In this document: piece after piece, positions 1 to 64,000 of the stretch
Numbering within the stretch: position 1 is the stretch's first letter
Layout: the number at the start of each line of letters is the position of its first letter
Assembly (NCBI GenBank): GCA_010671905.1
Contig: JAAHII010000001.1
Location: 2,604,001-2,668,000, forward strand
Direction: 5' to 3'
DNA: 64,000 bases
Origin: Leptolyngbya sp. SIOISBB
GTDB lineage: Bacteria > Cyanobacteriota > Cyanobacteriia > Phormidesmidales > Phormidesmidaceae
Notes under the pieces: generated by a model
What the model was told of the DNA's origin: nothing
Seen by the model: only the letters and a program-made list of their open reading frames with translations
Database searches by the model: none
Translations under genes and position numbers: made by a program

Positions 1-1164
1 CACCGGCACCAGATGCAGGCGATCGCCAGGCCGCAAGAGGGCGGCAAAGACATCGGCATGATCTTTGGTGGATAACATGCCCATCAGCCAGGTCGTCTTA
101 GCCGGTAAGGGGAATGAGAGCCCGACTTGCTGCAGTCTGACGATTTCCCTAGCGGCTAGGTTCGGATGCTGTAAATCATCCCGATACTGGCGTAACGCTG
201 TGGCCGCAGCAGGATTATGAGCCCCATCAATCAGCCAGGGATAGTGTTGACCGTTGGGAGCTTGCCAGTTGAGCCACTGCAGCCTGCCAGGCCACTGGGC
301 TTGCGCCATCCCCGTTTGGATTGCTGCATCCGTAATGTGCCAACCCTGATCGCGCAAGGCGTAGAGTGTCGCGATCGCCATTGCCGAATTAATCTGCTGA
401 TGTGCGCCTACAAAGGGCAAGGGGTAAAGCAGCGGCGCCTGGCCAGTTTGATAGGGCGGATGACTGACTAAGCCGGTGGCATCAAGCTCCGCGATCGCGG
501 GACGGATGACAGTAGCGCCAACAGCCTGTGCGCGTGCCAAGACGACTGCTTCTGCGTCATCAGGCAATGGCCCCACCACAGCGGGACAACCAGTTTTTAA
601 GACACCAGCTTTTTCTCCCGCGATATCGGCCAGAGTCGGCCCTAAGCGCTGCCAATGCTCGCGGCTGAGGGACGTGATGACTGAGACTAAGGGCGTATCA
701 ACGACATTGGTCGCATCTAACCGACCGCCTAAACCCACTTCAATGACGGCGACATCCACTTTCTGCTGGGCAAAAAATAACCAGGCGGCAGCGGTGATAA
801 CCTCAAACTGGGTAGGTGTTTCAGCATCGGGGGCGATCGCCGCTTCAACCGCTGTCAACATCTTGGCTAATGTCTCAGGAGCGATCGGCTGACCATTCAA
901 ACAAATGCGCTCGCACCAACTCACTAAGTGAGGTGAGGTATATCGACCCACGCGATAGCCTGCCGCTGCCAGCACCGACGACAGGTACGCACAAACTGAT
1001 CCTTTGCCATTGGTGCCCGCGACATGGATGATCGGAACCTGATGGTGCGGATTCCCCAAGGCTGTCAAAAGGCGCTCAATCCGTTCTAACCCCAGGTGAA
1101 CTCCAAAGCGACTGTATTGCTTTAACTGCTGATTGATGCCCTGTTCTAGGGGCTCTACAGGCAT
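1..1164 (-). CDS. folC: Bifunctional folylpolyglutamate synthase/dihydrofolate synthase, C-terminal end beyond window
   Basis: ATP-dependent cytosolic ligase that adds glutamate to dihydropteroate and folates. Translating the minus strand from the ATG at 1164 gives an uninterrupted frame of 388 codons to the window edge; the family is usually about 420 residues, so only a short C-terminal piece is missing. Visible motifs are the Mur-ligase-type P-loop HVAGTNGKGS (residues 47-56), the segment EVGLGGRLDATNVV, and DGAHNP near the C-terminal ligase domain, which together identify FolC rather than a Mur ligase. It lies downstream of glnB on the same strand with a hairpin between them, so co-transcription is uncertain. 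The family assignment is firm; the true 3' end is not visible. Confidence 0.92.
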   Translation of the reverse strand, partial: MPVEPLEQGINQQLKQYSRFGVHLGLERIERLLTALGNPHHQVPIIHVAGTNGKGSVCAYLSSVLAAAGYRVGRYTSPHLVSWCERICLNGQPIAPETLAKMLTAVEAAIAPDAETPTQFEVITAAAWLFFAQQKVDVAVIEVGLGGRLDATNVVDTPLVSVITSLSREHWQRLGPTLADIAGEKAGVLKTGCPAVVGPLPDDAEAVVLARAQAVGATVIRPAIAELDATGLVSHPPYQTGQAPLLYPLPFVGAHQQINSAMAIATLYALRDQGWHITDAAIQTGMAQAQWPGRLQWLNWQAPNGQHYPWLIDGAHNPAAATALRQYRDDLQHPNLAAREIVRLQQVGLSFPLPAKTTWLMGMLSTKDHADVFAALLRPGDRLHLVPV

Positions 1165-1207
1165 AAATCCCTAACGCTATATCGACACAACTACACGCTT
1201 TTACACA

Positions 1208-1258
1208 AGAAACCTCTGCCTTCTCCAACAGCGTGCGTTCACTGGGGCAGAGGTTTCT
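1208..1258 (-). terminator. Hairpin between glnB and folC
   Basis: A perfect 13-bp inverted repeat, AGAAACCTCTGCC (1208-1220) against its complement (1246-1258), with a 25-nt loop, sits just after the glnB stop. On the minus strand the distal arm is followed by a weakly T-rich stretch, so it may be a leaky terminator or a 3'-end stabiliser rather than a strong terminator. Confidence 0.5.
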
Positions 1259-1282
1259 GAAACTAAGTCTGGAGATGCCGGA

Positions 1283-1633
<351 letters not shown>

Positions 1634-1697
1634 CTACACGACCACTGCCAACATGCAGTGCAGCCCTATGTCTAGCGAGGGCTACGGACACAATACT

Positions 1698-1711
1698 GTA
1701 ATTCTCACTAC
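1698..1711 (-). promoter_or_regulatory. NtcA binding site upstream of glnB
   Basis: The sequence GTA-ATTCTCAC-TAC matches the NtcA consensus GTA-N8-TAC exactly. On the minus strand a -10-like TAGACAT (1674-1668) follows about 23 nt downstream, the spacing of class II NtcA-activated promoters, giving an expected transcript start near 1663. Activation of glnB by NtcA is established in several cyanobacteria; here it is inferred from motif and spacing. Confidence 0.75.
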
Positions 1712-1786
1712 ATTTTGCTTCATATGTGAGATTTTGCTCCACAACGGGTCGCCGTTAAGAGCTATCGCAGTGGGTGAATATTCCGA

Positions 1787-1836
1787 CAAAAATTCCCGCA
1801 GATCCCAGTTCTTTGAACCATCGGATCTGCGGGAAT
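1787..1836 (-). terminator. Rho-independent terminator
   Basis: A perfect 14-bp stem, ATTCCCGCAGATCC (1792-1805) against 1823-1836, with a 17-nt loop. On the minus strand it is followed by a run of five T, the classical form of an intrinsic terminator. It lies 20 bp past the stop of the coiled-coil membrane protein and insulates it from the glnB promoter. Confidence 0.85.
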
Positions 1837-1855
1837 ACTGAATTTTCAGACAAGA

Positions 1856-2599
1856 TTAACGATTGAGTAGTGGACGCATGATCAAAAAGCCTGCGCCAAA
1901 AGCCGACACCACCACGACTAAGATGGTGGTCGCTAACCACAAGTTACCCAGATCTGATCGCGATGCCACCTTGCTGAGCGGGCGACCTTCGTCAGGCTGC
2001 TCGGTGAATAGCCGATAGGATTTGGCATCAGGAGCCGGTCGACTGCGATCGCGCTTCTTCCCCTTAGGATGTGGCACGATGGCGCTGTTGACCCGACTAC
2101 TAGCCGTGCCATGGCGCTCACCGCCTCGCCCTTGAGGGCGCTTGTCGGTCGGCACCGGAGGCGCTGGCGGTGGGGCGTTAGGGGGCGCTGTCTGCGATAG
2201 CTCTGGCACCCTGACTGGCGGACGTTGAGGCGTCGGTGGTGGCGGTGGCGGCAATGACTCTTCGATGGAGTCCATGAACATCTCTGCAGGCGGGGCGATC
2301 GGTGAGGACTCCTGAGCTACAGGATACGTTTCAGCTGGCATGCCCCCCGCAAAATGTCCTAATTGGGTAGCTGAGTGGACAAACCGCTGAATCTCCGTGC
2401 GTAGTAGCTGATTCTGCCGGATGATCTCATGATTTTGCTGTGTCAGGGCGTCTAAAGTCGACTGGGTCGTCTTTAGCTCAGCCGCAAGTTCTCGGTATAC
2501 CGAAATCGGCACCGAGGGCGCATAGCTAGAAGGCGCTACGGCTCGTCCAGTTTCTGGAACGGTATACAGCTGGGAGTCTGAGTTAAGAGGGGCGTTCAT
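1856..2599 (-). CDS. Proline-rich coiled-coil protein with C-terminal membrane anchor
   Basis: I do not recognise a named family. From the ATG at 2599 the product is 247 residues; the frame extends to a TTG at 2683, but that start would add an unconvincing leader. In order it shows: a short polar N-terminus, a predicted coiled coil (roughly residues 35-75, with ELAAELKTTQSTLDALTQQ), a long Pro-rich disordered segment with PPPPPP and PPNAPPPAPP, a basic stretch (PHPKGKKRDRSR), and a C-terminal hydrophobic helix (LWLATTILVVVVSAFGAGFLI) ending close to the stop. That layout suggests a tail-anchored inner-membrane protein with its bulk in the cytosol. A strong terminator follows it. Function unknown. 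Confidence 0.7.
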   Translation of the reverse strand: MNAPLNSDSQLYTVPETGRAVAPSSYAPSVPISVYRELAAELKTTQSTLDALTQQNHEIIRQNQLLRTEIQRFVHSATQLGHFAGGMPAETYPVAQESSPIAPPAEMFMDSIEESLPPPPPPTPQRPPVRVPELSQTAPPNAPPPAPPVPTDKRPQGRGGERHGTASSRVNSAIVPHPKGKKRDRSRPAPDAKSYRLFTEQPDEGRPLSKVASRSDLGNLWLATTILVVVVSAFGAGFLIMRPLLNR

Positions 2600-2949
2600 G
2601 AGAGTGGGTTCCGAAAAACGCAATACACCGGCAATCGCCGCGCAGAAAATATCGTTAACGAATGCTTCAGCTGGACGATGCAAAAACTAGGAATGCAAGC
2701 ATTGTTGATTCCGCCCAAAGCGTATCGCAAAAACTTGAAATTGCAACCGTTTTGTTCAATTTATCGTGAAAGATCGGGGCCGGTTCTCCGGAGACATCGT
2801 CATGTTGTCGAGATGTCTCTGAAGGCAGCGATTTCAGCACAACGAACTGTACTCACAGCGGCGGTACAGGGACCGCGCCACCCTTCAATAATCCCCGCAA
2901 GTAGGAAAAGACGGCTCAATCTGCTCCGTCGTCACCCTTGACAAGGAAT

Positions 2950-5529
2950 TTAGAGGGAAGCTGAGGGATCGGCTTGTGCGATCGCGTCTGTTTTGGCGAC
3001 ATCGACAGTGACTGTGTCGGCTGGATCTTCGTCGATACTGAGGGGGGTATATACCCGTGGCGCGGGCATCCCCGGTTGAGTATTAGTCACAGCGCCAGGA
3101 TCTTGGCTGAGTTTCATATCAGGATCAACCTCTGGTAAAGAACTCATCGGCCCCACTAAGGGCTCACTATAGGGTCCAATGGCATCGTTAGGGGTGGGTG
3201 CTGGCCCTTCGACGGCTTTGGGCGTAGCGGACTTGGGGCTTACGGGTTGGTCTGATGTGGAGGCTGGGGCCGAGATTTCGACCTCGTTCAGCTCCAGGTC
3301 GTCGGTCGTATTCTGCTGGGGGTCAACTTCTACCTTCGGTAGGGGAAAAGGCCATACCTGACGGGGTTGAGACGTGGGCTTATCCAGGGTCGCGGGCAAG
3401 CGAGATTCCGGTTCATAGATGGTGTTCGGACTCTCTTTGGGTCCCCAGTCTTGCAGCAGTTCGTCGGAGAACTCTTCGATCTCAATATCGAGTTCCTCTT
3501 CTGCTGTATCGAGTGCCGGGGCTGGTGAGGTCTCGGGGATGCCATCGGGAGCGGTCTCTTCTGCTGGGGAGACAGGCGCTGGGGAAGTGGCTGGTGCCGT
3601 ATTGTCTACTGGTAGTGGCTCAGCGGTTTCTAGCGGCTGTACTTCTACTGGTTCGTCGGCGGTAAAGCCCTCATCATCGATAGTGGCTGGGATATCACTA
3701 GTGCCAGTCGGTCGCACATCCAACACGACGGAGGGCGGCAGCGGCTCGCGAAATTCTTGGGAGGCGGCTTGAATCTTTTGCAAAATGCGATCGCCCTCGG
3801 CACCCGTCGCTTTTTGGGGCTGACCATTTTTCACCTGCACGGGAATCAGATCCACCTTCATTTGCCCCGCCCGAATGGCCACTTGCAAGACAGCGGTTTC
3901 CGTCGTGGGGTTCTCAGCGGCGACGCCATACACAAAGTCCCCGAGGGAATAGGCAATGGGCCGACCTTTATACAGTTCTGCCCCCTGAATCTGATCAGGA
4001 TGCTGACCCACGACCAAGTCAGCTCCCTGGTCGATCGCCAGTTTCGCCAAGTTGGTCTGTGATTCGGCGGGGCTGGCTGGCGGCTCAGTCGACCAACGAT
4101 AGTTCACCACAAGCCAATCGACTTCATCGCGAATGGCGCGAATATCATCAATGATGTCTTTCATGGCGACGGCATTCACGCCGCTCAGGCTCTCGTCTGC
4201 GGCCAAATTAAAGTCACGATCGTAGCTCAGGTAAGCAATTCGCTGACCTTTGACATCGACAATTTCGGGTCGGCGGGCCTCGCGTTTGCCCCGCCCGGCC
4301 CCGACTCGAAAGATCCCGTTGCGATCGAGGGTATCTAGGGTTTCTGCCAAGCCTTGTTCGCCAAAGGCCAGCGCTTGCTTACCCGTCAAATTGACTAAGT
4401 CAACGCCGCTTGCTTTGAGCAAGTTAATGGCATCAGGGCGTTTGCGTTCTAGTAGCTCTTCCTCTAAAGAGGTGGCCGATTGGGTGAGCGGATCCTGCAA
4501 GTTGACCATGGCGACGTCGGCTTTACGGTAAGCCGGCAGGCCAGACAGCAGTTGGCCGTCATACTCCAGTTGGTTGTAAGGCAAGCCATCCAGATCAACG
4601 TCACCACCAAACAAGAGCGTAATAGTCGGATCCTGAGGCCGCTCTAGCCGTTCATGCTTGAGCACACCGACGGGTTCTAGTGCGGCATTGACGACGTTGG
4701 GACGATCGCTCTCTAGTTCAGTTTTATAGGTGACGGGGGTAGCCGTAGTTGCCGACGGACGATTGGCGTCAGGGGCCTGCTGGCGATCGGCTAATACCGT
4801 ATGGGGGGTGGTGTGAAATTCGGGCAGTTGCGGTTCTGAGGGGATCGCGTTGGCCTTGCGACTGGCAGGATCACCCGTATTGGCCTCGACCCGCGTTTGA
4901 AAGGGCAAGGACGGTCCGGAGTGGCCAGACATGACAACTTCGATCATGCAGCCAAACACAAATGCCGCCACCGCTGACCCGGTCAACATGAAGGCCCGCA
5001 TGGTCTTGATCTGATCGGCTAAGATATGCCAGCTAAACCCGGGAATCATGGGTGCCGTGGGGCGCTGCACCAGCGTGGGTGGAATTGCCGCTGCCGGAGA
5101 CCCCTGGCCTCGCTCTCGCTTTAAGCGTTCTCGTAGGGCTGGGGTCATGACCCGAATCCGCTGTTGCCAGAGCGGCTTACGTTCACCAATGGGTCGGGCC
5201 ACGAGGTGAATGCCCTCAATCAATGGAGAATTGAGCTGCCAGATTAAATGGCAGATGTATTGCGTCAACGGCTTTTGCAGGGGCGGGCGCTCAAACTCTA
5301 CGGTGATTTTGATGCAACCAGACCGCTTGTCTTGATTCACTTGGGCGTAAATGCCATCGGGGATCAAGGGCTCGTTCAGCCACAGAGCGATCGCCCGAAA
5401 CTGCCCAGCGGCAGCTAGCGCCTTGGTGGAGAGGCTATCAGCAGATAAATTGGCGGTAGCGTTAACCATGCTGTTGCAACTGTTGTAGAGCCAGAAATCA
5501 GGACTATCACCCTGAACAATCTTGAGCAT
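2950..5529 (-). CDS. CapA-family (PGA_cap) membrane-anchored metallophosphoesterase-like protein
   Basis: The 859-residue product has an N-terminal cytosolic segment of about 170 residues, one transmembrane helix (near residues 178-200, AFMLTGSAVAAFVFGCMIEV), a linker, then a CapA/PGA synthesis domain (about 305-560) and a long acidic, Pro/Ser-rich tail. Family marks are LLFGGDVDLDG, DVAMVNLQD, DQGADLVVGQHPDQIQGAELY and GRPIAYSLGDFVYG. CapA proteins have a calcineurin-like fold and act in poly-gamma-glutamate capsule assembly or export. Several usual metal ligands differ here: NLE is NLQ, the NNH position reads LTGKQ, the HWG-type motif is NYRW, and GHHPH is GQHPD. Hence catalysis is doubtful and the exact role cannot be stated. 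Confidence 0.8.
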   Translation of the reverse strand: MLKIVQGDSPDFWLYNSCNSMVNATANLSADSLSTKALAAAGQFRAIALWLNEPLIPDGIYAQVNQDKRSGCIKITVEFERPPLQKPLTQYICHLIWQLNSPLIEGIHLVARPIGERKPLWQQRIRVMTPALRERLKRERGQGSPAAAIPPTLVQRPTAPMIPGFSWHILADQIKTMRAFMLTGSAVAAFVFGCMIEVVMSGHSGPSLPFQTRVEANTGDPASRKANAIPSEPQLPEFHTTPHTVLADRQQAPDANRPSATTATPVTYKTELESDRPNVVNAALEPVGVLKHERLERPQDPTITLLFGGDVDLDGLPYNQLEYDGQLLSGLPAYRKADVAMVNLQDPLTQSATSLEEELLERKRPDAINLLKASGVDLVNLTGKQALAFGEQGLAETLDTLDRNGIFRVGAGRGKREARRPEIVDVKGQRIAYLSYDRDFNLAADESLSGVNAVAMKDIIDDIRAIRDEVDWLVVNYRWSTEPPASPAESQTNLAKLAIDQGADLVVGQHPDQIQGAELYKGRPIAYSLGDFVYGVAAENPTTETAVLQVAIRAGQMKVDLIPVQVKNGQPQKATGAEGDRILQKIQAASQEFREPLPPSVVLDVRPTGTSDIPATIDDEGFTADEPVEVQPLETAEPLPVDNTAPATSPAPVSPAEETAPDGIPETSPAPALDTAEEELDIEIEEFSDELLQDWGPKESPNTIYEPESRLPATLDKPTSQPRQVWPFPLPKVEVDPQQNTTDDLELNEVEISAPASTSDQPVSPKSATPKAVEGPAPTPNDAIGPYSEPLVGPMSSLPEVDPDMKLSQDPGAVTNTQPGMPAPRVYTPLSIDEDPADTVTVDVAKTDAIAQADPSASL

Positions 5530-6370
5530 CGCACACGTAAATTTGCCGTCAACAAATTTATCGCGAACGAATGGGTAGAAGCGCCAATGATGATAGCAAC
5601 GATTTCATAAAAAGAACCGATTTTGTCAATATTCTAGAGCGACTCTACGGATGTGGAAAATTGATTCTCTGTCAAATTGCTCACTCGTCTCCGGCGGCAT
5701 CATCGGGCGATCGCACCCAATATTTTCCAAAAGCAAGTTTCAACAAGAATTTTCATTCCCTCAGTCCTGATGCTTTAGCTCTCTGTATTACCTGAGCACT
5801 GGGGATGTTTCAACAGTCATGTTCAAATATGGGAGCCGTGAAGCATCAGTGGATGCCATTCTGTAGGGCTGGATGCAGGATTGAAATCTTTCTCTGTATA
5901 GGAGTTGCAGTGAGCTGCAATTGCCTCAGCTCACGGTGGCCTGCGATTAGTCCTATGCCTGTCATCGGGTGGTATAGCAAGCAGTAGTTGGGTTAGGTCA
6001 CTCTAGATCACTGTAACCGCCATTTGACAGACCTTTTCATTCCGACTTCCAACTTCAGTATGCCGAATTCTGCGATACGTCTGCCGAATCACGATCGCGT
6101 AACACCGTCATTCAGTACCTTGTTATGCCCTGGGGGACTGTTGCCGAGAAATATGGCAAGAGGTGCCCTTGTTCCTATTGCCGGAATGGAGCTAATACCT
6201 TGGCGACAGGAAGAGCGGCTCAGCGCAACGGCAATTTTCGTGGCGTCGCGTCGCTCCCACGCGAAGTATCTCTCTGGAGATGATCCACCAGCCTGATGAT
6301 TTGGCTCAACTAGAGCGATCCAGATATTGGCTACCCTACAGCGCCAGGCCACCCGCACCATGGGCGTCTC
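5530..6370. other. Long intergenic region without a convincing gene
   Basis: About 840 bp between the CapA-like gene and the serine hydrolase. The short open frames here on both strands have no recognisable domain, ribosome site or composition supporting a gene. One notable structure is a pair of overlapping, mutually exclusive hairpins at 5905-5920 (TTGCAG/CTGCAA) and 5910-5934 (GTGAGCTG/CAGCTCAC). Confidence 0.5.
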
Positions 6371-7714
6371 TTACCGTGCGACAGAGACCAGATGTCCTTC
6401 ATCTAAGACATGTTGAATGACATCACCGATGACCTGACGCAGCATTCTCTGGTTAGCGCTGTTATCAATGGTGACCGTCATCATGTAGCGCTCATCATCA
6501 ATTTTGACCGCCGTGGAACTGCCGATGACTTTTGAGTTCTGCCCCGTTTTTTCCCCAATCCAAGCGACGCGCTTATTGCGCAGCTTGCTGACGGCAGTGT
6601 AGCCAAATTCCCAATCGTATTGACCCACCATCGCATCTAGGATCTCATCTGCTCCGGGACCTTCAAAGGTGTAAATTTGCCGCATCATTTCAGTGACTTC
6701 GTTGCTGGTCATAACGTTGCGGCCGACGGCCCGGTTGCGTGTCGGGGCGGTGCGATCGCCAATCAGCTTCGTCCGAATTTTGGTTTGCTCATACCCCATA
6801 TCTTGCAGGGCTTGGTCCATATATTCCCAACCGAGATAATCCAACAATTGGTTAGTGGCGATGTTGTTGCTTTCTTTAATCATCCGCACCATCACCTCAC
6901 GGATGGGATACGTGTGCTTGACGTAAATCTTGGCTCCGTTGGCATTCTCCGTCCAGTTGTGGGCATCAATGTACATCGGGTCACCAATGTCGATACCTTC
7001 TTCAGTGACCTTTTTCATCAAGACAACCGCTACCGGTAGTTTGATTAAGCTGGCCGGACTCGCGGGGGGCTGATCCCCTTTGTAGTCAAAACAGGCGCCC
7101 GTGATGTGGCAAATCGTGATGCGAATGGCATGAGGGCGACCGGTGGCTTCCGCAATTTCGGCTAAAAAGGTTGATCTTGACTCATTGATCGCGTCCTTGA
7201 CTGGCCCCAAGATCGCCAAGTAATCGTCTCGCTTGGCGGCGGCCACTTCGGCCAAGCGGGACGATTCGGGAATTTGATCGAGTTGGCGAATCGCCGCTTC
7301 CCAGAGAAATTCCTGCTGTTGCAGCTCCGCCAGGGTTTCTTCCCCGTCTTCCCGCCCCGCATCACGAGTTGCAATCCCCTGTACGGCCAACTCTTTAGAG
7401 CGAGCGAGATTGACATCTGCGATCGCTTCCTGCTCTAGACGCTCACGGGTTAATCGCACCGCCTCTGTATCGGCAAAGTAAGGCGCTAAGTCAACGGCTG
7501 CGGTCTCGTCTAACAACCCGGCTGCATCTGCGCTATTGCGGCTATCTGCCGCTACAGTCGGCGGCGTTTGCGACCACATTGACATGGCGGTTGGTCGAAA
7601 GGCTCCAATGGCCACGGTCGCAGCAATGCCTGATGCCAGACCAGCCCCAAAGATCATGGGGCCGCTCCAAGTGCGGCCTGAAAAACTATTTCTGAGACTG
7701 TCTCCTAACACCAC
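6371..7714 (-). CDS. Beta-lactamase-fold serine hydrolase
   Basis: Predicted membrane-anchored or exported serine hydrolase of the class A beta-lactamase/penicillin-recognising superfamily. The catalytic SxxK is SLIK within PASLIKLPVAVVLMKK, the second motif is SNN (ESNNIATN; classical enzymes have SDN), and the third is KTG (GEKTGQNSKVIG), in the right order and spacing. An N-terminal hydrophobic segment (GPMIFGAGLASGIAATVAIGAF) precedes a charged linker. I chose the GTG at 7714 because GGAGG lies at 7730-7726, 11 nt upstream; the frame stays open to a TTG at 7858. Substrate unknown: a peptidoglycan-related peptidase or a lactamase are both possible, and SNN favours a non-resistance role. 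Confidence 0.75.
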   Translation of the reverse strand: MVLGDSLRNSFSGRTWSGPMIFGAGLASGIAATVAIGAFRPTAMSMWSQTPPTVAADSRNSADAAGLLDETAAVDLAPYFADTEAVRLTRERLEQEAIADVNLARSKELAVQGIATRDAGREDGEETLAELQQQEFLWEAAIRQLDQIPESSRLAEVAAAKRDDYLAILGPVKDAINESRSTFLAEIAEATGRPHAIRITICHITGACFDYKGDQPPASPASLIKLPVAVVLMKKVTEEGIDIGDPMYIDAHNWTENANGAKIYVKHTYPIREVMVRMIKESNNIATNQLLDYLGWEYMDQALQDMGYEQTKIRTKLIGDRTAPTRNRAVGRNVMTSNEVTEMMRQIYTFEGPGADEILDAMVGQYDWEFGYTAVSKLRNKRVAWIGEKTGQNSKVIGSSTAVKIDDERYMMTVTIDNSANQRMLRQVIGDVIQHVLDEGHLVSVAR

Positions 7715-7864
7715 TGCCCCTAACTCCTCCGGACACACACCACAACCGCTGGCTAAATTATCGCGTTTGGTAGCCCCATAAGTGTCCTGTGGACTACGAA
7801 TTCCTAAATTATTTGGCGTTTTCCCTGGATCCGCTGGTCTAGGACGACTAATCCGCAACGATGC

Positions 7865-8065
7865 CTAAGAGCTCGTTATCCTCGTTGAAAGTCGTAATTT
7901 GCATAATTCTTTGGGACTAAAGACAATATTATTGGTTAGTTCTCCTGACTCTAACCAACATTTAGCGGATTCGCGGTCTCGATCAGCGTGAATATGGGGC
8001 AGTTCATTCGGTTCATGGCTAAAGAAATAGAATCGGTAAGGCCCGATTTTTAAGATTGTTGGCAT
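7865..8065 (-). CDS. DUF4160 protein, C-terminus probably frameshifted
   Basis: The 66-residue product MPTILKIGPYRFYFFSHE... with PHIHADRDRESAKCWLESGE is the typical DUF4160 start; such small proteins often neighbour DUF2442 genes and are suspected toxin-antitoxin-like partners. The last residues (LRLSTRITSS) do not fit the family, whereas a one-base shift gives NEDNELLGIVAD before a stop that runs into the possible upstream TTG start of the serine hydrolase frame. It is therefore either a slightly broken remnant or a recent frame change. No DUF2442 partner is seen next to it. The oxoprolinase gene ends 28 bp upstream on the same strand. Confidence 0.65.
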   Translation of the reverse strand: MPTILKIGPYRFYFFSHEPNELPHIHADRDRESAKCWLESGELTNNIVFSPKELCKLRLSTRITSS

Positions 8066-8092
8066 CGATAGCTTCCTCCTCGCGTCCCCGCC

Positions 8093-11000
8093 CTAGGAAG
8101 ACCACGCGCTTGAATCTCTGGCTCCATAGCCGCCACCCCCAGGGGTTTCAATAATAAGACAGTCGCCAGTCGCAGCGTCGACTTGGTCTTGCCCAGCCAA
8201 CATCACTTCAGTACCGTCAGCTTTGACAAGACGATTGTGCCCGACGGCACCCGGTTCGCCCCCTGCAAGTCCCAAGGGGGCGACGGTGCGATGGCTAGAG
8301 AGAATTGAGGCCGTCATTGGTTCGCAAAACTGGAGGCTACGCCGGATACCGTGACCGCCGCGATGCTGCCCTGCGCCACCGCTACCCTGCCGAATCTCGA
8401 AGCGATCTACGAGTACGGGATAACGCCACTCCAACACTTCGGGGTCGGTGAGGCGAGAGTTGGTCATGTGGGTATGTACCGCATCGGTACCGTCGAAGTC
8501 TGGCCCTGCGCCGGAGCCACCACAGATGGTTTCGTAATACTGGTAACGCTCATTGCCAAAGGTCAGGTTGTTCATGGTGCCTTGGGAGCCTGCCATGACG
8601 CCGAGCGCGCCATACAGGGCATCGACGATCGCCTGCGAGACCTCCACATTGCCCGCCACAACGGCTGCCGGAGCTTGAGGATTCAGCAGGGATCCCTCGG
8701 GAATGATGATTTCCAAGGGTTTCAGACAGCCTGCATTCAGCGGAATGTCATCGTCCACCAGCGTTCGGAAGACATACAGCACAGCGGCTTTGCACACAGC
8801 CGCAGGCGCGTTGAAGTTGCTGGGGCGCTGCTCTGAGGTGCCGGTGAAATCGATGGTGGCGCTGCGGTCTTCAGCATTGATGTCAATCCGCACCTGAATA
8901 TGGCTACCGTCATCCAGCGGATAGGTGAATTGACCGGGAGAGAGGCGATCGATGACCCGCCGCACGCAATCTTCCGCGTTGTTTTGCACGTGCCCCATGT
9001 AGGCGGTCACCGTGTTGAGGCCCTGATGAGCCACTAAGCGTCGCAGTTCTTCTGCCCCTTTGACATTGGCCGCGATTTGGGCCTGGAGATCAGCGATATT
9101 TTGCGCCACATTGCGAGCGGGGTAGGGCGCTGTGGTCAGCAGGTCTCGTAACGCCTGCTCCTGAAATGCTCCTTGGTCTACCAGCAAAAAGTTATCGATG
9201 AGCACACCTTCTTCGGCTAGTGTGCGGCTTTGAGGGGGCATGGAACCAGGGGTGATGCCGCCGATATCAGCATGGTGGCCGCGAGAGGCGACGTAGAAGT
9301 GGGGATCCCCCGCTGTCGCCGCCCCCTTGGTAAGGGGGCTTTTCACATCCCGAATCACATTGCCCCCCTTTTGAAGGGGGGATGGGGGGATCTGCGCTTC
9401 TAAAAAAACGGGGGTGATGACGGTGACGTCGGGCAGGTGAGTGCCGCCGTTGTAGGGGTTGTTGAGAGCGTAGACGTCGCCGGGGCGGAGGGTATCGCCT
9501 TGGGCGCGGATCAGACTCTGGACGCTTTCGCCCATGGAGCCGAGGTGGACAGGAATGTGAGGGGCATTAGCGACGAGTTGACCGTCAGCGTCGAAGATAG
9601 CGCAGGAGAAGTCGAGTCGTTCTTTGATGTTGACGGAGGTGCTGGTGTTTTGCAGAGTGACGCCCATTTCTTCTGCGATCGCCCGAAAGAGGTTGTTGAA
9701 GATTTCGAGTCGGACAGGATCGGGGATGGGGAGATGGGGGGATGGGGAGATGGGGGGATGGGGGGCCGGTAGGGGCGAGGCATTTTCGATATAACATGAC
9801 GGGGCAATTGCAGAACGGAATTCCGAAAATGCCTCGCCCGTACGGGATGTATCAGCAGAGGTGGAGTGGTGTCGCAATATCAATGCCCCCAGGTCGGTGA
9901 AGGTGGCGTGCCAATGGGGTTCAACGACGTTGGTGCCGGTGGCTTCGATGATGAGGGCGGGGCCAGCGATGGTGTCACCGGGGCACAGGTCGTCACGATG
10001 GTAGATGGGGGTGTCGTGCCAGCGATCGCCCATATAAACCTCCACGATCGCTTTGGGTGTCAGTGGCGTGGCTCGTTGCCGAGTGAGGCGAGGCTCTTCT
10101 GGCACATCGGTCTGGCCGATCACCTCAATGGAAACGCTATCGACAATCAGGGCTTTGTCGGGCTGCACAAAGCCATATCGCTGACGATGCAAATTGGCAA
10201 AGCTCGTTGTCATCTCGTCCTGAGTGCCATAGGGAATGATGAGGGGAGCATCCGTACCCATATATTTCAGATGGACGCGGGGTAAGACTTGAACCCCCGA
10301 CTGCGAAGCGAGGACATCAGTGTTATCCAACACCGGAATGCCCTGTTGTGCGAGTTCTTGCAGGCCGGAGGCAGCAAGTTCGTTCAAAACCATTTTGAGT
10401 TCCGTTAGGGTTGCGGGCTGTAGGGGCAGTTCCAGAGATCGCTCCCGCAGTGCCCGAATATCGGCCAAGCCCATGCCGTAGGCCGACAGCACCCCCGCAT
10501 AGGGATGGATGAAAATCTCCGTCATCCCCAATGCTTCGGCAATCTGACAAGCATGCTGGCCCCCGGCCCCGCCAAAGCAGCAAAGGGCATACTCTGCCAC
10601 GTCATACCCCCGCTGCACAGAGATTTTCTTGATCGCGTTCGCCATTTTTTCCACCGCGATCGCGAGAAAGCCTGCGGCAACAGCTTCCGGCGATCGCAAG
10701 TCCCCAGTCGTCTGATGAATGCGATCGGCCAGCTTCTCAAACTGCGCCTTCACCGCCTCGGCATCTAGAGGCAAATCGCCCTGCGGCCCGAACACCTGGG
10801 GAAAGCAGTCTGGCTGCAGCTTGCCCAGCATCACATTACAATCTGTCACGGCCAATGGGCCACCATGGCGATAACAGGCAGGTCCCGGATACGCCCCCGC
10901 CGAATCGGGTCCCACCCGATAACGACTGCCGTCAAAGTGCAGCACCGAGCCGCCCCCTGCCGCGACCGTGTGAATCGCCATCATCGGCGCTCGCAGCCGC

Positions 11001-12022
11001 ACTCCTGCCACTTCAGTCTCAAAAGTGCGCTCATATTCTCCATTGAAATGCGAGACGTCGGTCGAGGTGCCCCCCATGTCAAACCCGATAATGCGAGGAA
11101 ACCCGGCCCGCAAGCTAGTTTGTACTGCACCGACAATCCCCCCTGCAGGCCCAGAGAGGATACTGTCCTTGCCCTGAAACAGGGCCGCGTCGGTGAGACC
11201 ACCGTTGGACTGCATGAACATGAGGCGAGTTTGGAGTTCGGAGTTCGGAGTTCGGAGTTCGGAATCTCGATTGTCTGCAAGCGAAACTGCTTTTTCCGCA
11301 TTCCGCATTCCGCATTCCGCATTCTGTAGCTCTGCAGCAATGCGATCGACATAACGACGCAGGATCGGGGATAAGTACGCATCCACCACAGTGGTATCGC
11401 CACGGCTGACGAGTTTCATCAGGGGGCTCACTGCGTGGGAAACGGAAATTTGGGTGAAGCCAATTTGGGCGGCAAGTTCAGCGACACGCTGTTCGTGAAG
11501 CGGATAGCGATAGCCGTGCATCAGGACGATCGCGCAGGCCCGAATCCCGTCGTCGTAGACTTTCTGAAGTTGGTCGCTCAGCCCTCGTTCGGCATCCGGG
11601 GTGAGGGATTGTAGAATCTCGCCGTGAGCATCAATGCGTTCGGAAACACCAATGACCTGCTCGTAGAGCATTTCAGGCAGTTGGATGTGGCGGGCAAAAA
11701 TGTCAGGCCGGTTTTGATAGCCAATGCGCAGGGCATCTTGAAAGCCGTCGGTGATGACGAGGAGGGTGCGATCGCCCTGTCGTTCTAACAGCGCATTGGT
11801 AGCGACGGTCGTTCCCATTTTCAGGGCAGCAATTTCTGCAGCTGGAATGGGAGCGTCTGTTGCTAGCCCCATCAGCTCTCGGATGCCCTGGAGTGGGGCG
11901 TCGACATAGCGATCAGGATTCTCGGACAGCAGCTTATGGACGACCAGTTGCCCATCGGGAAGCCGCGCCACAATGTCAGTAAAGGTGCCGCCGCGATCGA
12001 TCCAAAATTGCCACCGTACCAT
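8093..12022 (-). CDS. 5-oxoprolinase (fused HyuA/HyuB hydantoinase-type)
   Basis: ATP-dependent cytosolic enzyme that opens 5-oxoproline to glutamate. The 1309-residue product joins a HyuA half (residues 1 to about 720, starting [11 protein letters not shown]-like [18 protein letters not shown], with [15 protein letters not shown] and [19 protein letters not shown]) to a HyuB half (from about 765, [39 protein letters not shown]). Three segments do not belong to the family and match intergenic-type repeats: about 11229-11326 in HyuA, 9310-9400 in HyuB, and 9725-9850 in the linker. All keep the frame, so the enzyme may still work. ATG at 12022. The product could act on a related hydantoin, but the HyuA-HyuB fusion order is that of 5-oxoprolinase. 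Confidence 0.9.
9310..9400. repeat. Hairpin-pair repeat inserted in the HyuB half
   Basis: Two consecutive C/G-rich hairpins: GCCCCCTT-ggt-AAGGGGGC (9321-9339) and CCCCCCTT-ttg-AAGGGGGG (9363-9381). This CCCCCTT...AAGGGGG style is common between genes in cyanobacteria. It adds about 30 residues including PPSPLQKGG and KSPLTKGA just before the conserved [14 protein letters not shown] block. Confidence 0.75.
9725..9850. repeat. GGGGAGAT-type tandem repeat plus inverted repeat in the oxoprolinase linker
   Basis: A run of imperfect GGGGAGATGGGGGGAT units (9722-9765) is followed by an inverted repeat: GTAGGGGCGAGGCATTTTCG (9769-9788) and its complement at 9824-9843 with one mismatch, separated by 35 nt. 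It encodes the proline-rich [14 protein letters not shown] linker and a preceding short segment. The arms resemble a palindromic MITE-like element. Confidence 0.75.
11233..11323. repeat. Two heptanucleotide arrays inside the oxoprolinase gene
   Basis: Four perfect copies of GGAGTTC at 11233-11260 and four perfect copies of CCGCATT at 11296-11323, separated by 35 nt. Such short tandemly repeated heptamers are typical of intergenic DNA in filamentous cyanobacteria. Here they are translated ([10 protein letters not shown] and [11 protein letters not shown]) without breaking the frame. Confidence 0.85.
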
Positions 12023-12993
12023 CTGCTCAAAACCCAGAATGCAATGCCACCAGTGTGATCATTATTGGCCAATTTCCGCGAAGTCGGAGCAACGAGTCAT
12101 CATGAGCGCTATCCGCTAACTCATACATCGAGATGGGCGACTTGTGACTTAGCATGACGACCCGTCCTCAATCCCAATTCACGCTGGTCAACCCTTGACT
12201 CAGCAGAGGAAACCCAACAGACATGCATCGCAAATCTTGCAAACAAATGACTCACGGCCCTGGGGCCCCTCGGGGATATCGTCTTCGTATGACCGATTCC
12301 ACAGTTCGAATTATGAGCCAACCGAGGCCAGGGAACCTTTGCCTAAGCCAAATTGGCAAATACACGCACAACCTGTGTGCCCCGACAAGCAATTTTATGC
12401 CGTGATGGATTTTTGACGGCGATTCGTAGGGCACGTCATCAATATAATCCCAAAAGCCTTTGGGGCAAAGCATTTCCGCGCCCGCATTCAGTCTATAGGC
12501 TAGGGGCTGTCGTTCCTTTGCTGAAAGGGTTTGGCCGCTAAATGATGACAGACCCTAGCAATTAGTGCCCAGGAGCGATTGAAATCTACACGCCAATCAA
12601 CGTTTACCATTGATTTTTATCATGGTTTCAATCAATTTTGAGTTCGCGGCACCCGTAAAATCCAGGATTCGATTCCAGTATTTTTATGGAGCTCACTTCA
12701 TCCAAGCAACATCATTCGTCAATCTGGCTCCAAGCTCTTCACAATTACTTCATGACTAAGAGCCGTATTGCCATGTACCGCCTTCAAAAATCAGCTGGGA
12801 TCGTGACTTCACGTTTCTTTACATAGCAGCTTTAGGCCCTGGCAAGGCATCCTACTCAACATCGAGAACAATTACGGAAAGGCTGCGTTGAACTTTAGCA
12901 ATTATGCGTCAATTTTGGTTTGGGTATCTCTCACGATGTGACTAACTGCGACCTCAGTGAGACTGAAGCGGCAGGTACAGAGAGTTAAAGACG
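12023..12993. other. Intergenic region upstream of the XDD3-like gene
   Basis: About 970 bp with no gene I can support. A nested inverted repeat lies near 12572-12637: GATTGAAATC pairs with GGTTTCAATC with one mismatch, and AATCAA/TTGATT pairs inside it. The last 100 bp should hold the promoter of the surface-protein gene but I see no clear -35/-10 pair. Confidence 0.45.
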
Positions 12994-14754
12994 ATGATTT
13001 CCACCAAACAGCAGAATGATTGTCCCCCACAGTCTAGACGGCCTCGCGTCAAGACATTAGGTCAACTAACGGCTTTATCAACTGGCATTGTTCTGTTAGC
13101 GGGCGCTCCATCCCACGCCGCCGCGATTCAGTCGGGCGTTTTCAGTCTCTGGCTGGAATGTAATAACGATGGCATCAGCCACATTTTTGGGTCAGGTGCT
13201 CCTATCAATGGCTGGCAATACACCTCAGATGCTCGTGCAGATAACACCGATGGCTACTTTTATGACATCGCAGGCATTGCAGTCAAGCAAGTCGGAGAAG
13301 AGGTCGTCGTTGCTCTTAGCGGTAACACCCCTCTGACCGGTACCGGCTTTGATCGTCAGGGGAGTCAGGTTGTCTGGGGCGATTTGTTCTTTACTGATGG
13401 CAGTCAGAGCTTTACCGATGCCATGAACACCGGCAATCTATTTGGCGTTCGGTTTGCCGCTGACAACGAGTCGGGTGCTAGCCAATTGGGTGTCTACAAC
13501 AATGTTGTGGGCAAGAGTGTCGGTGTTAACAACTTTGGCCACCGCACTTACGACAATTATGCTGCTGTCGCAGGTGAGGGGGCTGCTGCCCAGAGCAACT
13601 TCTTAGGCGATATGGAGGTGTCTGACCTCAGTGGTGAAGACACCTATTTTGATGGTGACGACACAGGATATAACGTCATTGGGCAAGGCACCAAAGTCAG
13701 AAATGATGGCTTTAGCCTACTACCGTTGGATGACCTTCTGTTAGCTGACTTTGACCTCAGCAACTTTGTCGCAGCGGGTGATGAAACGATCGCATTCAAG
13801 TTCAACCAATCAGCATTGCAGTATCAGCCAACGGCACAAGAGTTAGCTGACGAACTGGGCGTCGAGTGGATTTGGGATGAGCAAGGTGAAGCCCCTGAAG
13901 ATAAGGGTTTTGATCAACTTGAGCAAGAACTTGATGACGCCAAAGCGACCGCTAAGCGTATCAATGACGAAGAAATCAAGCCCCTAAACCGTGCCATTGA
14001 AGCAGAGCGTCAAACGGTTGCAGGCTATGCAGAAGTGAAAACCCTCAACAAAGCTGGTAGAAACTGGCAAGAGGCGCAAGAGAAACTTGCGCAGGCGCAA
14101 GCGGTGGTTAATGCTCTCGCTCCGAAAAAAGCGGCTTGGGATGCCATGACTGAGGAAGAGCAAGCAAGTGCGCCGCCGGAGGCAGTTTGGACACGGAAAG
14201 ACAATGAAGATTGGGCCTATCAGCACGACAGCATCAGTACAGCTCAGGCCACCATTGATAAAATCGAAACCAGCTACTCTCCGGAAGAGTTAGCGGCAGC
14301 CAAGAAAACCTTCAACGCTTTCATCAAGAATGAAATGCGAAAGCATGAAAACGCTGAATTCCGTGAAAACTATCTGCGCTTAGAGGCCGAGAGAAAGGAA
14401 TGGCAAACCGCCAAGAAGCAGCAAGATCAGCTAGCTAAGGATTTAGGCCAAGAACAGCAAGCGCTGTCTGATTACGTCAAGAGCACCCTCGAAAGTGCCC
14501 GTCAGGAACAGCTAACCCAACGCTTGGCCGATGCCGAAGCAGCGGCAGCAGCAGACAAAGCACTGGAGGAAGAACTGGGCGGACCTCGTACAGAGAACTC
14601 CGGCATTCCCACCACTCAGGCAGAATTTGAAGCAGCGATCGCACCAACAACAGACACCGAGCCTGTATCAGTCCCTGAACCAACAACGATGTTGGGCACT
14701 TTGGTGGCTCTTGCCTTTGGTTGTAAAGCCGGTAGTCGCCGTCACCGTAACTAA
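12994..14754 (+). CDS. XDD3-family exosortase-dependent surface protein with PEP-CTERM-like tail
   Basis: The 586-residue product has a signal peptide (about residues 22-45, LTALSTGIVLLAGAPSHAAA), an N-terminal domain of about 240 residues with the XDD3 hallmarks YDIAGIAVKQVGEEVVVALSG, GSQVVWGDLFFTDG, NLFGVRFAADN, GKSVGVNNFGHRTYDNY and PLDDLLLADFD, and a C-terminal VPEPTTMLGTLVALAFG-hydrophobic-Arg-rich tail as recognised by cyanobacterial exosortase (PEP-CTERM). Between them is an unusual charged, Ala/Glu/Gln-rich helical segment of about 280 residues, probably a long coiled coil, that is not needed for the family. Inferred role: exported protein anchored at the cell surface after tail cleavage. 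Function otherwise unknown. A strong terminator follows. Confidence 0.8.
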   Translation: MISTKQQNDCPPQSRRPRVKTLGQLTALSTGIVLLAGAPSHAAAIQSGVFSLWLECNNDGISHIFGSGAPINGWQYTSDARADNTDGYFYDIAGIAVKQVGEEVVVALSGNTPLTGTGFDRQGSQVVWGDLFFTDGSQSFTDAMNTGNLFGVRFAADNESGASQLGVYNNVVGKSVGVNNFGHRTYDNYAAVAGEGAAAQSNFLGDMEVSDLSGEDTYFDGDDTGYNVIGQGTKVRNDGFSLLPLDDLLLADFDLSNFVAAGDETIAFKFNQSALQYQPTAQELADELGVEWIWDEQGEAPEDKGFDQLEQELDDAKATAKRINDEEIKPLNRAIEAERQTVAGYAEVKTLNKAGRNWQEAQEKLAQAQAVVNALAPKKAAWDAMTEEEQASAPPEAVWTRKDNEDWAYQHDSISTAQATIDKIETSYSPEELAAAKKTFNAFIKNEMRKHENAEFRENYLRLEAERKEWQTAKKQQDQLAKDLGQEQQALSDYVKSTLESARQEQLTQRLADAEAAAAADKALEEELGGPRTENSGIPTTQAEFEAAIAPTTDTEPVSVPEPTTMLGTLVALAFGCKAGSRRHRN

Positions 14755-14831
14755 TCGTTAGGCAATGTTTAGAGGCAGCTAACTAATATAGCGCCTCGTC
14801 ATTGCCACACTTGAGAGAGAAATGGAACCGG

Positions 14832-14871
14832 AATGAGAGTAGTTGCAGAGGGCAGCTACTCTCATTTTTTT
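14832..14871 (+). terminator. Rho-independent terminator of the XDD3-like gene
   Basis: Perfect 11-bp stem AATGAGAGTAG (14832-14842) with CTACTCTCATT (14856-14866), 13-nt loop, followed by a T-run to 14871. It lies about 80 bp past the stop codon. The remaining 250 bp up to the next gene show nothing I can name. Confidence 0.9.
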
Positions 14872-15123
14872 ACTTACTCCCTTAGCTGCCGCCGCCAACG
14901 ACAAGGGCAGCAGCCCCTAGCTTGTAGGGTGCATGCGGCCTGTGCTGCAGCCTCTTAAAGGCTCTTGGCGTTGATTAACCCGGTCATGTCACCTTGTCAC
15001 CTACCACAGCATAGTCGAGGTCATCGGGGAAGGAGCTACTGGAACTCATCCATGAACAACGCTTTGATGACACCTTCCTGCCTGCATGTCGCATTTCGTC
15101 TTTTACGGTTGGCGCATGAGGAG

Positions 15124-15813
15124 CTACCTTGCGACATCATTCAATCGGATGTCATCTCCAGTCATATCGGTGTGATAAATCAACGTTTCGCCGTTGCCTT
15201 CGACCACCGCTTGCCAGCCGAAAATAGCGATTTCCGTGCAGGCGGTGTCGGGTGGGGCAACCCCCAGACAGCCATTCCAAGGGCGGGGTTCAGCCGCTGT
15301 CACAGTGAGCTGATTGGCCGGAATACCTAACGCTGCGGAGGCCAAGTCGATAACTTTTGCCGCGATGGAAGGCGGCAGGTTGTTGTCTAGGGTTGATCGC
15401 CGGATAGCAGTGCCATCATTATCGGTTCGGTAGAAATCGCTCTGGTTTTGATGAACAACTTCGAGCTGCCACCCTGGAACGAGTGCTTGCAAGCATCCTT
15501 CATCCGGGCGACCCAATCCCAAACACCCATCTAGCCAGGTCTCTTGATTAACCCGGAGAATACTGAGTTCGTTGATGGGCAGTTGTAGCTCTTGTGAGGC
15601 TTGTGCGAGTACGCGATCGCTTACTTGCTCTGGCACCATTTCCGGCGGCAAGGGTTGCTCCAAATCAGGACGTTCGGGAGACTCTGAAGCCATTTCAGCG
15701 GGCGCGACACAGCCGACCAGCCAGCCCACCGATACAACTGCCCCCACTAACCGGATAGACCGCGACACCTTTTGCCAAGCCTTGAAGTTCAGCGGCAATT
15801 GAGCGAACATCAT
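15124..15813 (-). CDS. Lipoprotein with two Trp-Cys repeats
   Basis: From the ATG at 15813 the product is 229 residues; the frame opens at 15837, but GGAG with 6-nt spacing favours 15813. It has a signal sequence ending in the lipobox VGWLVGC, an acidic/Pro linker, and two related repeats: TWLDGCLGLGRPDEGCLQALVPGWQ and PWNGCLGVAPPDTACTEIAIFGWQ, each followed by a Tyr-[RH]-T-D motif (one in full would exceed what is useful here). This repeat recurs in cyanobacterial secreted proteins; its role is not known to me. Inferred location: periplasmic face of a membrane, with disulphide potential within each repeat. Confidence 0.75.
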   Translation of the reverse strand: MMFAQLPLNFKAWQKVSRSIRLVGAVVSVGWLVGCVAPAEMASESPERPDLEQPLPPEMVPEQVSDRVLAQASQELQLPINELSILRVNQETWLDGCLGLGRPDEGCLQALVPGWQLEVVHQNQSDFYRTDNDGTAIRRSTLDNNLPPSIAAKVIDLASAALGIPANQLTVTAAEPRPWNGCLGVAPPDTACTEIAIFGWQAVVEGNGETLIYHTDMTGDDIRLNDVAR

Positions 15814-15887
15814 GCGGGTCTCCTCATCAACATTCATCGCTTCCCGATCTTAACCCTATTGACTATTGCTCCTTAGCCAAGTTCCTC

Positions 15888-16286
15888 ATGCCTTTTCAAT
15901 ACCCCCGCGTGATTCGTTTTGGTGATACCGATGCTGCTGGCGTAGTATATTTCGCCCAGATATTGAGCATTTGCCACGAAGCCTATGAGGCGTCTCTCAA
16001 AGAAGCGGGCATTGCGCTCAAGACATTTTTCAGTCGCGGGGCGATCGCGGTACCCATCACCCACACGTCGGCTGACTTCCGTCGCCCGTTGATGTGCGGT
16101 GATGCCGTCACGGTAGACCTAACACCCACCCAAACAGCCGTCGACAGTTTTGAAATTCAGTATGAGGTGTTGAACGCGGCGGGAAAGCGAGCTGCGATCG
16201 CCACAACCCATCATGTTTGCATCGACACCGTTACCCGACAACGCCATCCCCTGACTCCAGAGTTGATTGATTGGCTGCAGCAGTAG
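15888..16286 (+). CDS. 1,4-dihydroxy-2-naphthoyl-CoA hydrolase (4HBT fold)
   Basis: Hot-dog-fold thioesterase that releases 1,4-dihydroxy-2-naphthoate from its CoA ester, the step before MenA in phylloquinone synthesis. The 132-residue length and the catalytic region RFGDTDAAGVVYFAQIL, with the Asp of the DTDAAG motif, match cyanobacterial DHNA-CoA thioesterases; the genomic setting opposite menE/menC/menA supports this substrate over 4-hydroxybenzoyl-CoA. It converges on menE, and the two reading frames overlap tail to tail by 56 bp. The family is clear from sequence; substrate is inferred from context. Confidence 0.87.
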   Translation: MPFQYPRVIRFGDTDAAGVVYFAQILSICHEAYEASLKEAGIALKTFFSRGAIAVPITHTSADFRRPLMCGDAVTVDLTPTQTAVDSFEIQYEVLNAAGKRAAIATTHHVCIDTVTRQRHPLTPELIDWLQQ

Positions 16287-17676
16287 AACCCAGTTGATCG
16301 AGCACCCATTGACGCAAGGCGACCCGATTGAGCTTGCCCTGAGCATTACGAGGCAACTCTACTCGACAGAACCACTGTTTCGGGATTTTGTAGGCACTGA
16401 GTTGCACCTTGAGCAATGGGCACAGGCGATCGCTCACAGCCGCATCAGCACTGGCAATGATGGCCACTACCCGTTCCCCCCAGTCCACATCGGGAATCCC
16501 CAGGACGGCAACATCCGGCACGAGTCCAGTCGCGGCGATCGCCGTTTCAACTTCCTCTGGCAGGACCTTCTCGCCGCCCGTCATGATGAGGGTTTGGGCT
16601 CGCCCCACTACATGTAAACAGCCTGCGGCATCGAGATATCCCAAGTCGCCGGTCTGCAACGGTTGCATGATAGGGGTTTGTCCATACGCGTGGGCCAGCG
16701 ATGTCGCCGCGATCGCAATTTGACCAATTTGGTAAGGCCGTAAACTACTGCCGCTAGCGTCTCGAATGGTGAGATCGGCATGGGGGAGCGCCCGCCCGCT
16801 CCCGGTTTGCCCAGCCAGAAATTCTTGAGGCAGCAACGTTGCGACCTGAGAGGCCGTTTCCGTCATGCCGTAGGTGGGTGCCAAGGGCAACTGTAAGTCA
16901 CGGGCAGTTTGCAGCAAGCTCGGCCACGGGGGCGCACCGCCCAGCAAGATCGCGCGAAATTGTCGCAACCACGGCACGAAATCGCGATCGCTGGCCAATA
17001 ACCGCTGCAACTGAGTCGGTACCAGCGAGAGAAAATCACTGGGATGACGTGAGACGACTGGCATGACTGACGTGTCTCCGCCCAGCAGTTCCCGAAAGGG
17101 CTGAATGACCAAGCGCCCCCCGGACAACAGACATCGCAGCGCCTGCATCAATCCGCTGACATGGTACAGCGGCAGCACACAGTAAGCGTTTACCGTATCG
17201 CAGCCAAAATGCTGGCAAAATCCCTGCACGGATGCTGCCAAAGTGTCCCAGGTATGAGTTGCGAACTGGATGTTACCAGAGGAGCCACCAGTCGGGATGA
17301 GAATTTGGGTGTGAGGATAGGAGGTAGAAAGCAAGGGGACAAGGGTGGCGGTTTTTATGCCAGGGTCGATGGGTAAGGGTGAATTACCAATAATGGTGTC
17401 GGGTTGACACTGGGTCGCCACCTGCGACCATTCTCGGCTACCCCATTGGGGATTGGCTAGCCAGACTCGACAGGGGGATTGAACAGCCGCCAAAAAGGCT
17501 GCCAAGAATCGCACCGGGTGGGATTCGGCCAACAACACATCGCAGGGCTGCATAACCTGTAAGTGCGCCTGAAACTGGGCCAGTTGCGACCAAAATGCAT
17601 CCGCTTCAGGGCCGATGAGCCAAGCCTCCTGATAGCGAGCAGCTAAAACTTCCGAGGTCGTCAAAGCTGTGCCCAT
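16231..17676 (-). CDS. menE: 2-succinylbenzoate-CoA ligase
   Basis: Adenylate-forming ligase that activates o-succinylbenzoate with ATP and CoA. The 481-residue product shows the adenylate motifs in order: ILIPTGGSSGNIQF (P-loop), PTYGMTETASQV, GDLGYLDAAGCLHVVGR, and a C-terminal GKLNRVALR. ATG at 17676 is preceded by GAGG with 7-nt spacing and overlaps the end of menC by 16 bp, so the two are likely translationally coupled. Third gene of a menA-menC-menE operon for phylloquinone. Its last 56 bp overlap the convergent thioesterase gene. Confidence 0.93.
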   Translation of the reverse strand: MGTALTTSEVLAARYQEAWLIGPEADAFWSQLAQFQAHLQVMQPCDVLLAESHPVRFLAAFLAAVQSPCRVWLANPQWGSREWSQVATQCQPDTIIGNSPLPIDPGIKTATLVPLLSTSYPHTQILIPTGGSSGNIQFATHTWDTLAASVQGFCQHFGCDTVNAYCVLPLYHVSGLMQALRCLLSGGRLVIQPFRELLGGDTSVMPVVSRHPSDFLSLVPTQLQRLLASDRDFVPWLRQFRAILLGGAPPWPSLLQTARDLQLPLAPTYGMTETASQVATLLPQEFLAGQTGSGRALPHADLTIRDASGSSLRPYQIGQIAIAATSLAHAYGQTPIMQPLQTGDLGYLDAAGCLHVVGRAQTLIMTGGEKVLPEEVETAIAATGLVPDVAVLGIPDVDWGERVVAIIASADAAVSDRLCPLLKVQLSAYKIPKQWFCRVELPRNAQGKLNRVALRQWVLDQLGSTAAANQSTLESGDGVVG

Positions 17677-18704
17677 ACATCTGCCTCACTAAGATCCTCC
17701 CAATCATCCTGGAACCAATGGCCGATCCCAAACCCCAGCGCCCGTTTAGGAATGCCCGCCGCCCAGAGTTCACACGCCGAGTCAAACGCAGCATTCCGGC
17801 CCACTGGAGTTTCTAAGGCCGACGATAACACCACATCTAGATGCTGCCGTTGACAAAACTGCAATAAGCGTTGCGGACACCCCGTGATCGCGGGCTTGAC
17901 GACATACACCACTTGTTGACCCACCTGCTGATAGACGCGCTTTAGTTGAGCAAACGTTGCCACCGATTCATCCAAGGCGATCGCGGTGTCGAACCGCCCT
18001 CTAATCTGAGGCAACCAAGCCAAAATCGCGGCTGGTGCCAACGGCTGCTCCAAAAATTCAATCGTGATCGGGGCGCGATCGCAGGCTGTCAACCAGGATG
18101 CCGCGACCTTGGGTGTCAAGCCCCCATTGGCATCCAGCCGCAGTTGCGCGCCGACGGGCAACGCCGCAACTAACGCTTCAAAAATGGCCAATTCTTCTGC
18201 CACCGCAGCAACCCCTATTTTCCATTTAAAGGTGCGGTGTCCGGCCTGCCACAGTGTCGGCCAGTGAGTTAACGCCATCGCCCCAGTGGGCAAAAGCGCA
18301 CAAATATCGGCGGGGCCAAAATTTGCCCCTGGAGCAGGCAATGTTGCACTGCCTCGATTCCAAGGTTGGGAGACGGATTTAGGGTGAGGACCGATAGCAG
18401 ACGTCAGCGCCTCCGCCAGCAGATGGACGGCACTAAATCCGAATTGACAGGCTGGTAGCGAGTCGGGAATTTCAGAAACTTGCTCTGGAGAAAACTGGCG
18501 AGGCCAGCGATCGCAAAACGCCTGGGCTTGTACCAATGTCTCAGTACCAAACCAAGGAATCGGCGCAATCTCGCCAAACGTCACGTGGCCTTGCTCATCT
18601 TGAAAGCGCAGAATCAACCCTTCTCGCGCTGTCCAAGCACCATGAGCAGTGCGTAGCGGCTGGCAAAACGGTCGGCGATAGGGGCGAACCTCTAGACAGA
18701 GCAT
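17661..18704 (-). CDS. menC: o-Succinylbenzoate synthase
   Basis: Enolase-superfamily dehydratase that converts SHCHC to o-succinylbenzoate with Mg2+. I start it at the ATG at 18704 because its A is shared with the menA stop in a TGATG overlap; the frame runs on upstream, but that would cover menA. The 347-residue protein shows the catalytic pair KWKIG, metal ligands RLDANGG, EFLEQPL and ALDESV, and the second acid-base lysine in YVVKPAITG. Middle gene of the menA-menC-menE row. Confidence 0.93.
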   Translation of the reverse strand: MLCLEVRPYRRPFCQPLRTAHGAWTAREGLILRFQDEQGHVTFGEIAPIPWFGTETLVQAQAFCDRWPRQFSPEQVSEIPDSLPACQFGFSAVHLLAEALTSAIGPHPKSVSQPWNRGSATLPAPGANFGPADICALLPTGAMALTHWPTLWQAGHRTFKWKIGVAAVAEELAIFEALVAALPVGAQLRLDANGGLTPKVAASWLTACDRAPITIEFLEQPLAPAAILAWLPQIRGRFDTAIALDESVATFAQLKRVYQQVGQQVVYVVKPAITGCPQRLLQFCQRQHLDVVLSSALETPVGRNAAFDSACELWAAGIPKRALGFGIGHWFQDDWEDLSEADVWAQL

Positions 18705-19651
18705 CAGCTTATGGAGGAGAGGACCAGTCCTAAACTCAGCAACATGCCACTCCAAAAGTGAAACCCAATCGCGTAAAACTTCGCGTTAAAAACCTGATCA
18801 GGCTGATCATGATAGGTCAGCACATGGCGCGATAGTCGCACCGCTGAAATAGCACTCATCAAGGCCAGTAAGCTCCATAGGGGGAAGTAACCCGCGATCC
18901 CCGCCCCCGCGATCAGCACCAACACCCAGCCACAGGACCAGGGAAGCAACTGGGCACCCCGCAAAGTCCCCAGGCGGACAATGGGCGATCGCTTACCGGC
19001 GGCAATATCATCCTCAACCTGATGAAAGTGAGAGCACAACAGCACTAGGGAAGTCGTAATGCCCACAATGACCCCGGCCACCTGACTGCCCACCGACCAA
19101 CTTTGGGTCTGGCTATAGTAAGCCGCCCCGACCCCCAGCGGGCCAAAGGCAAAAAAACAGAGAACTTCGCCCAAGCCCTGATAACCCAGACGAAACGGCG
19201 GTCCTTGGTACGCGTAGCCCAGCAAACAGCACAGCAGAATAATCGACAGCACCGTAGGGTCTTGTTGGCGAAGAGCGATCGTCAGGATTCCTACAATGCC
19301 GAGACCCAAACACGCATTCCCAAGCGCAAACACGAGCGACTTATTCTGCGTGAGGTTTACGAGGGAATGGTGTTTGTTGACGTCAATACCCGTTTCCGAG
19401 TCAAACACATCGTTGCAAAGATTTTCCCAAGCCAAAATCAAAATTGCCGACGCCATAAACGTCAGAAAAATACCCACCTGCAAAATCTGAGTTTCGGCTA
19501 AGGCAACCAGGCTACCCACCACAATTGGCATGATCGCCACGCTATACATCGGTGGCTTGAGTGCCGCTAGCCAAAGTTTTTGTTTGCCTAAAGCTTGGAC
19601 GGGTTGGGTGGTCATCGCCGAGAAATGCGCAATCGGGGACTCACTCAGCAT
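18704..19651 (-). CDS. menA: 1,4-dihydroxy-2-naphthoate phytyltransferase
   Basis: UbiA-family integral membrane prenyltransferase that attaches the phytyl chain to DHNA, giving demethylphylloquinone. The 315-residue product has about eight hydrophobic helices, the first Asp-rich motif in ENLCNDVFDSETGIDVNKHH, the second acidic motif around HFHQVEDDIAAGKRSP, and the cyanobacterial N-terminal KLWLAALKPPMYSVA. Either Met1 (19651) or Met13 (19615) could be the start. First gene of the men operon; downstream menC begins on its stop codon. Confidence 0.93.
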   Translation of the reverse strand: MLSESPIAHFSAMTTQPVQALGKQKLWLAALKPPMYSVAIMPIVVGSLVALAETQILQVGIFLTFMASAILILAWENLCNDVFDSETGIDVNKHHSLVNLTQNKSLVFALGNACLGLGIVGILTIALRQQDPTVLSIILLCCLLGYAYQGPPFRLGYQGLGEVLCFFAFGPLGVGAAYYSQTQSWSVGSQVAGVIVGITTSLVLLCSHFHQVEDDIAAGKRSPIVRLGTLRGAQLLPWSCGWVLVLIAGAGIAGYFPLWSLLALMSAISAVRLSRHVLTYHDQPDQVFNAKFYAIGFHFWSGMLLSLGLVLSSIS

Positions 19652-19910
19652 AGATCGCTCTCGCAGCAGTTTTCTAACCGGCCATGGCTGGGAGCAGCCC
19701 AGGACTCACAACCGTCATCATCCACAGAATCGCATCTCGTCTTCATATTTGGCGCAGACTTCATTTTTAGACCTGGGATGTTGACTGGGCATTTTGCGAG
19801 AGGCGTCTGCCGAGTGCTGCCGGTCCAAATGATTGCGTGGCCATGGTTGAGGGCCAGTCTCGGTCAAAATCTGAGACAATGCCTCTGGTTATTCATAGCG
19901 ATGCAACATA

Positions 19911-20807
19911 GTGGGAAACGATTCTCAAGTCATTGGCATTGATCTCGGTGGCACGGCCATCAAACTCGGACGCTATCACGAGTCGGGGAAATGCTTGACA
20001 CAATTGGTGGTCGATACGCCTCAACCAGCGACTCCAGAGGCGGTGCTCACAGCGATCGTACAAGCCATTGATCAGCTAGATCCAGATCGACAGGTACGGG
20101 CCATCGGCATCGGCACACCGGGACCGGCCTGTGCTCAAGGACGGATCGCCCGAGTCGCGATTAATTTAGCGGGTTGGCAAGATGTTCCCCTGGCGGAGTG
20201 GATTGAAGCCAAGACTGGCCTACCCACCGTACTGGCTAACGACGCGAACTGCGCTGGCTTGGGTGAAGCTTGGTTAGGTGCTGGGAGTGAGTTTCAAGAT
20301 TTGCTGGTTCTGACTTTAGGCACTGGCGTCGGGGGAGCCGTCATCCTCAATGGAGAATTGTTTACTGGCCGGACTGGAGCTGCTGGCGAGCTGGGTCTAA
20401 TCACACTCGATCCGGAGGGGCCACCCTGCAACAGCGGCAATCGGGGATCGTTAGAGCAGCACTGCTCAGTACAGGCCGTACAACGGGAAATGGGTTGCGC
20501 ACCCGGCAAGCTAGCCGCCCAAGCCCTGGCCGGAGATGCCACCGCGATCGCTTACTGGCAGCAATATGGCCGTCACCTGGGAGTGGGATTGACTAGCTTG
20601 ATTTACGTTTTGACCCCAGAGGCGATCATTCTCGGGGGCGGCATCAGTGCTGGGGCCGACCTCTTTTTACCCACGGTCTGGCAGGAAATTGAGCAGCGGG
20701 TCTTGCCCAGCTCGCGTGAGGGGTTACAGATCCTCGTCGCGAAATTGGGGAATCAAGCCGGAGTTGCCGGAGCCGCTCGGTTGGCCTTCAAACGATATGG
20801 TGATTGA
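19911..20807 (+). CDS. ROK-family glucokinase
   Basis: Sugar kinase of the ROK family, most likely phosphorylating glucose. The 298-residue product begins with the phosphate-binding IGIDLGGTAIKLG, has the sugar-binding NDANCAGLGEAW, GTGVGGAVILNGELF and a C-terminal IILGGGISAG. The usual ROK zinc motif CxCGxxGCxE is CNSGNRGSLEQ here, keeping only one cysteine, a form I associate with cyanobacterial glucokinases. The start is a GTG; no in-frame ATG lies nearby and the ribosome site is weak. Transcribed away from the men operon. Confidence 0.87.
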   Translation: MGNDSQVIGIDLGGTAIKLGRYHESGKCLTQLVVDTPQPATPEAVLTAIVQAIDQLDPDRQVRAIGIGTPGPACAQGRIARVAINLAGWQDVPLAEWIEAKTGLPTVLANDANCAGLGEAWLGAGSEFQDLLVLTLGTGVGGAVILNGELFTGRTGAAGELGLITLDPEGPPCNSGNRGSLEQHCSVQAVQREMGCAPGKLAAQALAGDATAIAYWQQYGRHLGVGLTSLIYVLTPEAIILGGGISAGADLFLPTVWQEIEQRVLPSSREGLQILVAKLGNQAGVAGAARLAFKRYGD

Positions 20808-20932
20808 AAGATAAAAATATCGGCTCTAGTCCAACTCGGCATGTGAATTTTTCCTGACCAGAGGGAGCAATTTTTCGTAATCTTGGGTAAACAAACTGTA
20901 GGTATTACCAGGGTTAAGGAAACCTCAAAGGA

Positions 20933-22501
20933 ATGACTAGAAACAACTATCCCGCCCTGGTTGGTACGTTTGTGATTACCGCTGGGCTGCTGGGTGGGGG
21001 AGCCTGGTATCTCAGCAAAACGGCTCCTGGCTTATTGGGCAACGGCAATTCAACCAACAATCCGAGTGCGATCGCTCCCCAGAGTGAGATGCAACTCACC
21101 TTACTGGGCGACACGTTTAGCGGCTACAGTACCTTTCGCAATGCTGCCTTTCAGACGGCCTTAGCCGATACTGGGCTGACGTTGGCCTATGGCGATGAGT
21201 TTGACCAAGCCGCCAGAGCAGCAGCGCTCGGCACGGGTGAGGCCGACATCATCGTGACCACGCTCGATCAATACCTACAGCAACAGCCTCAAGGCACAAT
21301 TGTCGGCCTCATTGACCGCACCGTCGGGGCTGATGCAGTGGTACTCAATACCCCAAAGTATCCCTCACTGACATCGCTGATCGAGCTGACACCCCTGCTT
21401 CAACAAACCCAAAGCCAGGGACTGTCCCTCAAGATCGCTTTTGCAGGCGATACCCCTAGTGAATATCTCGCGTTGGTCCTCGACACCAAGTTCGATGCCT
21501 TTAACCTGGCCGATTTTGAAGTGGTGCGCGTCGCCGACGCCTCCGAAGCCTGGGCACTCATGCAAGACCCAGACGAAAATGTCGCGATCGCGGTGTTGTG
21601 GGAACCCTTTGTAGCTCAAGCTCAGCAGCAGGGCTACACCGTCGTGCTATCCAGTAATGATGCGCCCAATTCCATCGTCGATGTGATCGTGGCGTCTGAG
21701 CGGCTCGCTCAATCTCGGCCCGAAGTCATTTCAGCCTTGCTCGAAAACTACTACCGCCATATTGACGCCAACGTGCGAGATGCCTCGCAACTGCAAACCC
21801 AAATTGCCGAGGATGGTGCCCTCTCAACAGCCGATGCCGGAGCAGTATTACAAGGTATCGACTTCTTTACCGCTGCTGAAGCTCAAGCTTGGATGACCGA
21901 TGGCACCTTACAGCGCCGCATTGAGGCGATCGCGGCCGTCCTCGTGCTGTCTGGACGTATGAATGACCTGCCAAGCAATCCCGAAGCCCTCTTTGCCGAT
22001 ACCTATCTGCGCGAATCGGCCCAGAATACCCAGACCCTCATCGACCTCGTACGAGCGGATAATCCTGAGCTAGCAGAACGCCTGGCTGGCAGTACTGAGC
22101 AGACGCTCAGCATCCCTGCAGTCACCGCTGCAGAAGTGCAGGCAGCCCCCGACATCGGCAATCTAGAGGTGCAGGGCAAAGTCGAGTTTGGCACCGGCTC
22201 TGCGCAGTTGACCGGTGGTGGTCAACAAACGCTGCAGGGACTGGTCACCGAAATTCAGGAATTCAACCCGGAAACAGTGGCAGTGCGGGTGATCGGTCAC
22301 ACGTCCCGCACAGGAGCCGCCGATCTGAACCAACAGTTGAGCCAGCAACGCGCCCAAGTGGTGGTGGACTTCTTACGGAGTCAAGGTATTCAGCACAATA
22401 TTGTGGCAGAAGGTAAAGGCTTTTATTTGCCACTATCAGGTGTTGATCCCACTGATTCCGCTCAGCAACGTACAGAAATCCGCTTGGTGCGGGTGAATTA
22501 A
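20933..22501 (+). CDS. Periplasmic substrate-binding-like domain fused to OmpA peptidoglycan-binding domain
   Basis: The 522-residue product has an N-terminal membrane anchor or uncleaved signal (VGTFVITAGLLGGGAWYL), a region of about 330 residues resembling NMT1/taurine-type ABC substrate-binding proteins (GEADIIVTTLDQYL, IDRTVGADAVVLN, VAIAVLWEPF, SIVDVIVASERL), and a C-terminal OmpA-like domain (GKVEFGTGSAQLTGGGQQTL, GHTSRTGAADLNQQLSQQRA) that should bind peptidoglycan. The fusion would tether a ligand-binding module to the cell wall. No ABC permease is adjacent. The second half of the binding lobe and its ligand cannot be read from sequence. Convergent with the NfeD-like gene, with a hairpin between. 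Confidence 0.8.
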   Translation: MTRNNYPALVGTFVITAGLLGGGAWYLSKTAPGLLGNGNSTNNPSAIAPQSEMQLTLLGDTFSGYSTFRNAAFQTALADTGLTLAYGDEFDQAARAAALGTGEADIIVTTLDQYLQQQPQGTIVGLIDRTVGADAVVLNTPKYPSLTSLIELTPLLQQTQSQGLSLKIAFAGDTPSEYLALVLDTKFDAFNLADFEVVRVADASEAWALMQDPDENVAIAVLWEPFVAQAQQQGYTVVLSSNDAPNSIVDVIVASERLAQSRPEVISALLENYYRHIDANVRDASQLQTQIAEDGALSTADAGAVLQGIDFFTAAEAQAWMTDGTLQRRIEAIAAVLVLSGRMNDLPSNPEALFADTYLRESAQNTQTLIDLVRADNPELAERLAGSTEQTLSIPAVTAAEVQAAPDIGNLEVQGKVEFGTGSAQLTGGGQQTLQGLVTEIQEFNPETVAVRVIGHTSRTGAADLNQQLSQQRAQVVVDFLRSQGIQHNIVAEGKGFYLPLSGVDPTDSAQQRTEIRLVRVN

Positions 22502-22508
22502 GACGGAA

Positions 22509-22546
22509 ACGCCCCGACCACAGGTTCAAAACCTTGGCCAGGGCGT
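22509..22546. terminator. Hairpin between convergent genes
   Basis: ACGCCC (22509-22514) pairs with GGGCGT (22541-22546), extended inward by GG/CC and AGG/CCT pairs with bulges. On the minus strand it is followed by TTTCC, on the plus strand by ATTG, so it may end transcripts from both flanking genes with modest efficiency. Confidence 0.5.
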
Positions 22547-22581
22547 ATTGACTACCTAATCAACTTCAAGCGGCTAGCGCG

Positions 22582-22890
22582 TTAGCAGGCGACACAAGCT
22601 CCAACCGGTTCTACCACGAGGATGTTGGCTCGCCGACCCAACACTTTGACTTGCATACCTTCAATGAGAGTGAGAGAGCGATCGCAACAAGCCCGCCAAC
22701 GCACGCCTTGAAATCTCACCCGACCAAGTTGGCCTGGTTGAATAATCGTTTTAACCACAGCGGTGGCATCCGATGATGTCGGCCCATCCATCTGATCGCC
22801 GTCCGAAAAGCTGTTCGTTAAGGGATAAGTAGTCTCGAAGAAATCCGTTTCCTCCAAATCTGAACTGAACAAGGTTTTCAACAGGTTCAT
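22582..22890 (-). CDS. Small NfeD-like OB-fold protein
   Basis: 102 residues from the ATG at 22890, chosen because GGGAG lies 6 nt upstream; an earlier ATG at 22914 has no such site. The C-terminal 60 residues (QPGQLGRVRFQGVRWRACC, then LIEGMQVKVLGRRANILVVEP) match the soluble C-terminal OB domain of NfeD proteins, which are usually paired with stomatin-like or membrane protease partners; no such partner is adjacent. There is no transmembrane segment. Two Cys pairs (ACC and ACVAC) are unusual. Function unknown. Confidence 0.75.
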   Translation of the reverse strand: MNLLKTLFSSDLEETDFFETTYPLTNSFSDGDQMDGPTSSDATAVVKTIIQPGQLGRVRFQGVRWRACCDRSLTLIEGMQVKVLGRRANILVVEPVGACVAC

Positions 22891-23072
22891 GATGATCTCC
22901 CTTACGAGATTCATCTTCAGGGTAATGATTGTCCGAACGATCCGCCCATGCGTTTTGCAGCGAACTCACTATAGAAAAGAACACTGACTTTTCCTAGAAA
23001 CGCAAAAATCAGCGAAGCGCGAATTGGGTAATCGATTGCAGAAAGCTGCCCTAAAAGCCATCTCAGCCTTCC

Positions 23073-23231
23073 CTAAACCTGCACTCCTGTTGTTCCGGTA
23101 ATACCGCCAGGCGGCTCTCCGCCTACTGGAGGAATATAATCAGCCACCATCAGCTCAACAGGATAAAAGCCACAAGCTGCAATGATCAGAACACCCATGA
23201 CAACTAACCCATTCGGCAAACGCAAAAACAT
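23073..23231 (-). CDS. Small secreted peptide 2, paralogue of the upstream peptide
   Basis: I take the ATG at 23231 because GGAG sits 6 nt upstream (23241-23238); the product is 52 residues. It has a hydrophobic export signal (LVVMGVLIIAACGFYPVEL) with a likely cleavage after MVA, leaving a mature peptide of about 22 residues starting DYIPPVGGEPPGGITGTTG. It aligns with the neighbouring peptide over ADY-[IV]-PP-GGEPP-x-G-x-T-x-[TS]-G. The motif recalls the N-terminal Pro/Gly/Thr-rich stretch of cyanobacterial DUF928 proteins, which also tend to sit near CHASE2 genes, but no DUF928 domain follows here. Not a known family to me. Confidence 0.65.
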   Translation of the reverse strand: MFLRLPNGLVVMGVLIIAACGFYPVELMVADYIPPVGGEPPGGITGTTGVQV

Positions 23232-23304
23232 AGTTAACTCCATGGCAGTCAAGTAGTACAAAAATACCACACAAAAACAGAGTCTTGTTTTGCGAATTAT
23301 TAGC

Positions 23305-23469
23305 TCATAATCTCATTCCTGACGTAGACGTTCTCCCAGTCGGAGGTTCGCCTCCAGGAGGAACGTAGTCAGCAAGTGCCAGGTGACTAGCCTGAGCCCA
23401 GGCCGCGATCACAATTGTCAAGACAACTGCTGTACGAGCAAAAACACCAGAAACGTTTGATAAGGCCAT
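23305..23469 (-). CDS. Small secreted peptide 1 downstream of the CHASE2 kinase
   Basis: From the ATG at 23469 (AGGAA about 8 nt upstream) the product is 54 residues: a signal peptide (TAVVLTIVIAAWAQASHLALA) with a textbook ALA cleavage site and a mature peptide of 21 residues beginning DYVPPGGEPPTGRTSTSG. It lies 89 bp after the CHASE2 kinase stop on the same strand and 73 bp before its paralogue, so the four genes look like one transcription unit. Inferred role: secreted ligand, cue or envelope peptide linked to the kinase. There is no direct evidence of function. Confidence 0.65.
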   Translation of the reverse strand: MALSNVSGVFARTAVVLTIVIAAWAQASHLALADYVPPGGEPPTGRTSTSGMRL

Positions 23470-23558
23470 GATCCAAATTTCCTGTAGATGCGAAAGTGTA
23501 AAAAAGCCTAAAATCAGTGAAGTCATGCGGCCATCAAAGCCAATCCAAAACCCGCCAC

Positions 23559-25565
23559 TCAACTCGTGTTGAATGACGATGGCCAGCTCAGCTCACAAAC
23601 CGTCCCACCGCGAGCTTTAGAGAAACGAGCAAACTTACCGTGCAGCAACGTTTCTAAACGATAAAAAGACTGGGTTCCTTCGCCTACATGCGAAGACTGA
23701 ATACCTGGACCGTTATCCTCTATTTTGAGACGATAAAACTCGTCAATATGCTTCCCAGAAACTTGGATTCGGGTCGTGCCAACAGCATGTTTGCCAATAT
23801 TTTGCAGTGATTCTTCCAGAAACCAACACAACTGTCGTTTGATATCAAGGTTTAGGCGCTTACAGTTAAAGGGTTCAATGGTAACAGCTCGAACCTTCAC
23901 ACTTTCAAATCCCGGTAATTTTCGCTGTACAGCCAGACTATAAACCTCATACAACACTTCATGCATAGGATGAGTTAAATCTAGTTTGATATCACCTCCA
24001 GAATAGAAAAAATAGACGTCGCCAATGGCTTCTTGCCGTAATCTTTCACCCACTCCTCTAATTTCTTGATTGAGTGATTTTAGTTCCTGGATGACATAAT
24101 CTTGCTGCAGGTTCCCATCTTTAGTACTTCGCATGAGGCTAGACAGTCGCTGAAGAGGTCCGGCATGAATAGCGCTGAAGGCTCGCTCAATCGCTTTTCG
24201 TCTCTCTGCTTCTAACACTTTAGCTTCGATCAACTTAGCCTGTTGAGTCCTTAAAACCCGGCGCTGACTTCGATAGTTAAAACTTAAATAAACCATCCCT
24301 GATAACGGCATACAAACAGCCATCGGCGTCATTGGTAACCAAAGGCCAAATTGAGCAATACACCAATAGCAGAGGCCAAAACCCACAACAGTAAAACTCA
24401 GCAATGCAATCGCGCTTCTCGCCGATGATGCAAAAGAAAGACTCACAACGATACCCGTTAGTCCCGAAAGCATAATCAAGAATGTTTCCAGACTTGATGG
24501 CAAAGTATAAATTAAAGGACGATCGGCAATGACAGCATCAATAATTTGACTAGCGCTATGCGCTTCTAGCTCCGAGCCCACAATCCCGATTCGAGGAATA
24601 ATCGCGTCTTCCCCTGCTTCTGTTTGAATCAGACTAGAAGAAGCCGCGACCGATAGAAAACGAGGAAAGTCAGAGTCTGTTTTACCAATGATGACAACTT
24701 TATCTTTTAAGAAAGTAGGATCCAGAGAGCGATTAAAAAATTGAAAGGCTTCGACGATTTCAAAAGTATTAGACCCAGCACGAAAGTTCAGAAGGCTCTG
24801 AATATCATTGATATTAGCCTCTCGATGATAGCCACCACTATGAGCATTTAATAGCGGAACCTCGAAAAAGCCAGGATCAGACTCTTGTTGAAAAATCGGA
24901 ACTTGTGATTTACGTGGATGATTTTCTAAAGCGTAACCTTGTGAGGCCAAGTACGCCGTTGCCAGCTTAAATGAGAATGAAAACTTGAAAGGATTAGTAT
25001 CACCAATTTCTTCACTATCTGGCAAGTATGAGCCCAGAAAAGTACGACGAATCTGTCCATCTTGATCAATGGGTACATCGTTGATCCCAAACTGTTCTGC
25101 GACAATCGCTTCTGGAATATCGATGGGAGGATCAATTTTTCGCGGTGGGAGTGCCTTTTGCACGCCGATCAAATTGGCGTGAGTCTCAAACAGTTCAATT
25201 AACTGTTCGCGGCCAGGGTCATCACTCGTCTCATCGAGAAAAATATTTAGCCCCACTGCAGCCGGATCAGCTGCAAACACAATTTTGAGGAGCTGAGCAA
25301 TTTGTTGTTCCGTCAGTTCTTCACGGCCACCTTGATTTTGAACAATATTGAGATCGAACAAAATAATGACAATCTCTTCATCAGGCGGTTCCGGTAGTCG
25401 GTTCCTGAGGAGAAAATCGAGCGTGAGTAATTCCAAATTGGAGAACAGACCCAACCAGCGAGTCATAAGAATGCCAGCAATAATGGCATAGCCAATCGGC
25501 CATTTAGAGGACTTACGAGCCAGACGCTTGAGGCGGAGTGTGGGAGCTTTCAAGAATCGCAGCAT
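23559..25565 (-). CDS. CHASE2-domain sensor histidine kinase
   Basis: 668-residue inner-membrane kinase. One N-terminal helix (about 24-45) is followed by an extracytoplasmic CHASE2 domain (about 45-345, with LLTLDFLLRNRLPEPPDEEIV, GGYHREANINDIQSLLNFR and FLKDKVVIIGKTDSDFPRF), three closely spaced helices (about 352-425), a coiled segment, and a DhaK/NarX-like dimerisation helix with the probable phospho-acceptor His in IHAGPLQRLSSLM. The ATPase has an N box EESLQNIGKHA and G1 DNGPGI. It is encoded 14 bp after the response regulator and precedes two small secreted-peptide genes. The stimulus of CHASE2 is unknown in general. Confidence 0.9.
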   Translation of the reverse strand: MLRFLKAPTLRLKRLARKSSKWPIGYAIIAGILMTRWLGLFSNLELLTLDFLLRNRLPEPPDEEIVIILFDLNIVQNQGGREELTEQQIAQLLKIVFAADPAAVGLNIFLDETSDDPGREQLIELFETHANLIGVQKALPPRKIDPPIDIPEAIVAEQFGINDVPIDQDGQIRRTFLGSYLPDSEEIGDTNPFKFSFSFKLATAYLASQGYALENHPRKSQVPIFQQESDPGFFEVPLLNAHSGGYHREANINDIQSLLNFRAGSNTFEIVEAFQFFNRSLDPTFLKDKVVIIGKTDSDFPRFLSVAASSSLIQTEAGEDAIIPRIGIVGSELEAHSASQIIDAVIADRPLIYTLPSSLETFLIMLSGLTGIVVSLSFASSARSAIALLSFTVVGFGLCYWCIAQFGLWLPMTPMAVCMPLSGMVYLSFNYRSQRRVLRTQQAKLIEAKVLEAERRKAIERAFSAIHAGPLQRLSSLMRSTKDGNLQQDYVIQELKSLNQEIRGVGERLRQEAIGDVYFFYSGGDIKLDLTHPMHEVLYEVYSLAVQRKLPGFESVKVRAVTIEPFNCKRLNLDIKRQLCWFLEESLQNIGKHAVGTTRIQVSGKHIDEFYRLKIEDNGPGIQSSHVGEGTQSFYRLETLLHGKFARFSKARGGTVCELSWPSSFNTS

Positions 25566-25579
25566 CGTTATCCCCAGCG

Positions 25580-26272
25580 CTATTCAATGAGACCTTCATC
25601 ACGGGCTTTAAGACAAGTGACGATACGGAGATTGCGGCCTTCTTCTTTAGCGTCTTCGGGGTAGATGCCCAAGACATCGTAAATTTTGCTCCAGTAGTTG
25701 CGCACCATGCTTTCAGAAACGTGTAGGTGCTTGGAGATCGCCCGATCCTGATAACCTTCTTGACACGCTAAGTCCAGCGTCTCTAACCATTCCGGTTTAA
25801 GCTCTAACCCCGCTTTCAAACTGCGAATATCACGGGTGTGAGTATAACCTTGCAGCGCGGCCTTGAAGCGTTCAAAGGCTTTTTCGGTCGAGCTGTCCTT
25901 GCTGGTCACCGTAAAGCCGCCACGATGGTTATCAATGTCAGGAATGATGCGAACGAGGGCATCTGGATAAGAGGTGTGAACGGCAATGTTGAGACACGGA
26001 TGCGTCTGCATTAACTCTTTCAAAAACTGGATACCGGCCTCGGTCGAGGCACTCTCCCCAGCACTTTGAGGTAACTGCAAGTCTTGCACAATCAAACTGG
26101 GCTCTAATCGCTGAATGGCCTCTCGGGCCTCTTGTAACGTGGTCAGCGTTTCGAGCGTGATGTGATCGCCAAAGCGTTTAAGAATGCTGTGAATTCCCGC
26201 CAAGGTGGTGGGATGATCTTCGACCACAAAGATCGTATGGCGATCGCTGCCAGCAGTTGTGGAAGCAGTCAT
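25580..26272 (-). CDS. NarL/LuxR-type response regulator
   Basis: From the ATG at 26272 the product is 230 residues, the usual length; the frame extends upstream to further Met codons (26326) but those add a hydrophobic leader that does not belong to the family. The receiver domain has the acidic pair in FVVEDHPTT and the phospho-acceptor Asp in LIVQDLQLP; the C-terminus carries a LuxR-type helix-turn-helix (LDLACQEGYQDRAISKHLHV, SESMVRNYWSKIYDVLGI). It almost certainly pairs with the CHASE2 kinase encoded 14 bp downstream. Target genes cannot be read here; the two peptide genes behind the kinase are natural candidates. Confidence 0.88.
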   Translation of the reverse strand: MTASTTAGSDRHTIFVVEDHPTTLAGIHSILKRFGDHITLETLTTLQEAREAIQRLEPSLIVQDLQLPQSAGESASTEAGIQFLKELMQTHPCLNIAVHTSYPDALVRIIPDIDNHRGGFTVTSKDSSTEKAFERFKAALQGYTHTRDIRSLKAGLELKPEWLETLDLACQEGYQDRAISKHLHVSESMVRNYWSKIYDVLGIYPEDAKEEGRNLRIVTCLKARDEGLIE

Positions 26273-26576
26273 AGGCGTTAGGGAACACGGGATAGACGGA
26301 AACGGTGCAGATGCAACCGAAGGCATGTTAAAGCATTCGTAGAGCAGCAGGGAGAGCGACGGGACAAAAATCCAATAGCCACATCCCCTTAGGATGTCGT
26401 GAAATCCAGTTGAGTTCAATACTGAAAACTACAGACTTGATGCGAGTAAAGTGTGGTGACGCAGCTGGTTACTTAGGCTTGAACGACAGATACTGCCATG
26501 GGTAAACCTTGGCGCGTAATCTTTCATGAGGTTGGCCCGGATGCTAACGCCGCCGCACTGCCGCTAAAACTCGCAT

Positions 26577-27080
26577 CTACTCCGCCATAGTGTCAGCAGC
26601 AGATTCATCCGTAGCGGGGTCTGGTGTATCACGATTTTCTGACGGAGCGTCTCCTGTTGTTGAGGTCCGAGAGATTTCGCGGAGATAAACATCACTAATG
26701 TCGATACCTTCTACCGCGATCGCTTCCACCTGCACGGTACCGACAACGCTAATCGTGGCCGACTCGGGTGGTGCTGACTCCGCACTGAGTACCCAGACAG
26801 TGCCACTATCGTCTTGTAGTTGATACAGTGCCCCAGCTAACAAGGGTGCCTGCTTAATCACAGTGCCTTTGATCTGTACCGTTTCGTCATTTTGCTCTGG
26901 GGTCAGAGTTTGAATCGCCACCGTTGGTCGTACGATCTGGGCAATTCCAGAGGGCAGATGCAACCCGGTGGACTCTTGTGGGACTGTGACATTAGCCGCC
27001 TGACTGCATCCACAAGCCACGATGACTAAAGTACTGCTCAGCCATCTATCCAACCTTAATTGCCGGGTGAGTTGTCGCAT
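26577..27080 (-). CDS. Lipoprotein with OB-fold domain
   Basis: 167 residues with a signal peptide and a lipobox-like VACGC, then an OB-fold-like module (VQIKGTVIKQAPLLAGALYQLQDDSGTVWVLS, quoted only as landmarks: IKGTVIKQAPLLAG and YQLQDDSGTVWVL) and an acidic Thr/Asp-rich tail. This arrangement matches small cyanobacterial periplasmic or outer-membrane lipoproteins with a nucleic-acid-binding-like OB fold of unknown role. The ATG at 27080 is followed by a basic n-region, as expected. It is transcribed away from folD. Confidence 0.7.
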   Translation of the reverse strand: MRQLTRQLRLDRWLSSTLVIVACGCSQAANVTVPQESTGLHLPSGIAQIVRPTVAIQTLTPEQNDETVQIKGTVIKQAPLLAGALYQLQDDSGTVWVLSAESAPPESATISVVGTVQVEAIAVEGIDISDVYLREISRTSTTGDAPSENRDTPDPATDESAADTMAE

Positions 27081-27256
27081 TTGGATTCGTTGTTGGATTC
27101 GTTGAGATAAGAAGCCGCTAAATCTGAGACACTAGACCTCGTAAAAGATGCATGCCTAGCTGCATCCCCTCAGTCTGATGGACACCGTTCACCAGCCAGA
27201 GGGTGAAGTTGGGCGCCCGTGATGCCCATTGCTCAATAGGGTAACTCAGGAGATCC

Positions 27257-28153
27257 ATGACTCAAATTTTGGATGGCAAAGCTTTAGCCAAAGCCACTCA
27301 AGCTAAGTTGACGACGAAAGTGCAAGAATGGGCTCCGAAAGTGGGTCGGCCCCCTGGTCTCGCCGTGATTATGGTGGGTGATAATCCCGCTAGCGCCGCT
27401 TACGTCAGGAATAAAGAGCGCGCCTGCGATCGCGTCGGCATCGCCTCGTTCGGTCAAAAATTGCCGGGTGATACCTCCCAAAAGTATTTAGAAGGGCTCA
27501 TTGCCGAGTTGAATGCGGATGATCGCGTTGATGGTATTTTGCTGCAACTGCCAGTCCCAAATCACATCAACGACGTCATTTTGTTGAACACGATCAGTCC
27601 AGAAAAGGATGCGGATGGCCTCCATCCGGCCAACATGGGTCGCCTCGTCCGTGGCGAAATGGGCCTGCGCAGCTGCACTCCCTTTGGCGTCATGCAGTTA
27701 CTGCACGCCAATGACATTGATGTTGCCGGGAAACGGGCCGTCGTGCTCGGGCGCAGTATTTTGGTCGGCAAACCGATGGCCCTGATGCTGCTAGAAGCGG
27801 ATGCCACTGTCGTCATGGCCCATTCTCTGACGACCAACCTCGCTGAGTTGACCCGCAGTGCTGATATTGTGGTGAGTGCCATTGGGCAACCGCACTTCAT
27901 TACGCCTGAGTACATTCAACCGGGTGCCGTGGTCATTGATGTGGGCATCAATCGCATTGAGACTGCCGAGGGCAAGTATCGGCTCGTCGGCGATGTAGAC
28001 TATGAAGCGGTCAGCCCGATGGCCTCGGCCATCACGCCCGTGCCAGGCGGGGTGGGGCCGATGACCGTAGCCATACTGTTGCATAATACCGTGTTGAGCT
28101 ATTGCCAACGGCTGCCTGAACTCGCCCCTGAGGGCGGCACTCTTTTGTCTTAA
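27257..28153 (+). CDS. folD: Methylenetetrahydrofolate dehydrogenase/cyclohydrolase
   Basis: Bifunctional cytosolic enzyme interconverting 5,10-methylene-, methenyl- and 10-formyl-tetrahydrofolate with NADP. The 298-residue product shows the catalytic Tyr and Lys in [17 protein letters not shown], the substrate motif [23 protein letters not shown], the nucleotide loop [17 protein letters not shown], and [23 protein letters not shown] lies 4 nt before the ATG. It heads a same-strand row with crtE (21 bp between stop and ATG) and a DUF212 gene. Confidence 0.97.
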
Positions 28154-28174
28154 CAGTTGCATGTGAGTAGGGTA

Positions 28175-29083
28175 ATGACTTCTTCGACGGATACGACCTT
28201 TGACCTTAAACCTTATTTGCGCGATCGCCAGCAGCGGGTCGAAGCCGCCTTGGATGCCTCACTATCAGAGGGCTACCCTGAGACGATTTACCAAGCAATG
28301 CGGTATTCGCTGTTAGCGGGTGGTAAGCGTCTCAGGCCGATTCTTTGCTTAGCAACTTGTGAGCTGCTAGGCGGCACCGAACCCATGGCGATGCCCACCG
28401 CCTGCGCCTTAGAAATGATTCACACGATGTCGCTGATCCATGACGACCTGCCAGCCATGGATAACGACGATTACCGTCGCGGCAAACTCACGAACCACAA
28501 AGTCTATGGCGAAGATGTGGCGATTTTAGCAGGGGATGCCTTGCTAACCTATGCCTTTGAATTCGTCGCGACGCGAACTCAGGCGGTGTCAGCGGAGCGA
28601 ACGCTGCGAGTCATTGCCGACTTAGGCAAAGCGGTTGGAGCTGAGGGGGTTAGTGGGGGGCAGATCGTCGATCTAGCATCCGAAGGGTTAACGGATGTGA
28701 GTCTAGAAACCCTCAACTACATTCATACCCATAAGACCGGGGCGTTACTCAGAGTTTCCGTGACTGCTGGGGCGGTTCTAGCGGGCGCGAACGAATCGCA
28801 GGTCACCACACTCTCGCAGTATGCCGATCGCATCGGGCTCGCCTTCCAGATTATTGATGACATCCTCGACATCACTGCCACGTCCGAAGAGCTGGGAAAA
28901 TCAGCCGGTAAAGATTTAGCCGCCCAAAAAGCGACCTATCCCAGCATTTGGGGGCTCGAAGAATCACAGCAGCAAGCTCATACTCTCGTCGAGACGGCTA
29001 AGAAGAGTGTGTTAGACAGTTTTGGCGCGGCGGCACAGCCCCTAGTCGCTTTGGCAGACTTTATTGTTGATCGAACTCATTGA
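28175..29083 (+). CDS. crtE: Geranylgeranyl diphosphate synthase
   Basis: Trans-prenyltransferase that extends IPP/DMAPP to C20, supplying carotenoids, chlorophyll and phylloquinone side chains. From the ATG at 28175 (GTG 28163 or TTG 28157 are alternatives) the product is 302 residues. First aspartate-rich motif: [18 protein letters not shown]; second: [21 protein letters not shown] is the IPP-binding stretch. Related enzymes in the family make C15, but the cyanobacterial sequence style and length fit the CrtE/GGPPS type. It overlaps the downstream DUF212 gene by a TGATG junction. Confidence 0.92.
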
Positions 29084-29559
29084 TGACCTCCTTAGAAACA
29101 ATGCAAGACATTGGTGACATCCTGCAAAATCGAGTGTTGCTCGTGGCTTTGGCCGCCTGCCTGTTGGCTCAATTTCTCAAGCTGGTATTTGAACTGATCG
29201 TGCATCGTAAGATCAACATCCGCGTGCTCGTAGAAACCGGAGGCATGCCCAGTTCTCATTCAGCTTTGGTGACGGCGCTTGCTTGCGGCATCGGCCAAAC
29301 GCTGGGATGGTCGAGTCCGGCCTTTGCGGTCACCTCCGTCTTCTCCGTGATTGTCATGTACGACGCCGCAGGTGTGAGACAAGCAGCGGGGAAACAAGCT
29401 AAAATTCTCAATCAAATTATTGACGAACTCTTTCAAGAAAAACCGGAATTCAATGAAGAGCGTCTCAAAGAATTGCTCGGTCATACGCCGGTGCAGGTCA
29501 TCGTCGGCTCAATGCTGGGCTTTGTGGTTTCGTTTGTGGCGGCGATCAGCTTTCAATAA
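29083..29559 (+). CDS. Divergent PAP2 (DUF212) membrane protein
   Basis: 158 residues from the ATG at 29083, whose A is the last base of the crtE stop, indicating translational coupling. The family marks are the Lys/Arg plus GGMPSSHSALVTAL block, a relic of the PAP2 phosphatase site, VMYDAAGVRQAAGKQAKILN, and ELLGHTPVQVIVGSMLG. Three to four hydrophobic helices place it in the membrane. Proposed members act on phospholipid or prenyl phosphates; coupling to crtE makes a prenyl-diphosphate-related role plausible but unproven. Confidence 0.9.
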   Translation: MTSLETMQDIGDILQNRVLLVALAACLLAQFLKLVFELIVHRKINIRVLVETGGMPSSHSALVTALACGIGQTLGWSSPAFAVTSVFSVIVMYDAAGVRQAAGKQAKILNQIIDELFQEKPEFNEERLKELLGHTPVQVIVGSMLGFVVSFVAAISFQ

Positions 29560-29767
29560 TGAGCGTTTGAGGGCTATAGCAGAATGCGGAACGCAGAGGT
29601 CGGAATGCAGACTTGAAATGCATGCCAGAAAGCAGCTTCAACAATCCATGGCAACCTGATCAAACTGCGGCTTGCCATAACTTTTGAGCTCAAGAGCCTG
29701 CGTAGAATTCCAAACATTACCCGAGCTCGGTTTTCTCGCGGCAACTGACAGCTTTGAAAGCGAGGGA
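29560..29767. repeat. Degenerate heptamer-like repeat traces
   Basis: Short intergenic stretch with AGAATGCGGAACGC and CGGAATGCAG near 29580-29610, decayed versions of the GCGGAAT heptamer that is tandemly repeated inside the oxoprolinase gene. No gene is apparent. Confidence 0.4.
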
Positions 29768-30142
29768 CTAGGGCAATTTTAGAGCGGCGATCGCTAAACA
29801 CATCCACCCCGCGATGAGCGCCACCCCGCCAATGGGGGTAATAGGACCAAACGCCTTTAAACCAGCCAGACTAATCAGATAGAGGCTGCCCGAAAACATT
29901 ACGACACCAGCAACGAAGAGCCATCCTGCTGCGGTCAACCAAGGTAACGTCTGCTTCACATTACCCACCAGCATCGCTACAGCCAGTAGTGCGAGGGCAT
30001 GGTACATCTGGTAGCGAATACCCGTCTGGAAAACCGCGATCGCCCGTTCAGTCAGCTGAGCTTGTAAGGCATGGCTAGCAAAGGCCCCACCCGCTACAGA
30101 AAGACCGCCTAGAATCGCGGCGATCGCTAAGAACAATTGCAT
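29768..30142 (-). CDS. DUF423 (TMEM256/YgdD-type) membrane protein
   Basis: 124 residues with four hydrophobic helices. Family marks are [15 protein letters not shown] near the N-terminus, FQTGIRYQMYHALALLAVA in the centre, and FSGSLYLISL-GLKAFGPITPIGGVALIAGW near the end. Inner-membrane (probably thylakoid or plasma membrane) protein of unknown function. ATG at 30142; full family length. Confidence 0.9.
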   Translation of the reverse strand: MQLFLAIAAILGGLSVAGGAFASHALQAQLTERAIAVFQTGIRYQMYHALALLAVAMLVGNVKQTLPWLTAAGWLFVAGVVMFSGSLYLISLAGLKAFGPITPIGGVALIAGWMCLAIAALKLP

Positions 30143-30257
30143 CGTTGTTTACCGTGAATGAGCAATAGCTATACGGTAAAACCATTTCACCGAGATGACG
30201 AGTCAACCACATTGCTGAGCCGTTATCGCAGCGACCCAGGTCTCACGATGATAGCCA

Positions 30258-31181
30258 TCAGGGCTGCAAAATCATCCCCTCACGGGCCAGGCGGAGCTGA
30301 GGACAACGATTGTGGATTTCCATTTCGAGATGATCGAGATAATCATCATCGTAGAGCGGATTATGGTGAAACAGAATCATCTCTTTGACCTGCGCTTTTT
30401 GGGCGATCGCAATACTCTGTTCACAAGAAATCGCCGCAGGATCGCCAGCGACACTGGCATAGACTGGCTCCGAGTAGGGGCCGCCATAGATCAACAGTTC
30501 TGCGCCCTGAGCTAAGTACAATAAACTCGGGTCCGGGCCTGCCGCATGATGGCTATCCGTGGCATAGACCACTGATTTGCCCTCATGATTAATGCGAAAG
30601 CCCAGAGCACTGGTGGCCGAATTCAGGGCGATCGTTTCAATAGTGAGGTCATCATCCAACTGGATAATGCTGCCCGCAGCAATATTGTGAAATGCCATGT
30701 CAGACTGCATCTTTTGCAGCGGCGTAAAAAAGTTAGGGCGCAACATCTGATCCGTTAATCGTTGCTTGATTGACGCCCCATTCGCCGCGATCGCGCCATA
30801 AACATTGAAATGATTCCCTGCGATAAAAGCGGGTCCAAAGAATGGAAACCCTTGAATCCGATCCCAATGAGTATGGGTGAAAAAGATATCGGCACGCACG
30901 GGCTGTTGGGTATCGAGTAAATGCTTACCGAGCACCCGCAGACCGGTGCCCCCGTCAAAAATGAGTCGGCGTCCGGGCAATAAAATTTCCACACAGGAGG
31001 TGTTGCCACCATATCTAACGGTGTCAGAGCCGGGCGTAGGAACACTCCCACGAACCCCCCAAAACTTCACTGTCAAGCACTCTTCGCACTTGGGAGTGCT
31101 TGCTTGTGCCACAGCAACCTGCTCACCCTCTACAGGTGTTGTATCACGCGCAGTCAGCATTGAAGCATCAGGGTCTGCCAT
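30258..31181 (-). CDS. Metallo-beta-lactamase-fold hydrolase
   Basis: From the ATG at 31181 the product is 307 residues; the frame continues 33 bp upstream without a better start. The domain starts at CLTVKFWGVRGSVPTPG, with YGGNTSCVEI and IFDGGTGLRVLG, and the metal motif reads THTHWDRIQGFPFF, followed by ATDSHHAAGP and LFHHNPLYDDDYLDHLE. The usual HxHxDH has Arg in place of the last His. The family includes phosphodiesterases such as PhnP/RNase Z relatives; substrate unknown. The N-terminal 50 residues are a low-complexity leader. Confidence 0.85.
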   Translation of the reverse strand: MADPDASMLTARDTTPVEGEQVAVAQASTPKCEECLTVKFWGVRGSVPTPGSDTVRYGGNTSCVEILLPGRRLIFDGGTGLRVLGKHLLDTQQPVRADIFFTHTHWDRIQGFPFFGPAFIAGNHFNVYGAIAANGASIKQRLTDQMLRPNFFTPLQKMQSDMAFHNIAAGSIIQLDDDLTIETIALNSATSALGFRINHEGKSVVYATDSHHAAGPDPSLLYLAQGAELLIYGGPYSEPVYASVAGDPAAISCEQSIAIAQKAQVKEMILFHHNPLYDDDYLDHLEMEIHNRCPQLRLAREGMILQP

Positions 31182-31505
31182 AGAAAAATAACAACTAGAG
31201 GATACGGGGAACAATAGTGCAGATAGAAGTCGACGGCTCAGCGTCGCTCTCAGACAATTTCTTTATTGATAAATATTCTGACGTTTTTAAGTATATTCAG
31301 GAAGATTTGGTGGTTTTTGTCACCTGGGAACGGGAGGGCTTTCAGCAATAACTAGCGGACACTAGTCAAGATCAAAGACAACCTCGGGATCAACATCTCC
31401 GGGAAATCACACAATTTGCATGATGTTCCGGTGTTGTTGATCATAGCGTCTGTAGTTATCAGCATACCCATCCCCAGGGTGACATTGATACCTCGCAGGT
31501 GATCG

Positions 31506-32015
31506 TTATTTGACCGCATCGATGCACTGCTGCACCAACGGCATCACCTGATCGACATTCTGCCAACCCGTGATTTCCGTGACTTTTTTCTCCAAGTTTT
31601 TATACGTGCGGAAGAACTCGGCAATTTCATCCAAGCGATGAGTGGCAATGTCATCCAAGGACTTGACGTCGGCATAGCGCGGATCTTCAGCGGGCACACA
31701 GAGAATCTTTTCGTCGCGATCGCCCCCGTCAATCATTTCCAACATGCCAATCGGCCGAGCCGCAATTACACACCCTGGGAAAGTGGGCTGATCCATCATG
31801 ACCATGCCGTCTAGCGGATCACCATCATCCGCCAAGGTATTAGGAACAAAGCCATAGTCATAGGGATACTGCACCGAAGCAAAGAGCACTCGATCAAGAA
31901 TGAGTGCCCCCATGTCTTTATCAAATTCATACTTATTTTTGCTGCCAGCGGGAATCTCGATCAAAACATTGATCAGGCCCGGTTCAGGCTGGGCGGGAAT
32001 CCGAGATAAATCCAC
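31506..32015 (-). CDS. ppa: Inorganic pyrophosphatase (type I)
   Basis: Mg2+-dependent soluble enzyme hydrolysing PPi, pulling biosynthetic reactions forward. The 169-residue product from the GTG at 32015 has the family length and start [28 protein letters not shown] lies 7 nt upstream of this GTG. Longer starts up to 32093 add a foreign leader. Active-site landmarks are [33 protein letters not shown], and [13 protein letters not shown]. Identification secure; start decided by ribosome site and family. Confidence 0.96.
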
Positions 32016-32160
32016 AATGCGTCTCCAGATAAGGGATAGAGGTTGTCTGGAAGCGTTGGAGAGCAGAGTCATCTGCGAGTCACGCAGCAGCATGCCGACC
32101 GAGTAGACACAGCGCTTACCGCCGTCTACTCTACGGTCTGATGCTCAACGCGGCATTCAA

Positions 32161-32195
32161 CAACGCTTCGCCTAGCATTTTAGGCGAAGACGTTG
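32161..32195. other. Strong hairpin upstream of ppa
   Basis: CTTCGCCTA (32166-32174) pairs with TAGGCGAAG (32181-32189), extended by CAACG/CGTTG with one bulged A, giving about 14 bp. No T-run follows on either strand. It could be the 3' end of the small membrane-protein transcript or a processing site in front of ppa. Confidence 0.4.
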
Positions 32196-32230
32196 ACCAA
32201 CCCGCATAGAGATACAGGCGTCCTCACAAA

Positions 32231-32416
32231 TCATTCACGAGACCGCGAAAGGGGATAGCTCGGCAAAGTCGCAGGGGGTGGATCAGCAACCGAAAAATGC
32301 GCGATCGCTAACATCGGCAGCATTAATGTCAACAGGGCAATGACCGTGCCAACAAAGTGAGAGAAGCGACTACCCGGAGGTTCCGGAGGGTTCTCGGAGG
32401 TACTAGCAGATTCCAT
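32231..32416 (-). CDS. Small single-pass membrane protein
   Basis: 61 residues from the ATG at 32416 (the open frame reaches 32491 but with an implausible leader). The N-terminus is Pro/Ser/Glu-rich (MESASTSENPPEPPG), then a helix (FVGTVIALLTLMLPMLAIAHF) and a short Pro/Arg tail. The FVGT-IALLTL-LP-AIA pattern recurs in my memory in small conserved cyanobacterial proteins, but I cannot name the family. Ribosome site weak. Confidence 0.55.
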   Translation of the reverse strand: MESASTSENPPEPPGSRFSHFVGTVIALLTLMLPMLAIAHFSVADPPPATLPSYPLSRSRE

Positions 32417-32730
32417 AAAGGCGCGATAACAATACCTGAAATTGCAAACGGTGCGAACAGACCCGCGTACTTTAGTTGTCCCATTGAGCACAAGCTAACT
32501 TAATGCAGACAGCAGTCTGTCAGAAAGTTTAGAGAAATTTTAGATTTCCTCTCAATAGAAGGCCTACTTGCCACCTACAGTAGCGAACGAACCGCTGATA
32601 GATTGTGAGCTGAGCCACATACTCTACCTCAAAAGTGTAAACAAATATCAACCCATCCATGGCCCTTTTCTCCCTTCAACCAGAAAGGAGCTGAGTCCGG
32701 AATTGACGGCAAGATGTCGGGGAAGGGGCG

Positions 32731-33117
32731 CTACTGCGATTCCAGATGCTCACGAATGACCCGCAACTCGCCCAAAATTGCTTTGAGAATTTCTTGCGTC
32801 GTCGTCTCTTCTGAAGGCTGGACGGTGATCGTGGGGTTGAGTCCCAACACGTCTTGGGCAAACCGTCTCACCTCGCGCGGATGAAAGAGTAGCGGATCGT
32901 CGCGATCGTTTCTCACCTCGGGATTGAGCTTGTCAGCCTCAAAGGGGGGGTTCAAAATGTCAGGATGGGTATTGGCATAGCGATATACCGAAGCCCGCGA
33001 TCGCTTAATCTGCTTTTGCACATCATCCACCGTTAAATAAGCATCTGGCGGCAGCTCGTCGACCCGGGCAGTGATCGCAACATCTTCTAATTCTGGAAAC
33101 ACAGTGGTGTCTTCCAT
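32731..33117 (-). CDS. Helix-turn-helix protein, MerR/AlpA-like DNA-binding region
   Basis: 128 residues from the ATG at 33117, with GAGG about 9 nt upstream; GTG/ATG codons up to 33132 are alternatives. The centre, YLTVDDVQKQIKRSRASVYRYANT, is a clear helix-turn-helix of the MerR/AlpA excisionase type (choose partner column by TVDDVQ, then SRASVYRYA). A second part, LLFHPREVRRFAQDVLGL, recalls domains selecting helper helices, and the tail (EILKAILGELRVIREHLE) should form a coiled coil for dimerisation. Probably a small transcription regulator; targets unknown. Confidence 0.65.
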   Translation of the reverse strand: MEDTTVFPELEDVAITARVDELPPDAYLTVDDVQKQIKRSRASVYRYANTHPDILNPPFEADKLNPEVRNDRDDPLLFHPREVRRFAQDVLGLNPTITVQPSEETTTQEILKAILGELRVIREHLESQ

Positions 33118-33492
33118 AGCTCTCATCCTCACAGTGCAAGTAGAGTCTACAAAGGAGATGACAGAATCTCAAGCTGATGGCGGAAAAATTTGCCGACCAA
33201 CGCTGATTTTGCCTCAGTTAGGCTCTGCTGTTTGATGCGCACTCGCAGTGATAGCGAGACTTTGGCGTTTTCAAGAGAGCCATGTGGAGTGGTCGGGATT
33301 GCAGCAGCGGGCGCAGTTAGGACTTTTTCATTGTTGGCAGGCAGAGGAGATTACGGGCAGGGGAGAACTCCGCTCCTATGAAGTTCGTCCTAAACAAGCC
33401 TTCAAGTGCAATATCTTGCTGTTCGTGTGGAAACAGCGTTGCGAAACCGGTAGTTCACCCGATAGTCATCATTTGTCATCAGGGATGCAGCG
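33118..33492. other. Intergenic region, nothing supported
   Basis: About 375 bp between divergent genes. A plus-strand open frame (33248-33517) starts with GTG, has no domain and overlaps the acetyltransferase start; I see no reason to call it a gene. Confidence 0.4.
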
Positions 33493-34089
33493 ATGTCGCC
33501 CGAAGTATCACCGTTGATTTTTAGCGTCAGCCCCGTACCTGATCTCGCCGCCCTGCGGCTTGCGGGCGATCGCGTGGTGCTGCGCTCTCTGCAGGAAGGC
33601 GATGCGGCAGACATCTTTGCAGAATTTACCGCTGAGATTACCCGCTACATGTACCCCCAACCGGCAGCAACTATTGACGATACCTTGGCGTTTATTGCTG
33701 ACTCGCAGGCGGGCATGCGAGCCCATACCGATGTCGTGTTGGCGATCACCCGCGATCTTGAGTTTCTGGGTTGCTGTGGTTTGCACCTCACCCAAGGGCC
33801 GCGCACCCCGGAGTTGGGCATTTGGCTCAAGCAAGCAGCCCAGGGGCATGGTTATGGCCGCGAGGCGATCGCGGTATTAGCGGCATGGGCGACCGCAAAC
33901 CTCGACTTTGACTACGCAATCTATCCCGTCGATCGAGCGAACATTCCCAGTCGCAAAATTGCAGAATCATTGGGCGGTTCTGTGTTTGAGGAGAAAAAGG
34001 TGCCCGCGCTGACCGGTAACATTCTGGATTCAGTGGTTTACCAGATTCCCTATGAAACGCTGAGAAGCCAGTTTTATCCTCAGATTTGA
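33493..34089 (+). CDS. GNAT-family N-acetyltransferase (RimJ/RimL-like)
   Basis: 198 residues. The fold is recognised by LRLAGDRVVLRSLQEGDAADIF, the acetyl-CoA pyrophosphate-binding signature in GIWLKQAAQGHGYGREAIAVL (Q/R-x-x-G-x-G/A), and the C-terminal YPVDRANIPSRKIAESLGG typical of the RimJ/RimL group that acetylates N-terminal amino groups or small amines. Substrate not predictable. ATG at 33493; stop followed by no clear terminator. Confidence 0.88.
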   Translation: MSPEVSPLIFSVSPVPDLAALRLAGDRVVLRSLQEGDAADIFAEFTAEITRYMYPQPAATIDDTLAFIADSQAGMRAHTDVVLAITRDLEFLGCCGLHLTQGPRTPELGIWLKQAAQGHGYGREAIAVLAAWATANLDFDYAIYPVDRANIPSRKIAESLGGSVFEEKKVPALTGNILDSVVYQIPYETLRSQFYPQI

Positions 34090-34300
34090 GTGGGAGACGA
34101 GGGGGAGATCGTGAGGGCTACTCAGGTGACCCCATGCGGGTGCGATCGCTCTCGGAAGAAATCTCTACCAGATTTATCAATCACCTATAGCCAGTAGACA
34201 GAGATCGCCTCTTTATCCGACAGCACCCGATAAACCTTCCCCACTTCGAGGCCTCCATCCACTTCGCTGGCAACACAGAATGAGGCGATGGCAACATGTC

Positions 34301-36099
34301 TTATGAATCATTGTCTACGGGAGCCGATAGTAGAGCGGCATCATCAGAAGCTGGATATTGCTGGCGCCAACTCTCGGGCACAGATCGATGTTCCGCAGTC
34401 ATCCTTTGACGAATCTCATAGAGTGGCCATCCGGTCAATCTTGCCAAGGTTCTCGATTCTTCTTCTAAGCGTCTGACAACTTCAGTTTCATGCTGAGTAT
34501 GCGTGATGTGACTCAGGTGGAAAATGTACTCAACTGGATCTTCTGTTGTGTCAAAAAATGGAAAATTGTCGGGATCAGCATAATTATTAGCATCGGCGAG
34601 GATTCGAAATTCTCGTGAATTGGGATCGGCTAAATGAGCGATTTCCCTTCTCAGGAAAGTCAAAAAGTCAGGCGATGTAAGATTTTCGCCGCGTTGGCGA
34701 TCGCGCTCTAGCAAACTTTCATGTCTTTGTTGCCATTGATCGATAATGTTATCCGCACAGGCTTCAGCAGCCTGGTCTATATCGGGACCAGCACTTGCGT
34801 ATTCATCGAAGTTGTAAAGAACCTCGAACCAATGGGGATCAGAGGTTTCATAAAAAACGAGATCTTCCGAAAATTCATCAGGAGCGTATTGCAACCGTAG
34901 CCCGGTAAAGAAAACGTCGGCACTATCAACGCTCAGACGGCGTGAGTCGTCAGCGGATGCAGATATCCAATTCACTCCCATATTTTGCCAATCATTCACG
35001 GCTGCAGCCCTTCTTCGTTCCTGCTGAGATGTCCTCTGCATTGATCCAAAGGGGAGTTGAGAGGGGTCTAGTGGCAGCGATACAACAGATTCCAGCAAAA
35101 CCGTATCGTGACCTGTTTCTTCAAAGGTTTGAGCCAGGATTGCTCGATAGACATCAATAAAATTGATTATGCGGCCAAACCAAGTTGGAATGGTCTCTTC
35201 AGTCGGAATGGCCGCTGTGCGGTAGTTGACAATCTCCACTCGACCTTTGGATGAGAGTAGATAAAGAGACAGATTCTGTTCTCCTGGTGAGTTGAGTTTG
35301 CCAAGCTGCATGGGCAGCTCAAACTGTGGAGAGTCATAGGTGATTTGGAGCGGAGGTAGGTAGTAGGTCTCTCCAGCTTCAAACTCGGCAATGGCAACCT
35401 TCGCGACAACAAAACTCATACCTTGGCTCAAGTAAGTTTGCAGCGCATCTCGCGCAGCAGGGGAAAGTACGTAGTCTTGTTCTGCTAATAAAGCAACCAG
35501 TTGCTCTAAATTCTGAGGGTTTAGAGTCGAGACACTGAATTCTTCCGTGGTTTCAGCTAGCCCGAGTAACTTGTAAGCCATTGGGAAATCAACAGCAGCG
35601 CCGTCAACTGAGCTGCATAGATTACTAGCGTGAAGAGATGGGGCTATCTGTCGATCCAGATTTTGGCTAAAAAAAATCCGATAGGCGATATTGCCGCCAA
35701 TGTTTTACTACAAGGACTAGCTTCTACGCAAGGAGCGACACAGTCCCAAAGGTAGTAGTGTATCGCGGGCGAACTGAGAGCAGCCATCCGTCCGATAGAA
35801 ATGGGGTCGACAACCTGCACTTGTTCGGGCTGAATCTCGGCGGGCACGGGCACAATCAGCGCAAACTCGCCCACGTCTCCGGTGTAGTCGCTGAGCATAG
35901 TGAGGGTGGTCTGGTTACCATCACGGGCGATCGCGACGTGGGCTTCACGACTAGTCAGTTGAGCGTCCGCCCTCGCTACGTACACGGCGGGAAAGGCCCC
36001 AGCCTCTGAAGCCGTGAGGATAGGGGCGATCGCCAGCAGGCTCAGTAGCCCATGTTTCCAATCTCTCAGCCAGTGCTGCATAAAGCTATTTGCACCCAA
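34301..36099 (-). pseudogene. Decayed second copy of the DUF2330 gene
   Basis: Two open pieces, 35644-36099 (N-terminal, 151 residues) and 34301-35581 (C-terminal, 426 residues), align end to end with the intact 594-residue DUF2330 gene at 38567-40351. The break lies at a T8 tract in the antisense view of 35670-35677, where the intact copy reads GLFGGN and this one GFFLAKIW before a stop; the reading then continues in another frame at FP-MAYKLLG. Flanking sequence on both sides is also duplicated. The C-terminal piece might still be translated but would lack an export signal. This looks like one duplicate decaying after relaxed selection. Confidence 0.85.
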
Positions 36100-36299
36100 A
36101 CTGTTAAATGTTGCCCCTCAAATATCCGAGACCTCAACGAAGCGTCAGGTCTAGCGGACTTAATCATCCTGGGCTATTACAAGTTTACTGCCTTCTAGAG
36201 GCCGCGATCGCGTTGACAACGGCGACATTGAGGCTCGCTTCTGGGACTCAACATCATCAGGTTGCGGGCTCTGGGAGCGATCGCTAAGACCGCGTTCTG

Positions 36300-36412
36300 A
36301 GGCGCGATCTCAAATCAAGTTCCGCTTCAACTTCCGTCTTGCTGGCAGGCGTCAAGAAATTGATAGAGGTCGTCTTTAGCGATGCTAGGGAATGTCGGGG
36401 AGAGATCGCCCG
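36300..36412 (-). pseudogene. Fragment of the Uma2 gene 3' end
   Basis: The stretch encoding SPTFPSIAKDDLYQFL-ACQQD is nearly identical to codons near the end of the Uma2 gene at 40482-41135, then an extra G shifts the frame. It marks the edge of the duplicated unit that also contains the DUF2330 gene. Not functional. Confidence 0.8.
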
Positions 36413-36482
36413 CCATCACTCGAATTGGCTCCAGTGAACAAAATTACCAAATCCAAGGAATAAGGCGACTACTGTTAGCCTG

Positions 36483-38034
36483 CTGGACAGTCATAAGTTT
36501 GTGTTGTGTTTGTCGACCAAAGCTAAAGCTGCAATGACGGCCGAGCTACTGCTTTTGGGGCCGCGTTTTTATCTGCGAGTAATTTAGTCAAAAGTAGAGA
36601 CTGTCTGCTTTCAGCTAAATTACTGGCGAGTTGATGTTGGAGAGAGAGTCGAACAATTTGCTCGCTGGGATAGCCGTGGCTGGGTAATGTCCGGAACCAT
36701 CTGGGAAAGTGTGTCCAAACGCTCTGAGGCATTTCGAGGGCCAGGACTTGGAGCACGCCGAAGGCCATCGCGTTGAGGTGGAGGAAGCGTTCAAAGGCTT
36801 CAACCTTCCGGGTGACTTGGTGTCGAAACGATTCATCGTGGTCACCCAAGGATAAGTTTTGGGGCCAGAGACCGGTTGAGTCCATGGCTTTGAGCCAGAA
36901 GCGATAGCCAAATCCTCCCAACAGATGCACCAACGTTCGGAAGCTCAGGTCGATTTTGAAGCGCCAGCCATAGGCTTCAATGACCTCGGTGGCTGGCAGG
37001 GTGACATCACTAGCGAGCAAGATGATGGGCTTCCCCCCCTGGCAGTTGAGTCAACACAAACAAGACCGGCTCATCAGGACTATCCCAATAGAGCTCAAAG
37101 CACTGGTAGCAGACCCTGACGTATCGACCATAAAGCCAGAGCGAGGCGTGTGCGTAATCTTCCAGAGGCAAAAACAACTCTCGCAATCTCACCTCAGAGC
37201 CCCATTGGCGCGGTCGTCCCGGTCCCCGACGACCGGGTAGAGGAGAAAAGGGCGCATGAGCCACTGTCGAAATGCGTACCCGTGTGATTAAGTGCAAGCC
37301 ATGCTGCCGAAAGGGTTTTAAGACCTTGCCAGAGGCATAGTAGGCATCCAAAATTACCGTACTGCCGCGTTCCATGAACGCGATACACAAGGCTGCCATC
37401 TTCTCTACGAGACTGAGTTGAGCCTCCCCCTCAGGCGGTTCAAGGCCATCGTGAAGCTTGAGCACTATCGGGGTGGCAAACAGAGCGGGGCCGCTCCCCT
37501 AACAGCAGACCTAACGCACTGAAGTAGTGCCCCCGAATCCATTCCGGCTTACTGACATCGGCCGATTCCTGATGCAGCTTTTTCACCCCAGGCATCTGGC
37601 GACCTTCTTTGCTCACTTTGAACCCATCGCCCACATAGACCCGCTGCCCTTGTAATCGGCAACACTGGGGTGTTCTTGCAACCACCGTCCCCAGTGGCGG
37701 CACAGCTCATCAACCCTGAAGGCCCGGCTATGGAACCAATGCAGCGCCTGAGCATAGACGCTTTCGCTGAGACCTAACGCGTTCACGTAACGGGTGATAG
37801 TGGCAGGCTGAGGATTCAATAGAATTCCCCACATCAAGCGCACAAACCAGTCGAAAGTCGCTTCACGTCCGAAGACGGGGCGCAACTGCTGCAGGATTTG
37901 CTCCCAACGCTGGCATAACTCCATAATGAATTTGGCTGATTGTGGTTATTTCAGCCAGTCTCGAACATTCCTGCCTGGAATGTTCTTTTTCTAGGGGCAT
38001 ACCTGATTCGCAAAAAGAACTTCGCACTGTCCAG
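36483..38034. mobile_element. Insertion sequence, DDE transposase, 1552 bp, 8-bp target duplication
   Basis: Bounded by TTAGCCTG on both sides (36475-36482 and 38035-38042), an 8-bp target-site duplication. The terminal inverted repeats start CTGGACAGTCATAAGTT (left) and CTGGACAGTGCGAAGTT (right, complement strand). It inserted into the methyltransferase-like gene. The transposase has three frameshifts, so this copy is dead unless supplied in trans. Family: IS4-like by its DDE spacing; I could not place it in a named subgroup. Confidence 0.88.
36523..37924 (-). pseudogene. Frameshifted DDE (IS4-like) transposase
   Basis: Four overlapping pieces in shifting frames (37924-37613, 37703-37440, 37465-37010, 37020-36523) together give a transposase of about 467 residues. 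The first catalytic Asp is in YVGDGFKVSKEG, the second in STVILDAYYASG, and the Glu in EVIEAYGWRFKIDLSFR, the last being the IS4-type Y-(2)-R-(3)-E-(6)-K neighbourhood. One shift is in a G7 run (antisense of 37031-37037), where six G would restore LPGGKPIILLASDV. Transposition by this copy is not expected. Confidence 0.85.
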
Positions 38035-38566
38035 TTAGCCTGATAGGCCTCAAAATCAGGATATTTATTACCCATTGATTGCTCTTTTTGCAGAATCCTT
38101 TGAGCATAAAGGGCGGCAATGGTCGCTGGCAGTATGTAAGCCCAAGGGGAACCTGCGACCACAGCAAAACTGGTGTAACGCATTAGGTCGCCCAAATAAT
38201 TAATGTTTCTAACATGACGCCAAGCTCCATCTTTGACGAGCCCAGCTCCCATCGATTTAGCGGTCATCTTTTGGACGTCGGCGCTGATATTGATGAGGCT
38301 GCCAAAGAGGTAGAGCAGGAGAGCGATTGCGATCGCCTCATCCATTGAACCCCTTGGCAGTGGCTATGGCAGTCTAAATCCGAGTAGCCGCTAATTGACA
38401 GATGCAGCGCCGATCGCCCCAGTCAAATGAAGCGAGAAGCTATGGTGCGATCAGGCCTAATAAATACGATCTCTTTTTCACCCGACAGCCCCCAACAAAC
38501 CTTATAAACTTCGAGGCCTCCATCCATTTCGCCATCAATACAGCATGAACTGGTTGGTAACGTGTT

Positions 38567-40351
38567 TTATAAATCATTGTCCGCAGGAACCGATGGGCTA
38601 GCTGCATCATCAGGATCTGGATATTGCTGGCGCCAACTCTCGGGCACAGATCGATGTTCCGCAGTCATCCTTTGACGAATTTCATAGAGTGACCACCCGG
38701 TCAATCTTGCCAAGGTTCTCGATTCTTCTTCTAAGCGTCTGATAACTTCGGCTTCATGCTGAGTATGCGTGATTTGACTTAGATGGAAGATGTACTCGAA
38801 CGGATCTTCTGTTTCATCAAAAAACGGAAAGTTGGCAGGATCAACAAACTTGTAGTCATCGGCAAGCAGTTCAAATTCTCGTGAATTGGGATCGGCTAAA
38901 TGAGCGATTTCCTCTCTCAAAAAGGTTGGAAAATCAGGTGATGTAAGGTTTTCATCGTGTTGGCGATCGTGCTCTAGCTGACTTGCGTGCCTTCGTTGCC
39001 ACTCGTCGATAATGTTTTCGGCACAGGCTACAGCCGCTTGGTTCAGCTCTGGGCCAGCACTTGGGTATTGATCAAAGTTGTATATCACCTCAAACCTCTG
39101 AGGATCTGAGGTTTCGTAAAAAACGAGATCTTCCGAAAAGTCATCAGGAGCATATTGCAACTGCAGCCCGGTAAAGAAAACATCGGCACTATCAGCGCTC
39201 AAAAGGGGCGAGTTGCTAGCGGATGCAGAAATCCAGTTCACCCCCATATTTTGCAAATCATGCACGGTTGCAGCCCCTAGGCGATCTCGTGCAGAGGCAT
39301 ATTGCATTGGCTGATCGATCAACGGAGCAAAGTTTTGTAGTGAGAAAACAGATTCTATTAATACTGTGTCGTGGCCTGCTCTATCAAGGGTTTGAGCCAG
39401 GATGGCTCGGTAAACATCACCAAAGTTCTTTTTCCTCAAATCAACAGCCCACTCTGGAATGGTCTCTTCAGTCGGAATGGCTGCTGTGCGGTAGTTGACG
39501 ATCTCCGCCCGACCTTTGGATGAGAGTAGATAAAGAGACAGATTCTGTTCTCCTGGTGAGTTGAGCTTGCCAAGCTGTATAGGCAACTCAAATTGTGGAG
39601 AGTCATAGGTAATTTGGAGCGGATGTGGGTAGTAAGTCTCTCCAGCCTCAAACTCTGGAATAGTAATCTCCGCTACAACAAAGCTCATACCCTCGTGAAA
39701 GTAAGTTTGCAGCGTATCTCGCACAGTCGGGGAAAGCGTATAGTCTTGCTCTGCCAGTAAAGCAGCCAATTGCTCTAAGTTCTGAGAATTGAGAATCGAG
39801 ACACTGAATTCTCCTGTCGTGTCAATACGCCCGAACAACTCATAACCAATTGGGAAATAAGTAAACGCTCCTTCAATTCCGAGTAAACTTAGATTGCCAT
39901 AGCGAAAGGCAGCGGCCAAATGCTGGTTAAGATTTCCGCCAAACAGTCCGACGGGAGATATTGCCGCCCAAGTTTTGCCGCAGGGGGGATACTCGATGCA
40001 GAGAGCGACGCAATCCCAAGGGACGTAGTGTGTTGCGGGTGAACTAAAAAAGGCCATCCGCTTGATGTAGGTGGGATCGACAACCTGCACCTGTTCGGGT
40101 CGAATTTCGGCGGGCACGGGCACAATCAGCGCAAACTCACCAACATCTCCGGTATAGTCGCTGAGCAGGGTGAGGGTGGTCTGGTTGCCATCACGAGTGA
40201 TCGCGACGTGAGCCTCACGGCTCGTCAGTTGAGCATCCGCCCCCGCTACATATACTCCGGGAAAGGCCCCAGCTTCCGGCGCAGTGACGACAGGAGCGAT
40301 CGTTACCAGGCTCAGTAACCCATGTTTCCAATATCTCAGCCAGTGCTTCAT
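38567..40351 (-). CDS. DUF2330 exported protein, intact copy
   Basis: 594 residues from the ATG at 40351 (the frame reaches 40366 without improving the signal). A signal peptide (LLSLVTIAPVVTAPEAGAF) ends before FPGVYVAGADAQL; the DUF2330 domain shows SREAHVAITRDGNQTTLTLL, DYTGDVGEFALIVPVPAEI and conserved cysteines (WDCVALCIEYPPCGKT). A second half of about 350 residues (from EFSVSILNSQNLEQLAALL) has TYDSPQFELPIQLGKLNSPG and a C-terminal helical region. DUF2330 proteins are secreted and of unknown function. A decayed duplicate lies 2 kb downstream. Confidence 0.8.
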   Translation of the reverse strand: MKHWLRYWKHGLLSLVTIAPVVTAPEAGAFPGVYVAGADAQLTSREAHVAITRDGNQTTLTLLSDYTGDVGEFALIVPVPAEIRPEQVQVVDPTYIKRMAFFSSPATHYVPWDCVALCIEYPPCGKTWAAISPVGLFGGNLNQHLAAAFRYGNLSLLGIEGAFTYFPIGYELFGRIDTTGEFSVSILNSQNLEQLAALLAEQDYTLSPTVRDTLQTYFHEGMSFVVAEITIPEFEAGETYYPHPLQITYDSPQFELPIQLGKLNSPGEQNLSLYLLSSKGRAEIVNYRTAAIPTEETIPEWAVDLRKKNFGDVYRAILAQTLDRAGHDTVLIESVFSLQNFAPLIDQPMQYASARDRLGAATVHDLQNMGVNWISASASNSPLLSADSADVFFTGLQLQYAPDDFSEDLVFYETSDPQRFEVIYNFDQYPSAGPELNQAAVACAENIIDEWQRRHASQLEHDRQHDENLTSPDFPTFLREEIAHLADPNSREFELLADDYKFVDPANFPFFDETEDPFEYIFHLSQITHTQHEAEVIRRLEEESRTLARLTGWSLYEIRQRMTAEHRSVPESWRQQYPDPDDAASPSVPADNDL

Positions 40352-40481
40352 AGAGCTGCTCCACACTCAAACGACTAAATGTTGCCCCTTGAGCATCTAG
40401 CTCCCTTAGCACATCATTCTTGATAGATGAGATGGCCATTGAGACTGAGCTGCTCAGGGGGGAATTGTTATGAGAGCCTCT

Positions 40482-41135
40482 TCATGATTGCTGTAGCGAC
40501 TCTCTCAGCCATGATCGCAAATTCAGTTCAGCTTCAACTTCGTCTTGCTGGCAGGCAGTCAGAAATTGATAGAGGTCGTCTTTAGCGATGCTAGGGAATG
40601 TCGGGGAGCGATCGCACTCCCTATATGCGCTATCTCTTAATTGATAAATACGCCAGACTTTGCCATTAAATCGCCAAAACTCAGGCACTCCCATGGCTGC
40701 GTAGAGGGCGTTTTTATCGATGTCAGTATGGTTAATATCGACTTCGACCACTAAATCCGGCGGTGGGTCAGTGTCTAAATTGATTGGACGTCCGGCAACT
40801 CGGGATTGGTTTTGAATGTAGTAGCCGTTGTCGGGCTCAGCTCCTCGCTCCAAGTCCTCGCGATCGAGCGTCGTCGAGCCAAGAGTTTTGATTTTCATCC
40901 CCAGTTCTACCACCAGAATGACGATAAAGCGCTCGATTAACCGAGCATAAAACTCATGTAGTTCTGATGGCATCGTAATTTCTAGCGTGCCGCGATCGTA
41001 CGTCAGCCGCGCCCGAGTCCGTTCATTGAGCAAGGCTTTCATTTGCTGGTAAGCAAGCCAATCCATACCCTGGAAAGCAACACGATTTTCTCCATGAGCG
41101 ATCGGGAGTGCGTCAGCAGTGGCGGGTGTCGCCAT
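40482..41135 (-). CDS. Uma2-family (DUF820) putative restriction-endonuclease-fold protein
   Basis: 217 residues from the ATG at 41135. Family marks: the PD-(D/E)XK-like core EPDNGYYIQN, PPDLVVEVDINHTDIDKNALYAAMGVPEFW, and YDRGTLEITMPSELHEFY. The DUF820/Uma2 family is hugely expanded in cyanobacteria; a nuclease fold is established by structure, but cellular roles are unknown. Its 3' end is duplicated as a fragment at 36300-36412. Confidence 0.9.
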   Translation of the reverse strand: MATPATADALPIAHGENRVAFQGMDWLAYQQMKALLNERTRARLTYDRGTLEITMPSELHEFYARLIERFIVILVVELGMKIKTLGSTTLDREDLERGAEPDNGYYIQNQSRVAGRPINLDTDPPPDLVVEVDINHTDIDKNALYAAMGVPEFWRFNGKVWRIYQLRDSAYRECDRSPTFPSIAKDDLYQFLTACQQDEVEAELNLRSWLRESLQQS

Positions 41136-41246
41136 ACGGCTTATCAATTCAATACGTCAAATTTTTGCGACTTGCATCTAAATCTAACAAATTGACTCAA
41201 GCGAGAACTCCGGTTTTTTGAAGCAAACCGGGTTCTGGGAGAGACG

Positions 41247-41522
41247 TTATGACTGTTTCAAGGCAACGGCTTGCTTCTGAGACTCAGCATATATTCTTAA
41301 AGCTGCCGTCATATGCTGCTCAGCTGCTTTCCCTTTAGCCTGAAACCAGCTAAGTGTTTCGGCATCAACCGGCACAGCAACAACTGACACCTCAGAGGCT
41401 TGCATTCGTAGCTCAGCTTTAGCAAAGAATTCGTGATCTAGAGGCGGGATATAAGAGGTGTCGATGTCCTCGTCGGTAATGGCGTCAATTCTAGACCAGT
41501 CGGTTTTTGAGGAATTGCTCAT
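41247..41522 (-). CDS. brnA: BrnA-type antitoxin
   Basis: 91 residues from the ATG at 41522 with GGAGG 4 nt upstream. KTDWSRIDAITDEDIDTSYIPPLDHEFF is the BrnA N-terminus and VPVDAETLSWFQAKGKAAEQHMTAALRIYAES its ribbon-helix-helix-like C-terminus (landmarks only). BrnA neutralises BrnT and represses the operon as a complex. The toxin gene lies upstream in the canonical order, but the gap is about 98 bp where these genes usually touch. Confidence 0.82.
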   Translation of the reverse strand: MSNSSKTDWSRIDAITDEDIDTSYIPPLDHEFFAKAELRMQASEVSVVAVPVDAETLSWFQAKGKAAEQHMTAALRIYAESQKQAVALKQS

Positions 41523-41620
41523 AGCGCCTCCGTTCATGAGAAAGAGCTTTTCTTACAACACTCCGGACAGTTTTTGACATCCAACGAGAGAATGAGGGTT
41601 TCAGCCCTATTCCAGGGCAG

Positions 41621-41905
41621 TTAAGCCAAGGAGAAATCATGGGTTTCAGCGCTTGACCGAAAAAGTGTCCGGACTATTGTTCTTAATGAGATGATGAGAA
41701 TTGTGTTTTCAGCGAGTTCAGTATAGACCACCACGATAACGCGCCCGTCTAGCATGCCAATGCTAATCCACCGCTCTTCTCCATAATCGCGTGCATCCAT
41801 TGCAGACAACAATGGCAAGTCAAAAATTCGAGCTACATCAGCAAAATCGAAGTCATGCTTGCCAATGTTGATCTGATTTTTGCGTTCATCCCACTCGAAT
41901 TTCAT
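41621..41905 (-). CDS. brnT: BrnT-type toxin, C-terminus possibly frameshifted
   Basis: 94 residues. FEWDERKNQINIGKHDFDFADVARIFDLP and EERWISIGMLDGRVIVVVYTE are the BrnT ribonuclease-fold core. The family end ISLRKAN-type continues here as ISLRTIVRTLFRSS, while a one-base shift would give NNSPDTFSVKR and a stop, so the tail may be frameshifted and the toxin weakened. BrnT is an mRNA-cleaving toxin of type II toxin-antitoxin systems. A perfect 15-bp palindrome overlaps its start region. Confidence 0.8.
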   Translation of the reverse strand: MKFEWDERKNQINIGKHDFDFADVARIFDLPLLSAMDARDYGEERWISIGMLDGRVIVVVYTELAENTILIISLRTIVRTLFRSSAETHDFSLA

Positions 41906-41907
41906 GG

Positions 41908-41922
41908 GTTGGGTTACCCAAC
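41908..41922. promoter_or_regulatory. Palindrome at the start of brnT, candidate BrnA operator
   Basis: GTTGGGTTACCCAAC is a perfect palindrome about 3 bp upstream of the brnT ATG and 10 bp past the gltD stop. BrnA is known to repress its own promoter through palindromic sites; this would fit. It could instead be a small hairpin ending the gltD transcript. Confidence 0.45.
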
Positions 41923-41931
41923 AGTTCCGAG

Positions 41932-43416
41932 TTAAGGCAACTCAGTCGTGCCCATGAGGTAGCGATCGCACTCTCGTGCTACGCCACGACCTTCATTGAA
42001 CGCCCACACCACCAGGCTTTGTCCCCGACGACAATCGCCTGCCGCGAACACACCCGGAATGCTAGTAGTGTATTGCTCGTGTTCGGCTTTGATGTTGCTA
42101 CGGCCATCTTGTTCGAGGCCGAGGGCATCGATGATCGGCTGTTCGGGGCCGAGGAAGCCCATCGCCAGCAATACTAACTGAGCGGGCAGCACTTTCTCAG
42201 TGCCGGGCACATGTTGTGGCGTGAAACGACCGTTTTCGTCTTTCATCCACTCGACCTGCACGGTATGAACCGCTTTTAACTGACCGTTTGCATCCCCTTC
42301 AAATTTGGTGGCGGTGCGCGTGTAAGCGCGAGGGTCATCGCCAAACATCGCCGCCGCTTCTTCCTGACCGTAATCCAGGCGGTAGATCTTGGGCCACTCC
42401 GGCCAGGGATTGCTAGCGGCGCGTTCTTCGGGCGGCTTGGGCATGATTTCCAGCTGGGTGACGCTGCTGCAGCCGTGGCGAATAGAGGTACCGACACAAT
42501 CTGTACCAGTGTCGCCACCGCCGATGATCACCACATCCTTGCCCGCAGCGGAAATGTAGTCGTCACCCGGTTCACCATTCAACACGGCTTGAGTATTGGC
42601 GGTTAGGAACTCCATGGCGAAGTGAATGCCCTTGAGGTCACGCCCTTCAATCGGCAGATCGCGGGGACGAGTGGAACCGGTGCAAAGGATGACCGAGTCA
42701 AAGTCGTTCACCAGATTTTCGGTGGGTAGGTCTTTACCGATTTCGGTGTTGCAGACAAAGGTGACGCCCTCGGCTTCCAGCACGTCCAAACGGCGCTGCA
42801 CGACTTTCTGCTTGTCCAGCTTCATATTGGGAATACCGTACATCAGCAGACCACCAGGGCGATCGGCCCGTTCGTATACGGTGACCCAGTGGCCAGCCGC
42901 GTTGAGTTGAGCGGCAGCGGAGAGTCCAGCGGGACCAGAGCCCACGATCGCGACTTTCTTACCCGTCCGCTTGCTGGGAATCTGAGGGGTAATCCAGCCT
43001 TCTTCCCAGCCTTTTTCGGCGATGGAATACTCGATGTTTTTGATGGTGACCGGGGGCTCGATGATGCCCAATACGCAAGCCCCTTCACAAGGAGCGGGGC
43101 AGACGCGGCCCGTGAATTCCGGGAAGTTGTTGGTTTTATGGAGGCGATCCAGCGCCTCTTGCCAGCGCCCCCGGTAGATCAGGTCGTTCCACTCAGGAAT
43201 CAGGTTGTTGATAGGGCAACCGCTGGCCGCCCGGTTAATCTCCATACCCGTGTGGCAGAAAGGAGTGCCGCAGTCCATGCAGCGTGCGCCCTGGGTCTGC
43301 AAGCTTTCTTCAGGCATGTGCAGATGGAATTCATCCCAATTGCGGATGCGATCGCTGGGCGCGACTTCGGTCGCCACCTCCCGCAGAAATTCCATAAAGC
43401 CAGTTGGTTTTCCCAT
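41932..43416 (-). CDS. gltD: Glutamate synthase, NADPH-type small subunit
   Basis: Beta subunit of NADPH-GOGAT, passing electrons from NADPH through FAD and iron-sulphur clusters to the large subunit. 494 residues, family length. The N-terminal iron-sulphur part shows [30 protein letters not shown] and [13 protein letters not shown]; the FAD fold is [21 protein letters not shown] and the NADPH fold [17 protein letters not shown], ending [18 protein letters not shown]. Encoded 88 bp behind gltB on the same strand, a normal pair. A palindromic repeat separates them. Confidence 0.95.
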
Positions 43417-43465
43417 GATGTTTGTCGGTGATGAGCAAATATTTTGGACGAGTTACGTGTCGAGG

Positions 43466-43494
43466 GTAAAGGCAAGGCATTGCCTTGCCTTTAC
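43466..43494. repeat. Palindromic repeat between gltB and gltD
   Basis: GTAAAGGCAAGGC-att-GCCTTGCCTTTAC, a perfect 13-bp stem with a 3-nt loop. It is of the same type as the palindromes inside gltB and oxoprolinase (short G/C-rich arms near GTA/TAC ends). Confidence 0.8.
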
Positions 43495-43504
43495 GGTGTA
43501 TCGG

Positions 43505-46500
43505 CTAGCTACCGCTGATGCGGGCGATGTCGCGGGCGTTTTCTTCAAACGCGGCGGATAGGGCATCGTCGCCGTCAAGGCCGTCGGCCAGCGCTTTTTG
43601 AATGTGCTGCAGCACCCGCTTGTAGTCGCGGGGCATGACCTTCACGAACTTGGGCACCATGTCGTTCCACGCCGCGAGGACGAGATCGCCTTTGGAACTG
43701 CCGGTATATTTCACATGGCTCTGGATCATGTCGTGCAGTTCCAGAATTTCTTCTGGATCTTCCAGTTGTTCCAGATCGACCATTTCGGTATTACAGCGAG
43801 TGGCAAAATCCCCAGCTTCATCCAATACATAGGCAACGCCACCGCTCATACCTGCCGCAAAGTTACGTCCCGTGGGACCAATAATGACCGCCTTACCGCC
43901 CGTCATATATTCACAGGCGTGATCACCAACCCCTTCCACGACAGCACGCACACCAGAATTACGGACGCAGAAGCGCTCACCCGCCAGGCCACGAATGTAG
44001 GCTTCGCCGTTGGTTGCACCATAGAAGGCAACGTTACCAGTGATGATGTTTTCTTCCGCCATAAAGGTGGACGCCTTGGGTGGATAGAGAACCAGCTTGC
44101 CGCCGCTAAGCCCCTTGCCTAGGTAATCATTGGCATCCCCTTCCAGCTCCATCGTCACGCCTTTGGGCACAAAGGCCGAAAAGCTTTGTCCAGCACTGCC
44201 CTGGAAGTGCAGATGCACAGTATCTTCTGGCAGACCATCCCAATGGCGCTTGCTAATCTCGTTGCCGAGAATGGTGCCCACCACCCGGTTCACGTTCGTG
44301 ATGGGTAAGGTGGCGCTGACTTTTTCACCCTTTTCGATAGCCGGGAGGCACAGATCCAGCAGCTTGGTCATGTCTAAAGACTTTTCTAGACCATGATCTT
44401 GCGGAATCTGGCAGTAGCGTCCGACATCGGCCCCGACCTCTGGCTGATGGAGAATCTTGGAGACATCCACCCCTTTGGCTTTCCAGTGATCGATCGCTGA
44501 CTTCGCCTCCAACACATCGGTTCGTCCCACCATTTCATTGATGGTGCGGAAGCCAAGTTCCGCCATGATTTCCCGCAGCTCTTGGGCGATGAAGGTCATG
44601 AGGTTGACCGTGTGTTGCGGATCACCGGTGAAGTTTTTCCGCAACTCGGGATCTTGAGTCGCAACTCCAACGGGGCAAGTGTTCTTATGGCAAACTCGCA
44701 TCATGATGCAGCCCAGGGACACCAGGGGAGCCGTGGAGAAGCCATATTCTTCGGCTCCGAGCAGAGTAGCGATCGCCACGTCACGCCCGGTTTTCATCTG
44801 GCCATCGGTTTCCAATGCGATGCGGCTACGAAGATTATTCAGCACCAGGGTTTGGTGAGTTTCGGCCACCCCCAGTTCCCAGGGAAGTCCGGCATGTTTG
44901 ATAGAAGTCTGGGGAGAGGCCCCCGTGCCGCCATCGAAGCCAGAGACGAGCACAACATCTGCGTGAGCTTTCGCAACTCCCGCCGCAACCGTGCCGACGC
45001 CCACTTCCGACACCAGTTTGACGCTGACTCGTGCTTTGCGGTTCGCATTCTTCAAGTCGTGGATCAACTGTGCCAAATCCTCAATGGAGTAGATGTCGTG
45101 GTGGGGCGGCGGAGAAATCAGGCCCACGCCAGGGGTGGAGTGGCGCACTTTAGCAATCCAGGGGTACACCTTTTTGCCAGGGAGCTGACCGCCCTCACCG
45201 GGCTTAGCGCCCTGCGCCATCTTGATCTGGATTTCCTTCGCCTGAGAGAGATAGAGGCTGGTAACGCCAAAGCGCCCCGACGCGACCTGCTTAATAGCGC
45301 TGTTTTTAGAATCGCCGCGATCATTTGTCCAGGTATACCGTTCGGGATCTTCGCCCCCTTCTCCAGTATTGGACTTGCCACCGATGCGATTCATGGCGAT
45401 CGCCAACGACTCGTGAGTTTCCTTAGAGATCGAGCCGTAGCTCATAGCTCCAGTCTTAAAGCGACCCATGATCGCCTCAACCGGCTCCACTTCCTCTAGG
45501 GGAATCGGGTCGCGAGCCTTGAACTCTAGCAGGTCGCGAATGCGGAAAAACTGCTTGCCGTGCTCGTTAATCTTGGCAGCGTACTTTTTGTACAGTTCAT
45601 AGTCTCCTACCCGCACAGCCGCTTGCAGCAGGTGAATGGTTTCGGGACTGAACAGGTGGGCTTCGCCGTCTTTGCGCCACTGGTAGTCACCGCCCACATC
45701 CAAAGTGTGATCAGGCAGGTCGCGATCGGGGAACGCGTGACCGTGGCGCAAAATAGCCTCTTGGGCCAGGACCGCCAAATCCGCTCCCTCTAGTCTTGAA
45801 GCCGTCCAGGAGAAGTACTTGTCGATCACCGTGGAATCAAGGCCGATCGCTTCAAAAATCTGCGCCCCACGATAGCTCTGGATGGTAGAGATGCCAATTT
45901 TAGAACCGATTTTGATGACACCTTTAGTCACCGCCTTGATGTAATTTTTGCAGGCCGTTGCAGTGTCCACATCCGCTAGGGTGCCATCGGCAATCATGTC
46001 TTCGATCGTCTCGAAGGCCAGATAGGGATTAATCGCGCCGCAGCCGTAGCCCAGCAGCACCGCATAGTGATGGACTTCACGGGGTTCACCCGACTCCAGC
46101 ACGAGACCAACGCGGGTGCGGGTACCGTTGCGGATCAAGTGGTGGTGTAGTCCGGCCACCGCTAGCAGAGCGGGAATTGCGGCGTGATCGGCATCAATAT
46201 CGCGATCGCTCAAGATGATCAGATTCGTGCCGTCCGCGATCGCCGCATCTGCCTGTTCACAAATGGCCGCGATCGCAGCTTCCATACCATCCACCCCTTG
46301 CTGCGGGTCAAACAGCATCGGCAGGGTAATCGAGGCGAAATGAGGACTGTCAATCTCCTTCAACTTCGCCAGTTCCGCATTGCTGATCACCGGCGTCTTG
46401 AGTTTGATCAGCCGACAGCTTTCCGGTTCCGGTTCCAGCAAATTGCGCTCGCTGCCAATGGTCGTAATAGGTGAGGTCACAATCGCCTCACGAATGGAGT

Positions 46501-47059
46501 CGATCGGCGGATTCGTCACCTGAGCAAAGAGCTGCTGAAAATAGTCGTAGAGCAATTTCGGGCGATCGGACAGCACCGCGAGGGGCGTATCTGTGCCCAT
46601 CGCCCCGATCGCCTCAACGCCGTTTTGCGCCATCGGGGAGATCAGCAGGCGCAGTTCCTCAAAGGTGTAGCCAAAGGCCCGCTGTCGTTGCGCCAACGGC
46701 GCGGTTGGTTGCGGCACGGCATGCCGTGCCCGTACAGGGAGATCGGTCAGGTTCACTAGATGCTGATCTAGCCACTGCTGATAGGGCTGGGCTGTGGCAA
46801 TGCCCTGTTTGATTTCATCGTCGGCAATGATCCGTCCCTGGCTCATATCCACCAGGAACATCCGACCAGGCTCTAAACGGCCCTTCTTCACCACATCCTC
46901 GGGGGCTACTGGCAGCACGCCTGCTTCCGAGGCCATAATGACGCGATCATCTTTAGTCACGTAGTAGCGCGAGGGACGCAGGCCATTGCGATCAAGCACG
47001 GCGCCCATCATGGTGCCATCCGTGAACGCGATCGAAGCAGGACCGTCCCACGGTTCCAT
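43505..47059 (-). CDS. gltB: Glutamate synthase large subunit, main part (downstream of a frameshift)
   Basis: 1184 residues covering the end of the amidotransferase domain ([15 protein letters not shown]), the central domain, the FMN-binding synthase domain ([34 protein letters not shown]), the 3Fe-4S motif [18 protein letters not shown], and the C-terminal beta-helix GXGXG region. It makes glutamate from glutamine and 2-oxoglutarate. The N-terminal 345 residues are in another frame (next entry), separated by a probable one-base deletion. An 18-bp palindrome at 46713-46730 adds [13 protein letters not shown] in frame. With gltD adjacent it is the NADPH rather than the ferredoxin enzyme. Confidence 0.93.
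46713..46730. repeat. 18-bp palindrome inserted in gltB
   Basis: GGCACGGCATGCCGTGCC is a perfect palindrome followed by CGTAC, one edge of a common cyanobacterial repeat of the form GTACGGGCACGGCATGCCGTGCC. It lies in the coding sequence and is translated as ARHAVP without shifting the frame, at a spot where GltB homologues are shorter. Confidence 0.75.
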
Positions 47060-48096
47060 CAGGCAGGAATGGTATTCGTAAAACGCCTTTTCGCCGGACT
47101 CATGGACTCATGCCCCGCCCACGGCTCCGGAATCATCATCATCATCGCGTGGGGCAGAGAGCGGCCCGACAGGGTCAACATCTCCAGCGTGTTATCAAAA
47201 ATGGTGGAGTCGCTACCATCCACGTTGATGATGGGTTGGGCTTTTTTCAGATCGTCGCCAAATAACTCCGACTCAAACATCGACTGGCGCGCGTGCATCC
47301 AGTTGATGTTGCCACGCATCGTGTTGATTTCGCCGTTGTGGGCGATATAGCGGTAGGGATGAGCCCGCTCCCAGCTGGGGAAGGTATTGGTACTAAAGCG
47401 CGAATGCACCAAACCTAAAGCGCTTTCCATATCGGGGTCGCTGAGGTCAGGAAAATACTGCCCCACCTGCACCGGCATTAGTTGTCCCTTATAAACAATG
47501 GTGCGGCAAGAAATACTCGTGGGATACCAATAGCGATCGATGCCAGCGTGCCGCGTGGCCATGTGAGACTGCTTGCGAATCACATAGAGCTTGCGTTCAA
47601 ATGCCAGTTCATCGGCCAAATCCGAGCTGCGTCCAATAAACACCTGCTCCATAAAGGGCTCGCTGGCCAGCGCCGTTTCCCCCAAGGTGGAATTATCAGT
47701 GGGCACATCGCGCCAGCCAATCACCGTCTGTCCCGCTTGCGTCACGATGTCCTCAAAGATGCGCCGACTCTGTTGACGCACTTCTGGATCTGGTGACGCA
47801 TACATCATGCCGACGCCATAATGACCTGGCGTTGGCAAAGTCAGGCCCTCAGCAGCGGCCACCTTCTGCATAAATTTGTGAGGCAGCTGCAACAGCACAC
47901 CCGCCCCATCACCGGTATTCGGCTCCGCACCAACAGCACCGCGATGATCCAGATTGAGGAGAATAGTCAACGCCTGCTCCACGATGTCGTGTGATGCTTG
48001 TCCTTTCATTTGCACCACAAACCCAACGCCGCAGGCATCATGTTCAAACTGCGGATCGTAGAGGCCTTGTTTTAACGGCGAAGTATTGCGAATCAT
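47059..48096 (-). CDS. gltB: Glutamate synthase large subunit, N-terminal part (upstream of the frameshift)
   Basis: 345 residues starting at the ATG at 48096. After a propeptide of 21 residues comes the class II glutamine amidotransferase domain with its nucleophile Cys22 ([16 protein letters not shown]), [52 protein letters not shown]. It ends [13 protein letters not shown] where the family has [18 protein letters not shown]; restoring one G in the antisense AAAAGGCG at about 47084-47092 joins the two parts. Either a sequencing error or a broken gene; the rest shows no decay, which favours error or a very recent change. Confidence 0.92.
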
Positions 48097-48734
48097 TCTT
48101 TTTATTGGCCTGAAAACAGCACATAGTCAATCCACGACAACCGCTTCGACATACGTGGATCGAGTGGGTGAGGAGAGCGATCGCTCTCACGTGCTGAGAT
48201 TATCTATCTAGAAAATTGGATTTTCCGCTGTGCTTAAGAAAATCGTCAGATATGCCTCAGAGGAGTTGAATCATTTCTTATCAAATCCATGATTCGTTGA
48301 CGTCATCCCCCGCAACAACTGGAGCCATCCCCAGTCACCTGCGGATAAAATCTGATGGCAAATAGGCCCTCTTCGAAAAAATAAGTAAGCGATATTAGCT
48401 GAACTGAATTTCAAGAAACGACTGTGAATGATCTCTAGCAACCCTCAAAACAATCACAAAAACTTCAAGGTGAAACACACTAATTCACGTTCTCTCTTAC
48501 AAACTGCAAATAAAAGCCGCATAAAATGCACAACCATAACAGTTCATCTCTAATCTTCGAAGGGGCGATCGCGGCGAACCGATAATAACGACAAAATATG
48601 ACAGGGCATGAATCTTTTGCAAAGAGCGCGCACGAGGGCTGCACACCCCATCCCTGCAACTTACAATGCCTAGTCAGACTTGATACCCTCAGTTCCCTGG
48701 CTTGTTGTGATTACAGATAAGAGAGGCCAAACCC
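48097..48734. other. Divergent intergenic region upstream of gltB
   Basis: About 640 bp. On the minus strand GATAAT (48204-48199) could be the gltB -10 box. Downstream of it, in the putative leader, is a HIP1-centred perfect palindrome GAGAGCGATCGCTCTC (48173-48188). I find no GTA-N8-TAC site. Toward the plus-strand small gene I see only a weak TACAAT -10. Confidence 0.45.
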
Positions 48735-48953
48735 ATGCCACATACTCATCCGTCTCCAGATAAGGTCTACGAAAATCTCAAAAAGCTCGCCAATGCCGAT
48801 ACCGCTCAGAGTGCTGAATATCGTCAAGATGCCGTTGAAGTGTTGGCAGATCTAGAAGTCGATGTCGAAGTCCGCCAAGAAATCGCCGATCGCCTTGACG
48901 ACGCCAATCACCTAATGACCCTCAAGAATGTGGATGGAGAAGATAGCTATTAA
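48735..48953 (+). CDS. Conserved-looking small helical protein
   Basis: 72 residues, strongly helical and acidic (VYENLKKLANADTAQSAEYRQDAVEVLADLEVDVEVRQEIADRLDDA read as helices separated by short turns). GAGAGG precedes the ATG by about 8 nt, supporting a real gene. Not recognised; no membrane segment or signal. It stands alone between gltB and a desaturase gene. Confidence 0.7.
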   Translation: MPHTHPSPDKVYENLKKLANADTAQSAEYRQDAVEVLADLEVDVEVRQEIADRLDDANHLMTLKNVDGEDSY

Positions 48954-49078
48954 GCCCTGGCAGCAGCGTCAATGAGTGGGCCGCGATAGCCAGTGATCGC
49001 AACCCACTGAACCGATCGAGTTGCTGATAGTGCTCAGCGATCGCGGCCAGCCAGCCTAAATCTCACCTTGCCCAGCCC

Positions 49079-49996
49079 TCAACGCGTCGCCGCAAGGTTG
49101 GGCTCCGAGGGTGTTGTTTCACCCGCTGCTGGCAGCACAGTTGAGTTTGCCCGCGCTAATAGACGCGCTTCTGAAGGGCGCTGTAGCCGCGAAGCTAACG
49201 AGACGGCTTCCAGTAGTTGGATAAAGCGGTAAGTCGGATCAGGTAGATAAACGACCTGTCCGTCTTGCAGAGTGATCCCGTGACGGCTCGAAGCCGCAAA
49301 CGCGTGGTGCAGATTATGCCACCCTTCGCCCAAAGTGAGGGCGGCAACGAAGGCATTATTCCGGCTGTCGTCATGCGTGCTAAAGGGTTGATCGCCCACC
49401 CAATGACTGAGGGAATTCACAGTTTGCACCCCATGAAATAGTAGCGTTGTACTGAGGCAAAACGCGCCCAGATACTCGACGCCGCCAATGCTGTATGAGA
49501 GGGCACACAACGCTATCAAGGGCATGAAATGAAGTCGATCTAAACCCCTTAAAAAGGCATCCTGTTCCACATCAATCGGCAACTTAGCCGGGAAAAAATG
49601 GCGAGAGAGCAGCCATCCTCCTTGCGACCAGTAAAGCCCATTCACCCCCTTAGGCGGCATGCAGGGAGAATGAAGATCACGAGGCTGGTCAGCATGGCGG
49701 TGGTGAGCCAGGTGATGAGCTTTCCACCAGCTCGGCCCCATTTGTCCCGCAGCGGCTCCCAAAACACAGCCGACCCACAACACAGGCGTCGGTGCCTGAT
49801 AGCTTTTGTGGGTCAGTAATCGATGATAAATAGCAGTGGTTGCCAGCATTCGGATGCCGTACCACCCGACGACCCAAGCGATCGCCCCCCAGGACAACCC
49901 TGTCATAAACACAAGTAAGGCTCCAAGATGGCTGAGTAGGATCAGCACTGGGCCACAAACGTAAGCAAGGATGGTGAGCGGAGAATATTGCCGCAT
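49079..49996 (-). CDS. Acyl-lipid/acyl-CoA delta-9-type fatty acid desaturase
   Basis: Integral membrane di-iron desaturase. The 305-residue product has the three histidine boxes in order: HRLLTH (HxxxxH), HHLAHH (HxxHH), and HNLHH in EGWHNLHHAF, between about four hydrophobic helices. Cyanobacterial members of this group (DesC-like) introduce the delta-9 double bond into stearoyl chains. A tail of about 45 residues after the last box is Ala/Glu/Pro-rich. The symbol is withheld because several desC paralogues exist. Confidence 0.92.
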   Translation of the reverse strand: MRQYSPLTILAYVCGPVLILLSHLGALLVFMTGLSWGAIAWVVGWYGIRMLATTAIYHRLLTHKSYQAPTPVLWVGCVLGAAAGQMGPSWWKAHHLAHHRHADQPRDLHSPCMPPKGVNGLYWSQGGWLLSRHFFPAKLPIDVEQDAFLRGLDRLHFMPLIALCALSYSIGGVEYLGAFCLSTTLLFHGVQTVNSLSHWVGDQPFSTHDDSRNNAFVAALTLGEGWHNLHHAFAASSRHGITLQDGQVVYLPDPTYRFIQLLEAVSLASRLQRPSEARLLARANSTVLPAAGETTPSEPNLAATR

Positions 49997-50493
49997 ATTT
50001 TTCTTTTGTTGCCCAATATTGAGTAAACCTCAGTCTACCGGCATCTGTCGCTGCTCTCATCTCCCTCAAGACAAATTCCTCGCTATTACGGCGACTTGAG
50101 GTCTTCATTGAAACCTCGTGAGGTCTGGGCGATCACCCCTTGCGCATTCGCGGGCGGGCGATCGCCGTTCCGGCGCAATGCAGTTTCAACATGACTGGCC
50201 CCCGCCGTTGCCCTACCGTACGACAGGCCAACGGCGCTCATGATCCATATAGGCTGAATCTGCCGTTCAGGGGCTGGCCACGATCTTTAAACATGCCCAT
50301 GGGTACCGTCCCCTACAGCTGGAACCCCAGAGCAAATTTTCGGGTCTTGTACTGTAGAACGCGGCCATGTGTTGCACAGAGAGTCAGCACTAATGGGCCT
50401 CCCTGGCCAATCTGAAGGCGAGCCGATCAGTGACTCATCGCCGCATCATCCACACCGCATTCCTTGAAGTATTGCTGACTGAAAAACACGCAT
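49997..50493. other. Intergenic region, nothing supported
   Basis: About 500 bp between divergent genes. Small open frames here have no coding features. The gene to the right has no strong ribosome site just before its ATG. Confidence 0.4.
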
Positions 50494-51558
50494 ATGCAAA
50501 ATTCTAGTTTTGTACAAGAAGTTGTCCGGCTGACGAACGAGTTTCGGGCCAAAAATGGTCTGGGCGTGCTCTCAGTAGACATCGACCTGACTGAAGCGGC
50601 CCAATCTTATTCCAAAACCATGGCCCGTGGGGACTTTTTTAGTCATATCGGGAAAGATGGCTCACTGCCGTGGGATCGGGCAGAGGACGCTGGGTACGAA
50701 AGTGGCATCATCGGCGAAAACATCGGGGCGGGCTTCCGGACTCCCGAAGAGATCGTCGACGCCTGGATCGACAGTGATAGCCACCGAGCTGCCATGCTCA
50801 ATCCTCGATATAACGAGATTGGCGTGGGCTACTACTTTCTTCGCAACGATACGGGCTCGGTCAACTACAACTCCTATTGGACACAACTGTTTGGCCAGGG
50901 CGACATCGAAGTTGTCACTGCCGATAATCGTGTTGGGGTGTTTGATCCGCTGCAGTATGGGGCGTCCCATAGCGATCTGATAGCGGCCTATGGCTACGAT
51001 CCATTCGCCTTTGAGCAGCATTACATCATTTTTGGCCAAACCGAAGGTCGGGCGAGCGATCGCTTCGATGAAGAGCGCTATTTAGCATCTAACGATGACT
51101 TGATCCAAGCGTTTGGCTACGACCTCACGACTGCGACCATCCACTACATTCTCTTTGGCTATCACGAGGGCCGCTCCAAGAACGACTTTGGACCCATGCA
51201 ATATTTGGCGTCCTACGGCGATCTACTCACCGCTTTTGGCGTGAATACAGAAGCTGCTACCCGCCACTATATTCAACTGGGTCATCGTGAAGGACGCTCG
51301 GATGAGTTGTTTGATGCTGGGCGCTACTTAGCCTCAAACACTGACTTGATCCAAGCATTTGGCTATGACACCGAGAGCGCCTCAGCTCACTACATCCTGC
51401 TCGGTATCAGCGAAAACCGTTCAACCATATCGTTCGACCCCGCCACCTACCTAGGACTGCACGCTGATTTGCGGGCAGCGTTTGGGAACGACCTAGACGC
51501 AGCCACCCGACACTATATCCAGTTGGGTTTCAACGAGGGCAGAGTCACGGGCACGTAG
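50494..51558 (+). CDS. CAP/SCP-domain protein with five Tyr-Leu-Ala-Ser repeats
   Basis: 354 residues. The N-terminal CAP domain (about 1-145) shows LTNEFRAKNGLGVLSVDIDLTEAAQSYS, DFFSHIGKDG, GENIGAG and SHRAAMLNPRYNEIGVGYY. Then come five repeats of about 40 residues with the pattern F-D-x-x-x-Y-L-A-S-x-x-D-L-I-x-A-F-G-Y-D...H-Y-I-x-x-G-x-x-E-G-R, a repeat seen in large secreted cyanobacterial proteins. There is no N-terminal signal peptide, so export would need another route such as a C-terminal-signal type I system. CAP domains often act in secreted proteins; activity unknown. Confidence 0.85.
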   Translation: MQNSSFVQEVVRLTNEFRAKNGLGVLSVDIDLTEAAQSYSKTMARGDFFSHIGKDGSLPWDRAEDAGYESGIIGENIGAGFRTPEEIVDAWIDSDSHRAAMLNPRYNEIGVGYYFLRNDTGSVNYNSYWTQLFGQGDIEVVTADNRVGVFDPLQYGASHSDLIAAYGYDPFAFEQHYIIFGQTEGRASDRFDEERYLASNDDLIQAFGYDLTTATIHYILFGYHEGRSKNDFGPMQYLASYGDLLTAFGVNTEAATRHYIQLGHREGRSDELFDAGRYLASNTDLIQAFGYDTESASAHYILLGISENRSTISFDPATYLGLHADLRAAFGNDLDAATRHYIQLGFNEGRVTGT

Positions 51559-51856
51559 AGTTCTGCGGGTTAGCTGTGGCAGGGGATGAGAGCCGAGGAA
51601 GCGGGTGCAGGGTCTATGGTGCAAGGGACAAACCGGCACCTGGAACCTTGAACCCAGCATCCCCAACCTGGCACCTAGAAACAGCAACCCTACACCCTGA
51701 ACCCTGCGCCCTCTTTAACGAGTCGCGCGATTTCTCCGCATGCAATCAGTCCTCTTATACCGATTCTCTAAAATCTAGCGACACATCCTTTCACCTTCCC
51801 CTCTTGTTCCCATGGCCCTCCACTAAAATCTGTAGCGCTATTCTGGAGAACTGGTA
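51559..51856. repeat. Degenerate heptamer-type repeat region
   Basis: Between the convergent CAP and ATPase genes, 51630-51720 contains imperfect repeats such as CACCTGG, CCTTGAACC, ACCCTGAACCCTG, similar in style to the short tandem repeats common between cyanobacterial genes. No gene is apparent. Confidence 0.5.
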
Positions 51857-54601
51857 TTAGCCATGCTGGCGTTTGGCCTTGATCTTGGCGGACCTTGAGT
51901 CGAGCGCATTGGCCCCAAGCGCAACTGGAATCATGGGCAGCATTGGAATCAAACAAATGAGTCCCTGCTGCCAAGTGAGGGGAGCAGTTTCAAATAGCGT
52001 GTTCATGAATCCCCACTGACTGAAGAGAATCTGCAGCCAGACCGCGACGCCAATCCCTGCCAACAAAATGGGAGCGTTGGTAATGACAGAGGATTGACGC
52101 CGCAGGTAAGTCACGAGGCTGAGGCCCAATTGGCTGATACTTAGCAGGTAAATGATGCGAGCCGCCACCAGTGCTTGAATCGCCATCGTCCGGGCAACCG
52201 CCACATCCCCTGTGTTCAGCTTGGCCCACTCAAAGATGCCGAAAATGAGAATCCAGTTAAAAACGGAAACGAGGACAATACGCCGCAGCAGTGGCAACGT
52301 GATTAACGGCTCGTTGGGATTGCGAGGCAACTGCTGCATCGTGCCTGGAGATTTCGGCTCAAAGGCCAGCGGCACCGTCATCGTAATGGAATTGATCATG
52401 TTGAGCCAGAGAACCTGGAGGGCCAAGATCGGTAAGTCTCTGGCCAGCAGCGCGCTAATCAAAATCGTCATCGACTCCCCGCCGTTCACCGGCAGCAAAA
52501 AGGCGATCGCTTTGCGCAAATTCTGATAAACCGTGCGCCCCTCTTCGACCGCTGCCGCGATCGACGCAAAATTATCATCAGTCAGCAGCATGTCCGCCGA
52601 TTCGCGGGCAACCTCGGTGCCCCCTTTGCCCATAGCGATGCCAATATCCGCCTGTTTTAGCGCCGGGGCATCATTCACTCCATCCCCAGTCATCGCCACG
52701 ATATGGCCTTTAGACTGCAAGGCTTCGACTAACTGGAGCTTTTGGGCGGGCGCGACTCTGGCAAAGACAGCGCCCTCTTCAATCACCTGAGCAATTTTTT
52801 CCTCATTCATTGAGGCCAACTGCTGTCCCTCAAAGGCAAACACTTGTTGGCTGGATTGAATCCCCATGCGGTGGGCGATCGCGCGGGCCGTAGTAATGTG
52901 ATCACCCGTGATCATCTTCACCTGAATACCAGCAGTCTGACAGGTTTGGACAGCTGTGATCGCCTCTGGGCGCGGGGGGTCGATCATGCCCTGCAAACCC
53001 AAAAACACGAGGTCTTGGGCAATATCCTCATGTTCGAGCGCGTGCTGATGTGTTGGCAACCTCTTTTGGGCAAAGGCCAACACCCGTAGACCCTGCCCCG
53101 CCATCGTTTGGACAACTTGCTCAACAGCGTCGCGATCGAGCGGCAGGATGTGCCCATGACTGGCCAGTTCATGGGAGCAGCGCTGCAGGAGTGCTTCCAC
53201 CGATCCTTTGACGTAAACCATGGGCGGTTCTGGATCATGTAGCGTTGCCATGTATTGGTATTGCGACTCAAAGGGAATGGCGTCTAAACGAGGCTTCGCA
53301 GCCACGAGTCCGGCTTGACTCAGGCTGGCTTTAGCAGCGGCGGTCAACAGGGCGCCTTCGGTCGGATCACCCACCATCGACCACTCTCCGCCAGTTTGCT
53401 TAAGCTGAGAGTCGTTGCACAGCACGCCACAGGTCAAGCATTCTTCTAATACTTTGGCTAACCCATCCGCCCAAGGACTCGTGATCGCTCCATGGCCGGT
53501 GAGTTGAATGTCGCCTTTGGGGCTATAGCCGCCCCCGCTCACGGTGTAGAGTTCACCACCCGCATAGATCGCTTGTACAGTCATCTGATTTTCTGTGAGC
53601 GTCCCCGTTTTGTCAGAGCAGATCACTGTCGCACTGCCAAGGGCTTCAACGGCCGGTAACTTCCGCACAATGGCGTGACGGCTCGCCATCCGGTTTACCC
53701 CAATCGCGAGCGTAATGGTGACGACCGCCGGTAAGCCTTCTGGAATGGCACTAACCGATAGCGCAACCGCCGCTTCAAACATATAAATCCAGGTTTCGCC
53801 CTGGGCGCGCCCAATCACAAACGTCAAGGTCGCCAGCGTTAGCACGGCATAGAGCAAGGTACGGCTAAATTGAGCAAACTTACGCGTCAGCGGTGTTGCC
53901 AAGTTCACGCGCTGCTCCATCGATTGCGAAATTTGCCCGACTTCCGTCGCATCAGCCGTCGCCACAACCAGTCCCTTACCCTGACCAAAGGTCACAAAAC
54001 TACCGGCGTAGGCCATGTTGGTGCGTTCGGCCAGAGGCGTCTCCAGCTCTAGGGGAGTGACGGCTTTTTCCACGGGTACCGATTCCCCCGTTAGAGCCGA
54101 CTCATCAATTTGTAAATTGCGGACTTTGAGCAGCCGCAAATCAGCGGGGACTTTATCTCCAGAAGTGAGCAGCACCATGTCTCCGGGCACTAACTCGGAC
54201 GACGGCACTCGCAGCGTCTCACTGTCTCGTAGCACTGTCGCTTCAGTGGTGACGGCCTTGGCTAAAGAGGCGATCGCCCCTTCAGCCTTGGCTTCTTGCA
54301 CATAGCCAATTACCGCATTAATCAGCGTCACCCCCCAAATCACCGCTGCATTGGTCCAGGATCCCAGTAACGCTTTCACCGCCCCCGCGATCAACAAGAT
54401 GTACAGAAGGGGTTGATGAAATTGCAGCAGAAACCTCAGCCAAGCAGGCTTACCGGCCTTAAATGTCAGCTCATTCGTGCCATATTCGGTCAGCCGGTGA
54501 GCGATCACCTCTGCTGACAGCCCCTTTTCTGCATGACTATTGAACTGGTCGATTACCACTTGCTCTGATAGGTGGTGATAACCGGGCAATTGCGTTTGCA
54601 C
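51857..54601 (-). CDS. P-type cation-transporting ATPase (PacL/PMCA-like)
   Basis: 914-residue membrane pump. Domains in order: N-terminal cation-ATPase domain, actuator with LTGES (DESALTGESVPVEK), M4 motif SAIPEGLPAVVTITLAIG, phosphorylation site CSDKTGTLTENQM, nucleotide domain with FESQYQYMATL and KGSVEALL, MITGDHITTARAIA, hinge MTGDGVNDAPALKQADIGIAMG, and C-terminal helices with LWLNMINSITMTVPLAFEP. The M4 PEGLP with Asn-rich M6 is found in Ca2+/Na+-type (P2) pumps; the exact ion is not readable. GTG start at 54601 with GAGG 5 nt upstream. Confidence 0.92.
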   Translation of the reverse strand: MQTQLPGYHHLSEQVVIDQFNSHAEKGLSAEVIAHRLTEYGTNELTFKAGKPAWLRFLLQFHQPLLYILLIAGAVKALLGSWTNAAVIWGVTLINAVIGYVQEAKAEGAIASLAKAVTTEATVLRDSETLRVPSSELVPGDMVLLTSGDKVPADLRLLKVRNLQIDESALTGESVPVEKAVTPLELETPLAERTNMAYAGSFVTFGQGKGLVVATADATEVGQISQSMEQRVNLATPLTRKFAQFSRTLLYAVLTLATLTFVIGRAQGETWIYMFEAAVALSVSAIPEGLPAVVTITLAIGVNRMASRHAIVRKLPAVEALGSATVICSDKTGTLTENQMTVQAIYAGGELYTVSGGGYSPKGDIQLTGHGAITSPWADGLAKVLEECLTCGVLCNDSQLKQTGGEWSMVGDPTEGALLTAAAKASLSQAGLVAAKPRLDAIPFESQYQYMATLHDPEPPMVYVKGSVEALLQRCSHELASHGHILPLDRDAVEQVVQTMAGQGLRVLAFAQKRLPTHQHALEHEDIAQDLVFLGLQGMIDPPRPEAITAVQTCQTAGIQVKMITGDHITTARAIAHRMGIQSSQQVFAFEGQQLASMNEEKIAQVIEEGAVFARVAPAQKLQLVEALQSKGHIVAMTGDGVNDAPALKQADIGIAMGKGGTEVARESADMLLTDDNFASIAAAVEEGRTVYQNLRKAIAFLLPVNGGESMTILISALLARDLPILALQVLWLNMINSITMTVPLAFEPKSPGTMQQLPRNPNEPLITLPLLRRIVLVSVFNWILIFGIFEWAKLNTGDVAVARTMAIQALVAARIIYLLSISQLGLSLVTYLRRQSSVITNAPILLAGIGVAVWLQILFSQWGFMNTLFETAPLTWQQGLICLIPMLPMIPVALGANALDSRSAKIKAKRQHG

Positions 54602-54918
54602 TGACCTCTAGCCCTCCCATTGGGTTTCTGCTACTCGATTCTAGTGGCCATAAACTCGCAACAGCTTGAGCACAGAGGGCTTTCGTATGAAACTGTAAAT
54701 CATTGTTTTCTATAGATTTCATAGGAAATTGATAATTCTACGGCCAATAATAATTCTTGTTTAAAGGGCGTTAATTGTCTTGATCCCCACCCGGTTTTTC
54801 ATGGGTCTTGGGGAACTTGGCCGGTCTCAAAATCAGACTATTCATCTCCCTCTGCTGAGAATTTGGGACACATCCCAGAAAACTGTAAATTGGAGATGAC
54901 CTGCACTCTGGTAACACC
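54602..54918. other. Divergent promoter region between ATPase and dxr
   Basis: About 315 bp, AT-rich around 54700-54770 (TTCTATAGATTTCATAGGAA, TTGATAATTCT), plausible for promoters in both directions, but I cannot fix a start site. No gene seen. Confidence 0.4.
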
Positions 54919-56112
54919 GTGAAAGCGATTACTCTGCTTGGCTCCACCGGCTCCATCGGCACGCAAACGCTCGATATTTTAGAATCCCATCCTGCAGATT
55001 TTCGGTTAGTCGGGATCGCCGCCGGGAATAACGTTGAGCTGCTGGCCCAGCAGGTCCGCCAGTTCCAACCCGAAATTGTTGCCATCCGCAACGAGAGTAA
55101 GTTGCCAGACCTCAAGGCCGCCCTGGCGGACCTCGATCCCCAGCCAATGATCATGGCCGGCGATGACGGCGTGGTAGAAGTCGCTCGCTACGGTGATGCC
55201 GAAGCCGTCGTGACCGGGATTGTCGGCTGTGCCGGATTGTTACCGACACTAGCGGCGATCGAAGCCGGTAAAGATATCGCCCTCGCGAATAAAGAGACCC
55301 TAATTGCAGGCGGTCCGGTGGTTTTGCCATTGGTCGCAAAGCATGGCGTCAAGTTGTTGCCGGCTGATTCTGAACACTCAGCTATTTTCCAATGTTTGCA
55401 GGGGGTGCCAGAGGGCGGGCTGCGGCGCATCATCCTGACCGCATCCGGCGGTGCCTTTCGCGATTGGCCGGTGGCAAAGCTGCCCCAAGTGACGATCGCC
55501 GATGCCCTGAAGCACCCCAACTGGAGCATGGGCCGCAAAATCACCGTCGATTCTGCCACCCTGATGAACAAAGGTTTGGAAGTGATTGAGGCCCACTACC
55601 TCTTTGGCCAAGACTACGACGACATCGATATCGTCATTCATCCCCAAAGTATTATTCATTCACTAATTGAACTGCAAGATACCTCAGTACTGGCGCAATT
55701 GGGTTGGCCAGATATGCGGCTGCCACTGCTTTACGCCATCTCTTGGCCCGATCGCATCTACACCGATTGGGAACCCTTAGATTTAGTGAAAGCCGGAACC
55801 TTGACCTTTCGCGAACCCGACCACGCAAAGTATCCCTGTATGGAAATCGCCTACGCAGCTGGTCGCGCTGGAGGCACGATGACCGCAGTGCTCAATGCCG
55901 CCAATGAGCAAGCCGTGGCCCTGTTCCTCGACGAGCAAATTAGCTACCTTGACATTCCCAAAGTGATTGAGCGGGTGTGCGATCGCCATCGGAACGACCT
56001 CAAAGCCCAACCCACCCTAGAAGATATCCTCACGGTGGATCAGTGGGCCCGTACAGAGACCCTAGACACTAGCAAAAAGCTGGCCGCTCCCGTGATGGCA
56101 TCGATGGGCTAG
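54919..56112 (+). CDS. dxr: 1-Deoxy-D-xylulose-5-phosphate reductoisomerase
   Basis: NADPH-dependent second enzyme of the MEP isoprenoid pathway. 397 residues from a GTG at 54919, starting [19 protein letters not shown] (Rossmann loop). Other marks: [39 protein letters not shown] and [23 protein letters not shown] with the active-site loop and metal ligands. It feeds crtE and menA products. A small membrane-protein gene follows after 4 bp. Confidence 0.97.
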
Positions 56113-56116
56113 TGAG

Positions 56117-56323
56117 ATGGAACTGGTCATCGTCATCGGTATTCTCCTCATCGCGCTTTGGGTCTTTACGGGGCTCCTCAAAGTCGTGCGCGCCACTATG
56201 AGGATCGCGATTTTGATCGCGCTCGTGTTACTTGTGGTGTTCATTGTCAGTGTCGGTCCCCAAACTCTGTGGGAGCAAATTCAACCTTGGCTGCCCGGCT
56301 TCGCGCCAGGGAATTCACAGTAA
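56117..56323 (+). CDS. Small membrane protein downstream of dxr
   Basis: 68 residues with two hydrophobic segments (IVIGILLIALWVFTGLL and IAILIALVLLVVFIVSV) and a short polar tail. It starts 4 bp after the dxr stop, likely co-transcribed. Its TAA stop falls within the 5-bp target duplication of the IS982 element, so the insertion landed exactly at its end without removing the stop. Family not recognised. Confidence 0.65.
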   Translation: MELVIVIGILLIALWVFTGLLKVVRATMRIAILIALVLLVVFIVSVGPQTLWEQIQPWLPGFAPGNSQ

Positions 56324-56414
56324 TGACGCGATGTGCAACTAATAATTGAGAAAAGGTTCCAACTCTAGAAGCTAGAGCTATCAACAGTTCTAGGACTTTC
56401 TAGGAGCTGAAACC

Positions 56415-57305
56415 ATGTTTGATATCGAAGAGTTTATCATTGCCGTCTTCTTAACGATTGAAGCTCGCCTCCAAGTGTTACTGACCCTCTATCCTCCCCG
56501 TCGTCGTGGCTTTGCCCCTCGCCTCAGCGATAGTGAGGTCTTAACGCTCGAAATTGTGGGCGAATGCTTGGGACATCATCGCGATAGCGACCTCTGGCGC
56601 TCCTTCCACACCCATTGGCACGCCTGGTTTCCGGGCTTAAAAGACCGCACCACATTCATTCGGCAAGCCGCCAATCTCTGGCAATACAAGCAGTTACTGC
56701 ATCAGCAACTCTTGCAGGAGCTCGCGGCATGGCAGAGCGATTTATATCGTGTCGATGGCTTTCCCATGCCGGTCTGTGGCTTCAAACGCGCGCCCCAGGC
56801 AAGAACGTTTGCCGGATTGGCAAGCTACGGGAGTTCCGCGACGAAACTCGGCACGTTTTATGGCTTCCGGGGCCATCTGCTGATTAACGCTCAAGGGCTG
56901 GTCCTGGGGTTGGCGGTCACAGCGGCGGATGTGGATGAGCGCGATGTGGTTGGGGAATTGGTCGGTGGCGCAAAGGGACTGTTGCTTGGGGACAAAGGCT
57001 ATATTCGCAGAGCACTCACGACTGACCTAGCGGCCCAGGAGTTAACCCTGTTAACCCCACTGAAGCACAACATGAAGCAGGACAACTCGGCCTTCAATCG
57101 CACGGTGAGTCGCCAGCGGCAGTTAGTCGAAACGGTGATTGGCCATCTCTGTCACGGGTTTGATATTGAACGCATTGACAGCCGTGACTGGTGGCATTTG
57201 ACGAGTCGATTAGCTCGCAAAGTACTAGCGCACACAGTAATGGCCTACTTTAATCATCTCAATGACCTTCCCTGTTTACATTTCAGAGCTTTGATTAGAG
57301 CCTGA
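56415..57305 (+). CDS. IS982-family transposase
   Basis: 296 residues, intact and of full family length. DDE catalytic residues: Asp in YRVDGFPMPVCGF, Asp in LLLGDKGYIRR, Glu in RQLVETVIGHL; the IS982 signature ERIDSRDWWHLTSRLARKVLAHT is near the end. GGAG 8 nt upstream of the ATG. Likely able to move the element. Confidence 0.93.
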   Translation: MFDIEEFIIAVFLTIEARLQVLLTLYPPRRRGFAPRLSDSEVLTLEIVGECLGHHRDSDLWRSFHTHWHAWFPGLKDRTTFIRQAANLWQYKQLLHQQLLQELAAWQSDLYRVDGFPMPVCGFKRAPQARTFAGLASYGSSATKLGTFYGFRGHLLINAQGLVLGLAVTAADVDERDVVGELVGGAKGLLLGDKGYIRRALTTDLAAQELTLLTPLKHNMKQDNSAFNRTVSRQRQLVETVIGHLCHGFDIERIDSRDWWHLTSRLARKVLAHTVMAYFNHLNDLPCLHFRALIRA

Positions 57306-57313
57306 GTCACCAA

Positions 57314-57488
57314 CCTCCGGCAAAGCCGGAGGCTTGAAAGAAGCCGCTCAAAGCGGCAATTGGGTGAGAAGCAAACATCCCGATCTATCTGAATTTATAA
57401 AGTTGCTAACCTGTGAGACTTTTCGGTGCTCCGACTCCGAACATTGTGGAACTGTCATACTTTACTAGTCCCCCAGCAGAGCTGGGGG
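57314..57488. other. Three triloop hairpins in the IS982 3' non-coding tail
   Basis: CCTCCGGC-AAA-GCCGGAGG (57314-57332), GCCGCT-CAA-AGCGGC (57343-57357), and CCCCCAGC-AGA-GCTGGGGG (57470-57488). All have 3-nt loops. The first two resemble hairpins found at ends of IS200/IS605-type elements and their guide RNAs; the last, followed by TTTAC, could also act as a terminator protecting sdhA and the element. Confidence 0.55.
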
Positions 57489-57540
57489 TTTACAGCGATT
57501 AATCAGGCAGTTTGTAAGTCGCACATCGCGTTAATGGGGC

Positions 57541-59451
57541 TTATTTGTAACTGCGCTGGGTAAGCTTGACATTCTCAAATTGGAGATTTTCGCGATGCAG
57601 CGTCGGCGTGCGGTCGCGGCCCTGAAATTCCCAGGCAGCAGCATAAGCAAAGTGTTCATCATCGCGCTTCGCTTCGCCATCGGCAGTCTGGTGCTCTTCC
57701 CGGAAGTGTCCCCCACAAGACTCTTCGCGGTGTAGGGCATCCCGCGCCATCAGTTCGGCCAATTCCATAAAGTCGGCTACGCGACCGGCAAACTCTAGAT
57801 TTTTGTTCAAGGTGTTGGCCTCTCCGGGCAGCTTCAGATTGTGCCAAAATTCCTGGCGCAAATCTTGAATGCGGGCGATCGCGGTTTCTAATCCCGCTTG
57901 GTGCCGCGCCATGCCGACGTAGTCCCACACGACTCTGCCCAGTTCGCGGTGAAAGGTCATCACGGTCTTATCACCCCGAATCTGTAAGAGCTGATCGATT
58001 TGCTCACGGGCATTGGTCTCAGCTTCCTCAAAGGCAGCGTGATCAGTCGCAACGGGCTCCGGGCGCTGCTGGGCTAGATAAGCACCCAGGGTTGACGGAA
58101 TGATGAAATAGCCGTCCGCTAATCCCTGCATTAGGGCACTCGCGCCCAACCGATTCGCCCCATGGTCTGAGAAGTTGGCTTCGCCCAGCACAAACAAACC
58201 AGGAATCGTACTCATCAAGTGGTAGTCCACCCACAGGCCACCCATGGTGTAATGAACAGCGGGATAAATGCGCATCGGCACCTGATACGGATCATCGCCG
58301 GTAATGCGCTGGTACATCTCAAACAGGTTGCTGTATTTGGCCGCGATCGCGGCCTGCCCCTGCTCAGCGATCGCTTCCCGAAAATCGAGATAGACGGACA
58401 GTCCGGTTTCCCCCACGCCCCGGCCCTCATCGGTCATCGCTTTAGCGTTGCGAGAGGCCACGTCACGGGGCACTAAATTACCAAAAGCGGGATAGCGTTG
58501 TTCCAAGTAGTAGTCGCGATCGCAGTCAGGTATGTCGTTCGGCGAACGGCGATCGCCCGGTTCTCTCGGGACCCAAACCCGACCATCGTTGCGCAGCCCC
58601 TCACTCATCAGCGTCAGCTTCGACTGATACGCCCCCGACACCGGAATGCACGTCGGGTGAATCTGGGTATAGCAGGGATTGGCAAAGTAAGCGCCACGCT
58701 TGTGGCAGCGCCAAGCGGCCGTCACATTAGAATTTTTCGCATTGGTCGATAAGTAATACACATTGCCATAACCGCCAGTGCATAGCAGCACAGCATCACC
58801 GCTATGGCGTTCCAATGCCCCAGTGACTAAATTGCGGACAATAATGCCCCGCGCGTGGCCATCAATCACTACCAAGTCCAGCATTTCTCGCCGGGCTAAG
58901 ACCTCTACTTGCTCAGCCTGTACCTGCCGCATCATGGCACTGTAGGCCCCTAGCAAAAGCTGCTGCCCAGTTTGTCCCCGAGCATAAAACGTTCGAGACA
59001 CCAGCGCCCCGCCAAAGGAACGGTTGGCCAACAGACCACTATATTCCCGCGCAAAGGGAACGCCTTGCGCGACACATTGGTCGATGATGTGGCTGCTAAT
59101 TTCCGCCAAGCGGTAAACATTAGCCTCCCGCGACCGATAGTCCCCCCCCTTGATGGTGTCGTAAAACAGCCGCCAGACGCTGTCACCATCGTTGGGATAG
59201 TTTTTCGTCGCGTTAATGCCTCCCTGAGCGGCAATGCTATGAGCGCGTCGGGGAGAATCTTGAATGCAAAAGCTTTTGACGTGGTAGCCCAGTTCCCCCA
59301 GGGTGGCCGCTGCCGAAGCCCCGGCCAAGCCGGTGCCGACCACTAGGACAGTATGTCTACGTTTATTGTTCGGGCTGACGAGGGGACTCCGTTCTTGAAA
59401 CTGTGTCCACTTGTCACGCAGGGCACCCTCAGGAATACGAGAATCAAGCAT
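57541..59451 (-). CDS. sdhA: Succinate dehydrogenase/fumarate reductase flavoprotein subunit
   Basis: FAD-linked subunit oxidising succinate and passing electrons to the quinone pool. From the ATG at 59451 the product is 636 residues (the open frame reaches 59484). Marks: [21 protein letters not shown], the FAD-linking His in [14 protein letters not shown], substrate-site [23 protein letters not shown], and [26 protein letters not shown]. The layout is the non-classical (B-type-like) form. No sdhB/sdhC is adjacent, as common in cyanobacteria. Confidence 0.93.
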
Positions 59452-59658
59452 GGTGATCAGAAACACCGTAGAACCACTCAGCAATGCCCATCAATAGGCG
59501 TTGGCAATTCACAATTGCCTCCTGATCCTGTCTTAAAATCACGCTTTCTAGACCGCCTGGGCAACAAAACAATGCAAAGTGAGCGGCTCATCTGAGAGAT
59601 GCCGGTTTAGTCACCCAGCCAGCCTTCCCCGTTGCTGCGACGGCGAAGCAGTGAAGCC

Positions 59659-61065
59659 CTAAGATTGGGAAGAGACACTGGCCTCGATCACAGTGCCGGT
59701 CGTCGCCTCACCATGCTGGGTCTTGACCCATTTCAACCGCTTAGGACGAATGGCCATGCGGCAGGTCACCATGCCCACAATCAACAACCAATGGGTCATG
59801 TAAACCATGCCCCGCATCGTCTGCACCAGAATGGAAAACGCTGACGCACTTTGGCTACGACGCAGACCTTGGGCCATGCTCAGGGTGGCAAATAGCGCCG
59901 CTAAACTAGAAAGGGGCATCAGCATCGGCGGGCGCTGGCGCGCGATCGCGAACACTAAATCGGGCAGGGCTGCCGTGGGTAGCCCATATTGAATAATCCA
60001 GAAACTTGCCAAATCGAATGCTTTGCCCCACCCCAAGCGACGCGGCGTAATTAAGCGCCAGTAGTCTAGATACCGCTGATAGCCCCCTTCGGCCCAACGA
60101 TTACGCTGATGCCAGAGGGGTACCGCTCGCGTCACCCCTTCTTCGCGCACTGCAGGCGACATCACCAACGGCACATCCCAACCATTGACGTGCAACTTGA
60201 GCGTGAGATCGAGATCGTCGGTGATGGTTTCTTCATTCCAACCACCGCATTGTTCTAGAGCAGTGCGACGGACAAATTGGCCATTGCCCCGTAGTTCACC
60301 AATGCCGCCAACCGCAACGCGCTGGAGTTGGCAGTTAGCATCAAAAGCCATTTCAGCGACCTGGCCCCGCGTCCAAAAATTGTCAGTCCCGTTGGCGATC
60401 GCCTTCCGCAGCTGCACCGCCCCCACATGCTCCTGTTGAAACAGCGGCACCACGCGCCGTAAACAGTCAGGGGGAATCTGGGCATCGGCATCAAACACCA
60501 GCAAGATTGTGCCATCCGTAGTCGGCCAGACCTGATTCAACGCCCCCGACTTCCCCCCCTGAGCGGTTTCATCGCGATGCACAACGTGTAAATGGTCATA
60601 CTGCTGAGCTAGCTGATCCATCAACTGGCCCGTACCATCAGTACTGTGATCGTCAATCAGCCAAATATCACAGCGCGTTTGCGGATAATCAATGGCGGTC
60701 AGCGATGCCACAAGTCGTTCGACGACAGACACCTCGTTCTTCGCCGCCACCAAAATCGAGACCCGCGGCCACTGGGACAAATCGGTCGCTTCCCGCTCAA
60801 GTCGTGGCGTATCTTGCCAGCTAGGCAGCGCTTCAGGCTTGGTCTGAGGAACCTGCAACAGCACTCGCATCAAATGGCAGCCAATCAGGAGGCAGAGACC
60901 ATAGACCAACCATTGACCCCAGACGACTAGATGCACTATGGCCATCAGCAACCAGACACTTGCTAGGGCGATCGCGGCTTTCAGTCGCCGCCGTTCATAA
61001 CGGTGAAATTCATCTACGGCCAAAGGAGATAGGTTTATTGAGTTGCCCTTCACCCCGTCTAACAT
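59659..61065 (-). CDS. mgdA: Beta-monoglucosyldiacylglycerol synthase-like glycosyltransferase 2
   Basis: 468-residue membrane glycosyltransferase. GT2 marks: VSILVAAKNEVSVVERLV, LIDDHSTDGTGQLMD, FDADAQIPP, ETITDDLDLTLKLH and the QxxRW motif in HQRNRWAEGGYQRYL; flanking hydrophobic helices (about residues 30-65 and four after 320). The pattern and length match cyanobacterial MgdA, which makes glucosyl-diacylglycerol, precursor of galactolipids. Related GT2 synthases (cellulose-synthase-like) are the main alternative. Confidence 0.85.
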   Translation of the reverse strand: MLDGVKGNSINLSPLAVDEFHRYERRRLKAAIALASVWLLMAIVHLVVWGQWLVYGLCLLIGCHLMRVLLQVPQTKPEALPSWQDTPRLEREATDLSQWPRVSILVAAKNEVSVVERLVASLTAIDYPQTRCDIWLIDDHSTDGTGQLMDQLAQQYDHLHVVHRDETAQGGKSGALNQVWPTTDGTILLVFDADAQIPPDCLRRVVPLFQQEHVGAVQLRKAIANGTDNFWTRGQVAEMAFDANCQLQRVAVGGIGELRGNGQFVRRTALEQCGGWNEETITDDLDLTLKLHVNGWDVPLVMSPAVREEGVTRAVPLWHQRNRWAEGGYQRYLDYWRLITPRRLGWGKAFDLASFWIIQYGLPTAALPDLVFAIARQRPPMLMPLSSLAALFATLSMAQGLRRSQSASAFSILVQTMRGMVYMTHWLLIVGMVTCRMAIRPKRLKWVKTQHGEATTGTVIEASVSSQS

Positions 61066-61460
61066 AGCTGTTATTTGTTATCTCCTCTGACTACTAACGA
61101 AGATCAATTGCGTCAAGCTATCACTGACACCCCCTACCAGATTGACCAGGATGTTCTGGATATTTTGAAGGCGATCGCCATGAGCCTTGAATGACCACCA
61201 TCACTTTGGCGATCTCAGGACGATGATTACCCGCTGTTCAAGCTTCAGATCGGCACACCCAATTCGCCTCAAGTGAGGTACAAGCCTTGACCTTAGTCCT
61301 CTTTATCCTAGCGGCTTAAGGGTTCTTAACGATCAATGTCATGCTTGATCCGGGGATTGTTGTGCTATCACTGAGGGCACCATCCGAATTTCGGGAACGC
61401 TAGAGCTGGCTGAGGAAAGGTTTTGCTCAGCCAGCAGTCCAGCAAATTGCCAGAGTCGCC
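61066..61460. other. Intergenic region with a 5' leader hairpin
   Basis: About 395 bp. Nothing gene-like. A perfect 10-bp stem GCTGGCTGAG (61405-61414) with CTCAGCCAGC (61426-61435) and an 11-nt loop lies 25 bp before the next ATG, so it should sit in the mRNA leader of the EbsA-like gene. No T-run follows, so it is not a terminator; a translation-control role is possible. Confidence 0.5.
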
Positions 61461-61841
61461 ATGTCACTGACTTTTGAAGAAATAAAACCGGTCAACAAAG
61501 CTGAAATTGGGGTTTATCTGCCCTATTACCAAGGCACTAAACGCAACGCCTTACCTTATGCTATCGGACTTTATAAGCAAGGCAACTTAGAAGGCGAACG
61601 CACCATTGAAGAAGGAGACAGCATTCCATTTGTCGCCACGTGGAATGTCTCAACTCTCCCGGCTGATTTAACGCGCTGTCGTTTGCAATTTGATGATGAT
61701 GCTGACCTGAGCTACGAAATCACGATGGCGACATTTGAATACGTCGATTTTCTATTCGACGTTGTGGTCGCTCTACGTCACAAACAACCTGCAGACTTTT
61801 CTAAGTCTTTCTATCGTAAGCTTTTACGATTAGACGATTAA
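61461..61841 (+). CDS. EbsA-like protein (type IV pilus biogenesis in cyanobacteria)
   Basis: 126 residues. Landmarks: YLPYYQGTKRNALPYAIGLYKQG, GDSIPFVATWNVSTLPADLTRCRLQFDDDADLSYE, and SFYRKLLRLDD. From memory this fits the cyanobacterial EbsA family, named after biofilm suppression and part of type IV pilus assembly in Synechococcus elongatus; I could not verify that by search. No pilus gene is adjacent. Small soluble protein without a signal peptide. A hairpin lies in its leader. Confidence 0.6.
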   Translation: MSLTFEEIKPVNKAEIGVYLPYYQGTKRNALPYAIGLYKQGNLEGERTIEEGDSIPFVATWNVSTLPADLTRCRLQFDDDADLSYEITMATFEYVDFLFDVVVALRHKQPADFSKSFYRKLLRLDD

Positions 61842-61920
61842 GGCTGCACCCTCTCGCTCAATAAAAGTGGCAAAATTAAAGGGGCAGTCCACAGATAAGC
61901 ATTAGTAAGGAGCGAAAGGA

Positions 61921-63021
61921 GTGCCCAACACCGCCAAGCATCTGATTATTGGCTCGACAGCAGCCTACAGTGGCAAATCAACGCTTTCTGTAGCCATCGG
62001 CAGTCAACTGCAAGCAATGGGATTTCAGGTCGGCTGGGGCAAACCTTTAGCATCTATCGATGCCTTTGGGTACGGTCTTGACGTCACCGACGGGGACTTA
62101 ACCTTTGTACCCACTACTTTAGAACTCAAGTCAGAGCAGCAATCACCCAATCTGCTATCACTCAATCGCCAATCCTGGATGGATCGGATTCAACATCCAT
62201 CAACAGCGGGTCTAGGCGAAGCATTGGAGCAGTATTGGCATCAAGTTGAGGGCGATATCTGCCTGCTGGAGGGGCCATCTAATCTGGAGGAGGGGGCGCT
62301 TTTCAACCTGTCTTTGCCAGAGATGGCGATCGCGTTGGAGGCGCAAGTCCTGCTCGTGATGCATTCCAACACCCTGGGCATGATTGACCAGTTAGTGGCG
62401 GCCCAAAAACGTCTCGGCCCGGCGTTGTTAGGGGTCATTTTGAACGAAGTCAGCGAAACGGATGATGAGTTAACTCACGGCACGATCGCGCCCTATTTAG
62501 AGCAGTTGGGCATTCCCGTATTAGGCATGTTGCCCGAGTTGCCCTTCTTACAAGGAATTCGCGTTTCTGAGTTAGTGCGATACCTCAATGCTGACGTGCT
62601 CTGCAGTGAAGATCATCTGGACTTAGTGGTCGAAAGTCTCAAAATCGGGGCGATGAATGTGAATTCTGCCCTCCGGTTTTTCGGCCAAGGGAGTCACCAA
62701 GCCGTGGTCACTGGCGGCGATCGTCGCGACCTCCAAATCGCCGCGCTCGAAACCTCAACCCACTGCCTGATTCTGACTGGCCAAATTGCCCCTAGCAAAG
62801 ACGTCTTGGCCTTTGCTAAGGACAAAGAAGTGCCCGTGCTCTCAGTGGTAACCGATACTCTGAGCACGGTCGAACGGATTGATATGCTCTTTGGTCGGTT
62901 ACCCCTCAACAATCCTGACAAGGTGCCGTTGATTAAACAACATTTAGCCCCACAGGTGGATATGACGCGCTTACTGAGCTTGATTGGTTTAGAAAGGCCA
63001 GCGATCGCACCCCATAGCTAA
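61921..63021 (+). CDS. Phosphotransacetylase-family P-loop protein with DRTGG domain
   Basis: 366 residues from a GTG at 61921 preceded by AAGGAG/AAAGGAG. The N-terminal BioD-like P-loop domain has IGSTAAYSGKSTLSVAIG and GKPLASIDAFG, with LLEGPSNLEEG; the C-terminal half has the DRTGG-like VVTGGDRRDLQIAALETST and ILTGQIAPSKDVLAFAKDK. This is the N-terminal regulatory half of long-type phosphotransacetylase without the catalytic PTA part. It therefore probably senses or binds nucleotide ligands rather than making acetyl-phosphate. Confidence 0.8.
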   Translation: MPNTAKHLIIGSTAAYSGKSTLSVAIGSQLQAMGFQVGWGKPLASIDAFGYGLDVTDGDLTFVPTTLELKSEQQSPNLLSLNRQSWMDRIQHPSTAGLGEALEQYWHQVEGDICLLEGPSNLEEGALFNLSLPEMAIALEAQVLLVMHSNTLGMIDQLVAAQKRLGPALLGVILNEVSETDDELTHGTIAPYLEQLGIPVLGMLPELPFLQGIRVSELVRYLNADVLCSEDHLDLVVESLKIGAMNVNSALRFFGQGSHQAVVTGGDRRDLQIAALETSTHCLILTGQIAPSKDVLAFAKDKEVPVLSVVTDTLSTVERIDMLFGRLPLNNPDKVPLIKQHLAPQVDMTRLLSLIGLERPAIAPHS

Positions 63022-63075
63022 CATTTTCCGCTTGGCTGATACAATGGGCGCGTTCACTCATTTCGTGTATCTCAG

Positions 63076-63591
63076 TTGAGTCAGTCTATTGATGCCCCCT
63101 TGGAGTCATCCAAGGTTGATGTATTTTTGCAAGAGTTGGCCGCGATTCAGCAGTCGGGATCCAAGCGTATTGCGATTTTGGGCTCCCGACATGTGCCAAT
63201 CACCCATCAGCAAATTATTGAGTTGATGACCTATGCCTTGGTCGTAGGCGGTAATCGCATCCTGACGTCTGGGGCAACCGGCACCAACTCTGCGGCTATT
63301 CGTGGCGCACTGAAGGGAGATCCCAACCTGCTGACAGTGATTTTGCCTCAGAGCCTGGCTAAACAGCCTCGGGAATCACGGGATCAGCTCAATCAGGTGA
63401 TGCACTTGGTTGAGAATGGCAGCAATGATGCCCTGTCTCTAGCCGAAGCCAGTGCCATTTGCAATCAAGAAATCATTTCTCGTTGCCAGCAACTGATTTG
63501 CTTTGCGTTTCACGACAGTCACACGCTGCTACGCACCTGCGAAGATGCTGAAGACCAGCGCAAGATCGTCACGCTATTTTATTTTGATTAG
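63076..63591 (+). CDS. SLOG/DprA-N-like nucleotide-binding protein
   Basis: 171 residues starting with TTG at 63076; no ATG or GTG fits closer, and the family begins SQSID-like. Rossmann-like marks: RIAILGSRHVPITHQQII and ILTSGATGTNSAAIRGAL, typical of the DprA N-terminal/SLOG superfamily, and NQEIISRCQQLICFAFHDSHTLLRTC. It is the short cyanobacterial form annotated as recombination-mediator-like; no C-terminal winged helix, so a DprA function in transformation is not assured. Confidence 0.8.
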   Translation: MSQSIDAPLESSKVDVFLQELAAIQQSGSKRIAILGSRHVPITHQQIIELMTYALVVGGNRILTSGATGTNSAAIRGALKGDPNLLTVILPQSLAKQPRESRDQLNQVMHLVENGSNDALSLAEASAICNQEIISRCQQLICFAFHDSHTLLRTCEDAEDQRKIVTLFYFD

Positions 63592-63612
63592 GGTTTATTG
63601 ACTAGGGTAGCG

Positions 63613-64000
63613 ATGATGCTTGTGACACAACTGCCCATGCCAGCCACCTTGCTTTTGTCCATCGTGATTGCAGCGGTGCTAGTCTATGCGCCATTCATGG
63701 TGGTCGGGCTAGCCCGGTTCCAGATGGGGTACGACATGTCAGCCCCTCGCAAAATGACGGACAAAATGCCTCCCTATGCCCAGCGAGCTAACTGGGCACA
63801 CCAAAATTCTTTTGAGTCGTTGATATTGTTTGCGCCAGCCGCTTTGATGGCTTACGTGACCGGACAAGATTCGATAGTGGCACTAGGAGCCGTCCTCGCT
63901 TACCTCATAGCTCGTTTGCTCTACAGCATTTTTTACATTGCCGATATTCCTATCCTGCGATCCGCCATGTTTGCAGTGGGTAGCCTGGGCATTTACACCT
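63613..64000 (+). CDS. MAPEG-family membrane protein, 3' end outside window
   Basis: The frame from the ATG at 63613 (or 63616) is open to the window end, about 129 codons. It shows four-helix MAPEG features: LVYAPFMVVGLARFQMGYDMSAPRKM, then NWAHQNSFESLILFAPAALMAY, and ARLLYSIFYIADIPILRSAMFAVG. MAPEG proteins are glutathione- or lipid-related membrane enzymes; the bacterial small group has no fixed role. Starts 21 bp after the SLOG gene, same strand. Confidence 0.85.
   Translation, partial: MMLVTQLPMPATLLLSIVIAAVLVYAPFMVVGLARFQMGYDMSAPRKMTDKMPPYAQRANWAHQNSFESLILFAPAALMAYVTGQDSIVALGAVLAYLIARLLYSIFYIADIPILRSAMFAVGSLGIYT

Follow-up and report, generated by a model that had tools for sequence, protein, structure and literature searches.

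Short exported peptides resembling DUF928 tails are candidate partners of one group of cyanobacterial CHASE2 histidine kinases

Directly downstream of a CHASE2 sensor histidine kinase in Leptolyngbya sp. SIOISBB, two tiny genes encode predicted secreted peptides that resemble the tail found at the N-terminus of DUF928 proteins. We think it probable that these peptides are exported DUF928-type tails without the globular domain, acting as the dedicated extracytoplasmic partner of this kinase group, and, as part of the same explanation and with the same confidence, that DUF928 proteins play this partner role for related kinase groups. The genes lie in one row within the stretch of 64,000 nucleotides that was analysed (the window), part of an 8.3 Mb genome:

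25580..26272, minus strand: response regulator (PF00072, 36.5 bits) with a C-terminal helix-turn-helix-like part
23559..25565, minus strand: CHASE2 sensor histidine kinase, 668 aa (PF05226, 131.1 bits; cut-off 26.3)
23305..23469, minus strand: peptide 1 (54 aa), a signal peptide followed by DYVPPGGEPPTGRTSTSGMRL as mature part; has relatives and is under purifying selection
23073..23243, minus strand: peptide 2, 56 aa or, with the ATG at 23231 as start, 52 aa; a signal peptide followed by DYIPPVGGEPPGGITGTTGVQV as mature part; matched by peptide 1
22582..22914, minus strand: gene with an NfeD C-terminal domain (nfeD), following the peptide genes in the same row

The regulator, kinase and two tiny genes that a first-pass annotation of this DNA had placed in one same-strand row are thus all found, on the minus strand, separated by 14 bases (regulator to kinase), 89 bases (kinase to peptide 1) and 61 or 73 bases (peptide 1 to peptide 2). 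A terminator scan of the row detected a single hairpin, which lies at the kinase stop and has a poor T run, and the number of terminator-like sites was at chance level (3 against a mean of 4.9); we infer that regulator, kinase and peptides are co-transcribed. The start of the response regulator was set at 26272 by alignment with relatives at six related loci, to which the protein is 83–93% identical; its HTH_23 score in the Pfam scan is 13.5 bits, under the cut-off of 24.6. The kinase has both a CHASE2 domain and a kinase core with His and ATPase parts, the HATPase_c match (22.4 bits) falling slightly below the Pfam cut-off of 26.4. His467, the putative phosphoacceptor, and Asn589 are invariant across 50 aligned rows. 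A fold search using the whole kinase listed kinase cores, the core of the model being similar to VraS and DesK (Z 14–15), and a PDB sequence search at E up to 1 had no protein named CHASE2 among the matches listed. The kinase of Halomicronema sp. CCY15110, a close relative, is 77% identical. Upstream of the regulator (26577-27080, minus strand) lies a gene whose 167-aa product begins like a lipoprotein, belongs to no Pfam family above cut-off and has relatives in six of the nine neighbourhoods compared. By eye, an element near CAAAACGCATTG can be seen upstream of nfeD at about 22945-22960 in the window, where it has at least one mismatch, and at L042, L043, L044, L046, L047 and L048.

The two peptides share the motif described in the first-pass annotation, DYVPP-GGEPPTGRTSTSG in one and DYIPPVGGEPPGGITGTTG in the other, the second with one residue inserted, and the 21 and 22 residues expected for the mature forms also hold, provided that cleavage occurs before DY. 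The [LV]-x-A cleavage sites given there were mistaken: the actual sites read ALA/DY and MVA/DY, and by its sequence the latter, with M at -3, would be a poor signal-peptidase site. More widely, a loose AxA-type pattern stands ahead of [YF]xP in 23 of 26 peptides. For peptide 2 the ATG at 23231 is more likely to be the start than that at 23243, given the GGAG a few bases upstream of it. Peptide 1 as query retrieved peptide 2 from its own genome (E 1.3e-4), and neither window peptide scores above cut-off in any Pfam or NCBIfam family.

Relatives of peptide 1 occur between kinase and nfeD in all five other genomes of the genus, as well as in G058 and G046, although in one of these genomes (G006) the contig ends ahead of nfeD. 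In each of the genus's six genomes, and in two further genera, a peptide adjoins the orthologous kinase, so that conservation near CHASE2 genes, on which the first-pass annotation had staked its proposal, is borne out. Copy number varies: G002, G003 and G004 have one peptide, G005 has two, and in G006 another copy stands at the start of a separate contig. No close orthologue of peptide 2 was found in these relatives, the second copies of G005 and G006 being different. Counting 22 residues for the mature part of peptide 1, which includes the A before DY, all 22 are identical between the window and G002 while 17 of 18.7 synonymous sites differ, and 20 of 22 are identical between the window and G003. 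The signal peptide changes freely (pN 0.37 and 0.47) and even the kinase, at 0.14, has a higher pN than the mature peptide, for which the small value computed from the identical window/G002 pair is an artefact of averaging over codon paths. Codon comparison thus shows that the mature part of peptide 1 is under strong purifying selection. At the G046 locus (L049) peptide and nfeD are present but the kinase lacks its CHASE2 half; loss of CHASE2 with retention of the peptide was considered, but an assembly gap is likely, because the sequence adjoining the absent half is a run of N.

Beyond the genus, kinase homologues were collected from the order at E 1e-60 (31 of 63 genomes, 59 places) and from the class at E 1e-80 (50 of 242 genomes, with the best candidates, up to four per genome, scored). 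Together with the window and two plasmid records, 98 loci from these searches made up the 101 that were inspected. In the 1 kb that follows the kinase on its own strand, 48 loci carry a DUF928 gene, 29 a short exported peptide and 24 neither, so a partner is not always found in this slot; the last group includes one locus cut by a contig end (L117), one with only 637 bases visible (L094) and one with a DUF928 gene 2.3 kb downstream (L156). Of the 29 peptide loci, 22 have peptides like the window's (type A) and seven, all in one family, have longer ones (type B). All 37 DUF928-like proteins scanned match PF06051. A later set of 20 loci comprised 11 with DUF928 (one split), four with peptides (three by strict and one by loose standards) and five with neither. 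In the window's own genome eight of nine DUF928 genes adjoin CHASE2 genes, and the tail peptide was found in none of the seven other CHASE2 neighbourhoods without DUF928; this, like the 24 loci with neither gene, counts against the partner role. Two loci of this genome are unusual: at C1:84324-85305 (L233) a CHASE2 gene beside a DUF928 gene is seemingly split into two open frames, and at C1:3390535-3391107 (L235) lies the genome's sole DUF928 gene without an adjacent CHASE2 gene.

An explicit ORF pattern (a hydrophobic segment, [YF]xP and a polar tail of 15–45 residues, on the same strand) was composed after the peptides were known. It matched in 27 of the 52 kinase-downstream slots that lack DUF928, not counting one more slot that a contig end interrupts. 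The same pattern matched in none of the 52 antisense slots and in five of 1044 control windows, all five unlike the peptides; among the 20 later kinase loci three match and one more does so loosely.

A quick tree was built from 99 kinases, leaving out the partial L049 and the contig-end L117. On it the type-A label requires five changes against a mean of 18.5 when shuffled (none of 500 shuffles was as low), with L174 counted as empty in this test. One branch unites 17 of the 20 type-A rows with L174, where a peptide was found on inspection, and with L096, which sits on a long branch and lacks a peptide; L157 falls beside this branch with weak support (74). Two peptide rows of family f32 fall within the DUF928 kinases, so at least the f32 case is separate. 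A profile of the window's kinase group, searched against 388 genomes with the best three candidates of each considered, found 19 loci at or above 781 bits and the next at 660. In every one of these 19 the slot holds a peptide and no DUF928, but 16 of the 19 built the profile and the other three are close relatives, so these counts are not independent and the gap in bits arises partly by construction. The L096 gene, at 580 bits against at least 781 for members, is counted outside the group, and additional family searches, one in 6 genomes and one in 29, yielded no new members.

What connects the peptides to DUF928 is the segment that follows the signal peptide. Many DUF928 proteins have there a tail such as YTPPKDADAPSGSTGSSGVR, then GC; an alignment of 37 proteins shows no variation at the P of YxPP and almost none in R-G-C. 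The PF06051 model begins at residue 68 in the member shown, past YxPP, which may be why genes consisting of the tail only go unnamed. The clearest exchange is in family f32, where the gene order is kinase, X and a metallo-beta-lactamase-type gene (tRNase Z-like, that profile being slightly under cut-off). In L164 X is a 241-aa DUF928 protein with YQPPRDQKPPSGHSDSSGVRGV, in L168 it is a 55-aa peptide ending in YQPPADQKPPSGYSDSSGVR, and in L165 it is a 54-aa peptide with the same tail; no remnant of the DUF928 domain was found at L165 or L168. Neither the window peptides, nor 11 A1 members, nor the f32 peptides match PF06051, and with no remnant downstream we do not regard the peptides as DUF928 proteins.

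The tail signature, [YF]xPP...R before Gly-Cys, is recognizable in the peptides as a set and in half of them singly. With an HMM of DUF928 tails, type-A peptides averaged 12.5 bits, compared with 4.3 for shuffled tails and 7.5 for tails shuffled with their first four residues kept, and none of 200 shuffles reached the type-A mean. The first-four-kept shuffle is the one that matters, as tails and peptides had both been chosen by the [YF]xP pattern; singly, 12 of 24 peptides pass it at 0.05, both window peptides included, and the other 12 are not above it. L165 and L168 score most clearly, with the same-family tails of L160 and L161 having been in the model. All six type-B peptides tested are above shuffles, yet their kinship to the DUF928 tail is, on sequence, less certain. 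Taken together, the relation to DUF928 is firm in f32 and probable in the window's genus; elsewhere it is uncertain, and there convergence in the same slot is possible. The 'stripped-down DUF928 partner' offered as one interpretation in the first-pass annotation gains support here from the shared slot, from the tail motif (above shuffles as a set, and in 12 of 24 singly) and from the f32 exchange. Decayed DUF928 genes were also sought, in the 3 kb downstream of 53 loci without DUF928 in the slot, and this origin was rejected: the one strong domain match was the distal gene of L156, and the remaining matches were weak ones on the peptide ORFs themselves (E 0.0027 to 0.81).

We suggest that the peptides would be exported by Sec and cleaved by signal peptidase, and that the mature peptide of about 21 residues would act on the CHASE2 sensor in the periplasm, where it would set the kinase/phosphatase balance and thereby control the response regulator. 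That peptide and DUF928 replace each other in one slot suggests that what is relevant to the kinase is the tail. That the mature peptide acts directly on the sensor is the step that we prefer, if tentatively and at rather less than even confidence, and the role as CHASE2 ligand named in the first-pass annotation is plausible; its third reading, envelope cues, may also apply. A broader version, in which the tail is the ligand of the whole CHASE2 branch, tethered or cleavable in DUF928 proteins (to the Arg before Gly-Cys) and supplied as a pre-cut free peptide in the window's group, seems unlikely to us; it is in line with the peptide ends, 10 of 26 being exactly Arg and four more Arg plus one residue, and if true it would mean peptide signalling through CHASE2 kinases across cyanobacteria.

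Other roles for the peptides were weighed against that of dedicated partner. They could merely share the kinase operon without any sensing role, either as output of the system or as a component of the envelope: a downstream gene in a regulator's operon can be a target. We rate this a small but appreciable chance, because DUF928 and peptide exchange in the same slot across kinase groups, which points to a link with the sensor itself. Somewhat more doubtful is that the free tail acts in trans, competing for the site on which the DUF928 protein's own tail docks and so tuning other CHASE2-DUF928 pairs, of which the nine DUF928 proteins coded in the window's genome would offer targets. In the DUF928 model, a beta-rich domain followed by helices whose Foldseek matches include Ig-like proteins at low TM-scores, the YxPP segment (residues 51–60) is placed confidently, with a pLDDT of 91, the two blocks after it having 73 and 78, and the tail may for this reason dock on DUF928 rather than on CHASE2. 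Against the reading in trans, the peptide is tightly tied to one kinase group.

Release as a population signal read by the CHASE2 kinase we hold to be improbable. The peptides are short, exported and coded beside a sensor kinase, and two diverging copies are present in the window, in G005 and perhaps in G006; against this, ten ORFs scanned in the row include no peptide exporter gene, release would require passage through the outer membrane, and the mature part of peptide 1 is constant across species whereas pheromone peptides change fast. Finally, short ORFs that belong to no Pfam or NCBIfam family above cut-off might be chance frames or decayed DUF928 remnants, and to this we give almost no credence: chance ORFs were rejected on the purifying selection acting on the mature part and on the pattern counts in antisense slots (0/52) and control windows (5/1044), and beside the peptide ORFs a DUF928 remnant is absent.

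The nearest known arrangement is the cyanobacterial CHASE2/DUF928 (PF06051) pair, which shares the kinase type, the slot and the N-terminal tail after the signal peptide; the window peptides differ in having no globular domain, a tail of only about 20 residues and two copies. PMC5587647, the one paper in the literature searched in which DUF928 occurs, mentions for NOSP7 a cluster with genes for a CHASE2 sensor and a DUF928 protein. Peptide pheromone two-component systems of Gram-positive bacteria likewise have a gene for a short exported peptide beside that of the sensor kinase, but the window peptides have a Sec-type signal rather than a double-glycine leader, the sensor domain is another one and no exporter is coded in the row. 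As far as the available text of PMC5192318 describes it, a Burkholderia CHASE2 kinase operon also combines kinase, response regulator and exported partner; that partner is a LysM/FecR protein, whereas a Pfam scan of the window peptides matched neither domain. Sensing by CHASE2 cyclases of Sinorhizobium meliloti similarly needs another extracytoplasmic protein and a protein signal, namely outer-membrane NsrA and plant uL2 (PMC13001267, in part), yet these are cyclases with a beta-barrel and a host signal where the window has a kinase and a self-encoded peptide. The available portion of the xss exopolysaccharide paper (PMC8205485) contains no link to the system. In literature on CHASE2, DUF928 (PF06051), Sll1891, small secreted peptides with two-component systems and small proteins, with subscription journals mostly outside its scope, no such peptides were among the matches listed, in keeping with the first-pass annotation, which knew of no described system of this form.

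What CHASE2 domains recognize is still stated to be unknown in the accessible parts of PMC5192318 and PMC10581220, the exception being the cyclases that answer a plant protein via an outer-membrane partner (PMC13001267, likewise in part). A conserved exported peptide of about 20 residues that is coded beside one CHASE2 kinase group, and has its counterpart in the DUF928 neighbours of other groups, is small enough for direct synthesis and test, and the peptide, or the tail, is thus a concrete candidate for the partner or signal of a CHASE2 sensor; DUF928, a domain of unknown function, would gain its first testable role. Small proteins of a longer kind also follow CHASE2 kinases in one family of cyanobacteria (L159, L163, L177, L179, L180, L185 and L191, and also L245, L248 and L249), and these contain YxPP and PRRQTSFT-like stretches.
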